Part shown: piece after piece, positions 1 through 64,000 of the stretch
Layout of the letters: the number at the start of each line of letters is the position of its first letter
How positions within the stretch are numbered: position 1 is the first letter of the stretch
DNA from: an uncultured Paracoccaceae bacterium
GTDB taxonomy: Bacteria; Pseudomonadota; Alphaproteobacteria; Rhodobacterales; Rhodobacteraceae
DNA: 64,000 nucleotides
Reading direction: 5' to 3'
Assembly (NCBI GenBank): GCA_947499715.1
Contig: CANMPL010000004.1
Span: forward strand, 62,001 to 126,000
Notes under the pieces: generated by a model
The model's database searches: none
Told to the model about the DNA's origin: nothing
The model's input: only the letters and a program-made list of their open reading frames with translations
Program-made: the position numbers and the translations under genes

Positions 1-802
1 CGGCAAGGCCCTGCCGCACCAGCGCCCGGTTGACGCCCACCAAGGGAGCGACATCGGCCACCGTCGCCAGTGCCACCAGATCCAAAAGCGCAATCAGATC
101 CGGCCCCTTTTCGCCTTGCGCCTTCAGTTGCCGGTTCGCCTCTACCAGCATCAAGAACACGACCCCCGCCGCGCAAAGATGCGCCAACGCCCCGTCTTCA
201 TCCTGCCGGTTGGGATTAACGACGGCCAGTGCATCGGGCAGCGTCTCTCCGCCCAGATGGTGATCCAGAACAATGACGTCCGCACCTTCGGCGGCAGCAA
301 TCGGTCCATGCGACAGCGTTCCGCAATCGACGCAAATGATCAGATCATGGCCCTTGGCAAGGCTGGCCATCGCCTCGTCATTGGGGCCGTATCCCTCGTC
401 GATGCGGTCAGGAATATAAAGCGTCGCGCGATGGCCCATGTCCCGCAACCAAGAGATCAGCAGCGCCGCAGATGATCCGCCATCCACGTCGTAATCGGCA
501 AAAATCGCGATTTTTTCAGACTTGCTGATGGCGGTCAGAAATCGTGCGGCCGCTTTGACCATGTCACGCAAGTCAGCAGGATCTGGCAGCAGGTCGCGCA
601 AAGTGGGGCTGAGAAAGGCCTGCGCTTCTTGCGGGGCAACGCCTCGCCGCACCAACGTCCGGCACAGCGGTCCGGGCAGGCCCGTTTCCTGTGCCATCGC
701 CTCTGACAAACGGTCCTCATCGCCGCCCGGCCCAACCCAGCGGCGGCCCGTGGCAGAGGTTTCAACATTCAAAAATGCGGGCATATCTGGCATATCTTTC
801 AT
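1..802 (-). CDS. recJ: Single-stranded-DNA-specific exonuclease RecJ (C-terminal part beyond window edge)
   Basis: Reverse-strand translation, open to the window edge, contains VIVLDHHLGGETLPDALAVVNPN and ADVAPLVGVNRALVRQGLA, typical RecJ DHH-family motifs; not in the ORF track because it is truncated. Confidence 0.9.
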   Translation of the reverse strand, partial: MKDMPDMPAFLNVETSATGRRWVGPGGDEDRLSEAMAQETGLPGPLCRTLVRRGVAPQEAQAFLSPTLRDLLPDPADLRDMVKAAARFLTAISKSEKIAIFADYDVDGGSSAALLISWLRDMGHRATLYIPDRIDEGYGPNDEAMASLAKGHDLIICVDCGTLSHGPIAAAEGADVIVLDHHLGGETLPDALAVVNPNRQDEDGALAHLCAAGVVFLMLVEANRQLKAQGEKGPDLIALLDLVALATVADVAPLVGVNRALVRQGLA

Positions 803-888
803 TGCCTGCCACCATATCCGGTGTCAGCCTGCTATGCTACCCGCACTTTCTTTTGAATGAAAATATGCCCGCCGGAGGCACCCCAAAC

Positions 889-1854
889 TCAATTCACCGG
901 GTTACGATAGATCATGTGGCGCACCGATCCGGTCTTGGACCGCATCAAGATGGTCTCAGCGGTCACAAAGCCGACCTCACGTTTGATCCCCGGCAAAAGA
1001 GAGCCATCCGTGACGCCTGTTGCGGCGAAGATCACATCACCTGTGACCATATCATCGCGGGTATAAACCCGGTCGAAATTTGTGATCCCGGCCTTGGACG
1101 CACGCCCACGCTCATCATCATTGCGAAACAGCAGTTTGCCAAAGATCTGTCCGCCCATGCATTTCAACGCGGCAGCAGCCAACACGCCTTCGGGCGCGCC
1201 GCCTGATCCCATATACATGTCGATACCGGTTTTCGTAGGTTCGGCACAATGCATGACACCGGCCACATCGCCATCGGTAATCAACCGGATTGCAGCGCCC
1301 GTGCTGCGCAGCTCTGCGATCATGTCCTCGTGCCGGGGACGCTCTAGCACACAAACGGTAATGTCTTCTGTCGAACATCCCTTTGCAGCCGCCAATGCGC
1401 TGACCCGTTCGGACGGCGACATCGTCAGCGTAACGACACCCGGTTTGAATCCTGGACCAATCGCCAATTTGTCCATGTAGACGTCCGGTGCATGCAGCAT
1501 CGACCCGCGCGGCCCCATGGCAATGACGGCCAGCGCATTCGGCATGTCCTTGGCGGTCAGCGTCGTGCCTTCAAGCGGATCCAGCGCGATATCCACGCCA
1601 GGGCCTTTCCCGGTGCCCACCTCTTCGCCGATAAAAAGCATCGGTGCTTCATCGCGCTCGCCTTCGCCGATGACCACAACACCTGCGATATCCAACCGGT
1701 TCAACTGCGTGCGCATCGCGTCAACCGCCGCTTGGTCCGCGGCTTTCTCATCCCCGCGGCCGATCAAATAGGCGCAGGCAATCGCCGCAGCTTCAGAGAC
1801 ACGGGCAAGGCCCAGCGAAAGTGTACGGTCATTAAAATCGGGGGCTTTGGCCAT
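889..1854 (-). CDS. glpX: Class II fructose-1,6-bisphosphatase (GlpX)
   Basis: MAKAPDFNDRTLSLGLARVSEAAAIAC...VVIGEGERDEAPMLFIGEEVG...DIALDPLEGTTLTA, GlpX signature. Confidence 0.95.
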   Translation of the reverse strand: MAKAPDFNDRTLSLGLARVSEAAAIACAYLIGRGDEKAADQAAVDAMRTQLNRLDIAGVVVIGEGERDEAPMLFIGEEVGTGKGPGVDIALDPLEGTTLTAKDMPNALAVIAMGPRGSMLHAPDVYMDKLAIGPGFKPGVVTLTMSPSERVSALAAAKGCSTEDITVCVLERPRHEDMIAELRSTGAAIRLITDGDVAGVMHCAEPTKTGIDMYMGSGGAPEGVLAAAALKCMGGQIFGKLLFRNDDERGRASKAGITNFDRVYTRDDMVTGDVIFAATGVTDGSLLPGIKREVGFVTAETILMRSKTGSVRHMIYRNPVN

Positions 1855-1972
1855 GGTCAGGGTCCTTTATGCAGTCCCCTGACCTAAACCCTCCGCAGCC
1901 ACAAACCTCAAGGCTGTTTGCGCTAAACCTTACCGCAAGGCCCCCGAATTTTCGTCGAAAATGCGCGTCCGC

Positions 1973-3259
1973 TCAGACCGCTTCGATCCGGATCGCCACT
2001 GGATTGCCGGTGACAACGCCGGTTTTTGCAAAAGCTGTAATCGCTTCATCAAGGCTCGACCGGGTGGTTTTATGCGTCACGATCAACACCGGGGCTGCGG
2101 CGTCGTCGTGATCGTATTGCCGCATCCGATCAATCGAAATACCTGCATCCCCCAAGGCCGTCGCGACCTTGGCCAAAGCACCCGGCTTATCCACCAATTG
2201 CAGGCGCAGATAATATGGCGCCGCGACCGACCCCTGCGCCGCGCGGGCCTTGCGCAGGCCCTTTGCGGGTTGGCCAAACACGCAGCCGCGCGTGCCACGG
2301 GCAATATCCATCACATCACCCATTACGGCACTCGCGGTTGGGCCTTCGCCCGCACCGGGTCCGCGCAACACGATCTGGTCAACTGAATCGCCTTCTAGCA
2401 CCACCATATTGGTGCCGCCCTGCAATTGTCCCAACGGTGACCGTTCCGGCACCAGACAAGGCGACATCCGCTGTTCCAGCCCACGACCCGTCATCTGCGC
2501 CACACCAAGCAGCTTGATCTTATAACCCATGTCGGCGGCACGGTTGATATCTTCGATGGTGACCGATCCGATGCCTTCCAGCGCGACAGAGCCGAAATCG
2601 ACCTGCGTCCCAAAGGCAATTGACGACAGGATCGCAAGCTTGTGCCCGGCATCAATCCCGCCCACGTCCAATTCTGGATCGGCTTCCAGAAATCCGAGCT
2701 GATTGGCCTCATCAAAGACCGCTTCATAGCTCAGACCCGCATCCTGCATCCGGGTCAGGATATAGTTGCAGCTGCCGTTCATCACGCCCATGACGCGGGT
2801 GATTTCATTCCCGGCAAGGCCCTCTGTCAGCGCCTTCACGACCGGAATGCCGCCGGCCACCGCTGCTTCATACCGGATCACCCGGGCCTTATCTTCGGCC
2901 AGCTCTGCCAAGGCCTGCCCGTGAATCGCCAACATCGCCTTATTGGCCGTGACGACGTCCTTTCCGGCCTTAAGCGCGGCCTCTGTCGCGTCCTTGGCCG
3001 GGCCCTCATCACCGCCGATCAGCTCGACAAAAACGTCAACGTCATCGCGCGTTGCCACGGCCACGGCATCGTCTTCCCAGACGTAACCCGACAAATCCAC
3101 GTCGCGATTCTTGCCCTTGCTGCGGGCTGTGACGGCCGTGATCTCAACCGCGCGACCCGCACGAAGGGCCAGCAGATCCGCCTGTTGTTGGACAATTTTC
3201 ACAACCCCCACACCGACGGTGCCCAGTCCTGCAATGCCAAGGCGCAATGGTTTTGTCAT
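1973..3259 (-). CDS. hom: Homoserine dehydrogenase
   Basis: MTKPLRLGIAGLGTVGVGVVKI N-terminal Rossmann fold, GIPVVKALTEGLAGN, MNGSCNYILT motif, C-terminal ACT-like region. Confidence 0.95.
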   Translation of the reverse strand: MTKPLRLGIAGLGTVGVGVVKIVQQQADLLALRAGRAVEITAVTARSKGKNRDVDLSGYVWEDDAVAVATRDDVDVFVELIGGDEGPAKDATEAALKAGKDVVTANKAMLAIHGQALAELAEDKARVIRYEAAVAGGIPVVKALTEGLAGNEITRVMGVMNGSCNYILTRMQDAGLSYEAVFDEANQLGFLEADPELDVGGIDAGHKLAILSSIAFGTQVDFGSVALEGIGSVTIEDINRAADMGYKIKLLGVAQMTGRGLEQRMSPCLVPERSPLGQLQGGTNMVVLEGDSVDQIVLRGPGAGEGPTASAVMGDVMDIARGTRGCVFGQPAKGLRKARAAQGSVAAPYYLRLQLVDKPGALAKVATALGDAGISIDRMRQYDHDDAAAPVLIVTHKTTRSSLDEAITAFAKTGVVTGNPVAIRIEAV

Positions 3260-3312
3260 AGGGGGCTCCGGGTCTGAATACGTTTGAGCGTCTCGTTAGC
3301 GAAAAGGGGGGG

Positions 3313-3606
3313 CTACCGCAACGGGGCGGTTGCAATGCCTGTCTGCATTCGGGTGCGCGTGGGTGCGTCGATAATTGTGCCGCGCAATCGGGCCGCCCGC
3401 GCCTGAAGTGCGGCCAACCTGCCGTCGATACCATCTGTGGGTGGCAATTCCGTGGCTTGCGACTGTGCCGCCGCCAAGATCCCACCAAGGGGCACCAGCG
3501 TTGGATAGTCGGCCCGCGCGGCTTCTGCGCTCACCCGGTTTTCCAAGGCTGGAAACGGCGCGCAGGCGCTGGCCAATAGCAGCATCAAGGGGAGGGCATT
3601 GCGCAA
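3313..3606 (-). CDS. Small putative lipoprotein
   Basis: Signal peptide with lipobox-like LLASAC near the N-terminus. Confidence 0.6.
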   Translation of the reverse strand: MRNALPLMLLLASACAPFPALENRVSAEAARADYPTLVPLGGILAAAQSQATELPPTDGIDGRLAALQARAARLRGTIIDAPTRTRMQTGIATAPLR

Positions 3607-3714
3607 GTCATTTGGTCCATTTGTCGCCTGCGCGGACCATAGCTGCGCTGCGACAAAGGGGAAAGCCCGCCATTAATGCTTTTCAAATGAACGCCTGTTC
3701 AGTTAGATGGCAAT

Positions 3715-4302
3715 ATGGCGCGTAAACAAGGCTCTCACTCTGACATTACCGGCCCCAAGGTGCGGGACGCGGCCCTGCGGTTGATCGCGCAGCATGGCTA
3801 TGCCGCCGTGTCCATGCGCCAGATCGCGGCTGAGGTCGGCGTGCAGGCTGGCGCGCTTTATAACTACATCGCCGACAAGCAATCCTTGCTGTTTGAACTG
3901 ATGCAAAGCCATATGGACGCCGTTCTTGGTGCCGTCGCTGCCGAAGATCTGGGCGGTGACCCGGTCACAGCCTTGGAACGGTTCACGCGTTTTCATATTC
4001 AGTTTCACCTGCCGCGAAGGGATCAGGTGTTTTTGTCCTATATGGAGCTGCGCAACCTCGACCCCGACAACTTTGCCCAGATCGAAGCCATGCGCCGCCA
4101 GTATGAAGACACGTTGGAAACCATCCTCAAGTCAGGTGTCGCCAGCGGGGCCTTTGCCGTGACCGATACCCGTGTCGCGACGCTTGGGCTGATTGCGCTG
4201 CTCACAGGTATTACCAATTGGTATGATCCGAATGGGCGGCTGGATATCGACGCGGTGCAAGAGATCTATACCGAACTCGTCCGCAAGGCGGTCGCGTCGT
4301 GA
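3715..4302 (+). CDS. TetR/AcrR family transcriptional regulator
   Basis: N-terminal HTH: ALRLIAQHGYAAVSMRQIAAEVGVQAGALYNYIADKQSLL. Confidence 0.9.
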   Translation: MARKQGSHSDITGPKVRDAALRLIAQHGYAAVSMRQIAAEVGVQAGALYNYIADKQSLLFELMQSHMDAVLGAVAAEDLGGDPVTALERFTRFHIQFHLPRRDQVFLSYMELRNLDPDNFAQIEAMRRQYEDTLETILKSGVASGAFAVTDTRVATLGLIALLTGITNWYDPNGRLDIDAVQEIYTELVRKAVAS

Positions 4303-4430
4303 TTGTCTGCACCGCTCGCTCTTAAATCTTCACACCAAGTGACGTTTGATACCCTGCAATCGGTCGCAATTGGGCAAGCCAAGTCATCGGGCATATCCCA
4401 ATTTATGCAAAACAATCAGGGAGAAGCGGC

Positions 4431-5375
4431 ATGAAAGTCGGGTTTATTGGTCTGGGCAATGTCGGCGCAAAGCTGGCCGGCAGCCTGTTGCGCAACGGGC
4501 ATGATTTGGTGGTCTATGATCTGGACCCGGCCCTTGTGCAGGTCTTTACTGACCGCGGTGCCGTCGCGGGCGACGGGCCTGCCCAGCTGATGCGCGATTG
4601 CGAGGCGGTCGTGACCTGCCTGCCATCCCCCGCCGCTTGCGAGGCTGTCGTGACAGACATGCTGCCAGAGGTTGCCCCCGGCAAGATCTGGATGGAAATG
4701 TCGACGACGGATGCCGAAGACGTGGCCCGGCTTGGCGCGCTGGTGACGGCAAAGGGTGGGGCGGCGGTCGAATGCCCGGTCTCTGGCGGTTGCCATCGCG
4801 CAGACACCGGCAACATCAGCATCTTTGCGGGCTGTGATCGCGCCACATTCGAACGGGTGCTGCCATTGCTGACAACCCTTGGCCGCCGCGTGCTCCACAC
4901 CGGAGAGATGGGCACCGCCAGCAAACTCAAGGTCATGACCAATTATTTGGCCACCGCCAACCTGCTGACCCTTTGCGAAGCCTTGGTGACGATGAAGGCC
5001 GCAGGCCTTGATCTGGCAACAACCTATGAGGCGATCAAGATCAGCTCTGGCACCTCATTTGTGCATGAAACCGAAAGCCAGATGATCCTGAACGGGTGCC
5101 GCGACATCAACTTCACCATGGATTTGGTCAAGAAAGATATCGGCCTTTTTGACGACATCGCCCGTGCGCATGACGTGCCATTGGAAATCAGCCCACTGAT
5201 GGTGTCGATCTTTGAGGACGGCATCAAACGCTTTGGCCCGCGTGCGCAGTCAGACGACATCATCCGCCGTCTGGAAGAGGCGACAGGCCTTGATATCACG
5301 GCGCCCGGATTTCCATCCGAGATGATTGATGATGAACCCGAAGAACCGGGTTATGAGGTCGTGCCACCGCGCTGA
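4431..5375 (+). CDS. NAD(P)-dependent beta-hydroxyacid dehydrogenase (3-hydroxyisobutyrate dehydrogenase family)
   Basis: MKVGFIGLGNVGAKLAGSLLRNGHDLVVYD...CPVSGG...GTASKLKVMTNYL family motifs. Confidence 0.85.
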   Translation: MKVGFIGLGNVGAKLAGSLLRNGHDLVVYDLDPALVQVFTDRGAVAGDGPAQLMRDCEAVVTCLPSPAACEAVVTDMLPEVAPGKIWMEMSTTDAEDVARLGALVTAKGGAAVECPVSGGCHRADTGNISIFAGCDRATFERVLPLLTTLGRRVLHTGEMGTASKLKVMTNYLATANLLTLCEALVTMKAAGLDLATTYEAIKISSGTSFVHETESQMILNGCRDINFTMDLVKKDIGLFDDIARAHDVPLEISPLMVSIFEDGIKRFGPRAQSDDIIRRLEEATGLDITAPGFPSEMIDDEPEEPGYEVVPPR

Positions 5376-5428
5376 TGCTGGCAATCCCCGTAGCAACGAC
5401 GTAAACCGCTCAAAAGCGGGGGCAATCC

Positions 5429-5920
5429 ATGTTTCAACCAGACCAAGACGGCATCTATGCACGCGTGCCTGTGGCGCCATCACGGCGCATGCTGGCGATG
5501 ATCATTCTTTACGGCCTTGGCGCATTTGTCCTCTATCTGTCTTTCAACGGCTTATCTGGCATTGGCGGATCTGTGATCATGATCGCGCTGGCCGCCGGGT
5601 GTTTTTGGGCGGGCGAACAGATGCGGCGATCCGCCGGGGTTGAGGTTGTGTTGACCGACAACGGGGTTGAGACAAGCGAGGGCCTGATGCTGGCGCAGAT
5701 GGACAATATCCAACTGGTGAACCGTGGTGCTTTGGCCGCAAAACCCTCGACCGGGTTCACGCTTGTGCTGAAAACGCCGCAACCCCGAACGTGGCGTCCG
5801 GGGTTGTGGTGGCGGATTGGTCGCCGTGTCGGAATTGGCGGCATTACTGGCGCGGGGGCCACGAAATTCATGGCCGAACAAATCGCGCTGCGGATCGATG
5901 CGCGCGACAGTTCAGATTAG
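5429..5920 (+). CDS. Hypothetical membrane protein
   Basis: Two hydrophobic segments near the N-terminus; conserved family not recognised. Confidence 0.55.
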   Translation: MFQPDQDGIYARVPVAPSRRMLAMIILYGLGAFVLYLSFNGLSGIGGSVIMIALAAGCFWAGEQMRRSAGVEVVLTDNGVETSEGLMLAQMDNIQLVNRGALAAKPSTGFTLVLKTPQPRTWRPGLWWRIGRRVGIGGITGAGATKFMAEQIALRIDARDSSD

Positions 5921-6528
5921 CACAATTCTTTGGTTGGATCCTCGGTCGGATCGTTGTTCCAGCACAAAGACGACGTAAAGCGCGGGCTGATCACGGTGAA
6001 TGTCTCCATCTCAAAGCTGTTCAGCGAGGTCGCCAGAACCGGCTCATAGGGCGGGTCGTATTCTGTCCAGGTTTCGACAAGGATCGCGCGCTCACCATCA
6101 CTCAACGGCGGCAAGCGGCTCCCCAGGGCGCGGATGTCGGCCGTCGTCAGGGTTGGTTTTGTCGAATTGCGGGTCCGTGACCAACGCCGATGAAAGTGCT
6201 CATTCCCGTTGCCGTGGACGTGATAGTAAAAGACGGTCACCCGAAGTTCGGGGCTGTCGTCATGCAGCGTCAAAAACTCCAGCAGATCGCGGGTACCATC
6301 CAAGTAGGCACCGTTCACATACCCAGATTCGCGGCTCAGCATGTCGGCGATTGTCAGGCCAGCCTTTTCGGCGATCGCTTCCGTGCGATAGGCATCAAAA
6401 TAGACCAGCGTCGACAGAAACGCCCAGGACAAAAGCGGCACCATCAGCAGCGTTTCGACCGCGACGCTTCCGTCCTCATCATTGCGCCATTTGCGCCAGG
6501 CGCGTGTCAGAGCAGAATTGCGGATCAT
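5917..6528 (-). CDS. TadE/TadG-like pilus assembly membrane protein
   Basis: RNDEDGSVAVETLLMVPLLSWAFLSTLVYFDAYR, TadE-like N-terminal helix. Confidence 0.75.
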   Translation of the reverse strand: MIRNSALTRAWRKWRNDEDGSVAVETLLMVPLLSWAFLSTLVYFDAYRTEAIAEKAGLTIADMLSRESGYVNGAYLDGTRDLLEFLTLHDDSPELRVTVFYYHVHGNGNEHFHRRWSRTRNSTKPTLTTADIRALGSRLPPLSDGERAILVETWTEYDPPYEPVLATSLNSFEMETFTVISPRFTSSLCWNNDPTEDPTKELC

Positions 6529-7073
6529 TTGAATGGCTCCATCACGTAAGAGGACGTCGCAACAAGTGCATAGGCGCCGCCACTTTTCTTTGGAATGGCT
6601 TTACCCAGACCAGAGGTCGGCAGCATCGGATCAAACAGCACGCAGGCGCGCAGGATCATCAGCTCGTTGTTGTCGCCTGTGTTGTTGAACGTCACCGCGG
6701 GTTGGTTGACGACGCTGCGATCGACGCAGTCGATTGCACCAATATTCGCAAAGGCCCGTGGTTCGCGCACCAACATTTCAAGCCGAATGTTGTCGAGGCA
6801 ATCAGGAATAATGCTGGCGGCTTCACAGATCCGTGCCGACAAGATGTCATTGGTGGGGTCAGGGATCCGACCAATGCGCACTTCGCGCACGGTCACATCC
6901 AGACCACGTTCCAGCATCACATGCCGCGTTGACAACACACCGCCCTCATAGGCCGAAGTGAACAGGATCAGATAGAACGGCAGGATCAGAATAAATTCCA
7001 ACGTGCCAGACCCGTCCTCTTCTGTGCGAAACGCGCGCAAGCGGCCCGCAAGCTTGGTAACAATCCGCATCAT
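6525..7073 (-). CDS. TadE-like pilus assembly protein
   Basis: FRTEEDGSGTLEFILILPFYLILFTSAYEGG, TadE-like N-terminus; start overlaps upstream gene stop. Confidence 0.75.
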   Translation of the reverse strand: MMRIVTKLAGRLRAFRTEEDGSGTLEFILILPFYLILFTSAYEGGVLSTRHVMLERGLDVTVREVRIGRIPDPTNDILSARICEAASIIPDCLDNIRLEMLVREPRAFANIGAIDCVDRSVVNQPAVTFNNTGDNNELMILRACVLFDPMLPTSGLGKAIPKKSGGAYALVATSSYVMEPFK

Positions 7074-8707
7074 TGGGTCAACCTCAGGTCTGTAATCTGC
7101 TCGGCGATGGCTTCGAAAATGGCGACAAGCTCATCGCCACTTGTGGCTTTGTAAAAGCTTGGCCCAGACGCACAGGCCTGAAGGGCCGCCTTGCCGCGCG
7201 CATCTTCTGCGGCACTGCTGGTGTCGGTTCCCATTGCAATTGTGAAGATGGTCACATTGTTTTCGGGCTTTTTGGCTTCGGTGCACATGTTGGCCATCAG
7301 CGTGTCACCAAGTGTGGCGTCATACTTTGGGTTGCCGTATCCACCAATCCATTCCCAGAATTGCTCGTAGTGCTTATCGGTCCGGTAGAAGTACTGATAG
7401 GTTTCCTTTGCCCAATGCGCACGTTTGCTGGGCGTATCATATAGTTCATCATTCAGCCGATAGCTGCTGTCATTTTGGCCATCCGACATAAGAACAACAT
7501 ACTTGATAGTGGCGCCAAGCGCGGCATTGTTGGAATTGTAGGGCGCAGGACGCGTTGCAAACGCAGGGTCACGCATTGATGCGGGCAGTGCCAACAGCTC
7601 GTCATTCAACGAAGAGTCCAGGAGCGCCAGACCCCACTTCAGACCAAGGAAGATCGACGTTCCAGAACGTGGCTGGAACAAATCAATGTTGTCCTTCAAC
7701 AGGTCCGCGTTCTGCGTCAGGGGAATGATACGCTCATACTCCTGTTGCGGGCAAACGGGCTGGTTCAACTGTGGAGAGATTTGAGAGCTGCTGCGCGCAT
7801 TATATTGCGCGATGGTGAATTCGTTGTCGGATACGCCATCTCCGTCAAAATCATAGGCTTGGTTGAACTGATAGTGTTGCGCTTGCTCAAGCGGTGTCGA
7901 GTCGTCGATAGACAGGGTGTTGTATGCCGCATTCGGAAATTCGATGCAGTGAGAAAAATCATGAACCTGATTGACGTTGAACTGCGCCATCAATTCTGGC
8001 CCGGCATTCACGTGTTCAGAGTAGGGGACAAGACTGACTGATATCCGGTCGGCATTTTCCGCCGTCAGCAGTGCATCGACGAACGCAGATGAAGCCTCTT
8101 TGAGGCGCTCCATCCGGGTCACGCCGCCAGAGCCGGGGATCTCGTAGCGCATGGAGCCCGATACGTCGAGGATCAACGATATTTCGATGTTGCCAACACC
8201 TTCAACAGCTGTCGAAGCTGCGACGGCGGTCATTTCGTCGGTGCCGATCAAGCGCAGAAAGAACGTATCCAGTGTCATTTGACCGCCGGCCGTCACTTCG
8301 CGGTAATTGGTACCGTCTCCCGATACAGTCGGTGTGCCAACAAGTTCGTTGTGGCAGTCGTTCGCTTCGCTCCAGTCACGCACGACTTGCGCGACCTCGT
8401 CATTGGTGCCGGACTGGTCAAGGTCAGCGCCCGCAAGCACGGCGTTGTCGATGCAACCCTGCAATTTCGCGCGCCGCGATTCGAACCGCATAAAGTCAAC
8501 GGCCATGCCGCCAAGGATCAGCATCAGGACCAACAGGAACAATGTAAGCACGATGACGCTTCCGTCTTCCTCTTTTCGGAATCGCTTGACCAAGGTTTGA
8601 AACTGGCGCGCCGCGGGCAGTGCTTTTGACATCATCATCGTTCTGTTCCCATCTACAAAGCGATCCACCGATTCCGACAACAATTGCCTGAAACGGGTTT
8701 TCGCCAC
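7070..8707 (-). CDS. TadG-like protein with von Willebrand factor A domain
   Basis: FRKEEDGSVIVLTLFLLVLMLILGGMAVDFMRFE (TadG-like) followed by a MIDAS-like SLILDVSGSMR. Confidence 0.8.
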   Translation of the reverse strand: MAKTRFRQLLSESVDRFVDGNRTMMMSKALPAARQFQTLVKRFRKEEDGSVIVLTLFLLVLMLILGGMAVDFMRFESRRAKLQGCIDNAVLAGADLDQSGTNDEVAQVVRDWSEANDCHNELVGTPTVSGDGTNYREVTAGGQMTLDTFFLRLIGTDEMTAVAASTAVEGVGNIEISLILDVSGSMRYEIPGSGGVTRMERLKEASSAFVDALLTAENADRISVSLVPYSEHVNAGPELMAQFNVNQVHDFSHCIEFPNAAYNTLSIDDSTPLEQAQHYQFNQAYDFDGDGVSDNEFTIAQYNARSSSQISPQLNQPVCPQQEYERIIPLTQNADLLKDNIDLFQPRSGTSIFLGLKWGLALLDSSLNDELLALPASMRDPAFATRPAPYNSNNAALGATIKYVVLMSDGQNDSSYRLNDELYDTPSKRAHWAKETYQYFYRTDKHYEQFWEWIGGYGNPKYDATLGDTLMANMCTEAKKPENNVTIFTIAMGTDTSSAAEDARGKAALQACASGPSFYKATSGDELVAIFEAIAEQITDLRLTQ

Positions 8708-8989
8708 GTGCTGTTAGAACATTTGCCTGTGTCCGAATTTGGGCGAAAGAGGGGCGAATTCGCAGTGATTGTCTTGGGGCCGGTAACCAATCCGGCCATT
8801 GCCCGCATCAGTGTTCTTGCCTTGCAAACAATCAGGACTGGGCGGTCGGCCTGCGGGATTTGGTCAGAACAGGCAAATTTACTGTTTGTCCGCGATTTGA
8901 TGAAAACTTGGGCAAAAGGGGCGAATCATTGTTACCCTTGGGTAGGCGCGCTTGGTAATGCGCCAGCTTTCAAATCAAAGGACACGCAA

Positions 8990-10432
8990 ATGGCCGCGAA
9001 AGATACTCAGGTTTCGGAACCCAGCTTCCGAGAATCCGTCGACATTATGTTTAATCGCGCAGTCGCGCTGATGGACCTCAGCCCTGGCCTTGAGAATAAG
9101 ATCAGGGTTTGTAACGCGACCTACACCGTGCGGTTTGGTGTGCGCCTGCGCGGCGACATCCACACATTCACCGGTTATCGCTCTGTCCATTCCGAACATA
9201 TGGAGCCGGTCAAAGGCGGGATCCGCTACGCAATGGGCGTCAATCAGGACGAGGTTGAGGCGCTCGCGGCACTGATGACCTACAAATGCGCACTGGTCGA
9301 AGCGCCCTTTGGTGGCTCCAAGGGCGGGCTTTGCATCGACCCGCGCGAATACGAAGAGCATGAATTGGAACAGATCACGCGCCGCTTTGCCTATGAATTG
9401 GCCAAACGCGACCTCATCAGCCCCAGCCAGAACGTGCCCGCACCCGATATGGGCACAGGCGAACGCGAAATGGCATGGATCGCCGACCAATATCGCCGGA
9501 TGAACACCACCGACATCAATTCGGCCGCCTGTGTGACAGGTAAGCCCGTAAATGCAGGCGGTATTCAGGGCCGGACAGAGGCGACGGGCAGGGGCGTGCA
9601 ATACGCTTTGCAAGAATTCTTCCGCCACCCCGAGGACATCGCTGCCGCAAATCTGACCGGCACGCTCGATGGCAAGCGCGTGATCGTGCAGGGCCTTGGC
9701 AACGTGGGCTATCACGCCGCCAAATTCCTGAGCGAAGAAGACGGGTGTAAGATCACTGGCATCATTGAACGCGACGGCGCGCTGCACGACGAAAGCGGCC
9801 TTGATGTTGAGGCGGTGCGCAGCTGGATCGCCAAACATGGCGGCGTGACGGGCTATCCCGATGCCAATCATCAGGCTGATGGTGCGTCCCTGATGGAACA
9901 GGAATGCGACATCCTGATCCCCGCAGCCCTTGAAGGCGTCATCAACCTGTCAAACGCCGACCGTATCAAGGCACCCTTGATTATTGAGGCCGCCAACGGC
10001 CCGGTGACGGCGGGCGCTGATGAAATCCTGCGCGAAAAGGGCTGTGTGATTATCCCCGACATGTATGCCAACGCGGGCGGTGTGACGGTCAGCTACTTTG
10101 AATGGGTCAAGAACCTCAGCCATATCCGTTTTGGCCGGATGCAACGCCGCGCCGAAGAAGCCCGGCACGAATTGATTGTCGCTGAACTCGAGCGTCTTGA
10201 CGAAATGCTCGAACATCGCTGGTCCATGACACCGAACTTCAAAGACAAATATCTGCGCGGCGCGGGAGAGTTGGAATTGGTCCGCTCCGGCCTGGATGAC
10301 ACCATGCGGGCGGCCTACCAATCCATGCGAGAGGTCTGGCACAGCCGCGACGATGTGCACGATTTGCGCACCGCCGCCTATCTTGTCTCGATCCGCAAGG
10401 TTGCTGACAGCTACAGGGCCAAAGGGCTCTGA
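8990..10432 (+). CDS. Glu/Leu/Phe/Val dehydrogenase (glutamate dehydrogenase)
   Basis: MEPVKGGIRYAMGVNQDEVEALAALMTYKCALVEAPFGGSKGGLCIDP...VIVQGLGNVGYHAAKFL; start chosen at MAAKDTQVSE rather than the longer ORF start at 8684. Confidence 0.92.
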   Translation: MAAKDTQVSEPSFRESVDIMFNRAVALMDLSPGLENKIRVCNATYTVRFGVRLRGDIHTFTGYRSVHSEHMEPVKGGIRYAMGVNQDEVEALAALMTYKCALVEAPFGGSKGGLCIDPREYEEHELEQITRRFAYELAKRDLISPSQNVPAPDMGTGEREMAWIADQYRRMNTTDINSAACVTGKPVNAGGIQGRTEATGRGVQYALQEFFRHPEDIAAANLTGTLDGKRVIVQGLGNVGYHAAKFLSEEDGCKITGIIERDGALHDESGLDVEAVRSWIAKHGGVTGYPDANHQADGASLMEQECDILIPAALEGVINLSNADRIKAPLIIEAANGPVTAGADEILREKGCVIIPDMYANAGGVTVSYFEWVKNLSHIRFGRMQRRAEEARHELIVAELERLDEMLEHRWSMTPNFKDKYLRGAGELELVRSGLDDTMRAAYQSMREVWHSRDDVHDLRTAAYLVSIRKVADSYRAKGL

Positions 10433-10466
10433 CCGCGCCCTCGCGCAGCAGATTGCAAAAACCTCC

Positions 10467-10491
10467 AAGGCGCCCCAGCGGGCGCCTTTTT
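10467..10491 (+). terminator. Rho-independent terminator after glutamate dehydrogenase
   Basis: AAGGCGCCC-CAGC-GGGCGCCTT followed by TTT. Confidence 0.8.
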
Positions 10492-10531
10492 GCACTGGCG
10501 CTTTTTGCGCCCGCCCATCATCTTGTCCGCT

Positions 10532-11041
10532 ATGACAAGCCACACACTGACCTACACCCTGACAGAGCCTGAATTCATGAAGGCGTGCCGCACCCTTTGG
10601 GCGCACCGTGCGATTGGCGTTGCTGGTAATATCGTTGCGGGCAGTGCGCTTGCGCTGTTTGGCGGCTTCATGCTGTGGCAGGGCGTGCCCGGCCTTGTCC
10701 CATGGCTGTTTGTCCTTGGCGGCCTTACCGTGCTTGGCCTGAATGCCGCGCGTGACAGGTTCTGGCGCAACTATTACCGCAATGCGCCAAAATTCTCGGC
10801 CCCGATCACCACCCGTGTGTCGCTTGACGGCGTTGGTGTCACCTCGGCCGAGGGCGAAAACACCCTGCCGTGGTCCCACTTCAAGAACCACACAATCCTG
10901 AACGAAACGCTCTATCTGATTGTCGATCAGCGGCATTTCTCGATCATCCCGCTCAGCGCTTGTGCCGACCAGACAGCGCGCAGCGAGGTAGAGGAGATCG
11001 TGAAATTCAATGTCCGCCGCCTGCCGCGCCGCCTGCTTTAG
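10532..11041 (+). CDS. YcxB-like membrane protein
   Basis: Two TM segments followed by a YcxB-like soluble region (SLDGVGVTSAEGENTLPWSHFKNHTILNETLYLIVDQRHFSIIPLSA). Confidence 0.65.
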   Translation: MTSHTLTYTLTEPEFMKACRTLWAHRAIGVAGNIVAGSALALFGGFMLWQGVPGLVPWLFVLGGLTVLGLNAARDRFWRNYYRNAPKFSAPITTRVSLDGVGVTSAEGENTLPWSHFKNHTILNETLYLIVDQRHFSIIPLSACADQTARSEVEEIVKFNVRRLPRRLL

Positions 11042-11112
11042 GGGATGCCAACGCATTCGCGACATAGAATGACGTAAACACGCTTTTCCCCTGCGCCAGA
11101 CTTGCTAAGGTC

Positions 11113-12390
11113 ATGTCGAACCAAGGGGAAAAGGCCATGGGGTATTCCGGCTTCAAAGTCATAAAAGAAGGTCTTTTTGGCCAAAAAGGGTGGAAACCCG
11201 TCTGGCGTGATCCAGATCCCAAAGCCGAATACGATGTCGTGATCATTGGCGGTGGCGGGCACGGCCTGTCGACCGCCTATTACCTTGCCAAGGAACATGG
11301 CATCACCAATGTCGCCGTGCTGGAAAAGGGCTACTTGGGCGGCGGCAACGTCGGCCGCAACACCACCATTGTGCGCGCCAATTACATGTTGCCCGGCAAT
11401 TCGGAATTCTATTCGCATTCCCTCAAGCTGTGGGAAGGGATGGAACAAGACCTCAACTACAACACCATGATGTCCCAGCGCGGGGTGATGATGCTCTGCC
11501 ATTCCGACGGCCAGCGCGACTATTTCGCCCGCCGGGGCAACTCCATGGTCAACCAAGGCGACGACGCCGAGCTTCTTGACGTGGAAGGGGTCCGGCGCGA
11601 AGCCCCGTTTCTGGATTTCGACAACGTCCGCTTTCCGATCTATGGCGGGTTGATGCACCGGCGCGGCGGCACCGCGCGTCATGATGCGGTGGCATGGGGC
11701 TATGCCCGCGGGGCCGATCAGCGCGGCGTTGATCTGATCCAGAACTGCGAAGTCACCGGTATCGACATCGCAGGTGGCAAGGTCACCGGCGTGCAAACTT
11801 CGCGCGGCGCGATCCGCGCCAAGAAGGTCGCCATCGTCACCGCCGGTCGGTCAGGGCAGGTGGCTGCCATGGCGGGGATGCGCCTGCCCATCGAAAGCCA
11901 CATCTTGCAGGCTTTTGTCAGTGAAGGCCTCAAACCGATCATGCCCGGCGTCATCAGCTTTGGCATGGGCCACTTCTATATCAGCCAATCCGACAAGGGC
12001 GGCCTCGTCTTTGGCGGCGATCTGGATTTCTACAGCTCTTACGCGGCCCGTGGAAACCTACCGATGAAGGAACACGTGATGGAAGCGGCGATGACCCTGA
12101 TGCCGGTGATCGGCAAGGCCAAGGTCCTGCGATCATGGGGCGGCATCATGGATATGACGCCGGATGGTTCTCCCATCATCGACAAGACGGATACCGAAGG
12201 GCTCTTTATTGATTGCGGCTGGTGCTACGGCGGCTTCAAGGCGGTGCCCGGCTCTGGCTTTAGCTTTGCGCATCTGATGGCCACCGGAAACCACCACGCG
12301 CCCGCCGCGCGTTACCGGCTTGACCGCTTTCGCACCGGGCGCGGCCTGATGGATGAAGAGGGCACCGGCTCTCAGCACAACCTGCACTAG
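11113..12390 (+). CDS. soxB: Sarcosine oxidase beta subunit
   Basis: YDVVIIGGGGHGLSTAYYLAKEHGITNVAVLEKGYLGGGNVGRNTTIVRANY; first gene of a soxBDAG cluster. Confidence 0.93.
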   Translation: MSNQGEKAMGYSGFKVIKEGLFGQKGWKPVWRDPDPKAEYDVVIIGGGGHGLSTAYYLAKEHGITNVAVLEKGYLGGGNVGRNTTIVRANYMLPGNSEFYSHSLKLWEGMEQDLNYNTMMSQRGVMMLCHSDGQRDYFARRGNSMVNQGDDAELLDVEGVRREAPFLDFDNVRFPIYGGLMHRRGGTARHDAVAWGYARGADQRGVDLIQNCEVTGIDIAGGKVTGVQTSRGAIRAKKVAIVTAGRSGQVAAMAGMRLPIESHILQAFVSEGLKPIMPGVISFGMGHFYISQSDKGGLVFGGDLDFYSSYAARGNLPMKEHVMEAAMTLMPVIGKAKVLRSWGGIMDMTPDGSPIIDKTDTEGLFIDCGWCYGGFKAVPGSGFSFAHLMATGNHHAPAARYRLDRFRTGRGLMDEEGTGSQHNLH

Positions 12391-12401
12391 GGGACAAAAA
12401 G

Positions 12402-12662
12402 ATGCGGATTACATGCCCCCTGTGCGGGGAACGCGACAGACGCGAATTCACCTATCAAGGCGACGCCTTGGCCCTGCACCGCCCGGCACCTGACGCGGGC
12501 GATGCCGCTTGGGATGACTACCTGCACAACCGCGAAAACCCTGCCGGCGATACGCGCGACCTATGGTATCACGACCCGTGCGGTGCATGGATTGCGGTCA
12601 ATCGCAACACCATCACCCATGCCGTGACCCATACCGCCCTCGCGTCCAAGGTGACGTCATGA
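12402..12662 (+). CDS. soxD: Sarcosine oxidase delta subunit
   Basis: MRITCPLCGERDRREFTYQGDA...WYHDPCGAWIAVNRNTITH; Zn-binding Cys pattern; located between soxB and soxA. Confidence 0.93.
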   Translation: MRITCPLCGERDRREFTYQGDALALHRPAPDAGDAAWDDYLHNRENPAGDTRDLWYHDPCGAWIAVNRNTITHAVTHTALASKVTS

Positions 12663-15562
12663 GAATCGCAGGCAAAGGCCAGATCGACCGCAACAAGCCC
12701 GTCAATTTCACCTTTGATGGCGTGTCTTATCAAGGCTTTGCCGGTGACACGCTTGCCTCGGCGCTCTTGGCCAATGGTGTTGTGCTGATGGGCCGGTCGT
12801 TCAAATACCACCGCCCGCGCGGCGTGGTGACCGCCGGGTCAGAGGAGCCAAACGCGCTCGTCACTGTCGGCGACGATCCCAACCTGCGCGCAACGACGTT
12901 GGAGATCTACAACGGCCTTGACGCCCGCAGCCAAAATGCCTGGCCCTCGCTCAAGCGGGATGTGATGGCCGTGAACGATCTGATCTCACCGTTCCTGGGC
13001 GCGGGGTTCTATTACAAGACCTTCATGTGGCCAAAATCCTTTTGGGAATCCGTCTATGAACCGATCATCCGCCGTGCCGCGGGTCTTGGCGCGCTGTCGG
13101 GCAAATCCAATGCGGACGACTATGAAAAGGCCTTTGCCTTCTGCGATGTTCTTGTCATTGGGGCCGGTCCCGCAGGTCTGATGGCCGCCTTGACGGCGGC
13201 AGAGGCGGGCGCAGATGTCATCCTCGCCGATGAAAACCCCACCACTGGTGGGCGGCTCTTGTCAGAGGATGAGGTGATCGACGGCCAGCCCGCCGCTGAC
13301 TGGGCAACAGAGGTGACCGCCAAGCTGGCCGCCATGCCAAACGTCCGCATCATGACCCGCACCACTGTGACCGGGGCCTATGACCAAGGCACATACGGCG
13401 CGCTCGAACGGGTCGGCCTGCACAAGCCCACCCGTGCTGGCACCCCGCGCGAATGCTTTTGGCGGATTGCGGCGAAACATAGCATTCTTTGCGCGGGCGC
13501 GCTCGAACGGCCCATCGCGTTTCCCAACAATGACCGCCCCGGCGTGATGATGGCCAGCGCTGTGCGCAGCTATCTGCATCGCTACGGCGTGGCCCCAGGC
13601 CAATCCGTAACCGTCTTTGGCAACAACGACGACGCCCACCGCACCGCGCGCGATCTTGAGGCCGCAGGCGTCAATGTCGCAGGCGTGATCGATACCCGCA
13701 CCGGTGTCACCTTTGATGGCAACGCGCCGTGCTTTTCCGGCGGCCGCATCACCGCGACCACGGGACGCCATGCGCTTGAAAGCATCACGGTTGAACACGC
13801 TGGCGGAAGCCGTGTCATTCGCACCGATTGCCTTGCGATGTCAGGCGGCTGGAACCCCACGGTTCACTTGACCTGCCACATGAACGGACGGCCAGAGTGG
13901 TCTGAAAACATTGCCTCTTTCGTCCCCGTCGCGGGGGCGATCCCCGGCATGGTTACAGCGGGTGCCTGTCAGGGCAGCTTTGACACGGCCGCCTGTCTGG
14001 CCGATGGGGCGAAAGCCGCCGCAGACATTCTTGGCGCGTCTGCCCCGGCAATTCCTGATGCCGACAACACCGCTTATCACATCACCCCGTTCTGGGCGGT
14101 CGAGGGAAAAGGCCGCAAGTGGCTCGACTTTCAAAACGATGTGCATGTCAAAGACATCAAGCTTGCGGCGCAGGAAAACTTCCGCTCGGTCGAGCATATG
14201 AAGCGTTACACGACCCAAGGCATGGCCACCGATCAGGGCAAATCGTCCAATGTCGCGGCCCTTGCGATCCTGGCCGACGCCACCGGGCGCGGCATCCCCG
14301 AAACCGGCACCACCACCTTTCGCCCGCCATATGTGCCCGTCAGCATCGCCGCGATGGGGGCCGGGGCGCAGGGCCACGGTTTTGCGCCAGAGCGGCTGAC
14401 CACCAGCCACGCCGCCAGCATCGCGCGCCGCGCGCCAATGATCGAAGCAGGCTTGTGGTATCGCCCAAGCTATTTCCCGCAGCCGGACGAGGCGACATGG
14501 CTTGAAAGCTGCAACCGAGAGGTGGCGATGGTGCGGAACGCCGTTGGTATCTGCGATGTGTCCACCCTGGGTAAGATCGACGTGCAAGGCCCTGATGCGG
14601 CTGCATTTTTGGACTTTGTCTATGCCAATACATTTTCGACCCTCAAGGTTGGTAAAGTCCGCTATGGGCTGATGCTGCGCGAAGACGGCCACGTGATGGA
14701 CGATGGCACCACCGCGCGGCTTTCGGACAGCCATTATGTGATGACGACTACAACCGCTGCGGCTGGTAACGTCATGAAACATATGGAATTTGTGCGCCAG
14801 GCCTTGCGCCCTGATCTTGATGTGCAAATGATCAGCGTGACAGAGCAATGGGCGCAATTCGCGGTTGCTGGTCCGAAAGCCCGCGATCTGCTCAATACCG
14901 TGCTGGACACTGCCGTCGACAACGAAACGCTGTCCTATATGGGCTGTGGCACCTGCCAGATCGGCGGCACGCCAGGGCGCATCTTTCGCATCTCTTTTTC
15001 CGGCGAACATGCCTATGAAATCGCCGTGCCTGCCCGCTACGGCGCCTCGCTTTTTAATGTCCTGAACGCGCAGGCAGAGGCGATGGGCGGCGGCCCCTAC
15101 GGCATGGAAGCGCTGAACGTGCTGCGTATCGAAAAGGGGTTTATCACCCATGCGGAAATTCACGGGCGCACGACCGCCTTTGATATCGGCATGGACCGGA
15201 TGATCAGTCGCAAAAAGGACTGCATTGGCCAGACCGCCGCGGCCCGCCCCGGCTTGATTGAGCCCGCGCGCCCGCAACTTGTCGGGCTGCAAGCGGTGGA
15301 CCCGGACGACAAATTGACCGGCGGTGCGCATTTGTTTGAGGCGGATGCGACACCCGTCAGCCTCAACGACCAGGGCTATGTCACGTCGGTTTGCTGGTCG
15401 CCGACGCTCGGCAATCACATCGGACTTGGGTTCTTGGCAAATGGCCGCGCCCGGCATGGCGAGGTCATCAAGATGGTCGATCACGTGCGCGGTGTCACCA
15501 CGCGCTGCACGGTCTGCGATCCGGTGATGTTTGACCCAGAAGGGGGACGCTTGCGTGGCTAA
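12659..15562 (+). CDS. soxA: Sarcosine oxidase alpha subunit
   Basis: INKPVNFTFDGVSYQGFAGDTLASALLANG...VLVIGAGPAGLMAALTAAEAGADVILADE and C-terminal aminomethyltransferase-like domain; ATG overlaps soxD stop. Confidence 0.93.
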   Translation: MRIAGKGQIDRNKPVNFTFDGVSYQGFAGDTLASALLANGVVLMGRSFKYHRPRGVVTAGSEEPNALVTVGDDPNLRATTLEIYNGLDARSQNAWPSLKRDVMAVNDLISPFLGAGFYYKTFMWPKSFWESVYEPIIRRAAGLGALSGKSNADDYEKAFAFCDVLVIGAGPAGLMAALTAAEAGADVILADENPTTGGRLLSEDEVIDGQPAADWATEVTAKLAAMPNVRIMTRTTVTGAYDQGTYGALERVGLHKPTRAGTPRECFWRIAAKHSILCAGALERPIAFPNNDRPGVMMASAVRSYLHRYGVAPGQSVTVFGNNDDAHRTARDLEAAGVNVAGVIDTRTGVTFDGNAPCFSGGRITATTGRHALESITVEHAGGSRVIRTDCLAMSGGWNPTVHLTCHMNGRPEWSENIASFVPVAGAIPGMVTAGACQGSFDTAACLADGAKAAADILGASAPAIPDADNTAYHITPFWAVEGKGRKWLDFQNDVHVKDIKLAAQENFRSVEHMKRYTTQGMATDQGKSSNVAALAILADATGRGIPETGTTTFRPPYVPVSIAAMGAGAQGHGFAPERLTTSHAASIARRAPMIEAGLWYRPSYFPQPDEATWLESCNREVAMVRNAVGICDVSTLGKIDVQGPDAAAFLDFVYANTFSTLKVGKVRYGLMLREDGHVMDDGTTARLSDSHYVMTTTTAAAGNVMKHMEFVRQALRPDLDVQMISVTEQWAQFAVAGPKARDLLNTVLDTAVDNETLSYMGCGTCQIGGTPGRIFRISFSGEHAYEIAVPARYGASLFNVLNAQAEAMGGGPYGMEALNVLRIEKGFITHAEIHGRTTAFDIGMDRMISRKKDCIGQTAAARPGLIEPARPQLVGLQAVDPDDKLTGGAHLFEADATPVSLNDQGYVTSVCWSPTLGNHIGLGFLANGRARHGEVIKMVDHVRGVTTRCTVCDPVMFDPEGGRLRG

Positions 15563-16085
15563 ACTGATTGCAAAAACGCCCTGCGGCGACACGCTGCCCA
15601 AAACGATCGGCAACGTCACACTGTCAGAAGTGCTGATCGACCACATGTGGTCGGTGGCCCCCTACAAGCGCCGCGAAAAGGCTGTCGCAACGGCCCTTGG
15701 TGCCACGCTGCCAAAGCCGAACCGCTTCACCACCAAAGGCGATATGCGCCTGATCTGGGCCGGACAGGGCGTGACGCTTGTGATCGCAGATCGGCTGCCC
15801 GACATGACCGACCTTGCTGCGGTCAGCGACCAGTCAGATGCCTGGGCTGTTGTTGCGGTCGAGGGAGAGGATGCGGCAGAAGTGCTTGCCCGACTGGTGC
15901 CGATTGACCTGCGCCGTGCCACGTTCAAAACCGGGCATACCGCGCGGACAATGCTGGGGCATATGACCGCAACGATCACCCGCACCGGCGCAAATCGCCT
16001 TGAAGTGATGGTGATGCGGTCCATGGCAGGGACTTTGGTGCATGACCTTACCCGCGCCGCCACGCTTTTTGCCGGGCGCGGGTAA
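15555..16085 (+). CDS. soxG: Sarcosine oxidase gamma subunit (GTG start)
   Basis: Position immediately after soxA with overlap; C-terminal RSMAGTLVHDLTRAATLF. Confidence 0.8.
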   Translation: MAKLIAKTPCGDTLPKTIGNVTLSEVLIDHMWSVAPYKRREKAVATALGATLPKPNRFTTKGDMRLIWAGQGVTLVIADRLPDMTDLAAVSDQSDAWAVVAVEGEDAAEVLARLVPIDLRRATFKTGHTARTMLGHMTATITRTGANRLEVMVMRSMAGTLVHDLTRAATLFAGRG

Positions 16086-16106
16086 CGATTTTTCGACGAA
16101 AAATCG
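16086..16106. repeat. 21-bp palindrome CGATTTTTCGACGAAAAATCG directly after soxG stop
   Basis: Perfect 10-nt arms around one central base; identical copy at 58675. Confidence 0.9.
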
Positions 16107-16141
16107 GTGCCTCCGGCGGGGATATTTTTGGCCAAAAGAAG
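16107..16141 (+). repeat. Dispersed intergenic element GTGCCTCCGGCGGGGATATTTTTGGCCAAAAGAAG
   Basis: Near-identical copies at 58754-58785 and 52523-52551 and a degenerate copy at 846-879 (reverse strand). Confidence 0.85.
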
Positions 16142-16186
16142 ATTTGGACGTCTCGACTCTGCCGTGCGAGGGGCGGATAATAGGGC

Positions 16187-18139
16187 ATGAGCTTGCCCCC
16201 CGGTTTCCTGGATCAACTGCGCGATCGTTTGTCCCTTGGACAAGTTGTCGGGCGCAAGGTGATGTGGGACAACCGCAAATCCAATCCCGGCAAGGGCGAC
16301 CTTTGGGCACCGTGCCCCTTCCATCAGGAAAAGACCGCCAGCTTTCATGTCGATGACCGCAAGGGGTTTTATTATTGCTTTGGCTGCCACGCCAAGGGCG
16401 ACGCGATTTCCTTTGTGCGCGAGACCGAGAACGTGGACTTCATGGAGGCGATCCAGATCCTCGCGGGCGAGGCCGGCCTGCCCATGCCTGAACGCGATCC
16501 GCAGGCGCAGCAAAAGGCAGACGAGCGGACCCAGCTGATCACGGTGATGGAACAAGCGGTTCAGCACTTTCGGCTGAACCTGCAAACCGCCGCTGCGGGC
16601 GAGGCGCGCGATTACCTGCTGCGGCGCGGTTTGGATGCAGAAGCACAGGCGCGGTGGAACATCGGCTTTGCCCCCAGCAACGGCGGCGCGCTGGCATCGC
16701 TGACGGGCAAAGGGGTCGCGCAGAAACAGGTGATGGACGCGGGCCTTGCGGCAGAAAGCGACCGGGGCGGGTCTCCTTATGATCGCTTTCGCGGGCGGAT
16801 CATGTTCCCGATCTTTGATGCCCGCGGGCGGCCCATTGCCTTTGGTGGGCGCGCGATGGACCCCAACCATCCGGCGAAATATTACAACTCTCCCGAAACC
16901 GCGCTTTTTGACAAATCGCGCACGCTCTACAATGTGCAAAAGGCGCGTGAGGCGGCAGGCAAGGGGCAGCCCCTTGTGGTCGCCGAAGGCTACATGGACG
17001 TCATCGCCCTGTCAGAGGCGGGTTTCGAGGCCACCGTCGCACCGCTCGGGACTGCCGTGACCGAACACCATTTGCGGATGCTTTGGCGGATCGCGCCAGA
17101 GCCGATCATCGCGCTTGACGGCGACACCGCCGGACTGCGCGCCGCAATGCGCACGATTGATATCGCACTGCCATTGCTGGAAGCAGGGCAGTCCTTGCGA
17201 TTTGCGCTGATGCCTGACGGCATGGACCCCGACGATGTGTTGAAATCAAAGGGCAAGGCGGCGATGCAAAAGCTGCTGGATGCCGCGATCCCGATGGTCG
17301 AACTGCTGTGGCGGCGCGAGACGGATGGCAAGACGTTCGACAGCCCTGAACGCAAGGCCGCCCTTGATAAGGCGCTGCGTGAAAAGATTAAGTTGATCGC
17401 AGACCCGTCGATCCGCAGCCATTATGGGCAGGCGATCAAGGATATGCGCTGGGCCTTGTTCAACCCGCGCAAGGGCGGGGGTGCGACGGCCAAGCGCGCG
17501 CAATGGGCCAAGGGCCAGAACGCCTGGGAACGTGACCTGAGCCCGACAGCCACGTCGAAATCCTCTGCCCTTGGCACCGGGGTTGCCGCCGAAGACGACA
17601 TGCGCATCAGCGTGATCCTAGCGACCCTGCTGGCGACCCCTGCGGCATTGCCGACGTTTGAGGGCGAATTGGAACGGCTGGACACCGCCAACCCCGACCA
17701 CACGGCCCTGCGCGACGCGCTTTTGCGCCACGCAGAGGCGGCTGACGTCGTGCAGGCCATGCGCGCCGACATCGGGGATGGGCCGCTTGATGCGCTGCTG
17801 GGGCAAAAGCACCTCTCGGTGATTCCGTCGATCCGCAAGGCGGGCGATCTGGAACTGGCCACAATGTGCCTGACCGAAGAATTCCGCAAACTCGCCGCCA
17901 GGCGCGGTCACCCCGCCGAGATCCGCGAGGGCGAGGAGGAGATCACTGGTGAGACGGACGAAAACCTCACCTGGCGGCTGCGCCGCGCCGCACAGGCAGT
18001 TGATTCGACGATCAAACCGGAAAGCAAATCCGACGATGGTGACTTTGAGGTCGCCGACAATGGCGCAAAGCTTTCCAAGGACGACCGCGCGCACCGGGAT
18101 GCAATTTGGGCCAACATCAAAATTGAAAAGTCGAAATAG
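16187..18139 (+). CDS. dnaG: DNA primase
   Basis: CPFHQEKTASFHVDDRKGFYYCFGCHAKGDAISF Zn finger; VVAEGYMDVIAL TOPRIM. Confidence 0.97.
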   Translation: MSLPPGFLDQLRDRLSLGQVVGRKVMWDNRKSNPGKGDLWAPCPFHQEKTASFHVDDRKGFYYCFGCHAKGDAISFVRETENVDFMEAIQILAGEAGLPMPERDPQAQQKADERTQLITVMEQAVQHFRLNLQTAAAGEARDYLLRRGLDAEAQARWNIGFAPSNGGALASLTGKGVAQKQVMDAGLAAESDRGGSPYDRFRGRIMFPIFDARGRPIAFGGRAMDPNHPAKYYNSPETALFDKSRTLYNVQKAREAAGKGQPLVVAEGYMDVIALSEAGFEATVAPLGTAVTEHHLRMLWRIAPEPIIALDGDTAGLRAAMRTIDIALPLLEAGQSLRFALMPDGMDPDDVLKSKGKAAMQKLLDAAIPMVELLWRRETDGKTFDSPERKAALDKALREKIKLIADPSIRSHYGQAIKDMRWALFNPRKGGGATAKRAQWAKGQNAWERDLSPTATSKSSALGTGVAAEDDMRISVILATLLATPAALPTFEGELERLDTANPDHTALRDALLRHAEAADVVQAMRADIGDGPLDALLGQKHLSVIPSIRKAGDLELATMCLTEEFRKLAARRGHPAEIREGEEEITGETDENLTWRLRRAAQAVDSTIKPESKSDDGDFEVADNGAKLSKDDRAHRDAIWANIKIEKSK

Positions 18140-18209
18140 CACACTATGTAACGGGTCTGCCATCGGGACCAATCGCCACATCACGGGAAAATTAGCCTGC
18201 CAGCGCTTG

Positions 18210-18262
18210 CGAATCACCGCTTTCCCGCGTTGATTCGATTTTAACCGAATCACCCGAATCAC
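18210..18262. promoter_or_regulatory. Cluster of four GANTC (CcrM-type) sites in CGAATCA repeats upstream of rpoD
   Basis: GAATC 18211, GATTC 18232, GAATC 18247, GAATC 18256. Confidence 0.7.
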
Positions 18263-18294
18263 TTCGGGACCTGTTTCATCTAAAGGGAGCCATC

Positions 18295-20274
18295 ATGGCC
18301 GCCAAAGATAACGACGACCGCAAAGACAGCGACAGCGACGACGTATCCCTCGATATGAGCCAAGCAGCGGTCAAAAAGATGATCGCCGACGCGCGCGAGC
18401 GGGGCTACATCACATACGATCAGCTTAACGCCGTTCTGCCGCCCGATCAGGTCAGCTCTGACCAGATCGAAGACGTGATGTCGATGTTGTCCGAAATGGG
18501 CATTCAGGTCACCGAAGAAGAAGAATCCGAGGAAAGCGAAGAGCCGCAGGGTTCCACCGAAGTGGCGACCGTCGCCGGTTCGCGCGATGTCACCCTTGCC
18601 GGTGCCGAGACGGAAAAGCTTGACCGCACCGATGATCCCGTCCGCATGTATCTGCGTGAAATGGGCAGCGTCGAACTGCTGTCGCGCGAAGGCGAAATCG
18701 CCATCGCCAAACGGATCGAGGCTGGCCGCAACACCATGATCCTCGGGCTGTGCGAAAGCCCGCTGACATTCCAGGCGATCACAATCTGGCGCGACGAATT
18801 GCTGTCCGAAGACATCCTGCTGCGCGATGTGATCGACCTTGAAACCACCTTCGGCAACCAGTTGGGCGAAGACGACACCGAAGAAACCGTTGTCGCCCCC
18901 GCCGCCGCAGGCACCGAGGACAAGAAAGAAGAAACCCAGGAACTCGACGCCGACGGCAACCCAATTGCCAAGGACGATGACGACGACGATGAAGAACAGG
19001 CCAACATGTCGCTCGCCGCGATGGAGGCCGCGCTGAAACCCCGCGTGCTTGAAACGCTGGAAATCATCGCCCGCGACTTTGCCATGCTGTCCGACATGCA
19101 AGACGCCCGTATGTCCGCCACCCTGAACGAGGATTCCTCTTTCAGTGACAAGGCCGAAGGCAAGTACCAAAAACTCCGCTCCGAAATCGTTGAGCTGGTG
19201 AATTCGCTTCACCTGCACAACAATCGGATCGAGGCCCTGATCGACCAGCTTTACGGCATCAACCGCCGTATCATGCAGATCGATTCTGCCATGGTGAAAC
19301 TGGCTGACCAAGCCCGCATCAACCGCCGCGAATTTATCGACGCCTATCGCGGTCGCGAGCTGGACCCGAACTGGCTGCAAGACATCTCTGAAAAGTCGGG
19401 TCGTGGTTGGCAAATGCTGATCGAACGCTCCACCGACAAGATCGAAGAGCTGCGCGGCGACATGGCCCAAGTCGGCCAATACGTCGGCGTCGACATCACC
19501 GAATTCCGCCGCATCGTCCAGCAGGTCCAGAAGGGCGAAAAAGAGGCGCGTCAGGCCAAGAAAGAAATGGTCGAAGCAAACCTGCGCTTGGTGATTTCGA
19601 TTGCCAAAAAGTACACGAACCGTGGCCTGCAATTCCTTGATCTTATTCAAGAAGGTAACATCGGCCTGATGAAGGCCGTGGACAAATTCGAATACCGTCG
19701 CGGCTACAAATTCTCGACCTATGCGACATGGTGGATCCGTCAGGCGATCACACGGTCCATTGCCGATCAGGCCCGCACGATCCGTATCCCGGTCCACATG
19801 ATCGAAACGATCAACAAGCTGGTCCGCACCGGTCGCCAGATGCTGCACGAAATCGGCCGCGAACCGACACCAGAGGAGCTCGCAGAGAAACTGCAAATGC
19901 CGCTCGAAAAGGTCCGCAAGGTAATGAAAATTGCCAAGGAACCGATCAGCCTTGAAACGCCCATCGGCGACGAAGAAGACAGCCAATTGGGCGACTTCAT
20001 CGAAGACAAGAACGCGATCCTTCCGCTGGATTCCGCCATTCAGGAAAACCTGAAGGAAACCACGACCCGCGTCCTGGCCAGCCTCACCCCGCGCGAGGAA
20101 CGCGTGCTGCGTATGCGTTTCGGCATCGGCATGAACACCGACCACACCCTCGAAGAGGTCGGCCAGCAGTTCAGCGTGACCCGCGAACGCATCCGCCAGA
20201 TCGAAGCGAAGGCCCTGCGCAAACTCAAGCACCCCTCGCGGTCGCGTAAACTACGCAGCTTCTTGGATCAGTAA
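18295..20274 (+). CDS. rpoD: RNA polymerase sigma factor RpoD (sigma-70)
   Basis: [62 protein letters not shown]; region 4 HTH. Confidence 0.98.
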
Positions 20275-20546
20275 TGGTTTTCGGCAAGCTCTTCGGTAAA
20301 AAGGCCGCCGCCCCGGAAGAGGCGGCGCCTGTCGACTACAAAGACCATCGCATCTTTGTCGCCCCACAACAGGACGGCAAGTCTTGGCGCATCGCCGCCC
20401 GCATCGAAAAGGACGTGGATGGCGAAACCAAGGTCCACCAGTTGATCCGCGCCGACACGATCAACGACAAGACCGAAGCGGAAGAGGCCTCGCTTGCCAA
20501 GGCCAAACAAGTCATCGACCAACAGGCACGTTGGCTCTTCGACTGA
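20274..20546 (+). CDS. HlyU family protein
   Basis: VDYKDHRIFVAPQQDGKSWRIAARIEKDVDGE...HQLIRADT, HlyU-like; TAATG overlap with rpoD. Confidence 0.75.
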   Translation: MVFGKLFGKKAAAPEEAAPVDYKDHRIFVAPQQDGKSWRIAARIEKDVDGETKVHQLIRADTINDKTEAEEASLAKAKQVIDQQARWLFD

Positions 20547-20591
20547 CGTAGGCCGGGCTTTAGACCGGCATCCCTCCAAAAGAGCGGCGTC

Positions 20592-20999
20592 ATGCAAATA
20601 CTCACCATCCAAACCAACGGCCCCGGCCTTTACGAATTCACCGATGCTGTGGCGGCATTGGTGCAAGGCGACGGCTTGCTGACGCTGATGATCCAGCACA
20701 CCTCTGCCAGCCTGCTCATTCAGGAAAACGCCGACCCCGAGGTGCAGACTGATCTGCAAAACTTCTTTGCACGCCTTGTGCCGCCCACGACTGATCCGGC
20801 GATGTCATACCTCACCCACACCTACGAAGGTCCCGACGATATGCCCGCCCATATCAAGGCCGCGCTCTTGCCGGTGCATCTGTCGATCCCAGTGCAAAAC
20901 GGCAAGATGATGCTGGGCACATGGCAGGGGATCTACCTGTTTGAACACCGCAATGCCCCCCATACCCGCCGTGTGGTGGTTAATTTCGTTAAGGAATGA
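20592..20999 (+). CDS. YjbQ family protein (UPF0047)
   Basis: GLLTLMIQHTSASLLIQENADPEVQTDLQNFF...GTWQGIYLFEHR, UPF0047 motifs. Confidence 0.93.
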   Translation: MQILTIQTNGPGLYEFTDAVAALVQGDGLLTLMIQHTSASLLIQENADPEVQTDLQNFFARLVPPTTDPAMSYLTHTYEGPDDMPAHIKAALLPVHLSIPVQNGKMMLGTWQGIYLFEHRNAPHTRRVVVNFVKE

Positions 21000-21000
21000 A

Positions 21001-21050
21001 TGCATGCACATTGTGCATGGTTTCTGCATGGTATGTGTATGCTTTGTGCA
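21001..21050. repeat. GTGCAT-repeat cluster upstream of nrdR
   Basis: ATGCACA-T-TGTGCAT palindrome at 21004-21018 plus several TGCAT copies; the 12-mer TGTGCATGGTTT recurs inverted at 32769. Confidence 0.65.
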
Positions 21051-21132
21051 TCCCCGGTTTTGCACCGTACGGTCCAGATAAAGCGTCCGCATTTCCGGGC
21101 TACCCAAACCCTAGCGGAGGCCCTATACTGCC

Positions 21133-21141
21133 TGTGGATAA
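21133..21141 (-). promoter_or_regulatory. Perfect DnaA-box sequence (TTATCCACA on minus strand)
   Basis: TGTGGATAA on plus strand, 51 nt before nrdR start. Confidence 0.55.
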
Positions 21142-21183
21142 CTTGGGGACACACCCAAGAGGCAGACAATAAGAGGTCAGGAT

Positions 21184-21651
21184 ATGCGTTGCCCCTTTTG
21201 CGGAAACGTTGACACACAAGTCAAAGATTCACGCCCAGCCGAAGATCATGTCGCGATCAGACGGCGGCGTTTTTGCCCGGCCTGCGGCGGGCGATTCACA
21301 ACCTACGAACGGGTGCAACTCCGTGATTTGGTTGTCATAAAGTCCAACGGACGGCGCGAGGATTTCGACCGCGACAAGCTTGAACGCTCGATCCGCATTT
21401 CGATGCAAAAGCGCCCGGTTGAACCCGAACGCATTGACCAGATGATCTCTGGCATCGTGCGGCGGCTGGAAAGCATGGGCGAAACGGACATTCCATCCAA
21501 GACCATTGGTGAGATTGTGATGGAAAGCCTCGCCCGGATCGACACCGTGGCCTATGTCAGATTTGCCAGTGTTTACATGAACTTCCAAGCCGCTGACGAC
21601 TTTGAAAAGTTCATGGACGAGCTTCGCCCGGACACCAAGTCAGACACGTGA
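21184..21651 (+). CDS. nrdR: Transcriptional repressor NrdR
   Basis: [18 protein letters not shown]...[16 protein letters not shown] Zn ribbon plus ATP cone. Confidence 0.97.
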
Positions 21652-22727
21652 ACCACGGCGCTGACGCCCGCTTTATGGCGCTGGCCCTTTCGTTGGGCCG
21701 GCGTGGTCAGGGGCGCTGTTGGCCGAACCCTGCCGTTGGCTGCGTGATCGTCAAGGACGGCGTGATCGTCGGGCGCGGTCGCACTGCGGATGGCGGCAGG
21801 CCGCACGCGGAAACGCAGGCGTTGATACAGGCGGGCGGAGCCGCAAAAGGTGCCACAGCCTATGTGACGTTAGAGCCGTGTTCCCATCAGGGACAAACCC
21901 CACCTTGCGCCAAGGCTTTGATAAATAGTGGCATTTCGCGCTGCGTTGTGGCCCTTGGCGACCCGGACCCACGGGTAAATGGGCGCGGGATCGCGATGCT
22001 GCGGGCCGCCGGGATCGACGTGGGCGTGGGGCTTTGTGCCGATCAAGCCGCCGACGATTTGGCGGGCTATGTCAGCCGGACCACCGCCAGCCGTCCCTTT
22101 CTGACGCTGAAACTCGCCACCACCATTGACGGGCGGATCGCGACGGCGACGGGCGACAGCCAATGGATCACGGGGCCGCAGGCGCGTCGCGCCGTCCACG
22201 CAATGCGCGCCCGCCATGATGCGGTGATGGTGGGTGGCGGCACAGCGCGGGCGGATGACCCGATGCTGGATGTCCGCGATATGGGGGCGGACCGGCAACC
22301 GGTGCGGGTCGTCCTGTCGCGCGATTTGAACCTGCCGCTGGATGGCAAACTTGCACTTTCCGCACGCACCCAGCCGCTTTGGCTTTGCCATGGGGCGGGG
22401 GCGGATGCCACCCCTTGGCAGGCCCTGGGCGCGCGTACGCTGGACTGTGGTGACATGAAAATCACGCGCGTTTTGAATGGTTTGGCGGCACAAGGCCTGA
22501 CGTCGATCTATTGCGAGGGCGGGGCCGCATTGGCAGCAGATCTGGTCGCGCACGGCGTTGTGGATGCGCTGATTGCCTTTACCGGCGGGCGTTTGATCGG
22601 CCTTGATGGTCTTGGGGCTGTGGGGCTTCAGGGCGCCGAAAAGCTGAACGATGCCCCGGCCTATCAGCTCACTGATGTGACACGGTTAGGCCCGGACGTT
22701 ATGGCCCGCTGGACCCCGACCCGTTAA
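21648..22727 (+). CDS. ribD: Bifunctional riboflavin deaminase/reductase RibD
   Basis: [13 protein letters not shown]...[15 protein letters not shown] deaminase motif; C-terminal reductase domain. Confidence 0.96.
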
Positions 22728-24739
22728 CGCCAAAGCGGCGCGAAGCTGGCAAATAGCCCCTGAAGTTTCGCCAGGATCCGGTTGCGGCGACCCGGTTGCG
22801 GAACGGTGCCGCTTTCAAGCTGATCCACCACAACCTCAACCGGGCAGGCCGCGCCGGTATTGGGATCAAAATAGCGCGGGTAATCAATCAATACGGCATG
22901 GGCCAAGGCCGTCAGATCAGGCGCGGCAGAGCGCCGGGGCAGGGGCATCGCACGGTCGTCGGTCAGCCCCCAACCGGCATAGAACGGTGTGCCCAGACAG
23001 GTCACCACTTTACCGCGCAACAAGGCCTCAAACCCCAAGAGGGACGTGATGGTCCAGACATGGTCGACCTGTTCCAATGCTGCAATGGGGTCAGCGTCGC
23101 GCAGCACCACATCGGCAAAATCTTCTGCGTTTTCAACGGCTCCGGGGCGCAACCCGGCCTCGACATCGGGGTGTGGTTTGTAAAGGATCACGGCGGCCGG
23201 GTTGACGCGCCGCACCTCTTCCAGCAGGGCCGCGTTGGTTTTGACCTCTCCCGCGCCTAACAGGATGGAGGCATCGTCCTCCACCTGACCGGGCACCAGA
23301 ATGCGCCGACCCTTGGGCAGGTCATCCAGCATCAACCCTTTGTCCAGATTGTATTTTGATAGCCCCGCTTTGGTAATCCGCGCGATCAACGCATCGGCCC
23401 GTTTGCGTGCACCATCGGGCAAATCGACCGAGGCCGAGATCAGCCGTTCCAGCCGACTTTCACGCGTCGGGTCGTAGTAAATCCCAAGATCGTCCAGCAC
23501 CAAGGACAGCGGCGGGATCAGCTCTGCCCCCAGCCCCTTGGACCGCAGGAACCCATCTTCGACCCGGATGACGCCGGTCTTTTCCAGAAATGGCGTGGAC
23601 TTGCTGGCCCAGACCATCTGCCGCCGCCCGTCTTTTGGCGGCGCGTCAAAGGTCATCGGAGTGATGCCGCCAAAGACGTTTTGCAGCGTCCCGCGCTTCC
23701 ACATCCGCATCTCTTGTGCGGCCCAGCCACGGTGATCGTCGCGCCAGGCGCGGGCCTGCGCGGACAGCGTCGCGATCACATCTTCGATCTGGCAAAGCCT
23801 GTCGCGAAACGGATCATACCACGTGGGGTAAAGGATCATCGCGGCGGCAAAAAGCTGTGCCCGGGTCAGTTTGCGCTGCCGCCGGTCAAGCGGTTTGCGG
23901 TCATCCGTCAGCCCCCAGCCCATGTAAAACGGCTGGCCAAAGACCACCGGTTTATGGCCTGTCAGCACCGCCTCGAACCCCATTTGCGACGACACGGTGT
24001 AGACGGCGATCGCCCCTTCATAAAGCGCGTAAGGCGCATGGGGCGTGTCAATCAGGCTGATCCGATCGTTGCAATCAGCTTCAGTGAAATATCCCTCGCG
24101 GTGGCCTGCCGTGGTTTCGGGATGGGTCTTGATCAGGATCTTTGCGCCAGGATGATCGGTCTGGGCGAAAAACAGCATCTCGCGAAAGGTGTTGAGATCG
24201 CAGCCAGAGGCTTTGACGCTGGCGTCTCCACGAGTCTGGTCAATGACCAGCACATAGCCGGGGTCGGGCGGGGGCAGGTCCAGATCAAAGGCATTGTATT
24301 TCGACAGGTTCAACCGCCGCAGTTCCGCCATTGCATCTTTGGCGAGGGTCAGCAGATGGGTGTCATCAAGCGGATCTTCGGTCAGTAATTGTTCCAGATC
24401 AGACTTGGTGCCGGGATCAAAATGCACACCTTGCGTATCAATATGCAGCCCTAGCGGCAGATCGCCGTCGCGCCCCGTCAGGACCGAGCGCAGAAAGGCG
24501 TCTTCAATGCGCACGACAGGGGTATCGGTGTGAGCGGCAACCGCTTCGCCGCGTGGCGCGGTCGGGCTTTGGCCCCAGACGCCAACGGCGTCACCGTCGG
24601 CCGGCTTGCCAAGTTTGATGTCATAGCCCGCCAGCGTCAGGATCCGCCGCACGCGGGTCTGGGTCAGGAAGCCACCGTTATAAACATATAACCGCCGCGA
24701 GGTTTCCCCCGCGGCGGCTTTGTTAAAGCTTTGTGTCAC
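22724..24739 (-). CDS. Capsular polysaccharide export/modification protein, KpsC (LipA)-like, two tandem domains
   Basis: Tandem repeats of SLVLDDLGIYYDPTRESRLE / LGLHIDTQGVHFDPGTKSDLEQLL and LRGKVVTCLGTPFYAGWGLTDDR / LTGHKPVVFGQPFYMGWGLTDDR. Confidence 0.88.
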   Translation of the reverse strand: MTQSFNKAAAGETSRRLYVYNGGFLTQTRVRRILTLAGYDIKLGKPADGDAVGVWGQSPTAPRGEAVAAHTDTPVVRIEDAFLRSVLTGRDGDLPLGLHIDTQGVHFDPGTKSDLEQLLTEDPLDDTHLLTLAKDAMAELRRLNLSKYNAFDLDLPPPDPGYVLVIDQTRGDASVKASGCDLNTFREMLFFAQTDHPGAKILIKTHPETTAGHREGYFTEADCNDRISLIDTPHAPYALYEGAIAVYTVSSQMGFEAVLTGHKPVVFGQPFYMGWGLTDDRKPLDRRQRKLTRAQLFAAAMILYPTWYDPFRDRLCQIEDVIATLSAQARAWRDDHRGWAAQEMRMWKRGTLQNVFGGITPMTFDAPPKDGRRQMVWASKSTPFLEKTGVIRVEDGFLRSKGLGAELIPPLSLVLDDLGIYYDPTRESRLERLISASVDLPDGARKRADALIARITKAGLSKYNLDKGLMLDDLPKGRRILVPGQVEDDASILLGAGEVKTNAALLEEVRRVNPAAVILYKPHPDVEAGLRPGAVENAEDFADVVLRDADPIAALEQVDHVWTITSLLGFEALLRGKVVTCLGTPFYAGWGLTDDRAMPLPRRSAAPDLTALAHAVLIDYPRYFDPNTGAACPVEVVVDQLESGTVPQPGRRNRILAKLQGLFASFAPLWR

Positions 24740-24741
24740 GC

Positions 24742-25884
24742 TTAGTTGCCAGAACTGCCAGACGCGACATCGTTCAGCGTGTTCACAGCGGCCAGCGACC
24801 CGGTCGCGGCGGCAATGGTCTTGTTGAACTGCACGAATGGTGCCTCGGTCACGTAGACGGTGTCGCTGTCGCGAATTGCAAAGTCGCGTGCCATGAAGAC
24901 ACCATTTGGCTGTGTCAAATCAAGGACATAGACGACGCGCTGTGTGCCAATCAGATCCTGACCGACCAGCTGTTCGGCGATCTCCTCGGGCTCGTTGCGG
25001 AACACAAAGACGCCGGTCGGGTCGGCCGCATTGGGCGACAGGCCACCGACTTGCGCAATCGCTTCAATCGCGGAAATGGTCTGATCAAAGAACTGCACAC
25101 GGCTTTGCGTGCCCGTTGCACCAAGTGCTGTGAAAAAGCGTGTGTCTTCCTCGATCACGATCTGGTCGCCATTGCGCAGCGCGATATCGTTGCGCGGATC
25201 CTTGAACAGATCCTCGTACCAGATCTGCCCGCGATGGCTGCCACGCACCACGGTGATGCGGGCCGTTTCGGGCGCAATGCCAACGCCACCCGCAGCCGAA
25301 AGCATGGCGGCCAGCGTGCGGGTCGGCTGTTCAATCGGATAGACGCCAGAGGCGTTCACGCCCCCGGTGACAGCCACGGTTGAACCATTCCCTGCAAGGC
25401 GGCGCACCTGCACCTGTGGGTCGGGCGTCTGATCGGCGAGCTTTTCGCTGATCACGCGGCGCACGGCCTCTGGCGTGTTGCCAGCGGCTTTGACCCGGCC
25501 CGCGTAGGGCACAAAGATAAAGCCGGATCCGTCGACCTGCACCTCTTCTAGGATGGTGGCGTTCTGGCCGGTGGGGACCAACAGCCCGTCTTCCACGTTT
25601 TCCCAGATGGTTAGGCCCAGCACGTCGCCCGCGCTGATGGTATCGGACCCAAGCGCGCCTGCGTTGATAAAGGCGGATGAAAATCCAAGGGCAGGGGCGA
25701 CCGCGGCGATCGCGTTGACGCGGTCATCGACCGTCAGCACAAAGGCGTCGCCTTCGCGCAGAACGGAGCCTGCAAAAATTTCTGCTTTGTTCGGCCCTGA
25801 ACGCGGCAATCCACAGCTGGCCACAAGGCCAAGTGTCACCACGAGGGCCACGCCTTTGGATAGGCGCAACGTTAAGGATAGCAC
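24742..25884 (-). CDS. Polysaccharide export protein (Wza/KpsD-like, SLBB domains)
   Basis: Lipoprotein signal VASCGLPRSGPNKAEI; ISAGDVLGLTIWE; VQVDGSGFIFVPYAGRVKAAGNT. Confidence 0.88.
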   Translation of the reverse strand: MLSLTLRLSKGVALVVTLGLVASCGLPRSGPNKAEIFAGSVLREGDAFVLTVDDRVNAIAAVAPALGFSSAFINAGALGSDTISAGDVLGLTIWENVEDGLLVPTGQNATILEEVQVDGSGFIFVPYAGRVKAAGNTPEAVRRVISEKLADQTPDPQVQVRRLAGNGSTVAVTGGVNASGVYPIEQPTRTLAAMLSAAGGVGIAPETARITVVRGSHRGQIWYEDLFKDPRNDIALRNGDQIVIEEDTRFFTALGATGTQSRVQFFDQTISAIEAIAQVGGLSPNAADPTGVFVFRNEPEEIAEQLVGQDLIGTQRVVYVLDLTQPNGVFMARDFAIRDSDTVYVTEAPFVQFNKTIAAATGSLAAVNTLNDVASGSSGN

Positions 25885-26049
25885 TGCTCGGTCTCCTCGA
25901 CCTTGTTATTGTTGCCTCAAGTTTTTCTTTTAACCTACGGGAATCCGGGCGCAAAAGATAGTTGAGGCTCCGGCCGTTTCCGAATTCGCAACAGTTTGTG
26001 TTGCGCCAATGCCGCGTTTGCGGGTGCGCGCCCCAAGGTCTTGTGGTGG

Positions 26050-27354
26050 CTAGTTGACGATCCGCAAGGGCTGGCGCGGCGGGGTCCGGCCAGCGGCCAG
26101 CGCATCATAGGGGTCTTCGTCCGACAGCATCATATCGACAACCTGCCGCATCAACTGGCGGCGGCCACGGGCGGAATAAAAGCCGCCCGGCACCTGAGAG
26201 GTTTCCAGCAAGAACCGGCGATAGTCTTTATAGGCGCGGCTATCGGGCCGGTCAGAGGCGGTGAAAAAGTCCGAAAGCGGCTGGGTCGAGACGAATTCAG
26301 GCTTGGCATAGACCGCATCCCCAAAGACCTTCAGCGGGATGCCGCGCCACAGCACCTGTTGTGCGGCGGTCGAATTGACCGTGACGGCGGTGCGTGCGTG
26401 ATCCAGCAGTGCTGCCAACTTGCCACCGCGCACATAGTGGACCCGGCCCGTGACGCCCAGTTCCTTTGACAGCCGCTTGATGATCCGCCGAATGGGCGAC
26501 CGTCCGTTTTCCAAAGGATGCGCCTTGAACACAAGGTGATGGTGTTGCGGCGCGCCCTTGGCGAAACCTTCCATCACGACGGTCAGAAACTCTTCCATCC
26601 GGGTAAAGGGCGAATGCATTTGAAAGCTGCTGTCATGTTCAAGCTGCAGCAGCACAAGGTGGTAGGGGAAGCCGCCAAAGCGGATCCGTAGCGTGGCGAT
26701 CCGGCGGTCAAGCGCAATGAGCGGCATCAGCAAAAGGCGCTTGGTATATAGATAGGCCTCTGCCGCGACGGGCAATTCGCGATGGCGTGCAAAGTTGCGA
26801 TAGTCGCCGTTTCGGAACATGACAAACCAATGATAAAGCGCGCCATAAAAGACGTGGTGCCGCATATCACCCCAATGGGCCGGGGGGGTCGGCACCTCAA
26901 GATCGGACAATTCCAGCGCTTTGCGCATGTCATCAACGCTCAACCCCATCAGGCGCGAATTGCCATTGGTGCCGCCGCGTTCGTAGGTCACCCAATAGGG
27001 CCGCATGTAACCTTCTTCAAAGACGTGGATCCGCAGGCCAAGGTCCTGCGCACGGGCGATGGCCTGCGCATGGATAGGGCGGGTGTCGCCATAAAGCACG
27101 ATATCGGTGATCTGATGCTCTGCCGCCAGTGCGGCAAAGGTGTCGGGCCAAGCGTCAGCAGTGCCGCGGTAGGGGATATAGCCCGGCGCGCCAAACCAGA
27201 ACGCCCGGTCGCCTGCGTTGAAACCCACGCGCCACACCTCTGCCCCGGCGGCACGCAACATTTTGGCGAGGCGGAACAGATAGGGGCCATGCGGGCCCTG
27301 CAGGAACAAAAAACGGCGTGTTTGGGTCACGGCGACACCATTACTCGGATACAT
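26050..27354 (-). CDS. Capsular polysaccharide export protein, KpsS-like
   Basis: FLFLQGPHGPYLFRLAKMLRAAGAEVWRVGFNAGDRAFW...HVFEEGYMRPYWVTYERGG; start placed at MYPSNG because the longer ORF overlaps ribE. Confidence 0.85.
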   Translation of the reverse strand: MYPSNGVAVTQTRRFLFLQGPHGPYLFRLAKMLRAAGAEVWRVGFNAGDRAFWFGAPGYIPYRGTADAWPDTFAALAAEHQITDIVLYGDTRPIHAQAIARAQDLGLRIHVFEEGYMRPYWVTYERGGTNGNSRLMGLSVDDMRKALELSDLEVPTPPAHWGDMRHHVFYGALYHWFVMFRNGDYRNFARHRELPVAAEAYLYTKRLLLMPLIALDRRIATLRIRFGGFPYHLVLLQLEHDSSFQMHSPFTRMEEFLTVVMEGFAKGAPQHHHLVFKAHPLENGRSPIRRIIKRLSKELGVTGRVHYVRGGKLAALLDHARTAVTVNSTAAQQVLWRGIPLKVFGDAVYAKPEFVSTQPLSDFFTASDRPDSRAYKDYRRFLLETSQVPGGFYSARGRRQLMRQVVDMMLSDEDPYDALAAGRTPPRQPLRIVN

Positions 27355-27478
27355 TGATAAAGTCTGTAGCAGAACGATTGGGCAAGAATATGGCCGCAGG
27401 ATGGGGTCGGGTGCGCCACGTGGCTTGTCTGCACTTACATCAGGGGCTAGGTCAGGGGAAAGGCAAAAGGATTGCATC

Positions 27479-28075
27479 ATGTTCACCGGGATTGTCACCG
27501 ACATCGGCCATGTGCTGGCGCTGGAACAGCGCGGCGATTTGCGCGCGCGCATTGGCACCGCCTATGACGTGGCGGGCATCGACATCGGCGCAAGCATCGC
27601 CTGCAACGGCGTCTGTCTGACGGTGATCGCTCTGGGGACCGACCCGCAAAACTGGTTCGACGTCGAAATCTCTGCCGAAACCGTTGGGGCGACAAATGTG
27701 GGCGATTGGGCCAAGGGCAGCCGCCTGAACCTTGAACGGGCGCTCAAGGTGGGGGACGAGCTTGGCGGGCATATCGTTTCTGGCCACGTGGACGGCGTGG
27801 CGCAGGTGATCGCCATGCATGATGAAGGCGACAGCACGCGTGTCACCTTTCGCGCCCCCGGCGATCTGGCGAAATTCATTGCGCCCAAGGGATCGGTGGC
27901 GCTGAACGGCACCTCTTTGACTGTGAACGAGGTTGAGGGCACCGATTTTGGCATCAATTTCATCCCCCACACCAAGACTGCCACCACCTGGGGGGCTGTG
28001 TCCGTCGGCGATGCGATCAACCTAGAGATCGACACAATGGCCCGCTACGTCGCCCGCCTGCGCGAGTATGGATGA
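27479..28075 (+). CDS. ribE: Riboflavin synthase alpha chain
   Basis: MFTGIVTDIGHVLALEQRGD...GASIACNGVCLTV...GHIVSGHVDGVAQV. Confidence 0.96.
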   Translation: MFTGIVTDIGHVLALEQRGDLRARIGTAYDVAGIDIGASIACNGVCLTVIALGTDPQNWFDVEISAETVGATNVGDWAKGSRLNLERALKVGDELGGHIVSGHVDGVAQVIAMHDEGDSTRVTFRAPGDLAKFIAPKGSVALNGTSLTVNEVEGTDFGINFIPHTKTATTWGAVSVGDAINLEIDTMARYVARLREYG

Positions 28076-28626
28076 CCCACGGGATCGGCCATAACTCTGG
28101 CCGCGTGGCGGAACCGGGCCAAAGCTGGCGGCGGCACGTCTGGACCCGTGCCCGCGCCGATCTGCTGCCGAAACTGCCCATCGAGGTGATCCGGCTGCGG
28201 GTCAAACGCGCCGCAGAACTGGGCCTGCCATACAAGACCTACGCCGGCGTGCGCGCGGCGACAGGGCATGATCTGGTGGGGTTCCTGTTTTCATCCAATG
28301 CTTTGCACGTGCTGCGCGACGGACAATCAATGCCGGAACCGCGCCGCGCGAAACTTGCCAGCCTGTGTGCGGCGGATCGCGTCGGCCTGCTGCACAAAGG
28401 GATCGCGGCGATTGCGGGGCTTGATGCGGCCTATTCCGCACCGCCGCCCCATGCCTCTTGGTCTGCGATGCGCGACCACCTCAAATCCATCGCCGCGCAG
28501 CATGGCAAACCGGCGGACCGCTACCTGCTGGTGGGGGATACGCCGCTGGAACGCGACTGGGCCGAAGCGCTACAAACCGCAGGCTATCTGGCCGCTGACC
28601 GCTACTTTGCCGCAAACCATCCATAA
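28072..28626 (+). CDS. Hypothetical protein (begins MTHGIGHNSG)
   Basis: Overlaps ribE stop (ATGA); no family recognised. Confidence 0.7.
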   Translation: MTHGIGHNSGRVAEPGQSWRRHVWTRARADLLPKLPIEVIRLRVKRAAELGLPYKTYAGVRAATGHDLVGFLFSSNALHVLRDGQSMPEPRRAKLASLCAADRVGLLHKGIAAIAGLDAAYSAPPPHASWSAMRDHLKSIAAQHGKPADRYLLVGDTPLERDWAEALQTAGYLAADRYFAANHP

Positions 28627-28698
28627 CGGGGCGTCGCGCACCCTTTCCAAGGCCGCACGGCTGCGCTATCTGCCCCTCAACTGCCAAGGGATGCCGCG

Positions 28699-29829
28699 AT
28701 GAGCCAGCCATTTGAAACCCCCGGACCGGTCGAGCGTGACTGGTCGGATGCGATCAGCAAAACCGAAGAGATTATCGAAGACGCCCGCAATGGTCGGATG
28801 TTCGTGCTGGTTGATCATGAGGACCGCGAAAACGAAGGTGATCTGGTGATCCCTGCGCAAATGGCCACCCCTGATGCGATCAACTTTATGGCCACCCACG
28901 GGCGCGGGCTGATCTGCCTGTCGCTGCCGGGTGAACGGATCGACGCGCTGGGCCTGCCGTTGATGAGCACCTATAATTCGTCGCGCCATGAGACGGCCTT
29001 TACCGTCAGCATCGAAGCCCGCGAGGGTGTCAGCACCGGCATTTCCGCCCATGACCGGGCGCGGACCGTGTCGGTGGCGATTGATGCCTCTAAAGGGGCC
29101 GCTGATATTGCCACGCCGGGTCACGTGTTTCCACTGCGCGCCCGCGCCGGTGGCGTGCTGGTCCGCGCTGGTCATACAGAAGCCGCCGTGGATATTTCGC
29201 GCCTTGCTGGCCTCAACCCCTCTGGTGTGATCTGCGAGATCATGAAGGACGATGGAGAGATGGCGCGCCTGCCTGACCTGATCGCCTTTGCGCAATTGCA
29301 CGGGCTGAAAATCGGCACAATCAGCGACCTGATCGCCTATCGCCGCCGCCACGACAACCTTGTGCGGGTGCGTGAAACCAGCACCATTACCTCTGAATTC
29401 GGCGGCGAGTGGGAGCTGCGGATTTACACCGATGAAACCCAAGGGGCAGAGCATATCGCCCTGATCAAAGGCGATATTTCCACGGATGAACCCGTCCTTG
29501 TGCGGATGCACGCAATGGATCCGATGCTGGATGTTGTTGGTGTCGGCCCGCGCGGGCGTCGCGATGAATTCGGCGATGCGATGAAGCTGATCGCCGCTGA
29601 AGGGCGCGGCGCACTGGTGCTGCTGCGCGATGTGCATATGAAGCTGGACGCCTCCGAAGATGTCTCTCCGCAGACGCTGCGGCAATATGGTCTGGGCGCG
29701 CAAATCCTGTCATCGCTCGGCCTGACAGAGATCATTCTGGCCACCAACTCGCCGCAACCGAAAGTCGTGGGGCTTGATGCCTATGGACTTGAGATCGTCG
29801 GCACCCGCAAAATCTCGGAGATCGGATAA
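28699..29829 (+). CDS. 3,4-dihydroxy-2-butanone-4-phosphate synthase with a degenerate GTP cyclohydrolase II-like C-terminal domain (RibBX-like)
   Basis: DHEDRENEGDLVIPAQMATPDAINFM active-site motif; C-terminal half lacks the GCHII Cys cluster. Confidence 0.9.
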   Translation: MSQPFETPGPVERDWSDAISKTEEIIEDARNGRMFVLVDHEDRENEGDLVIPAQMATPDAINFMATHGRGLICLSLPGERIDALGLPLMSTYNSSRHETAFTVSIEAREGVSTGISAHDRARTVSVAIDASKGAADIATPGHVFPLRARAGGVLVRAGHTEAAVDISRLAGLNPSGVICEIMKDDGEMARLPDLIAFAQLHGLKIGTISDLIAYRRRHDNLVRVRETSTITSEFGGEWELRIYTDETQGAEHIALIKGDISTDEPVLVRMHAMDPMLDVVGVGPRGRRDEFGDAMKLIAAEGRGALVLLRDVHMKLDASEDVSPQTLRQYGLGAQILSSLGLTEIILATNSPQPKVVGLDAYGLEIVGTRKISEIG

Positions 29830-30359
29830 TGGCTGGCCATTCAGACAACGCAATGCCGCTGCCGCAGTTCGATGCGCCTTGCAAGATCGGCATCGTGATT
29901 GCGCCCTATTACACAGCCATTTCAGAGGCGCAGCTGGCCTCCGCCCGCGCCAAGATCGAAGCGACTGGTGCCACGCATGAGACAATTGAAGTGCCCGGAT
30001 CGTTGGAGATTCCAACAGCCATTGGCATCGCCAATCGCATGGGCAATTTTGATGGCTTCGTCGCACTTGGCTGCGTGATCCGGGGCCGCACAAGCCATTA
30101 CGACGTGGTGGTCGAGCAATCATCGCACGGCATTATGTTGTTGGGATTGCAGGGTCTTTGCATCGGCAACGGCATCATCACGGTCGAAAACAAAGAACAG
30201 GCCGAAGAACGTGCGGACGCCGCCCGACTTGATACCGCAGGGGCGGCCGCAGAGGCAGCAGTGCACCTGATCGCCTTGGCACGCGGCATGAAGGACGCCA
30301 AGAACAAGGGCATCGGCTTTGGCCGGACCTTGCTGGCAAAAGGCGGTGAGACGGTATGA
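29829..30359 (+). CDS. ribH: 6,7-dimethyl-8-ribityllumazine synthase
   Basis: HETIEVPGSLEIPTAIGIA...ALGCVIRGRTSHYDVV. Confidence 0.96.
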   Translation: MAGHSDNAMPLPQFDAPCKIGIVIAPYYTAISEAQLASARAKIEATGATHETIEVPGSLEIPTAIGIANRMGNFDGFVALGCVIRGRTSHYDVVVEQSSHGIMLLGLQGLCIGNGIITVENKEQAEERADAARLDTAGAAAEAAVHLIALARGMKDAKNKGIGFGRTLLAKGGETV

Positions 30360-30823
30360 ACATCTCCAACAACCAACGCCGCAAAATGAAATCAGCCGCC
30401 CGGCTTTATGCGGTGCAGGCGCTGTTTCAGATGGAAGCGATCGGTCAGACTGTGGATGCCGTTGTATCCGAGTTTGAGGATCACCGTTTTGGCGCGACCT
30501 ATGATGGCGATGAAATGCAGGAAGGTGATGTCGATACGTTCCGCGCATTGATGGAACGGGCGGTCGATGAACAGGCCAGGATTGACCAAACCACGGACCG
30601 CGCATTGGTCGCGAAATGGCCATTGGGCCGGATCGACCCGACGCTGCGGGCGCTGTTTCGTGCCGCCGGGGCCGAGATGCTGATCGGAGACACGCCACCC
30701 AAGGTCATCATCACCGAATTCGTCGATGTGGCGGGCGCGTTCTTTCCAGACGGCAAAGAACCACGCTTCGTGAATGCAGTGCTGGATCACATGGCGCATG
30801 AGGTCATGCCAGACCGGTTCTAG
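30356..30823 (+). CDS. nusB: Transcription antitermination protein NusB
   Basis: RKMKSAARLYAVQALFQMEA...FVDVAGAFFPDGKEPRFVNAVLD. Confidence 0.95.
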   Translation: MNISNNQRRKMKSAARLYAVQALFQMEAIGQTVDAVVSEFEDHRFGATYDGDEMQEGDVDTFRALMERAVDEQARIDQTTDRALVAKWPLGRIDPTLRALFRAAGAEMLIGDTPPKVIITEFVDVAGAFFPDGKEPRFVNAVLDHMAHEVMPDRF

Positions 30824-30826
30824 GCC

Positions 30827-31312
30827 TTAACCAATGCACCCCGGCGTGGGCAGAATTGCCTGTGCCGTCGCATCAAACAGCCCCATGTTGCCGTCAGGTC
30901 CAACGACGCTTGCGCCTGCAATCTCTGCCCCTGCAACCCGGATTTGTCCAAGTGCGCCAGCGGCTTGCGTATCATCAAGATCGGCGCTGATCGTGGCCGA
31001 TGTGCCTGCGTCAAAATCATTGATGGTCAATTGCAACGCCTGATCGCCGTCAGTGACGCCCGACAGTATGACGTCGCCGGATACCACCTCGACCGGTTGA
31101 AACACCTCAACCCCCGCGCCGCTGCCGGTGACGTCAAAGATCAACCCCGCAGGGGCGGTCGACAGGTTCAGGGTGACGTCAAATCTGCCCAGATCACACC
31201 CTTGATTTTCAAGGACAAAACGGTCTTTTGGCGCGCCTTCGATAAAGGTCACCGTGATATCCGCCGTGGCGGCCATGGGGATCAACGAGAGGACAAGTGT
31301 TGCAATGCGCAT
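30827..31312 (-). CDS. Hypothetical secreted protein
   Basis: N-terminal signal peptide MRIATLVLSLIPMAATA. Confidence 0.65.
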   Translation of the reverse strand: MRIATLVLSLIPMAATADITVTFIEGAPKDRFVLENQGCDLGRFDVTLNLSTAPAGLIFDVTGSGAGVEVFQPVEVVSGDVILSGVTDGDQALQLTINDFDAGTSATISADLDDTQAAGALGQIRVAGAEIAGASVVGPDGNMGLFDATAQAILPTPGCIG

Positions 31313-31380
31313 AGGATGCTCCTTTTGGAAACACCTAGCGCAGATGGTAGCGATGGAAAGTGGCGGGAACCGCAGCGACC

Positions 31381-31527
31381 GTTGGGGGCTTATTCCCGAG
31401 GACCTGTATGTACAGGTGGGCGCCGGATAACTGAACCAGGGCTCAGACAGAGCCAGCTCCCTCGGATTTGCTTAAGGCCACTGGAATGTAGCCGCCATGA
31501 ATACGAGAAGAGCAGAAGCCCGCCAAC
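31381..31527. ncRNA. Candidate structured non-coding RNA (family not identified; strand uncertain)
   Basis: 11-bp closing stem GTTGGGGGCTT / AAGCCC(G)CCAAC about 125 nt apart; internal stems CCGAGG/CCTCGG, ACCTGT-ATGT-ACAGGT and GGCTC-AGACA-GAGCC; no convincing ORF. Confidence 0.5.
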
Positions 31528-31563
31528 CCCTTAGGTAGGCGGGTGGTCCTTGCAGGGCAAGGG

Positions 31564-31704
31564 TTAGCTGGCTGTTTTCAACAAAAGACCGTTGGGGCCA
31601 ACAAGGCTCTTTGGCAGATAGGGCAGCACCACGCGTTCCGCGACAGCGAGGGTCACGAGTGTCAGGCAGATTTCCATAAACGATACATCAGCGAACAAAG
31701 ACAT
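31564..31704 (-). CDS. Possible 46-aa small membrane protein
   Basis: MSLFADVSFMEICLTLVTLAVAERVVLPYLPKSLVGPNGLLLKTAS with GGAG upstream of the ATG; one predicted TM. Confidence 0.45.
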   Translation of the reverse strand: MSLFADVSFMEICLTLVTLAVAERVVLPYLPKSLVGPNGLLLKTAS

Positions 31705-31871
31705 GGGGGCAGCTCCAAAATTTGTGTTGAATTTGTTTTGACTGGGAAACGGGGCGGAAAAAGGGCAGTCGCAGGGCCATTTGTGAGGTGACGCCGGGTC
31801 ATCTGGCCCCATTTCCGCCCCATTTGTCCGATGACTTGACCGATGTTTACCTTTTGTTCATATTTGAGGGC

Positions 31872-32330
31872 ATGCCTGATGACGTCCAAATCCCGCAACT
31901 CATGCCCGGTCAACTGTTGGCGCGGGGGGTGTCGCGGCATTTGCGGAGCCATGATTTTGTCAGCGTGGAAGAGCTGGTGCCGACCTCTGGTTTGCGCGTG
32001 GATGTCATGGGGTTGGGACCAAAGTCAGAGATTTGGGTGATCGAATGCAAATCAAGCCGCGCGGATTTCCAATCTGACCACAAGTGGCAAGGATATCTGG
32101 AATGGTGCGACCGGTTCTTTTGGGCGGTTGATCAGGATTTCCCGACAGAGCTGTTGCCCGGAGGGACGGGGCTGATCATCGCGGATGGCTATGACGCAGA
32201 GATCATCCGCTTGGGGCCAGAGACCAAGCTGGCCGCCGCACGGCGCAAGGTCATGGTGCAAAAGTTTGCACGACATGCCGCCATTCGGGCGCAAAACGCG
32301 CGCGATCCAGGCATGAGCGTTGCTTGGTAG
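31872..32330 (+). CDS. MmcB family DNA repair protein
   Basis: VSVEELVPTSGLRVDVMGLGPKSEIWVIECKSSRADFQSDHKWQGYLEWCDRFFWAV, MmcB-like nuclease fold. Confidence 0.85.
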   Translation: MPDDVQIPQLMPGQLLARGVSRHLRSHDFVSVEELVPTSGLRVDVMGLGPKSEIWVIECKSSRADFQSDHKWQGYLEWCDRFFWAVDQDFPTELLPGGTGLIIADGYDAEIIRLGPETKLAAARRKVMVQKFARHAAIRAQNARDPGMSVAW

Positions 32331-32335
32331 GGGCG

Positions 32336-32356
32336 CGAATTTTCGTCGAAAATTCG
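32336..32356. repeat. 21-bp palindrome CGAATTTTCGTCGAAAATTCG after mmcB stop
   Basis: Perfect 10-nt arms around one base; same core as 16086 and 58675. Confidence 0.9.
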
Positions 32357-32363
32357 GGGGTTT

Positions 32364-32384
32364 AGATTTTTCGGCGAAAAATCT
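32364..32384. repeat. 21-bp palindrome AGATTTTTCGGCGAAAAATCT, immediately 3' of the minus-strand gene ending at 32385
   Basis: Perfect 10-nt arms around one base. Confidence 0.9.
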
Positions 32385-32576
32385 CTAGCGCTTTTTGACA
32401 CCGCGCGCTGCGATTGCGGCGGCTTTGATTTCCTCGGCGATGTCATCGGCCTCGTCGGGATCGAAGTCCATCGGAATCTCAATGCCTGTGCCTTCGATAA
32501 AAAGCCGCACCATGCCGTGATCGGTTGGGCCAATTTGCAAATTGGCTTCGATGTCGCGTTCGTCGTTGATGCCCAT
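32385..32576 (-). CDS. Small DUF6324-like protein
   Basis: MGINDERDIEANLQIGPTDHGMVRLFIEGTGIEIPMDFDPDEADDIAEEIKAAA. Confidence 0.65.
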   Translation of the reverse strand: MGINDERDIEANLQIGPTDHGMVRLFIEGTGIEIPMDFDPDEADDIAEEIKAAAIAARGVKKR

Positions 32577-32657
32577 CGGATCCTCCTGATATTCCTCATT
32601 TATGCCAGTCCCAAGGGACTTGCAATCAGTGTCGCAGGGCGCTAAATCACCCGTGAT

Positions 32658-32734
32658 GCCGCCTTAGCTCAGTTGGTTAGAGCACTGGTTTGTGGAACCA
32701 GGGGTCCCCCGTTCAAGCCGGGGAGGCGGTACCA
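32658..32734 (+). tRNA. tRNA-His (anticodon GTG)
   Basis: GCCGCCTTAGCTCAGTTGGTTAGAGCACTGGTTTGTGGAACCAGGGGTCCCCCGTTCAAGCCGGGGAGGCGGTACCA; cloverleaf, anticodon loop TTGTGGA, encoded CCA. Confidence 0.96.
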
Positions 32735-32751
32735 TTAACCCCAATTTCGCG

Positions 32752-32803
32752 ATGCACATTGCATATGAAAACCATGCACATGTCATGCACATAGCATATG
32801 CAC
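32752..32803. repeat. GTGCAT/ATGCAC-repeat cluster after tRNA-His
   Basis: ATGCACATTGCATATGAAAACCATGCACATGTCATGCACATAGCATATGCAC. Confidence 0.65.
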
Positions 32804-32840
32804 GAAAGTCCTAACCGACATTAAGTGAACGCGGCGCGCG

Positions 32841-33143
32841 CTAGGCCAGCGCCATTTCGGCGATCAGCGGTGCCCATCCCGCGCCATGCATATCACGGTC
32901 GCGGATATCGCCTTGAATGGTCGGACGCGGCAGCGAAAACTTGACCACATAGAGATCCGCAATATCAAACCGCTTGAGCGTGGCGATATCCACGTCAAAG
33001 GCGGCCGCCACCCGGTCAGTTGAAAGACCCGCAACAACGCGATCAAACCGCGCCGCATCACCACAGAAGATATCCACCGTCAGCCAGAACGGACCTGCGT
33101 TCTTGGAGCGGACCTTATCCGTCACATCACCCACAGTTGTCAT
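32841..33143 (-). CDS. DUF4387-like protein
   Basis: VRSKNAGPFWLTVDIFCGDAARFDRV...LKRFDIADLYVVKFSLPRPTIQGDIRDRDMHGAG; overlaps the AtuA-like gene. Confidence 0.8.
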   Translation of the reverse strand: MTTVGDVTDKVRSKNAGPFWLTVDIFCGDAARFDRVVAGLSTDRVAAAFDVDIATLKRFDIADLYVVKFSLPRPTIQGDIRDRDMHGAGWAPLIAEMALA

Positions 33144-34459
33144 GACAGCACCTCTAACCGGAAGGCCGACATCGGGTCGGAGAGTGACATCACATGGTGC
33201 AGCGCAAAGCCGTAGACAGGGCCACGGTCGGTTTCGGCGGGCGAAAAGGGAAAGGCAAAGGTCGGCATCGGTTCATCCTGCGTCAGCGGGTGGTGCAGCA
33301 GATAGGGGTTCAGTAGCATCGCAATCGCACGGGCGTCTTCCTGCGTCTGGGCGGTGACGATGCCCAGCACACCGACCTCATGCGCGGTTGCGGGCAGTGT
33401 TTCCAAGCCACCCAAGGTCGCTGAATGCCCGATGATCCGCAGCTCGGTCGTGTGGTCCACCTGACCCATGCGCCTTGTGACCTTTTCGGCGTGAAGGGCG
33501 GCGATGTCGTCGCACCATGCCTGCACGTTGGCCACGTAGTGCGGATCACGGATCGTGGCCATGATGATGGTCTGATAGCCGACGACCCGCGCGCCTTCGA
33601 CCTTGACGGTATAGGTCTCTGACGGCACCCAAGCCGCCCCTTCGACCCGCACGGCGCGGTCGCTGACCGCGTGATATTTCGCCTGCGTGACGTCAAGATG
33701 CCCGCCGGGTTCATAGAGGATGTAGGGATCAGAATTTTCATAGAGCATATGGGCCGAGACCGTGTGCGGCGTGGCCCGTGCGCCGTCAGCCAGCGGCGTG
33801 ATGGTGAAACCCGTAGTGTCAAAATCAAGCTGGATGACGCCCGATTGCGGGTTGGTGGCACAAAACGCACCGCATTCGCCAATCTTGGCCCCATGCCATG
33901 CGCCGCCTGCGTGATCGCCGTTTTGCAGCGGCAGGGCGGCGATGGTGGCGGTATCGGTGGTGCGGCCTGCGATGATGATATCGGCGCCGGTGTTCAGGGC
34001 GGCCTGGATCTGTTCGGCACCGGCAAGGGCCACGATATTGGTGCATTGGTCAATGATACCGGCATCTACATCCGGCGCGCCGGGTAGGGGGGTCAGATCG
34101 CCAAGTGCGCTTTGCTGGCTTTTCAGCGTTGCGATGGTTGCGGTCAGCCCCTCTTCGGCGAGGATTTCGCGGGTGATATCCACCAGCCAGTCCACGGTGC
34201 TATCGGTGCCACAGGTGCCTGCTGTGCCAATGATCAGCGGGCAGCCAGCTTGCGCGCGTGCGCGGATCAGGCCCGCCCATTCGCCCTTGGTGCTGGCGCG
34301 GGTGTATTTCGACACGCCGCGCCCCAGATAGGATGGCCCGCTGTCTGTTGAACCGCCATCAATGGCGATCAGATCAGGTCCGGCCGCCACGCCACGCATC
34401 AGGGCGGTCTGGTCATAGCCAAGCCCAAGGGCACCGGTGGGGATCAGGATACGGGTCAT
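33140..34459 (-). CDS. Acyclic terpene utilisation AtuA-like (DUF1446) family protein
   Basis: PDLIAIDGGSTDSGPSYLGRG...GADIIIAGRTTDTATIAALP...YENSDPYILYEPGGHLD. Confidence 0.8.
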   Translation of the reverse strand: MTRILIPTGALGLGYDQTALMRGVAAGPDLIAIDGGSTDSGPSYLGRGVSKYTRASTKGEWAGLIRARAQAGCPLIIGTAGTCGTDSTVDWLVDITREILAEEGLTATIATLKSQQSALGDLTPLPGAPDVDAGIIDQCTNIVALAGAEQIQAALNTGADIIIAGRTTDTATIAALPLQNGDHAGGAWHGAKIGECGAFCATNPQSGVIQLDFDTTGFTITPLADGARATPHTVSAHMLYENSDPYILYEPGGHLDVTQAKYHAVSDRAVRVEGAAWVPSETYTVKVEGARVVGYQTIIMATIRDPHYVANVQAWCDDIAALHAEKVTRRMGQVDHTTELRIIGHSATLGGLETLPATAHEVGVLGIVTAQTQEDARAIAMLLNPYLLHHPLTQDEPMPTFAFPFSPAETDRGPVYGFALHHVMSLSDPMSAFRLEVLS

Positions 34460-34557
34460 CAGTGGTGTTTCCGTTTTTGTTGTGCGCGGATCGGGACAAG
34501 CAGCTTACTGCGCCGATCCATCGCTGGTCCGCCCCGCGGACCAGCGCCGGATCAATG

Positions 34558-36063
34558 TTAGTCAGTCACCGCCGGTGGTTTCTTCAGCAAGCCGCGCAGG
34601 AACATCGGTGCCACAAACCCGGCGATGGCCGCGATCCAAAGACCAATGGCGATGGGCGACGAGAAGAGATAGGTCACGTCACCGTCCGACAGCGTCATGG
34701 CACGTCGCAACGCGTTTTCCATGTTGCCGCCCAAAAGGATCCCCAAGATCACCGGCACGGTGGGAATGTCGAGCTTGCGCAGGAAGTAGCCCAGCACGCC
34801 GAACGCCACCATCAAGAGCAGGTCAAAGTAGCTACCCGACAACGAGTAGATGCCCACGAAAGAGATCATCGTGACACCCGGCAGCAGGACCCAGGCGGGG
34901 ACCATCAGCACTTTGACGAAGATCTTCACCATCGGCACGTTCATCAGCAAAAGCACCACATTGGCAATCAGGAGCGAGGCGATAAGGCCCCAGACAACCT
35001 CTGGCCGGTCGGTGAACAGGGTCGGGCCGGGGGTGATGTTGAGCGTCATCAGAAGGGCCAGCAGCACCGCCGTGGTGCCGGAGCCGGGCACGCCCAGCGT
35101 CAGCATCGGCACCAGCGCGCCACCGGCGGCGGCGTTGTTGCCGGCCTCGGGGGCGGCAACGCCTTTGGGCACCCCTGTGCCAAAGCCGCCCTTGTCTCCG
35201 GCGATGGATTTTTCCGACATATAGGCCAGGAACGACCCCAGTGATGCCCCGGCACCCGGCAGGATGCCCGCGACAAAGCCAACGCCAGAGGCACGCAACA
35301 TGGTCCATTTGGTGGACATGATGTCTTTCCAAGGGATGCGGACCTTGTCGAGTTTGACGCCGATGGAGGAGCCCTTGCCGTGGCTTTCGATGAAGAAAAA
35401 GATCTCTGCGATGGCAAACAGGCCGACGATGGCCACAAGGAAATCAATGCCGTCATAAAGGTGCAGGTTGCCGCCCGTCAGGCGTGGCAGGCCAGAGGAG
35501 CTGTCGACACCGATGGTGGCGATGCCAAGGCCGATACAGGCGGCCAGCGCTGCCTTGGCCTGGTTGTTGGAGGCCATGCCGCCAAGGGTGCAGAAGGCCA
35601 GCAGATACAGGGCGAAGTATTCGGCAGGGCCAAAGAGGAAGGCCACACGCGCCAGTGACGGGGCCAGCAGCATCAACCCGATGGTGGCCAAGAGCGCGCC
35701 CACGAAAGAGGCCACGCCAGAGAGCACCAGCGCGTCGCCCGCGCGGCCCTGTTTTGCCATCGGGTAGCCGTCCAGCGTGGTCATCAGGGCCGGTTCATCG
35801 CCGGGGATATTGAGCAGGATCGAACTGATCCGCCCGCCATACATTGCGCCGTAGTAGACGGAGGTCATCAGGACGAGTGCGCTTGTCGCATCAAGCCCGA
35901 GCGTGAAGGTGATCGGGATCAGGATGGCGACGCCGTTGGATGGCCCAAGGCCCGGCAGCGCGCCGATGATGGTGCCCAGAAAGCAGCCACAAACGGCCAG
36001 AAACAAGGTGTAGGGTGACAGCGCGACGCCAAAGCCAATCGCAAGGTTCGATAGGATGTCCAC
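34558..36063 (-). CDS. Tripartite tricarboxylate transporter permease, TctA family
   Basis: GTIIGALPGLGPSNGVAILIPITFTL...GVPKGVAAPEAGNNAAAGGALVPMLTLGVPGSGTTAVLL. Confidence 0.95.
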   Translation of the reverse strand: MDILSNLAIGFGVALSPYTLFLAVCGCFLGTIIGALPGLGPSNGVAILIPITFTLGLDATSALVLMTSVYYGAMYGGRISSILLNIPGDEPALMTTLDGYPMAKQGRAGDALVLSGVASFVGALLATIGLMLLAPSLARVAFLFGPAEYFALYLLAFCTLGGMASNNQAKAALAACIGLGIATIGVDSSSGLPRLTGGNLHLYDGIDFLVAIVGLFAIAEIFFFIESHGKGSSIGVKLDKVRIPWKDIMSTKWTMLRASGVGFVAGILPGAGASLGSFLAYMSEKSIAGDKGGFGTGVPKGVAAPEAGNNAAAGGALVPMLTLGVPGSGTTAVLLALLMTLNITPGPTLFTDRPEVVWGLIASLLIANVVLLLMNVPMVKIFVKVLMVPAWVLLPGVTMISFVGIYSLSGSYFDLLLMVAFGVLGYFLRKLDIPTVPVILGILLGGNMENALRRAMTLSDGDVTYLFSSPIAIGLWIAAIAGFVAPMFLRGLLKKPPAVTD

Positions 36064-36066
36064 GGA

Positions 36067-36555
36067 TCAGTGCCCCACGAATGGAATGAGAATTGAGATT
36101 GCGTCCCAGAGTTTGGCCGGGGTTGGGATGCGGTAGGCCACGATATTGCCAAGGCCAAGCGCGTATTTGAACAGCACAAACAGGCCAAGCGACAGGCCAA
36201 GGCCCGACAGGGCGGCTGGCACAAAACGCGGCGAGATCTGGTAGCTGAGGATGCCTGCCGCAAAGATCGTGGGCAGGATAAAGCCCAGCGGTGTCAGCAA
36301 CACGGCGTAGACGGCCAACACCAGCACAGCGAGCGCCATGTTGATCCAGGTCGCAGCCGGGGGCCAATCAGGGTCATCGTCCGGTTTGAACAGCATGAAA
36401 AGAGAGCAGATCGCAGCAACAGTCCCGATCATATAGGGAAAGAGCTTGGGCAGGAATTCGCCCGAAAACATGTTTGTCTGGATCTGAGTGGCGGCCGCGA
36501 GATACGCGACCGCCGTGATCAGAGCGACCAGACCAAATATCCGGTCAGCAGCCAT
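36067..36555 (-). CDS. Tripartite tricarboxylate transporter small subunit, TctB family
   Basis: Four hydrophobic segments; position between TctA and TctC. Confidence 0.9.
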   Translation of the reverse strand: MAADRIFGLVALITAVAYLAAATQIQTNMFSGEFLPKLFPYMIGTVAAICSLFMLFKPDDDPDWPPAATWINMALAVLVLAVYAVLLTPLGFILPTIFAAGILSYQISPRFVPAALSGLGLSLGLFVLFKYALGLGNIVAYRIPTPAKLWDAISILIPFVGH

Positions 36556-37520
36556 TACTGAGTGACCCCCAGCTCGGCGCTCATGGAGGCGATGTCAGCG
36601 ACAAGGCCGTCGACGTATGACTGGAAGTCGCCGCCGACTTTGGTGAACGGTGCAAGGCCGTTGTCAGCCATGGCCTGTGCCCACTCGTCACTGTCAGCAA
36701 CCATCTGCAGCTTTTCCGCCCACTCGTTAAAGCGCTCGTCAGAGATGCCCTTTGGCACGTAAAGACCACGCCAGTTCACGGCCACGACAGGGAAGCCCTG
36801 CTCTGTCGCGGTGGGGATGTCTTCAAAGCCCGGCACACGCTCGTCCGTCAGGACTGCGATGACGCGGATGTCGCCATTGGCAAGGAAGGACACGACTTCG
36901 GACATGTCGCCGGTCATGGCTTGGGTAAAGCCGCCAACGGTTTGTGTGATCGCGTCAGCGCCACCGTCCACACCGATGTATTTCACGGATGTGATGTCGG
37001 TGAAGCCTGCCTCTTTCAGCACCATCAGGGGCTTGAGGTGGTCAAAGCCGCCCACGGCAGAGCCGCCAGCGAATGCAACCGAACCGGGATCGGCCAGAAT
37101 GGCGTCAACCAGATCGTTCAGCGACTGGTACGGGCTGTCGGCGGCCACAACGATGACGCCCGGATCAGCACCGATGGCACCCACAAAGCGCACCTGATCG
37201 GCGGTCATGCCAGCATAGGCGTTTTGTGCCAGACGTGTCGTTGTCGCCGAAGAGGCCGCCACGATCAGGTCAGGGTCATCGCCGCGCTCTGCCACGACAG
37301 AGTTATAGGCCAGACCACCACCCGCGCCGGGCATATTGGTGACTTGAACAGGTGCGTCAACCGCGCCGATGTCAAACAGGATCTTGCCGATCTGGCGGCA
37401 GGTAAAGTCCCAGCCACCGCCGGGGTTGGCGGGTGCAATGCACTCGGCCGCGGTTGCGGTCGTGCCGCCAAAAGACAGCATCGCTGTCAGGGCGAATGCG
37501 CCCAGTGTCGTCTTTTTCAT
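36555..37520 (-). CDS. Tripartite tricarboxylate transporter substrate-binding protein, TctC family
   Basis: Signal peptide; CIAPANPGGGWDFTCRQIGK...VTNMPGAGGGLAYNSV; start placed at MKKTTLGAF. Confidence 0.93.
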   Translation of the reverse strand: MKKTTLGAFALTAMLSFGGTTATAAECIAPANPGGGWDFTCRQIGKILFDIGAVDAPVQVTNMPGAGGGLAYNSVVAERGDDPDLIVAASSATTTRLAQNAYAGMTADQVRFVGAIGADPGVIVVAADSPYQSLNDLVDAILADPGSVAFAGGSAVGGFDHLKPLMVLKEAGFTDITSVKYIGVDGGADAITQTVGGFTQAMTGDMSEVVSFLANGDIRVIAVLTDERVPGFEDIPTATEQGFPVVAVNWRGLYVPKGISDERFNEWAEKLQMVADSDEWAQAMADNGLAPFTKVGGDFQSYVDGLVADIASMSAELGVTQ

Positions 37521-37593
37521 AATGTGGTTCCTCCCAGAACTTCGTTGGCAAATGGGCACCATTGGCCCCTTGCTGCGCCCACCCTTTCGCCGC

Positions 37594-37622
37594 AACCTGA
37601 CAAGAACCTGTCATGGAACAGG
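37594..37622. promoter_or_regulatory. Candidate operator between tctC and the response regulator
   Basis: AACCTGACA and AACCTGTCA direct repeats with 11-bp periodicity, plus CCTGT...ACAGG inverted repeat. Confidence 0.45.
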
Positions 37623-37643
37623 AAATCGTCACGGGAGGCGAAA

Positions 37644-38309
37644 TTGCGGTTCTTACTGGTCGAAGATCACCCCGAACTGGGTGCGTCGGTACAGACCCGG
37701 CTGGCGCTGGATGGCCACGCCGTGGATTGGGCCGCCACATTGGCCGAGGCAGAGGATCACACCGCCACCGCAAGCTATGATCTGATCTTGCTGGATATCA
37801 TGCTGCCCGATGGCGACGGGCGCGATTTTCTGGCTGCCGAACGCAGGCGCGGACGCGACACGCCGGTGATCGTGATGACGGCCCGTTCAGCAGTGTCCGA
37901 CCGGGTCGAAATGCTGGATACCGGGGCCGATGACTATGTGACAAAGCCTTTTGATTTCGCAGAGTTAGAGGCCCGCGTGCGCGCGGTTCTGCGCCGGCGG
38001 TCCGGGGTCGCCCAAACGATGCAGACCTATGCCGATCTGGCCTTTGATCCGCTGGCCGCGACAGTCACCATCGCGGGCGATGCACGCGAGCTGCGAAACC
38101 GCGAACTGCGCCTGTTCGAGATCCTTGTCGCAGCGCCCGACAGGATCTTTTCCAAAGCGCAATTATGTGACCGATTGCTGAACGCCGCAGAGGCCGTGAC
38201 CGACAACGCGATCGAGGTTTATGTGGGCCGGTTGCGCAAAAAGCTGGAAGGGTCGCAAGCGCGGATCGAAACGGTGCGCGGCGTGGGCTACAGGCTGACA
38301 ACGGGATGA
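37644..38309 (+). CDS. OmpR-family response regulator (TctD-like), TTG start
   Basis: LRFLLVEDHPELGASVQTRLALDG...LILLDIMLPDGDGRDFL; C-terminal winged HTH. Confidence 0.9.
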   Translation: MRFLLVEDHPELGASVQTRLALDGHAVDWAATLAEAEDHTATASYDLILLDIMLPDGDGRDFLAAERRRGRDTPVIVMTARSAVSDRVEMLDTGADDYVTKPFDFAELEARVRAVLRRRSGVAQTMQTYADLAFDPLAATVTIAGDARELRNRELRLFEILVAAPDRIFSKAQLCDRLLNAAEAVTDNAIEVYVGRLRKKLEGSQARIETVRGVGYRLTTG

Positions 38310-39679
38310 TGAGCCTGCTGCGTCCCAGCGATTCGATTCGTCGCAGGCTGGTGTTGCAGCTGCTGGCGGTGGCCGCGACGCTTGCCGTGCTGATGTTCTT
38401 TCTGGTGCGGACCGTGGCTGATGCCGCCGTCGAAAAGGCGCATGACAATTTGCTGGGGGCGGCCACGCTGGCCATCGCCGAAGAATTGCGCGGCGGTGCG
38501 GACGGGCTTAGCGTCGATATCCCCTATGCGGCCTTTGCGATGCTGGGGGCTGCGGGGCAGGACCGGATGTTTTACCGCATTCTGGTGGGCGATCAGACGA
38601 TCACCGGATACGAGGATTTGCCCGCCCCGGTGGATGCACAGGGGCTTGGGCTGACGTTTTATAGCCGCGATTATCTGGATCTGCCGGTCCGGGTGGCGGC
38701 GGTCAGCCGGTCGGTGCTGGTGGATGGACGGAGCCGGACGGTGCAGGTTCTTGTCGCGCAGACCTTGGCCGCCCGAGAGGCGATCAACGACCAGATGGCT
38801 TATCGCGCGGCGGGTCTGTCGCTTGGCTTTTTTGCACTGGCCGCGTTTCTGTCGGTGCTGACGGCGCGGTCGGTTTTGCAGCCGCTTAACAATCTGGCAG
38901 AGGCCGTGGAACGGCGCGGCCCCCATGATCTGCGCCCGGTATCGCGCAACGTGCCGCGCGAATTAGCCCCGCTGATGGGGGCGCTGAACGGCTTTATCTC
39001 TCGGCTGCGCGGGTCGCTGAACCGGACCGAGACGCTGATCACCGAAGCCGCGCATCACGTCCGCACGCCTTTGGCCAGTCTGCGCGCGCAGACCGAGATC
39101 GCGCTGCGGCAGTCCGATGATGATGCCACCCGCGCCACCTTGCGCGGTGTCATCCGGGCGGTGGACGATAGTGCGCGGTCGGCGGGGCAGCTTTTGGATC
39201 ATGCCACGGTGGTCTATCGCAGCGATCAGCAGGCGGGCGAGGCTGCGGATCTGACAGAGCTGGTGCGTGGCGTGGCGCAAAGCCATCAGGCGCTTGCTGA
39301 TATGCGCGATATAGATCTGCGCGTCATAGTGCCGGACGGGCCGGTGCATCTGTCGTTTGACCAATTGCTGCTGGAAAGTGCGCTGCGCAACCTGATTGAT
39401 AATGCGATCAAATACTCCAGCCCCGGCGGAGAGGTCGAGGTCGCCTTGACCCGGGACGGCATTGTGACCGTGAAAGATCGGGGCCGGGGGCTGCAAGGCG
39501 CGGATCCCGGCACGCTGACAGCGCGGTTTCAGCGCGGGCAGAATGTGGATGATGTGATTGGATCGGGGCTTGGGCTGACGATCGTAACCGAAGTGGCCAA
39601 GGCTCAGGGCGGTCGCCTGACCTTGGCAGAGCGGGAAGGGGGCGGTGTATGCGCAACTTGGGTTTTATCCTTGGGGTGA
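38306..39679 (+). CDS. Sensor histidine kinase (TctE-like)
   Basis: TEAAHHVRTPLASLRAQTEIAL H-box; LLESALRNLIDNAIKYSS N-box; ATGA overlap with regulator. Confidence 0.9.
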   Translation: MMSLLRPSDSIRRRLVLQLLAVAATLAVLMFFLVRTVADAAVEKAHDNLLGAATLAIAEELRGGADGLSVDIPYAAFAMLGAAGQDRMFYRILVGDQTITGYEDLPAPVDAQGLGLTFYSRDYLDLPVRVAAVSRSVLVDGRSRTVQVLVAQTLAAREAINDQMAYRAAGLSLGFFALAAFLSVLTARSVLQPLNNLAEAVERRGPHDLRPVSRNVPRELAPLMGALNGFISRLRGSLNRTETLITEAAHHVRTPLASLRAQTEIALRQSDDDATRATLRGVIRAVDDSARSAGQLLDHATVVYRSDQQAGEAADLTELVRGVAQSHQALADMRDIDLRVIVPDGPVHLSFDQLLLESALRNLIDNAIKYSSPGGEVEVALTRDGIVTVKDRGRGLQGADPGTLTARFQRGQNVDDVIGSGLGLTIVTEVAKAQGGRLTLAEREGGGVCATWVLSLG

Positions 39680-40677
39680 TGCTTTGGGCCGGTTGGGCGC
39701 AGGCGTTTGAGATTGAAGAGGTTGCCGTCTTTGAAGGCGCGCCGGACGGTCCGGCCCTGCATATCCTGTCCACCACCGACACGCAGGCCTTTGCGCCGCT
39801 GATTGCGGCGTTTCAGTCCGTCAATCCAGAGGTGACGGTGCATTACACCGTCGCGGGCAGCCAAGAGGTTTACGCGGCCATCTTTGAAGAAGGCGCGGCC
39901 TTTGATCTGGTTGTCTCCTCGGCGATGGATTTGCAGATGAAGCTGGCCAATGACGGCTTTGGTCTGGCGCACAGGTCTGACGCCACGGCGGCCCTGCCGG
40001 AATGGGCGCGGTGGTCGGATCAGCTCTTTGCCTTTGCGCAGGAACCGGTGGTTCTGATCGCGAACCGGGCAGAATTTGCAGGCCTGCCCCTGCCCAAGAC
40101 CCGCGACGATCTAATCCGTCTGATGCGCGAATACCCGGACCGCTTTCGTGGCCGGATCGGCACCTATGACCCGAACCTGTCGGGCGCGGGCTATTTGTTT
40201 GCCACACAGGACGCGCGGCAGTCGGACACGATCTGGCGGCTGGCAGAGGTGATGGGCGGGCTGGACCCGGCACTCTTTGGATCCAGCGGGGCGATGATTG
40301 ACGGGGTGAAATCCGGCGATCTGATGGTGGCCTACAATGTCGTGGGCAGCTATGCCGCTGCACGCTTGGGGACGGACGGGCCGGGCGTCGTGATCGAGGC
40401 GCAGGACTTTACCCATGTGCTGCTGCGCACTGCCCTGATTCCGCGTACAGCGGATGCGCCCAATCGGGGTGCCGCTTTCCTTGATTTTCTGCTGTCCGAA
40501 GATGGGCAGAACCTGATCGAGGCTGAAACGGGGCTGCCCAAGATCAACGAGGCAGCCCTTGCAGCAAGCCCGCATTTGCGGCCTATCCGGCTGGATCTGG
40601 GGCTTTTGGTCTTTGTTGATCCGCTGATGCGGCAAAGGTTTCTGGCCGAATGGCAGGCGGCGGTTTTGCAGCCGTGA
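39649..40677 (+). CDS. Periplasmic extracellular solute-binding protein overlapping the kinase
   Basis: Signal peptide; SBP-like FDLVVSSAMDLQMKLANDGF...GRIGTYDPNLSGAGYLFATQDAR; 31-nt overlap with kinase gene. Confidence 0.82.
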   Translation: MRNLGFILGVMLWAGWAQAFEIEEVAVFEGAPDGPALHILSTTDTQAFAPLIAAFQSVNPEVTVHYTVAGSQEVYAAIFEEGAAFDLVVSSAMDLQMKLANDGFGLAHRSDATAALPEWARWSDQLFAFAQEPVVLIANRAEFAGLPLPKTRDDLIRLMREYPDRFRGRIGTYDPNLSGAGYLFATQDARQSDTIWRLAEVMGGLDPALFGSSGAMIDGVKSGDLMVAYNVVGSYAAARLGTDGPGVVIEAQDFTHVLLRTALIPRTADAPNRGAAFLDFLLSEDGQNLIEAETGLPKINEAALAASPHLRPIRLDLGLLVFVDPLMRQRFLAEWQAAVLQP

Positions 40678-40708
40678 CAGTGGCCGCGTTTGCGGCTAGG
40701 ACGCGCGG

Positions 40709-41737
40709 ATGAACGTGATTACCTTTCAGATCGGCGACAACCCCGCCCCACGGCTGGACAAGGCGCTGGCGCTGTTTGTGCCAATAGACGCGGACCTCAG
40801 CCGGTCGCGGCTGGTCAAGCTGATCGCGGAAGGTGCGGTTGCGATTGACGGCACGGTGGTCACCGACGCCAAGCACAAGGTTGCGCCGGGCGCAGAGGTC
40901 GTGATCAGCGTCGCCCCGGCAGCGACGCCGGATCACATCGCGGCAGAAGATATCCCGCTGAATGTTGTGTTCGAAGATTCCGACCTGATTGTCGTGAATA
41001 AACCGGCGGGGATGGTCGTGCATCCGGCCCCCGGCACGCCGAATGGCACCTTGGTCAATGCGCTGATGCATCATTGCGGCGATGATCTGTCCGGTGTCGG
41101 CGGGGTCAAACGCCCCGGTATCGTCCACCGGATCGACAAGGACACCAGTGGCCTTCTGGTCGCGGCAAAATCGGATGCGGCCCACAATGGGCTGGCCAAG
41201 CAATTTGCCGATCATACCGTCGACCGGCGCTATCTGGCGGTCTGCTACGGTGTGCCCGACACCGCCGACCCACGGCTGCGCGGCATCAAGGGCACGTCAT
41301 TTGAGCCCGGCAATATCCTCAAGGTGCAGACCTTTCTGGGACGCCACAGGACCGACCGCCAAAGGCAAGCGGTGTCGTTTGAGCAGGGGCGTCATGCGGT
41401 GACGCGGGTGCGCGTCGTCGATCCTCTCGGCTCTCCTCCGGCGGGGGCGCTGGTGGAATGCTGGCTGGAAACAGGGCGGACCCACCAGATCCGTGTGCAT
41501 ATGGCCCATGTGGGTCATGCGCTGATCGGTGATCCGGTCTATGGCGGGCGCAGAAAGCTGAGCGAAAAGGCCATTGGGGTCGATGGCGTGGCCGCCGCCG
41601 CGGGCTTTGCCCGGCAGGCGTTGCACGCGGCGACATTGGGGTTTGAACATCCGGTGACGGGCCAAAGACTTGAATTTGAAGCGGAATTGCCAGCCGACAT
41701 GGCCGATTTACTGGCGAAAATGCACAAACCACACTGA
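40709..41737 (+). CDS. RluA/RluD-family pseudouridine synthase
   Basis: S4 domain then VNKPAGMVVHPAPGTPNGTLVNALMHH...GIVHRIDKDTSGLLVAAKSD. Confidence 0.93.
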   Translation: MNVITFQIGDNPAPRLDKALALFVPIDADLSRSRLVKLIAEGAVAIDGTVVTDAKHKVAPGAEVVISVAPAATPDHIAAEDIPLNVVFEDSDLIVVNKPAGMVVHPAPGTPNGTLVNALMHHCGDDLSGVGGVKRPGIVHRIDKDTSGLLVAAKSDAAHNGLAKQFADHTVDRRYLAVCYGVPDTADPRLRGIKGTSFEPGNILKVQTFLGRHRTDRQRQAVSFEQGRHAVTRVRVVDPLGSPPAGALVECWLETGRTHQIRVHMAHVGHALIGDPVYGGRRKLSEKAIGVDGVAAAAGFARQALHAATLGFEHPVTGQRLEFEAELPADMADLLAKMHKPH

Positions 41738-41832
41738 AATACACGATCATCTGTGCGTGAGCGCACTACACCAACCCTTCACATCACCGGACGGTGTATT
41801 CATTTATTGTTTACGAAATCACGCCACATGGT

Positions 41833-41861
41833 CTTGAACCAACAGTAACAACAACCCATAT
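41833..41861 (+). promoter_or_regulatory. Sigma-32-like (RpoH) promoter upstream of rpoH
   Basis: CTTGAA - N16 - CCCATAT, 46 nt before the ATG. Confidence 0.6.
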
Positions 41862-41906
41862 CCATGTTAAGCCCGTAAACATTGGGCGACGAGAGGGATA
41901 AATATT

Positions 41907-42803
41907 ATGGCCAACTATGCAAATCTACCAGCACCCACCCCAGAAGGCGGTCTGAACCGGTATATGCAGGAAATCCGCAAGTTCCCCATGTTGGAACCAG
42001 AGGAAGAATACATGCTGGCCAAGCGCTGGGTCGAGGATGAAGACACAGAAGCAGCCCACAAGATGGTGACATCGCACCTGCGTTTGGCCGCCAAAATTGC
42101 GATGGGATATCGTGGTTATGGCCTGCCACAGGCGGAAGTCATCTCTGAGGCGAATGTCGGCCTGATGCAGGCGGTCAAGAAGTTTGACCCCGAAAAAGGA
42201 TTCCGTCTTGCGACCTATGCCATGTGGTGGATCCGCGCGAGCATTCAGGAATACGTTCTGCGGTCATGGTCGATGGTCAAGCTGGGCACGACATCGGCGC
42301 AGAAAAAGCTGTTCTTCAATCTGCGCAAGGCGAAAAACCGCATTGGTGCATTCGAAGACGGTGACCTGCGTCCTGAAAACGTGGCCCGGATTGCCAAGGA
42401 TCTTGGCGTGACCGAAACCGAAGTCATCAGCATGAATGGCCGCCTGTCGGGTGGTGACGCGAGCCTGAACGCGACCGTCGGGTCCGAAGGCGAGGGCACC
42501 ATGCAATGGCAGGACTGGCTTGAGGATGAAGACGCCGATCAGGCGGGCGACTACGAGGCCAAGGACGAATTGGACGCGCGCCGCGAATTGCTGGCAGAGG
42601 CGATGGACGTGCTGAATGACCGAGAAAAGGACATTCTGGTGCAGCGTCGTCTGGCCGAGGAAACGATCACGCTTGAGGATCTGAGTGGCCAATATGACGT
42701 CAGCCGCGAGCGCATTCGCCAGATCGAAGTGCGCGCGTTTGAGAAGCTGCAAAAGCGGATGAAAGAGCTTGCGAAGGCAAAAGGCATGCTCGAATCCGCC
42801 TGA
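41907..42803 (+). CDS. rpoH: RNA polymerase sigma factor RpoH (sigma-32)
   Basis: GLNRYMQEIRKFPMLEPEEEYMLAKRW...FRLATYAMWWIRASIQEYVLRSWSMVKLGTTSAQKKLFFNLRKAK (RpoH box). Confidence 0.96.
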   Translation: MANYANLPAPTPEGGLNRYMQEIRKFPMLEPEEEYMLAKRWVEDEDTEAAHKMVTSHLRLAAKIAMGYRGYGLPQAEVISEANVGLMQAVKKFDPEKGFRLATYAMWWIRASIQEYVLRSWSMVKLGTTSAQKKLFFNLRKAKNRIGAFEDGDLRPENVARIAKDLGVTETEVISMNGRLSGGDASLNATVGSEGEGTMQWQDWLEDEDADQAGDYEAKDELDARRELLAEAMDVLNDREKDILVQRRLAEETITLEDLSGQYDVSRERIRQIEVRAFEKLQKRMKELAKAKGMLESA

Positions 42804-42836
42804 TTGTCGCCACACTGTCAACAATAAACACTTTTA

Positions 42837-42863
42837 GGCATCGCTTGAGGGCGGTGCCTTTTT
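42837..42863 (+). terminator. Rho-independent terminator after rpoH
   Basis: GGCATCGC-TTGAGG-GCGGTGCC followed by TTTTT. Confidence 0.82.
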
Positions 42864-42893
42864 CGTTTGGCGCGGCATTATGACAGGAGGCTG

Positions 42894-43874
42894 ATGATGG
42901 CTTTGAAGGGTATTTTGGCGAAGTTGATTCCGGGGCGAAAGTCACAGGCGGAACCAGACGGCGACCCGCGTTTGTTGCAGGCGGCAGCTCATGCAGACGC
43001 GGCAGAGGCGCAGATTCTGGCCCAGTATCCTGACGGTGATGTGCCGCCAGAGGCGCAGGCGCAATTGGCCAAGATCGCCGAGATGAAGAAAATGACGCAA
43101 GCGGCACTGGCCGCAGATGAAGCAGATGATTTGCAAACGCTGATGGCCGCGGCCAAGGCGGCGCGGGCGCAATCAAACAAGCCCCGCGAAACGCAGGTGG
43201 CCGAGGATATGACGCCGGAAGGTCAGGCCTTGTTTGATGCCATCACATGGGGTGACGCCGTGGCGCTGCGCAAGGCCTTGCTGAATGCAGGCGTGAATGA
43301 ACGCTATGGGGCGCATGATGTGACCCCCCTGGTGCGCGCGATGGCAACACCGGACGTTTCGCTCGAGGTGTTTTTGGTGCTGCTCGAGGCCGGCGCCGAT
43401 GTCACCGCACCGACGCCTTGGGGCGGCAATGCGCTGTCAGCGATGGCAAGCGGTGACTTTGGCCATTGGCAATCTGATGCCACCGTTGCCCTGGCGCGTG
43501 CCCTGCACGATTTGGGCGCGGAATTCACTGACGTCGATCAGGAAGGTGCCATGCCGCTTCATGCGGCGATTATCCGGCAAAACCAACCGGTTGCAGAGGC
43601 GTTTATCGCCGTTGGCGCCGATATTGCCGCGCGGATGGACGACGATCTGGAAGACGAAGCCCTGCAAGGTGGCTCTCCTCTGCACATGGCGATCTGGCAG
43701 CCCCAGATGGTGGAATTTCTGATTGCACAGGGTGCCGATACCGGCGCTAGGAACACCGCCGGTCAGACCCCTGCCGACTACGCCGCGGACTGGCTTGAAA
43801 ACGGAGCAGAGCCTGAGGACATTGATGGTCTGTCGGGGTCTCTGGCGCTTTTGGAAAAGGCACGCGCGGCGTAA
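42894..43874 (+). CDS. Ankyrin-repeat protein
   Basis: LEVFLVLLEAGADVTAPTPWGGNALSAMAS...AMPLHAAIIRQNQPVAEAFIAVGADI...MVEFLIAQGADTGARNTAGQTPADYA. Confidence 0.85.
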   Translation: MMALKGILAKLIPGRKSQAEPDGDPRLLQAAAHADAAEAQILAQYPDGDVPPEAQAQLAKIAEMKKMTQAALAADEADDLQTLMAAAKAARAQSNKPRETQVAEDMTPEGQALFDAITWGDAVALRKALLNAGVNERYGAHDVTPLVRAMATPDVSLEVFLVLLEAGADVTAPTPWGGNALSAMASGDFGHWQSDATVALARALHDLGAEFTDVDQEGAMPLHAAIIRQNQPVAEAFIAVGADIAARMDDDLEDEALQGGSPLHMAIWQPQMVEFLIAQGADTGARNTAGQTPADYAADWLENGAEPEDIDGLSGSLALLEKARAA

Positions 43875-43963
43875 GGCGCGCCGCCACCAAAGCCCAAAAA
43901 GAAGGGGTGACCTTTCCCCGCGAATAGGAAATGATTGCGCTATCACTTAGCGGAGGTGCGATC

Positions 43964-44926
43964 ATGCGGTGGGGTATTTTGGGTGCGGCAAAGTTCGCGC
44001 GGCAGCATATGGGGCCTGCGATTCACGCGGCCCGTGGTGCGCAGCTCGCCGCGATCGCCACGTCTGATCCGGCCAAGGCGGCCCCGTTTGACGCCTTTGC
44101 GCCGGGCATTCAGGTCTTCACCGACTACGACGCGCTTTTGGCGGACCCGACGATTGACGCGGTCTACATCCCACTGCCCAACCACCTGCACGTCGCCTGG
44201 ACGATCAAGGCGCTTGAGGCGGGCAAACATGTGTTGTGCGAAAAGCCGATCACGCTGAAGGCCCACGAATTTGACGCCCTGATTGCGGCCCGCGACAAGG
44301 CAGGCAAACTGGCCGCCGAGGGTTTCATGATCGCCCATCACCCACAATTCGCCCGCGCCAAGGCGTTGGTGCAATCAGGCGCAATTGGCAAGCTTTGCCA
44401 TGTCGATGCGGCCTTTTCGTTCAACAACGCTGCTGACACAGACAACATCCGGCAGGATCCGACCAAAGGCGGCGGCGGGTTGCGCGACATTGGCGTCTAT
44501 ACCTTTGGCGCGGCACGTTTCGTTACAGGGCAAGAGCCCGAAGTGATCCAGCACAGCGATCTGACCATGGAAAACGGCGTTGATGTCATCGCGCGGGTGG
44601 CGGCGCGGTTCCCCGGTTTCAGCTATGCCGCGATGGTGTCCATGCGGATGTTTACCCGGCAATATATCACGTTTCACGGCGATCAGGGCGTGCTGACATT
44701 GACCTGCCCGTTTAATGCGGGCGTTTTTGATCAGGCGGAACTGGTGCTGGAAAACGCGGCCCGAGCCCGCACCGTCGAACGGTGGCCCGGTGTGAACCAT
44801 TATGTGCTACAGGTCGAAAACTTTGTGGCAGCAGCGCAAGAGGGGGCCGCATACCCTTGCCCGCTGGAGTTTTCGCGTGGCACACAAGAGATGATGGATA
44901 TGGTCTTTGCCGCAGGGGGACAGTGA
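43964..44926 (+). CDS. Gfo/Idh/MocA family oxidoreductase
   Basis: MRWGILGAAKFARQHMGPAIHAARGAQLAAIATSDPAKA...YIPLPNHLHVAWTIKALEAGKHVLCEKPIT. Confidence 0.92.
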   Translation: MRWGILGAAKFARQHMGPAIHAARGAQLAAIATSDPAKAAPFDAFAPGIQVFTDYDALLADPTIDAVYIPLPNHLHVAWTIKALEAGKHVLCEKPITLKAHEFDALIAARDKAGKLAAEGFMIAHHPQFARAKALVQSGAIGKLCHVDAAFSFNNAADTDNIRQDPTKGGGGLRDIGVYTFGAARFVTGQEPEVIQHSDLTMENGVDVIARVAARFPGFSYAAMVSMRMFTRQYITFHGDQGVLTLTCPFNAGVFDQAELVLENAARARTVERWPGVNHYVLQVENFVAAAQEGAAYPCPLEFSRGTQEMMDMVFAAGGQ

Positions 44927-44928
44927 CG

Positions 44929-45204
44929 ATGGATGACAATGGCGACGTCGAAAAGGACGACCTTGAACCGCTTTGGATGCGGCTGATCAATATGGTCATC
45001 GTCTGGGTGATGCTCAGTTTTGCCAGTTCGTTTCTGGGCCTGATGACCATCGCGCAGTTCATCGTGATGCTGGTCAATCAGCGCAAGCCCAATGAACAAC
45101 TGGCCGAAATGGGCACGACCCTTGGGGTCTGGATGGCCAAGGCCGCCCGCTACCAAACCGGCGCGAGCGAGGTAAAGCCCTGGCCCTGGACGACGCTGGA
45201 TTAA
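44929..45204 (+). CDS. Small DUF4389-like membrane protein
   Basis: LWMRLINMVIVWVMLSFASSFLGLMTIAQFIVMLVNQRKPNEQLAEMGTTLGVWMAKAARYQTG. Confidence 0.75.
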   Translation: MDDNGDVEKDDLEPLWMRLINMVIVWVMLSFASSFLGLMTIAQFIVMLVNQRKPNEQLAEMGTTLGVWMAKAARYQTGASEVKPWPWTTLD

Positions 45205-45689
45205 ATGTCGTTGCGGGGGATCCGCAGGATCTGACCGGGAAAGATCAGGTCGGGACTGGTCAGGATATGCGCATTTGCCCGGAAAATCGGTTGAAAGTCG
45301 GAGCTGCCGTATTGCGCATTGGCGATGCCGGTCAGTGTGTCGCCTGATTGCACCTCATAAGGTTGCCAGCCGCGATAACCGGGCATGATGCGCGGACCAA
45401 ACAGCACCGGGATCGTCACGCGCGGCCCGTCGGCTGTTGCGCCATCATCGGCCAGCGTGACAAAGACGCGGTCCAGTTGAAACAGATTGGTGTCGGGGAT
45501 CTCGATGCTGGATTGAAATTGACGCAGGCCCAGTGATCCCACCGTGGCGACGGCCGAATATTCATCGTGGCCTTCGGTGACAGAGACCGACAATGATCCC
45601 TCGAACGCGGTGGCGTTTCCCGCGATCAGGATACGCGACCCCACAAGGTCAAATGGCGCGGGCTGTTGAATGTCGAGTATGACGGACAT
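45201..45689 (-). CDS. LysM-domain protein
   Basis: C-terminal YEVQSGDTLTGIANAQYGSSDFQPIFRANAHILTSPDLIFPGQILRIP. Confidence 0.85.
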   Translation of the reverse strand: MSVILDIQQPAPFDLVGSRILIAGNATAFEGSLSVSVTEGHDEYSAVATVGSLGLRQFQSSIEIPDTNLFQLDRVFVTLADDGATADGPRVTIPVLFGPRIMPGYRGWQPYEVQSGDTLTGIANAQYGSSDFQPIFRANAHILTSPDLIFPGQILRIPRNDI

Positions 45690-45790
45690 GGTAATCTCCT
45701 TCGGGTGTGAAACGGCTGGTTTTGAAATGCCAGCAGTATGCGCCAAAGAAGGGTCGCGCCGCTATGGGGGTATTCCTGCCCCCATCGCGA

Positions 45791-46276
45791 TCAGACGAGT
45801 GATAGCCGCAGGACGTTTTGCGGCCCCGCCAGGCCGGTCAGATGCTGGGTGCCGGTGTCGGTCCAACCGCCTTTGATATAGGCCTTGTAGCCGCCGGGGT
45901 TGCGGGTGTTCACCGTCAGGTAAGCGGCTGTTTTCAAAGGGTAAAGTGGGCGCAGATAGCTGGGCATCAACCGACAGGCGGCACTGCCAAAGCCCGCGCC
46001 TTGGCGGCTTTGGTCGATGATCATTGCGCGGATCCCGATACTATCCGAAGGCGCAAAAGTATGGGCGCGGCTGTAATGCCGATCGACCCGAAACATGCCG
46101 ATGACCTCACCTTCGTGCAGGATCACATGGATGTCGATGTGGTCCTTGGGGGTATCCAGCGCCTCTGCCGGTTGGCCAGAAAAGACGACCTGAAACGGTT
46201 TGACTTTGACCGCGCGCAGCGCGTCGCGGTGGCTGTCATCAAGCGGGGCGAGGGAGATCGGATTCAGCATAGGCAA
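45791..46276 (-). CDS. GNAT-family N-acetyltransferase
   Basis: IHVILHEGEVIGMFRVDR...IGIRAMIIDQSRQGAGFGSAACR. Confidence 0.75.
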   Translation of the reverse strand: MPMLNPISLAPLDDSHRDALRAVKVKPFQVVFSGQPAEALDTPKDHIDIHVILHEGEVIGMFRVDRHYSRAHTFAPSDSIGIRAMIIDQSRQGAGFGSAACRLMPSYLRPLYPLKTAAYLTVNTRNPGGYKAYIKGGWTDTGTQHLTGLAGPQNVLRLSLV

Positions 46277-46446
46277 AACGTGGCGCAGCCTAAGGCAGAG
46301 CGCAAGGGGGCGGGTGAAGGTAAGCTTTGTGCCAACTTTGCCCCTGACGCGTCCAGATCACAGGAACTACAAAGCGACCAAACGGGCGTTTGCAAGCGGT
46401 CACTGCGTGGCGCATGATCCGCAAGACGAAAAGGCAGGGGGCGGGC

Positions 46447-47097
46447 ATGACAGATAGTCCAATCAATCCAGACCACATCATTCGGGACGAGGCGCCGCTG
46501 CGCGACCTCTTTCCGCCAACGCATGAGATGGCACTTCAAAAGTGCATCACCCGGCTGGATGTACATGCGCGCGACTTTATTGCGCGCGCGCCCTTTGTCT
46601 GTGTGGGGACGCAGAATGCCGATGGCACCGCCGATGTCAGTCCGCGCGGGGATCCGGCGGGATTTGTCCAGGTGCTTGACGATCAGACCATCGCGATCCC
46701 TGACAGGCCTGGCAATAACCGCTTGGATACGCTGGCAAATATCGCGAGCAACCCCAGTGTCGGCCTGCTGTTCATGGTGCCGGGGTTTGACGATACCTTG
46801 CGGATCAATGGGCAGGCGGTGCTGACCACCGACCCCGACCTGCTGTCATCCATGGCGGTGCAGGGCCGCGCGCCCAAAATCGCGATCGTGGTCCAGATCA
46901 CCGAGATCTTCATGCATTGCGCCAAGGCTTTTCGACGGTCCCGCCTGTGGGACCCGACCCAGCTTCAGGATCGCAAGGAGATGCCGTCGCTGATGGCGAT
47001 CATGATGGATCAGGCAGGGGCGGCACCGCGCGACGATGACGCCGCGCAGGCCTTGGATGAAAAGCTTGAAAACAGCTACAAGCGGTCGATGTATTAG
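46447..47097 (+). CDS. Pyridoxamine 5'-phosphate oxidase-like FMN-binding protein
   Basis: RAPFVCVGTQNADGTADVSPRGDPAGFVQVLDDQTIAIPDRPGNNRLDTLANIASNPSVGLLFMVPG. Confidence 0.88.
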   Translation: MTDSPINPDHIIRDEAPLRDLFPPTHEMALQKCITRLDVHARDFIARAPFVCVGTQNADGTADVSPRGDPAGFVQVLDDQTIAIPDRPGNNRLDTLANIASNPSVGLLFMVPGFDDTLRINGQAVLTTDPDLLSSMAVQGRAPKIAIVVQITEIFMHCAKAFRRSRLWDPTQLQDRKEMPSLMAIMMDQAGAAPRDDDAAQALDEKLENSYKRSMY

Positions 47098-48911
47098 TCT
47101 TCCATCGCCTCAAGTTCGTCGATGAAGCCTTCGATCATCGACAGGCCCTTGTCCCAGAACGCGGGGTCAGAGGCGTCGAGGCCGAAGGGGGCCAAGAGTT
47201 CCTTGTGGTGCTTTGATCCGCCCGCTTTGAGCATGTCGAAATACTTCTCGCGGAAGTCGGGGTCGCCCTCTTCGTAAACCGCGTAAAGCGCGTTCACGAG
47301 GCCGTCGCCAAAGGCATAGGCGTAGACGTAGAACGGCGAATGCACGAAGTGGGGGATGTAGGCCCAGAAGGTTTCATACCCCTCTTGGAAGTCAAACACC
47401 TCGCCCAGGGATTCCGCCTGCACCGACATCCAGAGCGCATTGATGTCGTCTGGCGTCAGCTCGCCCTCGGTTCGGGCGGCATGGAGCTTGCATTCAAAGT
47501 CATAGAACGCGATCTGGCGCACGACGGTGTTGATCATGTCCTCGACTTTACCGGCCAGCAGGACTTTGCGTTCTTCTTTGGTCTTTGCCCCCTCCAGCAG
47601 CTTGCGGAAGGTCAGCATTTCGCCAAAGACGGAGGCGGTTTCGGCCAAAGTGAGGGGTGTTGAGGACAGCAACTCGCCCTGACCAGCCGCCAGCACCTGA
47701 TGCACGCCATGGCCCAATTCATGCGCTAAGGTCATGACATCGCGGGGTTTTCCCAGATAGTTGAGCATGACGTAGGGGTGCACAGTTGTGACCGTCGGGT
47801 GGGCAAAGGCGCCGGGCGCTTTGCCGGGTTTGACCGGCGCGTCGATCCAGCCTTTGGTAAAGAAAGGCTCTGCCAGTTCGGCCATTTTGGGGTCGAAATC
47901 GCCGTAGGCGTCCATGACGGTTTTCTTCGCCTCGGCCCAGTCAACTAGCCGGTCGTCTTCCATCGGTAGGGGCGCGTTGCGGTCCCATGTTTGCATGGTG
48001 TCCAGCCCCAGCCACTTGGCTTTCAGCTTGTAATACCGGTGGCTCAGGCGCGGGTAGGCTGCGACCACGGCGTTGCGCAGGGCCTCGACCACCTCGGCCT
48101 CTACATGGTTGGACAGATGCCGCCCGGTCTGGGGCGTCGGCATTTTGCGCCAGCGGTCTTCGATTTCTTTTTCCTTGGCCAGCGTGTTGTGGACGCGGGC
48201 GAAGATCTTGATGTTTTCCTTGAACACGGCGGCCAGCGCATGGGTCGCCGCCTCGCGCTTGGCGCGGTCTTGGTCGGTCAGCAGGTTCAATGTCGCCTCA
48301 AGGTTCAGCGGCTCGCCATCGACGACAAATTCAAGGCCCGCCATGGTTTCATCAAACAGACGGTTCCACGCGGCGGCACCCACGGTGGATTGGTCGTGCA
48401 GGAATTTTTCCAGCTCGTCGGACAACTGATGCGGCTTCATCGCGCGCATCCGGTCAAAGACCGGCTTGTAGCGAGCAAGGTCGGCGTTCTCCGCGATCAT
48501 CGTGGCCAGTTGCGCGTCGTCCAAGCGGTTGAATTCAAGGCCATAAAACACCAGCGGTGTGGTGTAGGCGGTGATCTTGTCCTGCGCGTCGGCCATAAAC
48601 TTGGCGCGGTCGGAATCAACGGTATTTTGGTAATACCGCAGCCCGGCAAAGGACATGATGCGGCCCGCGATCACGTCGATTTCCTCGTAGCGCTGCACGG
48701 CTTTCAACAGGCCTGCGGCGTCCAGATCGGCCAACTTGCCTTCGTAGTCGCCCGCAAAGTCGGCGCAGGCGGTTTCCAGCCAGTCCATGTCGCGCGTCAG
48801 CTCTGGTGCGTCCTCGCTGGGATAAAGGTCACTCAGGTCCCATTCTGGCAGGTCGCCAAAGGCGTTGCCGCCGGATGCGTTGGCGTCAAAAACAGGTGTG
48901 GGATGTTGCAT
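47094..48911 (-). CDS. pepF: Oligoendopeptidase F (M3 metallopeptidase)
   Basis: VMTLAHELGHGVHQVLA active site; start placed at MQHPTPVF. Confidence 0.93.
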   Translation of the reverse strand: MQHPTPVFDANASGGNAFGDLPEWDLSDLYPSEDAPELTRDMDWLETACADFAGDYEGKLADLDAAGLLKAVQRYEEIDVIAGRIMSFAGLRYYQNTVDSDRAKFMADAQDKITAYTTPLVFYGLEFNRLDDAQLATMIAENADLARYKPVFDRMRAMKPHQLSDELEKFLHDQSTVGAAAWNRLFDETMAGLEFVVDGEPLNLEATLNLLTDQDRAKREAATHALAAVFKENIKIFARVHNTLAKEKEIEDRWRKMPTPQTGRHLSNHVEAEVVEALRNAVVAAYPRLSHRYYKLKAKWLGLDTMQTWDRNAPLPMEDDRLVDWAEAKKTVMDAYGDFDPKMAELAEPFFTKGWIDAPVKPGKAPGAFAHPTVTTVHPYVMLNYLGKPRDVMTLAHELGHGVHQVLAAGQGELLSSTPLTLAETASVFGEMLTFRKLLEGAKTKEERKVLLAGKVEDMINTVVRQIAFYDFECKLHAARTEGELTPDDINALWMSVQAESLGEVFDFQEGYETFWAYIPHFVHSPFYVYAYAFGDGLVNALYAVYEEGDPDFREKYFDMLKAGGSKHHKELLAPFGLDASDPAFWDKGLSMIEGFIDELEAMED

Positions 48912-48978
48912 GGGGCGTCCTTTGATGTGTGTTTGCGCATACATAGGCGCGCGAAAGGCCAAGGGAAAGCGCGTCGGA

Positions 48979-49848
48979 TCAGAAACGATAGAGTTGGGCG
49001 GGGTTCTGCACGAGGATGTGATGCCGTGTCGCGGCGTCGGGCACGGCGCGGTGGAAGGCATCCCAAAGCGCGTTTGCGGGCGGCATCTCGGCGCCGTTCA
49101 GCATGATATGTGGCCAGTCAGACCCCCACAGGCAGCGTTCCGGGTTGGCCGCCACCAGCGCCTGCACAAAGCGGTCCGTTTCTGCGTAGGGCGCATTTGC
49201 CAACCGGTAGAGACCCGAGAGTTTCACATAGGCGTGCCCCTCCGCCAGCAAACGGCAGAGCGCCTGAAATCCCGGCGTGTCGGGCCCGGCGGATAGATCC
49301 GTGGGCCAGCCGACGTGGTCAAAAACCACCGGCACAGGGCAGGCGGCGATATCCGGGGCAAGCGTTTCCATGTGCTGATCGGCGTGGCAGAGCATCTGGA
49401 TATGCAGCCCCCGGTCAGCAAGGCGCGGGGCCATCGCGCGGGCGCCGTCCCAGGTCAGCACACCGCCGTGGACGTAGTTCAGCCGCACACCGGCAAGGTT
49501 CCAATCCACAAAACGGTCAAGGTCCGCATCAGTTGCCTCATCCGGTAAAAGACCAATGCCCTTGAAGCCGGGTCCCATGTCGCGCACGGCGTTGATTGTG
49601 ACCGTGTTATCAAGGCCATAGAAGATCGAATGCACGATCACACCCCGTGTGATGCCAAGAGCGGCCAGATGCGCCTTGTAGCCTGCCAGATAGGCGGCAT
49701 AGGGCTGGGCGGGGTCCTCTGTCCGGCCCTCAAACAGCGGCAGTTCGCCGGGGGCCGCGAGCAGGTGAACGTGGGTGTCACAGGCGTTTGGCGGGGCGTG
49801 GGTCGTTGGCACGGGCGCAGGCGGCAGCGGGGCGATGGGTTTAACCAT
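48979..49848 (-). CDS. Amidohydrolase-family (2-pyrone-4,6-dicarboxylate hydrolase-like) protein
   Basis: ACDTHVHLLAAPGELPLFEGR...VVFDHVGWPTD...RCLWGSDWPHIML. Confidence 0.85.
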   Translation of the reverse strand: MVKPIAPLPPAPVPTTHAPPNACDTHVHLLAAPGELPLFEGRTEDPAQPYAAYLAGYKAHLAALGITRGVIVHSIFYGLDNTVTINAVRDMGPGFKGIGLLPDEATDADLDRFVDWNLAGVRLNYVHGGVLTWDGARAMAPRLADRGLHIQMLCHADQHMETLAPDIAACPVPVVFDHVGWPTDLSAGPDTPGFQALCRLLAEGHAYVKLSGLYRLANAPYAETDRFVQALVAANPERCLWGSDWPHIMLNGAEMPPANALWDAFHRAVPDAATRHHILVQNPAQLYRF

Positions 49849-51430
49849 AGGTGGCAAGCATCTCTTTCAGATCGGCAAGGGTGTTGGCCTCTGCCATGGG
49901 TTTATCCTTGCGCCAGCGGAGCATACGCGGAAACCGCAGCGCAACCCCCGATTTATGCCGGGGCGAGGCGTTGATGCCCTCGAACGCGATCTCAAAGACA
50001 TGGTGCGGGGTGACCTGGCGGACGGGGCCGAATTTTTGCAGCGTGTTCTTGCGGACCCAGGCGGTGATCTCGCGGAACTCTGCATCGGTCAGGCCGGAAT
50101 AGGCCTTGGTGAAGGGGGTAAGTTCGTTGCCGTTCCAGACGGCAAATGTGTAGTCGGTGAACAGGTTCGCGCGCCGACCGTGGCCTGCTTGAGCATAGAT
50201 CATCACCGCGTCAATCGTCAGCGGATCGACCTTCCATTTCCACCAATCCCCGCGCTTGCGCCCCGCCAGATAGGGGCTGTCCAACCGCTTGAGCATCAGG
50301 CCTTCCGCGTGCAGTTCGCGCGACCGGTCACGTTCCGCCGCCAAGGCGTTCCAATCGGTGAAGGGAACCGAGGCAGATAGCCGGATTGGGGTGGTGATCG
50401 GGACAGCTTTAATCAGCTTTTCCAATTCCTTGCGGCGCGATGTAAATGTTTGCTTTCGGATGTCCTGACCGCGATGTTCCAACAGATCATAGGCCATCAG
50501 GATCACCGGTGCCTCTATCAGCAGTTTCTTTGGCACGGTCTTACGCCCAATGCGCGACTGCAAGGCATTGAAGCTAAGCGGTTTTTCGTCCCGAAACGCC
50601 AAAACCTCGCCGTCGATCACGGTGCCGTCGGGCAGAAAATCACGCAGCTGTGCCAGTTCAGGAAAACGGTCCGTCATCAGGTCTTCGCCGCGTGACCACA
50701 GGTGATGTTCACCGCCGCGCAAGATGAATTGGCCGCGAATTCCATCCCATTTTCGTTCGGCATTCCAATCTGTTGCAGGGTCAAGCTCATCCAAACTGTC
50801 CAAGCCATAGGCGAGGTAAAACGGATAGGGTCGCGACAGATCAGCGGTAGGATCGTCGGCGTCGATCAGGTCGGTCCACGTGGTGGTCGCCGGGGTCCAG
50901 TTGCCCATCAACTTATGGGTCAGCGTTGCCTCGTCCTGACCCGTGGCTTGGGCCAGTGCGCGGGTCATCAGTTTTTGACTGACACCAACCCGAAAGCCCC
51001 CAGTCAAAAGCTTGGTGAAAAGAAACCTTTCCTGTGTCGGCAGAACCTCCCATGCAGCCAGTATGCCGGCGCGGCGGGCTGGTTCATCTTGGGTCGAAAG
51101 CGTTTTGATATGGGTGATCCAATCGGTCAGGCTTTGGTCTGATGTGCCTTTGGGTTTGGGCAGGATCAGCGCGATGGTCTCGGCCAGATCGCCAACGATG
51201 CCGTAGCTCTCCTCAAACAGCCAATCGGGCAGGCCTGCCGCCTCTGCGGCCCACACGCGCAACTTGGTCGCGGTGATCATGCGTTTGGGGCGGCGACCGG
51301 AAAAGAGTGCGATGGTCCACAGCTTGTCATCGTCTGGCGCGGTGCGGAAATACGCAGCAAGGGCGGCCACCTTCACGCTTGTCTTGGTGCTTTCGTCGAT
51401 GCGGGCGAAGAGGGCGGCAAAATCCTTCAT
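49841..51430 (-). CDS. ATP-dependent DNA ligase
   Basis: Nucleotidyltransferase motif ERKWDGIRGQF; EVLAFRDEKPLSFNALQSRIGRK; EGLMLKRLDSPYLAGRKRGDWWKWK. Confidence 0.93.
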   Translation of the reverse strand: MKDFAALFARIDESTKTSVKVAALAAYFRTAPDDDKLWTIALFSGRRPKRMITATKLRVWAAEAAGLPDWLFEESYGIVGDLAETIALILPKPKGTSDQSLTDWITHIKTLSTQDEPARRAGILAAWEVLPTQERFLFTKLLTGGFRVGVSQKLMTRALAQATGQDEATLTHKLMGNWTPATTTWTDLIDADDPTADLSRPYPFYLAYGLDSLDELDPATDWNAERKWDGIRGQFILRGGEHHLWSRGEDLMTDRFPELAQLRDFLPDGTVIDGEVLAFRDEKPLSFNALQSRIGRKTVPKKLLIEAPVILMAYDLLEHRGQDIRKQTFTSRRKELEKLIKAVPITTPIRLSASVPFTDWNALAAERDRSRELHAEGLMLKRLDSPYLAGRKRGDWWKWKVDPLTIDAVMIYAQAGHGRRANLFTDYTFAVWNGNELTPFTKAYSGLTDAEFREITAWVRKNTLQKFGPVRQVTPHHVFEIAFEGINASPRHKSGVALRFPRMLRWRKDKPMAEANTLADLKEMLATYG

Positions 51431-52428
51431 GCCTCATCTTCCGTATCGCCGGTGTAATCGGTGCTGACCACATGGGCGTCATAGCCTTGATCCGTCAGCC
51501 AGCGGCGAAACGGGTCGGTGTAGCCGTGGGTGACAAAGATCTTTTGTGCCCCTGTCGCCCGGATCGCGGTGTTCAGCCCCTCCCAATCGGCATGGTCCGA
51601 GACAACAAATCCGCGGTCCATCGCCCGTCTGCGCCGCACCCCGCGCAGCGCCATCCAGCCAGAGGCGAAGGCGGTGGAGGCGCGGCCAAACTGCCGCGCC
51701 CAAGGCTGCGCCATGGCACCCGGCGTGGCGAGGACCAGCGCGCCGGGGTAGTCTTTGACGTTCATGTCTGGCGTGACGCGGATCGTGTCGGGCAGGGGGA
51801 TGCCTTGGGCGCGCAGGACCTCGTTGGTGTTTTCAATCGCGCCATGGGTCAGGATTGGGCCGATGTCGGGGTCCGCGGCGGTCAGTAATCGTTGTGCCTT
51901 TCCAAGGGCATAGGCGCCAAGGATTGAAAAGCGCCCTGCCGCGGCATTGGCGGCCCACCAGCCGTTGATTTGGTCGGTCAGGACGTCCTGCGGTGTCCAG
52001 CTGAACACCGGCAGACCAAAGGTGCATTCGGTGATGAAGGCGTGGCAAGGGACTGGTGCAAAGGGCTCGGACAGGCCATCTGCCACGGTCTTATAGTCGC
52101 CTGAGACGACCCAGCTTTGCCCTTTGACGGTGACTTTGATCTGGGCAGAGCCGGGGACGTGGCCCGCGGGGTGATAGCTGACGGAAGCTGCGCCGATCTG
52201 GCGCGGTTCGAGAAACTTGAGCGTTTCAATCCGCGCCTGTGGGCCAAGGCGGTGCTGCATCACCGGGGCCGCCGCATCGGTGGCAAGATAGGATCCCATG
52301 CCCGCGCGGGCATGATCGGCGTGGCCATGGGTTATCAGCGCCCGGTCAACGGGGCGCCAAGGGTCGATATAGAAATCACCTGCCGCGCAATAGATCCCGC
52401 GATCTGTGAAAGTGAGCACATCTGCCAT
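51427..52428 (-). CDS. Ligase-associated MBL-fold DNA exonuclease
   Basis: HGHADHARAGMGSYLAT; VVSGDYKT...TECTFGLPVFSW; ATGA overlap with ligase. Confidence 0.9.
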   Translation of the reverse strand: MADVLTFTDRGIYCAAGDFYIDPWRPVDRALITHGHADHARAGMGSYLATDAAAPVMQHRLGPQARIETLKFLEPRQIGAASVSYHPAGHVPGSAQIKVTVKGQSWVVSGDYKTVADGLSEPFAPVPCHAFITECTFGLPVFSWTPQDVLTDQINGWWAANAAAGRFSILGAYALGKAQRLLTAADPDIGPILTHGAIENTNEVLRAQGIPLPDTIRVTPDMNVKDYPGALVLATPGAMAQPWARQFGRASTAFASGWMALRGVRRRRAMDRGFVVSDHADWEGLNTAIRATGAQKIFVTHGYTDPFRRWLTDQGYDAHVVSTDYTGDTEDEA

Positions 52429-52522
52429 AGGCGGAGGGTAGCCTGTGAGAAGCTGCTGTCAAAAGGCGCGGCTGCGCCGCACGAGATGCTTTTGATGAGG
52501 GGGCTGTCTGCCCCCTCAAACT

Positions 52523-52551
52523 CCCCCGAGGATATTTTTGGCCAAAAGAAG
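52523..52551 (-). repeat. Copy of the dispersed element (CCCCCGAGGATATTTTTGGCCAAAAGAAG core on plus strand)
   Basis: Matches GGATATTTTTGGCCAAAAGAAG of the 16107 copy; directly 3' of the alpha/beta hydrolase stop. Confidence 0.8.
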
Positions 52552-52552
52552 C

Positions 52553-53488
52553 CTAAGGGTGGGCGTTGAAATGGGCTGCGATGGCGTCCAGAACCGGGAC
52601 CGCGATCTTTGGCCCATCCATCAGCATTTCGTGCTTGCCGCCGGGCACAAGTGTCAGCGTGCCGTTGGGCCACTTGGCCATGCGGGCTTTGATCCGGTCG
52701 GGGTCCACGATGCTTTCGTCGCTGCCCAGAAAGGTCAGGGTGGGCACATCTGGTGATGGTTTGGTCGAAAGCTGCCGGGTTTCCCAAAGCGCCTCGTTCA
52801 CCCAGCGCAGCGAAGGGCCGCCAAGGCCCAGATCGGGATGGGCGCGGACCTGATTTTGCATATAGGCATACATCTCGGGGTCATTTGTCAGCTCATTTTC
52901 GTCAAATGGCGTTTCCCCCAACGTGATGTCGGTGGATTGCCCGGGCACCAGATGACCATCAAGGCCGACCTTGCGGCTAAGCGCGCTGAGACCCCAGATA
53001 AAGCTGCGCAGGCTGAGCGAGCCCTTAATCCCCCACATCGGGGCCGAAAAAACCGCCGCGTTGACAGGCAGGCCTGTCATGGTGGCACGCAACCCAATTC
53101 CACCGCCCATGGAGTGGGCCACAAGGTAATAGGGTTTGGGCAGGTCGGTCGTGCCGACATAGTCCAGAAAGGCCGCCACGTCGTGTTGATAGTCGGTGAA
53201 GGCGCCAACATGGCCGAGGCCGCGATCATCTGCCAAGCGGTCCGACAGGCCCTGACCGCGCCAGTCAATCGCGGCAAGCGCGAAGCCCCGCGCTGCCATC
53301 TCGCGCGCGATACGGCCGTATTTTTCGATGAATTCGCTGCGGCCTGTGAACAGCAGCACCGTTCCCTTTGCGCCCTCCAGTGGCCAATAGCCCGCGCGGA
53401 TGCGCAGCCCGTCTGACGTCGTCAGCCAATGGGCAACGCCGCCTGCCGGCCCATCGGCGACGTCGGTAAAGAACGGTGCCTTTTCCAT
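52553..53488 (-). CDS. Alpha/beta hydrolase (lysophospholipase-like)
   Basis: GTVLLFTGRSEFIEKYGRIAREMAARGFALAAIDWRGQGLSDR...LVAHSMGGGIGLR. Confidence 0.9.
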   Translation of the reverse strand: MEKAPFFTDVADGPAGGVAHWLTTSDGLRIRAGYWPLEGAKGTVLLFTGRSEFIEKYGRIAREMAARGFALAAIDWRGQGLSDRLADDRGLGHVGAFTDYQHDVAAFLDYVGTTDLPKPYYLVAHSMGGGIGLRATMTGLPVNAAVFSAPMWGIKGSLSLRSFIWGLSALSRKVGLDGHLVPGQSTDITLGETPFDENELTNDPEMYAYMQNQVRAHPDLGLGGPSLRWVNEALWETRQLSTKPSPDVPTLTFLGSDESIVDPDRIKARMAKWPNGTLTLVPGGKHEMLMDGPKIAVPVLDAIAAHFNAHP

Positions 53489-53491
53489 GGT

Positions 53492-53779
53492 TTAGCTCAG
53501 GATTGCTGCCAGACGCATCGCCGCACCCATGTCGCCGTCAACCGTCAGCTTGCCGGTCATAAAGGCAGATGTGGGGTTCTGTTCGCCGTCCATGATCGCC
53601 TTGAAGGTGTCCGCCGCCGCCGTGAGGGTCACCTCTGCGTCGTCATCACCTGCGCGTGCGCCGTCACTGTCGATGATGATCGTGCCTTCGCCGTCGATGT
53701 TGAATTTCGCGGTGCCATCAAACCCTGAGGTCATCTTTTCGTTCAGGGTGGCTACGGCTTGTGTAATGACGTCGCTCAT
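53492..53779 (-). CDS. SCP2 sterol-binding domain protein
   Basis: AKFNIDGEGTIIIDSDGARAGDDDAEVTLTAAADTFKAIMDGEQNPTSAFMTGKLTVDGDMGAAMRLA. Confidence 0.92.
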   Translation of the reverse strand: MSDVITQAVATLNEKMTSGFDGTAKFNIDGEGTIIIDSDGARAGDDDAEVTLTAAADTFKAIMDGEQNPTSAFMTGKLTVDGDMGAAMRLAAILS

Positions 53780-53851
53780 TTCGGTGTCCTTTTCAGTGGA
53801 TTGTGACCTGCGCCTACTGGCGCCCACGGTTTGATACGCTACATTCACCAT

Positions 53852-54403
53852 ATGACAACCCGGACCGCCATCATCAATTTTTCCGTCACGGCACTTTTGA
53901 CGTTTGCGTCAATTGCGCAGGCGCAAAGTGCCGATCTGGATCAGCTTTTTGCCGATCTGGCAGAGGCGAGCCCGGAAGAGGCCGCGCGAATCGAAGGGCA
54001 GATCCACACGCTCTGGAGCAAAAGTGGATCAGCGGCGATGGATTTGCTGTTGCGCCGGGGCGAGGATGCGCTGGAGGCGGGCGATATTGCGGCGGCGCTG
54101 GATCATTTCAGCGCACTGGTGGACCATGATCCGGGTTTTGCCGAAGGCTACAACGGGCGCGCCACGGCCTATTACCTGTCGGGCAAGATGGGCCCCGCGC
54201 TAGAGGATGTGCGCCAGGCCCTGCGGCTGAACCCGCGCCATTTCGGGGCGCTGCGCGGATTTGCGATCATGCTCGAAGAGCTTGGGCAGCCACAAAACGC
54301 ATTGGAGATCTACCGCGAGGTTCTGGCCATTCACCCCCATGCCGAAGGCGTGGGCGATGCCGTTGCGCGGCTCGCGATTGAGCTGGAAGGCCAGTCGCTT
54401 TAA
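53852..54403 (+). CDS. Secreted TPR-repeat protein
   Basis: Signal peptide; ALDHFSALVDHDPGFAEGYNGRATAYYLSGKMGPALEDVRQALRLNPRHFGAL. Confidence 0.85.
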   Translation: MTTRTAIINFSVTALLTFASIAQAQSADLDQLFADLAEASPEEAARIEGQIHTLWSKSGSAAMDLLLRRGEDALEAGDIAAALDHFSALVDHDPGFAEGYNGRATAYYLSGKMGPALEDVRQALRLNPRHFGALRGFAIMLEELGQPQNALEIYREVLAIHPHAEGVGDAVARLAIELEGQSL

Positions 54404-54427
54404 CCGGCGGCCAAATCGGGAATCCCC

Positions 54428-57184
54428 ATGCAACCCAGTCGTATTACGGCCGTCTTAGGCCCGACCAACACCGGCAAGACGCATTACGCGATCGAGCGGA
54501 TGCTGGGCTATCGCACCGGTGTGATTGGGCTGCCGCTGCGGCTTTTGGCGCGCGAGGTTTATGACCGGATTGTTGCGGCCAAAGGGCCGGGCGTTGTCGC
54601 TTTGGTGACCGGCGAAGAACGGATCGTGCCACCGCGCGCGGCTTACTGGGTCTGCACGGTCGAGGCGATGCCGACAGGCATGGGCTGTGACTTTCTGGCG
54701 GTCGACGAAATCCAGCTTTGTGCCGACGCTGAGCGGGGCCATGTCTTTACCGACCGGTTGCTGCATGCCCGTGGCCTGCACGAGACGCTTTTCATGGGCG
54801 CTGACACGATGCGCGACGCGATTGCGGCGATGGTGCCCGGCGTTGAATTCCTGCACCGGGATCGGTTCAGCACGCTGACCTACACAGGCTCCAAAAAGCT
54901 TAGCCGGATGCCGTCCCGTGCGGCCATCGTCGGGTTCTCTGTCGAAAACGTCTATGCGATGGCCGAACTGCTGCGCCGCCAAAAGGGTGGGGCGGCGGTG
55001 GTGATGGGCGCGCTGTCCCCCCGCACGCGCAACGCGCAGGTCGAAATGTATCAAAACGGCGACGTCGATTACCTTGTTGCCACCGATGCCATTGGCATGG
55101 GGCTGAATCTGGACGTCAAACATGTGGCGTTTTCGGCGTTGACCAAATTTGATGGCCTGCGGATGCGGCACCTGTTCCCGGAAGAGCTTGGCCAGATTGC
55201 AGGCCGTGCGGGGCGCTATATGGAACCGGGCACCTTTGGTGTCACTGGCGAAGCCCCGACGCTTGATGACGGGGTGGCGCAGGCGATTGTCGACCACAAG
55301 TTTCGCCCCGTGCAAAAATTGCAATGGCGCAGCGCGGATCTGCAGTTCGGCTCGCCCAAGCGGTTGATCCAGACGCTTGAAGCGCGCACCGATGACCCCT
55401 GGCTGACGCGCGTGCGCGAAAGCGACGATCTGGCCGCACTCAAAGCGCTGGCGGCGGATGAGCTGGTGGCCGCCCGCGCCAAGGACGGCCCATCGGTGCG
55501 TTTGCTCTGGGATGTCTGCCGCATCCCCGATTTTCGCGGCATCAGCCGGGGCGAACATGCGGGTCTTTTGACGCGGATCTATACCGACCTGCACCAATCC
55601 GGTCAGGTCGATGAAAACTGGTTCGCGCTCCAGGTCGCGCGGATCGACCGCACCGATGGCGACATTGATACGCTGTCCAAACGCTTGGCATATATCCGCA
55701 CATGGACCTATGTGGCGCAGCGCAAAGGCTGGTTGCGTGACGAAATGCATTGGCGCGATGCGACGCGCGCTGTAGAAGACCGTTTATCAGACGCGCTGCA
55801 TGGCGCGCTCACGCAAAGATTTGTGGACCGGCGGACATCAGTTCTGCTTCGCCGGCTCAAGCAGAAGGAGAGCCTTGTGGCCGAGGTGAACGACAAAGGC
55901 GAAGTGACCGTCGAGGGTGAATTCGTAGGCAAGCTGGAAGGCTTCCGTTTCCGCATGGATAAGGCGGGCAGCCCTGATGAAGCCAAGACGCTGCGGCAGG
56001 CGTCCACGGCGGCATTGGTGCCGCATTGGCATCTGATGGCGGATCGGTTCTACAACGCGCCTGACCCCGAGATGGACTTTACCGAACAGGGTGGGTTGAT
56101 GTGGGGCGATGCGGCCGTGGGCAAACTGTCTGCCGGCGCTGATCCGCTCAAGCCAGAGGTTGTCGCCTTCGTCGATGATGAAGCAGGGCCCGACGTGGCC
56201 GCCAAGGTCCAGCGCCGCTTGCAGCACTTTATCGAACGCAAGATTGCTGCCGGGTTTGAACCGCTGCTGGCGCTCAAGAATGACGAGGCACTGACCGGTG
56301 CGGCCAAAGGCTTTGCCTTTCGGTTGGCCGAAGGCTTTGGCGTTGTGCCGCGCGGCGAGGTGGCTGATGAGGTGAAAGCGCTTGATCAGGACGCCCGTGG
56401 CGCGCTGCGCAAGCATGGCGTGCGCTTTGGTCAGTTCACGATCTTCATGCCGCTCTTGCTGAAACCTGCGCCAACCCGGTTGCGGCTGGTACTGTGGTCG
56501 CTGTTCAAGGGCCTAGCCGAGTTTCCCGAAAGCCCGCCACCCGGTCTGGTGACCGTGCCTGCGGCAAAGGACGTGCCACCGGGCTATTATGCGATGGCTG
56601 GATACCGCGCCGCCGGCGAACGCGCGATCCGCATTGATATGCTCGAACGTCTGGCCGATATGCTGCGCGACAAGGATTCGCGCGGCGGATTTGAAGCCAA
56701 CGCCGATATGCTCTCGATCACGGGCATGACGCTGGACCAATTTGCCGATCTGATGGGCGGTCTGGGCTATAAGGCCGACAAGGGCGAACGTGAAAAGGTC
56801 AAACCCGTGGCCGTTGATGCAGTGGCCGAAACGCCTGTCGCCGAAGCGGAAACACCCGCCGAAATCCCGGCAGAGACCCCGGCAGAGGTGGTTGCCCCAA
56901 CCGATGAGACCCCGGTCGAAACAACCCTGGAAGCCCCCGATACCGGCCCCGAGATGGAGGTCTTCTATACCTTCACGTGGGGTGGTCGCGCGCAGCGGCA
57001 GGGCGGACGCCCGCAGGGGCAAAACCGTGGCGGTGACAAACCGCGCGGCAAAGGCAAGCCAAAGGGCAAAGGCGGGCCACGCGGGGATAAGCCGCAAAAG
57101 TTCACCTCCAAGCCGAAGGCCGAAAAGAAAATCGACCCTGACAATCCCTTTGCGGCGGCTCTGTCGGGTTTCAAAACCGATTGA
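54428..57184 (+). CDS. Suv3-like ATP-dependent RNA helicase with low-complexity basic C-terminal tail
   Basis: AVLGPTNTGKTHYAIERML Walker A; VDEIQLCADAERGHVFTDRLL; ATDAIGMGLNLDVKHVAFSAL; IAGRAGRY. Confidence 0.93.
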   Translation: MQPSRITAVLGPTNTGKTHYAIERMLGYRTGVIGLPLRLLAREVYDRIVAAKGPGVVALVTGEERIVPPRAAYWVCTVEAMPTGMGCDFLAVDEIQLCADAERGHVFTDRLLHARGLHETLFMGADTMRDAIAAMVPGVEFLHRDRFSTLTYTGSKKLSRMPSRAAIVGFSVENVYAMAELLRRQKGGAAVVMGALSPRTRNAQVEMYQNGDVDYLVATDAIGMGLNLDVKHVAFSALTKFDGLRMRHLFPEELGQIAGRAGRYMEPGTFGVTGEAPTLDDGVAQAIVDHKFRPVQKLQWRSADLQFGSPKRLIQTLEARTDDPWLTRVRESDDLAALKALAADELVAARAKDGPSVRLLWDVCRIPDFRGISRGEHAGLLTRIYTDLHQSGQVDENWFALQVARIDRTDGDIDTLSKRLAYIRTWTYVAQRKGWLRDEMHWRDATRAVEDRLSDALHGALTQRFVDRRTSVLLRRLKQKESLVAEVNDKGEVTVEGEFVGKLEGFRFRMDKAGSPDEAKTLRQASTAALVPHWHLMADRFYNAPDPEMDFTEQGGLMWGDAAVGKLSAGADPLKPEVVAFVDDEAGPDVAAKVQRRLQHFIERKIAAGFEPLLALKNDEALTGAAKGFAFRLAEGFGVVPRGEVADEVKALDQDARGALRKHGVRFGQFTIFMPLLLKPAPTRLRLVLWSLFKGLAEFPESPPPGLVTVPAAKDVPPGYYAMAGYRAAGERAIRIDMLERLADMLRDKDSRGGFEANADMLSITGMTLDQFADLMGGLGYKADKGEREKVKPVAVDAVAETPVAEAETPAEIPAETPAEVVAPTDETPVETTLEAPDTGPEMEVFYTFTWGGRAQRQGGRPQGQNRGGDKPRGKGKPKGKGGPRGDKPQKFTSKPKAEKKIDPDNPFAAALSGFKTD

Positions 57185-57564
57185 GCGAGACCCCGACAAT
57201 CCGGCTGGACAAATGGCTGTGGCAGGCGCGGTTTTTCAAATCGCGCTCCATTGCCGCCGGGGTGGTTAGCGCGGGCAAAGTGCGGGTTGATGGCACCCCG
57301 GTCAGCAAACCGGCGCGCGCCGTCGGTCCCGGTATGGTTTTGACCTTTGCCCAGCAACAGGACGTGCGGGTGGTGCGAATCCTTGCCTGCGGTATCCGCC
57401 GTGGACCCGCGCCCGAGGCGCAGGCGCTTTACGAGGACATGTCGCCGGAAAAGGTCAAACGTCCTTCAAATCCGCGATTTGAAGGGAAAGGTCGCCCGAC
57501 CAAGAAGGACCGGCGCGACATGGCGTCCCGAACCGGCGGTGACGGTTCGTTCGGGCTTGAATGA
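57181..57564 (+). CDS. S4-domain RNA-binding protein (HslR-like), TTG start
   Basis: IRLDKWLWQARFFKSRSIAAGVVSAGKVRVDGTPVSKPARAVGPG. Confidence 0.9.
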   Translation: MSETPTIRLDKWLWQARFFKSRSIAAGVVSAGKVRVDGTPVSKPARAVGPGMVLTFAQQQDVRVVRILACGIRRGPAPEAQALYEDMSPEKVKRPSNPRFEGKGRPTKKDRRDMASRTGGDGSFGLE

Positions 57565-57612
57565 CCGCAAGGTCTGGCCTAGCAAGGCGCGGATCAGATT
57601 ACGGATGACACC

Positions 57613-57948
57613 ATGACCTACATCGTCAACGACAGTTGCATTGCCTGCAAATACACAGACTGCGTCGAAGTCTGTCCTGTGGACTGCTTTTACGAAGGCG
57701 AAAACATGCTGGTGATCCACCCCGATGAATGCATCGACTGCGGTGTCTGCGAACCCGAATGCCCCGCCGATGCGATCCGCCCGGACACAGAGCCGGACAT
57801 GGAAAAATGGGTCGAGTTTAACCGCAAGTATTCCGAGATGTGGCCCGTCATCATCACCAAGAAAGACCCACTGCCCACAGCCGAGGAAATGGACGGAAAA
57901 GAAGGCAAGATGGAGCTCTTTTCCGAAGCCGCAGGCGAGGGCGGTTGA
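57613..57948 (+). CDS. fdxA: 7Fe ferredoxin
   Basis: [55 protein letters not shown]. Confidence 0.96.
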
Positions 57949-58157
57949 TTCGCCGCTTCATTGGCCTTAAGTATTTGACATAAGGCAGTTTTTGCGTGCT
58001 GCGCTGCGGCGCTGGCAGCAGACGCGTTTTTGTGATATACTTGAACTAATGATGCCGAAGACCTGACCAAGACAGGACACGATATGCAGCTGACGGAGGC
58101 TTTGGCCCCCGCCGGTTTTTTTGTCGTCTCAGGACCGGTCAGCCAGAAAGGATTGCC

Positions 58158-58667
58158 ATGAGCAAGTCGAAGAAAAAAGAGTTTCAACCCAATGACTTCG
58201 TGGTCTATCCCGCGCATGGCGTTGGCAAGATCGTGAATGTTGAGACGCAGGAAGTTGCAGGCTTTGAACTGGAGCTGTTTGTAATTGCCTTTGAAAAAGA
58301 CAAGATGACCCTGCGGGTGCCGACCCACAAGGCCACAGACGTGGGCATGCGTGCGCTGTCGACGCCGGATGTTGTCAGCCATGCGATGAAAACCCTGCGT
58401 GGTAAGGCCAAGGTGAAAAAAGCCATGTGGTCGCGCCGGGCGCAGGAATATGAGCAAAAGATCAACTCTGGCGACTTGATCGCGATTGCCGAAGTCGTGC
58501 GTGACCTGCATCGGCAGGACGATCAGCGCGAGCAAAGCTATTCCGAGCGTCAGCTTTACGAAGCCGCGCTTGAGCGGTTGACTCGCGAAATCGCGGCTGT
58601 GGCGGGCAATGACGAAGTGGCCGCCGCGGAAGAGATTGACAGCGTATTGGTCTCTCGCGCGGCCTAG
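58158..58667 (+). CDS. CarD-family transcriptional regulator
   Basis: FQPNDFVVYPAHGVGKIVNVETQEVAGFELELFVIAFEKDKMTLRVPTHKA. Confidence 0.95.
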   Translation: MSKSKKKEFQPNDFVVYPAHGVGKIVNVETQEVAGFELELFVIAFEKDKMTLRVPTHKATDVGMRALSTPDVVSHAMKTLRGKAKVKKAMWSRRAQEYEQKINSGDLIAIAEVVRDLHRQDDQREQSYSERQLYEAALERLTREIAAVAGNDEVAAAEEIDSVLVSRAA

Positions 58668-58674
58668 GGCGCTG

Positions 58675-58695
58675 CGATTTTTCGACGAAAAATCG
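58675..58695. repeat. 21-bp palindrome CGATTTTTCGACGAAAAATCG after carD-family gene stop (identical to 16086 copy)
   Basis: Perfect 10-nt arms; 21/21 identity with 16086-16106. Confidence 0.92.
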
Positions 58696-58753
58696 AACCA
58701 GATTGAAAGCGGGTCGCAGGAAACTGCGGCCCGTTTGATGTTGATCTGCCGGA

Positions 58754-58785
58754 GCCTCCGGCGGGGATATTTTTAGCCAGAAGAA
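58754..58785 (+). repeat. Dispersed element copy GCCTCCGGCGGGGATATTTTTAGCCAGAAGAA, overlapping the purD stop codon
   Basis: Matches the 16107 copy with two substitutions. Confidence 0.85.
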
Positions 58786-60050
58786 ACGGGCAGGGCGCGC
58801 CAGCCGATATCGCGACGGCAAAACCCTTGTGGCCAGTCAATCTGGTCGACCTGCGCATAGGCCCTGGCATGGGCCTGCGCCAGCGTATCGCCGCGGCCCG
58901 TGGCTGCCAGTACGCGGCCACCGGTTGCGATGATCGCCTGCGCATCTGTGCTGGTGCCTGCGTGAAAGGTCATATGGTGGCTGTCATCGGGCAGATTGTT
59001 CAATCCGCTGATAACGCTCCCTTTTTCGTAGCTGCCGGGGTAGCCATTGGCCGCCAGCACCACCGTCAGCGCATGATCGTCTGCCCAATTGACCTGCATC
59101 TCTGACAGGCGCTTTTCGGCGCAGGCTTGCAGCAGGTCCAAAACCTGACCGCCGAGCCGCATCATCAGGCATTGGCATTCGGGGTCGCCAAAACGGACGT
59201 TGTATTCGACAAGCCGAGGCTGGCCGTCTTCAATCATCAGCCCCACAAACAGCACGCCCTCAAACGGCGTGCCGCGCGCGGCCATTGCGGCCATCGTCGG
59301 GCGCACGATCTGCTCCATCGTCTTGGTGATCACCGCCTCTGTCATGATCGGGGCGGGGGAATAGGCCCCCATGCCGCCGGTGTTGGGGCCGGTGTCGCCT
59401 TCGCCCACGCGCTTGTGGTCCTGGGCGGTGCCAATGGGCAGCAAGGTCTCTCCATCGGACAGCACAAAGAATGACGCTTCTTCGCCGGTCATGAATTCTT
59501 CGATCACCACCTCTGCGCCGGCGTCGCCAAAGCTGCCGTCAAACATGTCTTCGATGGCGGCCAATGCCTCGGCCTCGGTCATGGCCACGACCACGCCTTT
59601 GCCTGCGGCCAGGCCATCGGCCTTGATGACAATGGGCGCGCCCTGGGTTTTGACGTAGTCGCTTGCGTCATCGGCATGGGTAAAATGGGCATAGGCCGCT
59701 GTCGGCGCACTGGCCGCATCGCAGATTGCTTTTGTGAAAGATTTCGACGCCTCAAGCTGTGCAGCAGCCGCCGAAGGTCCGAAAACGGAAAGCCCTGCGT
59801 CGCGCAACACATCCGCAACGCCCGCCGCAAGCGGCGCTTCCGGCCCGATGATGACAAAATCAACAGCGTTTTCTTCGGCAAATGTCGCCACCGCCTGCCC
59901 ATCCAGAATGTCGATCTGCGCGCATTCGGCGATTTCCGCGATCCCTGCATTGCCGGGTGCGACAATCAGGCGGTCGCATTTCGGATTCTGTTTGACGGCC
60001 CAGGCCAGACTATGTTCGCGCCCGCCACTCCCCAAGATCAAGATATTCAT
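58773..60050 (-). CDS. purD: Phosphoribosylamine-glycine ligase
   Basis: MNILILGSGGREHSLAWAVKQNPK...NTGGMGAYSPAPIM...VEYNVRFGDPECQ. Confidence 0.97.
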   Translation of the reverse strand: MNILILGSGGREHSLAWAVKQNPKCDRLIVAPGNAGIAEIAECAQIDILDGQAVATFAEENAVDFVIIGPEAPLAAGVADVLRDAGLSVFGPSAAAAQLEASKSFTKAICDAASAPTAAYAHFTHADDASDYVKTQGAPIVIKADGLAAGKGVVVAMTEAEALAAIEDMFDGSFGDAGAEVVIEEFMTGEEASFFVLSDGETLLPIGTAQDHKRVGEGDTGPNTGGMGAYSPAPIMTEAVITKTMEQIVRPTMAAMAARGTPFEGVLFVGLMIEDGQPRLVEYNVRFGDPECQCLMMRLGGQVLDLLQACAEKRLSEMQVNWADDHALTVVLAANGYPGSYEKGSVISGLNNLPDDSHHMTFHAGTSTDAQAIIATGGRVLAATGRGDTLAQAHARAYAQVDQIDWPQGFCRRDIGWRALPVSSG

Positions 60051-60119
60051 GAATGCCCCCGCTTGGCCTTTGTTGGTCGCCGTTCTAGGGTCGCACCACG
60101 CAGATCACAAGGGCAGGCC

Positions 60120-61631
60120 ATGGACCTTTTCGAAGACGACGCCCCCAAGGGCAATGCGCCAGAGTTTACCGTCTCGGAACTGACCGGGTCGATCAAGAAA
60201 ACCCTCGAAGGGTCCTTTGGCCGCGTGCGTGTGCGGGGCGAGGTCGGGCGCGTCATGATCGCCCGCTCTGGCCATATCTACTATGACATCAAGGATGACC
60301 GGAACGTCATTTCCTGCACCACCTGGAAAGGGCAGGTCCCCGGTTTGGGCGTCACCCCCGAAGAGGGGCTAGAGGTCATCGTGACCGGCAAGCTTTCGAC
60401 CTTTGGGCCGCAGTCGCGCTATAATATCAACGTCGACAGCATAGAGGTCGCAGGTGCCGGTGCGCTGATGGCGATGCTGGAAAAGCGCAAGGCGCAGCTG
60501 GCGGCAGAGGGGCTGTTTGCCCCCGAACGCAAGCAGCCGATCCCCTATCTGCCTCAGGTGATTGGCGTTGTGACCTCGCCCAGTGGTGCGGTCATTCGTG
60601 ACATTCTGCACCGGTTGCGTGACCGTTTCCCGCGCAAGGTTTTGGTCTGGCCGGTGGCCGTGCAAGGCAACAATTGCGCCCCCGAAGTGGCTGCGGCAAT
60701 CAATGGTTTCAATGCCTTAACGCCCGGAGGAGCCTTGCCGCGGCCTGACCTGCTGATCGTCGCACGCGGGGGCGGGTCGATCGAGGATCTCTGGGGTTTC
60801 AACGAAGAAATCGTGGCCCGTGCGGTGGCCGCATCTGATATCCCGCTGATCTCGGCTGTTGGGCATGAAACCGACACCACGCTGATCGACTTTGTCAGCG
60901 ATATGCGCGCGCCGACACCCACCGCGGCGGCAGAAATGGCCGTGCCGGTGCGGATGGAACTGCTGGCCTGGGTCGAAGAACAGGGCGCGCGGCTGCACCG
61001 GTCACTGGGCGCATCGGTCGATCGGCGCAAACAGCGGGTCCGTGATCTGGGCCGCGCCTTGCCGCGCAAAGAGACGCTGATCAACGCACCGCAACAACGT
61101 CTGGATCTTTGGGCAGAGCGTCTGCCTGCTGCCCTGCGCACCGTGACGGGGCGCAAGCGGGTCAAGCTTGCCGATGCTGCCCTGCGTCCGGGTGTCCTGC
61201 AACGCGGGATTGTGACGCAGCGCGACAAGCTGCGCAGCCTTGCCGACCGGCTTGATCCGGCCTTGCAGCGACGCGTCGCCCGCGCGCATGAGGCGCTGGA
61301 CCGGCACAAGCTGCGCGCCCCAGACACCAGCCGCAGCCAGGAACAATGCGCCACGCTTTTGCGCCGCCTCTCGGATCGGGCCAATCGCCAGCAAGAACAA
61401 CGGGTGGCGCGGCTTGATGCGCTTGACCGCCTGCGTGAAACGCTTGGCTACAAGGAAACGCTTAAACGCGGCTATGCGGTGGTGCGCGGCGACGGCGATG
61501 TGGTGACCTCTGTTGCGGCGGCAAAGGGCGCCAAGGCGCTCGAGATTGAATTTGCCGACGGGCGGCTGCCTTTGGCGGGCAAATCGAAAGCCACCAAACC
61601 CGACCCCAAGGACCAAGGCAGCCTGTTCTAG
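60120..61631 (+). CDS. xseA: Exodeoxyribonuclease VII large subunit
   Basis: VRGEVGRVMIARSGHIYYDIKDD...IGVVTSPSGAVIRDILHRLRDRFP...VGHETDTTLIDFVSDMRAPTPTAAAE. Confidence 0.96.
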   Translation: MDLFEDDAPKGNAPEFTVSELTGSIKKTLEGSFGRVRVRGEVGRVMIARSGHIYYDIKDDRNVISCTTWKGQVPGLGVTPEEGLEVIVTGKLSTFGPQSRYNINVDSIEVAGAGALMAMLEKRKAQLAAEGLFAPERKQPIPYLPQVIGVVTSPSGAVIRDILHRLRDRFPRKVLVWPVAVQGNNCAPEVAAAINGFNALTPGGALPRPDLLIVARGGGSIEDLWGFNEEIVARAVAASDIPLISAVGHETDTTLIDFVSDMRAPTPTAAAEMAVPVRMELLAWVEEQGARLHRSLGASVDRRKQRVRDLGRALPRKETLINAPQQRLDLWAERLPAALRTVTGRKRVKLADAALRPGVLQRGIVTQRDKLRSLADRLDPALQRRVARAHEALDRHKLRAPDTSRSQEQCATLLRRLSDRANRQQEQRVARLDALDRLRETLGYKETLKRGYAVVRGDGDVVTSVAAAKGAKALEIEFADGRLPLAGKSKATKPDPKDQGSLF

Positions 61632-62017
61632 GAAAACAGATCGCCGCAGATCAACGGGACAGGGTTTTCAACCGCCTCGAACAGAACCGTGGTATCGGGC
61701 TGAGTCGCAAACTCAGCCCGGATGCCACCCTCGGTGCGGAAGACATCCCAGCATTTCGGCTCGGGGTCGTTTTCGTAAAGAAAACAAATGTTTGTATCGT
61801 CTTCATACCAAATGCCATCGGTGCAGGTGCCATCCAGTCGTGACCAGATCACCCGGCGGTCGGGCAGATACTGCTCGACCCCGAAAATGCGGCCATCAGG
61901 CAACCCAAAGGTCAGGGTGCGGCCCGTGGCGTAGTCATCAAATGCCGCGCCCGTCATCGGGGTTTCGGCCCCAACAGGCGCGGCCAAGACTGCCAAAATC
62001 AGGCTCAGGCGGACCAT
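61628..62017 (-). CDS. Hypothetical secreted protein
   Basis: Signal peptide MVRLSLILAVLAAPVGA; GTCTDGIWYEDDTNICFLYENDPEPKCWDVF. Confidence 0.7.
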   Translation of the reverse strand: MVRLSLILAVLAAPVGAETPMTGAAFDDYATGRTLTFGLPDGRIFGVEQYLPDRRVIWSRLDGTCTDGIWYEDDTNICFLYENDPEPKCWDVFRTEGGIRAEFATQPDTTVLFEAVENPVPLICGDLFS

Positions 62018-63120
62018 CGCGCCACCCTTGGGTCCATCACTCGCCGCCAGAGCGGCGGCACCAGCGCCACTGTCGCCATCACTGGAATCGCGCGCGGCAG
62101 GGTCGGGCCACCATCGGGCAGCGTCAGCGCCGGAAAGGCGCGCGTCGGATGGGCATGATGGTCAGAATGACGCGGCGCATTCAACATCATCGCAGAGGAA
62201 TACCAATGCGGGCTGTTCCAGCTATGGGCATCGCCCACAGGCTCTGGCTTGCCATCCGGGCGCACATCCCGCGTCAGGCCATAATGCTGCACATAATCCG
62301 AAAGCAAAAGCTGCACCTGCGCCAGCGCTGCAACCAGCACAAACGCTACAACGCCGCGCAAACCACCGATCAGCGCGGCCATCACCAGCATCAGCAAAGC
62401 TCCTCCAAGATAGACGACATAAGGATGGTGCAACGCCCCGCGTCCCACCCGTTCCAACCGCGCTTTTTCAGCGCTAAAGCCTGCGCGGAATGACCCCGAC
62501 CATGCCCGCATGGCATAGCGATAAAATCCTTCGCCGCGGCGGGCGGTATTGGGATCGCGCGCCGTTGCCACATGGCGGTGATGCACCAGCACATGCGCCG
62601 AGGTATGATGCCCAAACAGCAATGAAATATAGACCCACATGCCCAATCGGTGCAGATGGCGGCCGCCCTTGTGGATCAGCTCATGCGCGTTGGCATTACT
62701 GACCTGTCCAAAATAAAGCCCCGCTGCATACCAGATCCCGGCCTGCGCCAGCAGCCCCACGTCAGGCTGCGACAGCCCCCAGATCACCACCGCCAACAGC
62801 GCAAAATGCGCCACCGCCAGCACCACCGACAGCGCCTCGGCTGCGGGAAATTCCTGATCCGGCAGCGCGGGCGAGGTCCGCTGCACAAGATGATCCAACC
62901 CCGCCACAAGGGCCGTCATCACAAGCAATGCCACCACAACCCAGATGCCGCCCATCACAGCAGCCGCCGCAATCGCGGCGATGGGCAATAACGTGGCAAT
63001 GGCAAAGAACAGCATCAGCGACCTATGAACAACGAAAGTGGCTATAACATGAAGATTTCGCGCGGTCAGCCCGACGATGCGCCGCAGTCTGCGCGCCGCT
63101 GCGCATGTAATGTGCGTCAT
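62005..63120 (-). CDS. AlkB-like membrane fatty-acid/alkane hydroxylase
   Basis: His-box motifs NAHELIH, HVLVHHRHV, RHSDHH; start placed at MTHITC. Confidence 0.88.
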   Translation of the reverse strand: MTHITCAAARRLRRIVGLTARNLHVIATFVVHRSLMLFFAIATLLPIAAIAAAAVMGGIWVVVALLVMTALVAGLDHLVQRTSPALPDQEFPAAEALSVVLAVAHFALLAVVIWGLSQPDVGLLAQAGIWYAAGLYFGQVSNANAHELIHKGGRHLHRLGMWVYISLLFGHHTSAHVLVHHRHVATARDPNTARRGEGFYRYAMRAWSGSFRAGFSAEKARLERVGRGALHHPYVVYLGGALLMLVMAALIGGLRGVVAFVLVAALAQVQLLLSDYVQHYGLTRDVRPDGKPEPVGDAHSWNSPHWYSSAMMLNAPRHSDHHAHPTRAFPALTLPDGGPTLPRAIPVMATVALVPPLWRRVMDPRVARWSA

Positions 63121-63186
63121 GTCGCATTTGAGACTCCACAAGACTGCCGCGATGTCTATGTTCGGCGCAAATACGAAAGGGACGTT

Positions 63187-64000
63187 ATGGCGCTGGATGA
63201 ACGCAAGGGTGTCTGGAAATCAGGCAAGGGCAAGGGACGGCACACGCCAAAGGGCCGTCAGCTTGATGACGCAGCCTGGGAAGAGGTCCGTCGCCTTCTG
63301 GGCGACCGGCCCCGCAACCGTGACCTGTTGATCGAATTTTTGCATTTGATCCAAGACACTTACGGCTGCCTCTCTGCCGCGCATTTGCGTGCCTTGGCCG
63401 AAGAAATGCGCATGGCGCAGGCCGAAATCTACGAGGTCGCGACCTTCTACGCCCACTTCGACGTGGTGAAAGAGGGCGAGCCAAAGCCCCCCGCGCTGAC
63501 GATCCGCGTCTGCGACAGCCTCTCGTGCGAATTGGCCGGTGCGCAGGCGCTCAAATCAGCGCTGGAAGACGGGCTTGACCCGTCAGAGGTCCGCGTGCTG
63601 CGCGCGCCCTGCATGGGCCGTTGCGACACCGCCCCGGTGCTGGAACTGGGACACGCCCATATCGATCACGCCACCCCCGAAAAGGTAAACGCCGCCATCG
63701 CCGCCGGTGACACCCACGCCCATATCCCCGACTATCAAGACCTCAGCGCCTACCGCGCCGACGGCGGATACGCCAAACTCGCGGACCTCAAACAGGGCGG
63801 CGATTGGGAAGCTGTGCAAGACATCGTGCTGTCGTCGGGCCTGCGCGGCCTTGGTGGCGCGGGTTTCCCCTCTGGCAAGAAATGGGGCTTCGTGCGCGCC
63901 AACCCCGGCCCACGCTACATGGCCGTCAACGGCGACGAGGGCGAGCCCGGCACATTCAAGGACCGCTACTATCTTGAACGCGTCCCGCACCTCTTCCTTG
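63187..64000 (+). CDS. NAD-dependent formate dehydrogenase beta subunit (NuoE-NuoF fusion), truncated by window end
   Basis: NuoE-like CDSLSC...CMGRC [2Fe-2S] ligands then NuoF-like SGLRGLGGAGFPSGKKWGF...MAVNGDEGEPGTFKDRYYLE in one open frame; not in ORF track because it has no stop in the window. Confidence 0.88.
   Translation, partial: MALDERKGVWKSGKGKGRHTPKGRQLDDAAWEEVRRLLGDRPRNRDLLIEFLHLIQDTYGCLSAAHLRALAEEMRMAQAEIYEVATFYAHFDVVKEGEPKPPALTIRVCDSLSCELAGAQALKSALEDGLDPSEVRVLRAPCMGRCDTAPVLELGHAHIDHATPEKVNAAIAAGDTHAHIPDYQDLSAYRADGGYAKLADLKQGGDWEAVQDIVLSSGLRGLGGAGFPSGKKWGFVRANPGPRYMAVNGDEGEPGTFKDRYYLERVPHLFL

Follow-up and report, generated by a model that had tools for sequence, protein, structure and literature searches.

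What does a palindrome of 21 bp do directly behind a stop codon, and does it do so as RNA or as DNA? The question is raised by the sequence at positions 16086-16106 of the window (the whole stretch of 64,000 nt that was analysed). A preliminary description had listed this palindrome with four further copies and had suggested a 3′-end element, such as a lineage-specific terminator, an mRNA 3′ stabiliser or a protein-binding site.

Five palindromes at gene ends in the window

All five copies were found at the positions and with the sequences given in the preliminary description: an exact search of the window for TTTTCGNCGAAAA gave five hits (1949, 16090, 32340, 32368 and 58679), whereas 0.21 are expected from dinucleotide shuffles. 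The perfect palindrome CGATTTTTCGACGAAAAATCG (16086-16106, plus strand) follows the stop codon of a GCV_T-domain gene (15555-16085, plus strand) at a distance of 0 nt, and the same sequence recurs at 58675-58695 (plus strand), 7 nt past the stop of carD (58158-58667, plus strand). Two different perfect palindromes form a doublet with a distance of 28 bp from centre to centre: CGAATTTTCGTCGAAAATTCG (32336-32356, plus strand) lies 5 nt past the stop of mmcB (31788-32330, plus strand), and AGATTTTTCGGCGAAAAATCT (32364-32384, minus strand) lies 0 nt past the stop of the convergent DUF6324 gene (32385-32576, minus strand). The remaining copy (1945-1965, minus strand), 7 nt past the stop of hom (1973-3259, minus strand), is the exception among the five, since the other four are perfect across all ten pairs; its single mismatch, already reported, is at pair 8. 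In coordinate order the distances to the stop codon are 7, 0, 5, 0 and 7 nt, closer than the roughly 10 to 30 nt given before. The Pfam domains of the genes ending at the five copies are Homoserine_dh (hom), GCV_T, MmcB-like, DUF6324 and CarD; the gene ends of hom, mmcB, DUF6324 and CarD are as described previously, and the supposed soxG is seen here as a GCV_T-domain protein. A tRNA gene (32658-32731) is located a few hundred bases from the mmcB/DUF6324 doublet; it was the only match to Rfam at the gathering score in the window, and no Rfam family matched the palindromes.

Copy number and anatomy of the unit

A search of the own genome (4.0 Mb) with the strict core pattern revealed 28 copies, compared to 0 for a reversed-pattern control. 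Of these, 26 are intergenic. The two copies within coding sequence (L015 and L021) encode I-F-[V/G]-E-N across the palindrome and are probably coding coincidences, because codons for these residues spell the palindrome. When the central spacer was freed to 0-5 nt, 28 of the 36 matches had exactly 1 base at this position; the control for this wider pattern gave 7 matches. The unit comprises ten base pairs either side of a single free base (21 bp) with the core TTCGNCGAA. Regarding TTTTCGNCGAAAA as the core, as had been proposed, is too narrow, since TTCGNCGAA is conserved and the remaining arm positions vary.

Many of the loci were retrieved with the core pattern, so that only pairs beyond this pattern count as tests of pairing. 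In the 26 intergenic copies, complementarity at pairs 7-10, which are outside the search pattern, extends to 103 of 104 cells, and the base identities vary (C-G, A-T or T-A at pair 10, G-C or A-T at pair 9, T-A or A-T at pair 7). The central pair 1 is complementary in nearly all copies. Outside the unit complementarity is at chance level (4/26 for pair 11, 7/26 for pair 12 and 2/26 for pair 13), and thus the unit stops sharply at 21 bp in the own genome. Arms of up to 16 occur in some GTDB loci, many of them chosen by a pattern that fixes the inner pairs. The stem is AU-rich, and the predicted RNA fold of the palindromes ranges from −2.0 to −6.5 kcal/mol.

As background we used 464 kb of own-genome stretches and stretches from relatives. 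The 464 kb contain 18 perfect palindromes whose arms reach 9 or more, and 12 of these belong to the TTCGNCGAA-core family. Matches to the nine-base core are non-palindromic coding coincidences there, and otherwise nearly always perfect ten-pair intergenic palindromes. A second palindrome family, GGTGGGCAATATTGCCCACC / GGTGGGCAA-N-TTGCCCACC, is located 5-10 nt past stop codons in the own genome (positions 100832 and 146928 of the stretch C3 130001-330000) and is also present in two relatives (G004 and G005).

Position relative to genes

The 151 intergenic copies from Rhodobacterales loci divide into 61 in convergent gaps (19.3 expected from intergenic length), 85 in tandem gaps (88.8 expected) and 5 in divergent gaps (42.9 expected). 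The enrichment in convergent and depletion in divergent regions is highly significant (p ~1e-15 or lower), and the copies are not distributed at random with respect to gene ends. A copy between tandem genes is typically close to the gene before it (median of 10 nt from its stop codon) and farther from the start of the gene that follows (median of 53 nt), also for gaps of 150-300 nt; individual distances may err through a misplaced gene, since genes were called with a simple codon-usage finder. These data support the earlier view of a 3′-end element. The placement expected for a promoter-type operator was rejected on the same numbers.

Hairpins of all kinds were also counted behind stop codons (start at 0-14 nt, arm of at least 8). 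They follow 29 of 449 genes, compared to 0-4 in shuffles, and the TTCGNCGAA-core family makes up about one third of these 29. Stop codons are also followed by hairpins of this class whose triloops (GCA, TCC, GAT) are not complementary. In the congener G001 (C1, about 649293-649369), three tandem hairpins CGTCGCATTCGCCAGAATGCGACG follow a stop codon at a spacing of 38 nt (positions 69293, 69331 and 69369 of the stretch).

Covariation of the arms

The preliminary description had noted that the arms covary between copies. This was seen between the paralogous copies, with a covariation score for 29 copies of 0.255, compared to 0.133 ± 0.020 in shuffles and no more than 0.084 after sliding the partner. 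No one-sided changes in the ten-pair stem and no one-sided G-U in columns 6-14 occur among the 29 copies. Doublets from other genera, which were selected on the core alone, are complementary to 97-98% at pairs 5-9 with about 30 arm sequences (e.g., CGATCTTTCG, CGATCCTTCG, CGAGTTTTCG, CTGATTTTCG and AAAGTCTTCG); complementarity is 91% at pair 10 and 35% at pair 11. Single-mismatch copies of clear strand comprise 3 G-U and 4 A-C, and these few copies show no evident tilt to the transcribed strand. Judged from these alignments, the symmetry itself seems to be conserved, since both halves change together. Of the two kinds of selection that had been considered, selection on pairing is supported by the covariation, and two-fold protein binding of the ordinary kind is disfavoured, since the half-sites of an operator need not covary.

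Change, gain and loss at orthologous loci

A covariation check across orthologous loci had also been proposed, and at two loci we found sequences that are changed and still palindromic. At the 16086 locus, orthologues from the same genus keep perfect palindromes of other sequence, CGATGATGCGCCGCATCATCG in G002 and CGATGATGCCGGCATCATCG in G001; the palindrome is absent from this slot in three further orthologous genomes. Compensated changes comprise CGATTTTTCG to CGATGATGCG at the 16086 orthologues and T-A to A-T at carD, where the arm has changed from CGATTTTTCG to CGATTATTCG with the opposite arm altered to match; the carD orthologue in both G004 and G005, CGATTATTCGACGAATAATCG, shows a double compensating change. 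In G001 the carD orthologue has a stem of 8 bp with the non-palindromic loop CTGGA. This loop and the triloop variants described above fit pairing within a strand better than duplex symmetry.

The mmcB palindrome (32336-32356) is conserved in G004 and G005 and is absent from G002 and G003. The DUF6324 copy (32364-32384) differs by one base in G004 and G005, giving U-G pairing in the transcript of DUF6324. No intact palindrome was found among the orthologous hom 3′ regions of five related genomes. At yet another locus, the element lies between the stop codon and a terminator-like sequence in two sister species; a clean gap is found there in the own genome and in others.

Palindromes and terminators

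The 16086 palindrome and several other copies are followed by a terminator-like repeat, GCCTCCGGCGGGGATATTTTTGGCCAAAAGAAG (16109-16141, plus strand). Its predicted stem is weak (−3.7 kcal/mol) and the consensus scan gave no terminator-like call; it is probably the actual terminator at this site. This second 3′-end repeat of the genus is present in tens of copies per genome at about 85-100% identity, in the window also near 58745-58775, and is probably the common terminator of the lineage. At carD, a GC-rich terminator hairpin outside the palindrome family, CGGGTCGCAG-GAAA-CTGCGGCCCG (58710-58733, plus strand), reaches −24.5 kcal/mol with its flanks. A GC-rich hairpin downstream of the palindrome is kept here in 6/6 species, while the palindrome is lost in 2/6. 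That the palindrome is dispensable at carD and the terminator is kept speaks against the palindrome family as the terminator. No U-tract or T-run was seen downstream of the palindromes, and the consensus scan at 16086 gave no terminator-like call.

Doublets

Palindromes often come in pairs set at a fixed distance. In the own genome, 6 of 7 doublets have a centre spacing of 28 bp, which is also the most frequent spacing in congeners. Other genomes differ: the spacing is mostly 24 in G361, 24-25 or 28 in G328, and 31-34 in G033. The spacer sequence between the palindromes is not conserved. None of 18 doublets in G361 combines two identical arms (3.3 expected, P = 0.02); such a difference would prevent mispairing or deletion, which identical copies would allow. 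An argument for RNA action had been that convergent genes each possess a palindrome; we discarded it because doublets of the same spacing are also found between tandem genes. Behind a gene of G246 (locus L231), two unrelated perfect palindromes, GCAAATCCTTGCAAGGATTTGC and CCCCAGACTTTTGCAAAAGTCTGGGG, form a doublet (positions 1783 and 1806, 23 bp apart), which suggests that other sequence families share the same architecture.

Distribution in the Rhodobacteraceae

The 19-mer GAWTTTTCGNCGAAAAWTC is present in 50 of 397 Rhodobacteraceae genomes (nearly all different genera), while controls gave zero. The 50 carriers have 332 copies in total, and the richest genomes 45, 44, 31, 21, 18 and 16. The family is patchy: a minority of genera carry palindromes, and these are amplified in some. 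Certain marine members of the family have dozens of copies; cultivable carriers include Harenicola maris, with many copies, and a Ruegeria. A scan of GTDB genomes gave mostly Rhodobacterales among the matches listed. We also considered that all relatives have species-specific replacement "dialects"; this was dismissed, as the core-less genomes sampled are mostly without stop-adjacent perfect palindromes. A 57-nt composite gave two partial matches on plasmids, both in the terminator-like half, and a search of open-access papers brought nothing relevant on the core string or the terminator-like sequence.

Comparison to known systems

The palindromes resemble the REP/BIME elements of enterobacteria and pseudomonads, which are short extragenic palindromes, present in many copies per genome as singles or doublets, often at most 15 nt past a stop codon, and patchy between species. 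Likewise, 26 of the 28 copies are extragenic, relatives have up to 45 of the 19-mers, and the distance to the upstream stop is within this limit (median 10 nt; 0-7 nt in the window). According to PMC12306157, which refers to earlier work, REPs at most 15 nt past the stop stall ribosomes. Unlike REPs, which are asymmetric and imperfect with a conserved flanking tetranucleotide, the units of the Rhodobacteraceae are exact palindromes, short and AU-rich, with arms that vary while symmetry is kept; the flanks are not conserved and no conserved flanking head was seen. The RAYT transposase (TnpA-REP; Y1_Tnp, PF01797) had 0 matches in the own genome, while controls were detected. A general association with RAYT was rejected as well: across 33 genomes of the family RAYT is present in 2, one palindrome-rich and one without palindromes. 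As RAYT is absent and the anatomy differs, we treat the family as REP-like rather than as REP; it appears to be a hitherto undescribed relative of the REP hairpins of E. coli.

In operons of E. coli, hairpins without U-tracts protect the upstream mRNA (malE-malF type; PMC5927463). The palindromes share with these the place past the gene and apart from the terminator, and the lack of a U-tract. The malE-malF-type hairpins are stable and individually different, whereas the palindrome family repeats one standardised 21-nt unit throughout the genome, with a fold that is weak (−2.0 to −6.5 kcal/mol) and not unusually stable. Intrinsic terminators also have an inverted repeat past the stop codon; in contrast to them, the palindromes have neither GC-rich stem nor U-tract, are too near the stop and coexist with real terminators.

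A further comparison is offered by the paired uptake sequences (DUS/USS) of Neisseria and Haemophilus that act as terminators, in which a fixed word is present in both orientations at gene ends. Both are genus-specific repeats that make inverted repeats at gene ends, but the palindrome arms vary freely while complementarity is kept.

RNA hairpin or DNA element

We tentatively regard the palindromes as a REP-like, stop-adjacent family of 21-bp units in the Rhodobacteraceae that lacks RAYT and acts as a 3′-UTR RNA hairpin rather than a terminator, and we put the chance of this reading somewhat below even. Each copy would be transcribed into the 3′ UTR of the preceding gene, ahead of the real terminator, and could there fold as a 9-bp stem closing a GNC triloop. 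The RNA hairpin rather than the DNA palindrome would be the working form and would affect decay or translation; the role of an mRNA 3′ stabiliser, named in the preliminary description, is a plausible candidate. The linkage to stop codons, the depletion between divergent genes, the site ahead of terminators and the non-complementary triloops favour the RNA reading. A simple RNA hairpin is weakened by its weak fold, with a predicted stability below that expected for a protective hairpin, by the near absence of G-U intermediates and by mismatches that show no evident strand bias. It is also weakened by pair 1, which is nearly always complementary and is not needed by a hairpin loop, and by the minority of genera that carry palindromes.

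The main rival has DNA as the working form, either as an extruded cruciform or single-strand hairpin, or as the site of a dedicated protein that would recognise TTCGNCGAA and gauge a length of ten base pairs; the element may also belong to the repeats that are non-autonomous and mobile, or self-correcting, and be tolerated just behind genes. The strand-symmetric constraint without G-U excess, the symmetry that is perfect to the centre in nearly all copies, the sharp 21-bp boundary, the genus-specific centre spacing of doublets with non-conserved spacers, the patchy amplification and the precise gain or loss at loci would all be expected of a DNA element. We consider it a serious rival, though less likely than the RNA hairpin, since stop proximity even in long intergenic regions and divergent depletion are hard to explain if it is blind to transcription. 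A protein site would moreover need no covarying arms, variable doublet spacers speak against copying of whole doublets, and the own genome lacks RAYT. A further reading is a neutral repeat, with symmetry arising from template-switching correction of quasi-palindromes and placement from selection against insertion elsewhere. Double changes without one-sided intermediates, the differences in presence between close species and the patchy copy number would fit, but this explanation is improbable: it leaves unexplained why the TTCGNCGAA core is constant across genera, why the length is exactly 21 bp, how the doublets are spaced and why copies sit at 0-10 nt when the intergenic region spans 150-300 nt. 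A lineage-specific intrinsic (Rho-independent) terminator, one of the initial proposals, would agree with sites past stops and between convergent genes. It is very improbable in view of the 9-bp AU-rich stem without a following U-tract, of the separate conserved hairpin at carD, and of the position, since in E. coli an intrinsic terminator a few nt past the stop is repressed by the ribosome (PMC4824070). The operator of a conventional dimeric transcription factor or nucleoid protein would likewise show two-fold symmetry and a conserved central core, and yet it has hardly any likelihood, since the arms covary rather than vary independently, the copies are at 3′ ends and not at promoters, and an orthologous locus retains a palindrome of different sequence.

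Beyond the RNA hairpin as such, we propose, as an unlikely but specific extension, a candidate hairpin system of the Rhodobacteraceae. A factor would read the loop-proximal TTCGNCGAA of a 21-nt hairpin and measure exactly ten pairs, in single hairpins or in paired hairpins at genus-specific spacing, placed closely past stop codons; the arms would be free as long as they are exactly complementary, and paired hairpins would differ, which would prevent mispairing.

If the reading as a stop-adjacent RNA hairpin family is right, a lineage beyond the usual REP hosts has repeatedly set a standardised palindrome behind the stop codons of unrelated genes, and this occurred without the transposase that is thought to generate such repeats. 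Present ideas on 3′ hairpins explain neither why one-sided intermediates are lacking nor why the spacing of doublets is fixed. With presence or absence in close relatives and many compensated arm variants, the hundreds of copies would be a natural library for probing how a stop-adjacent hairpin affects ribosome release, decay and gene output.
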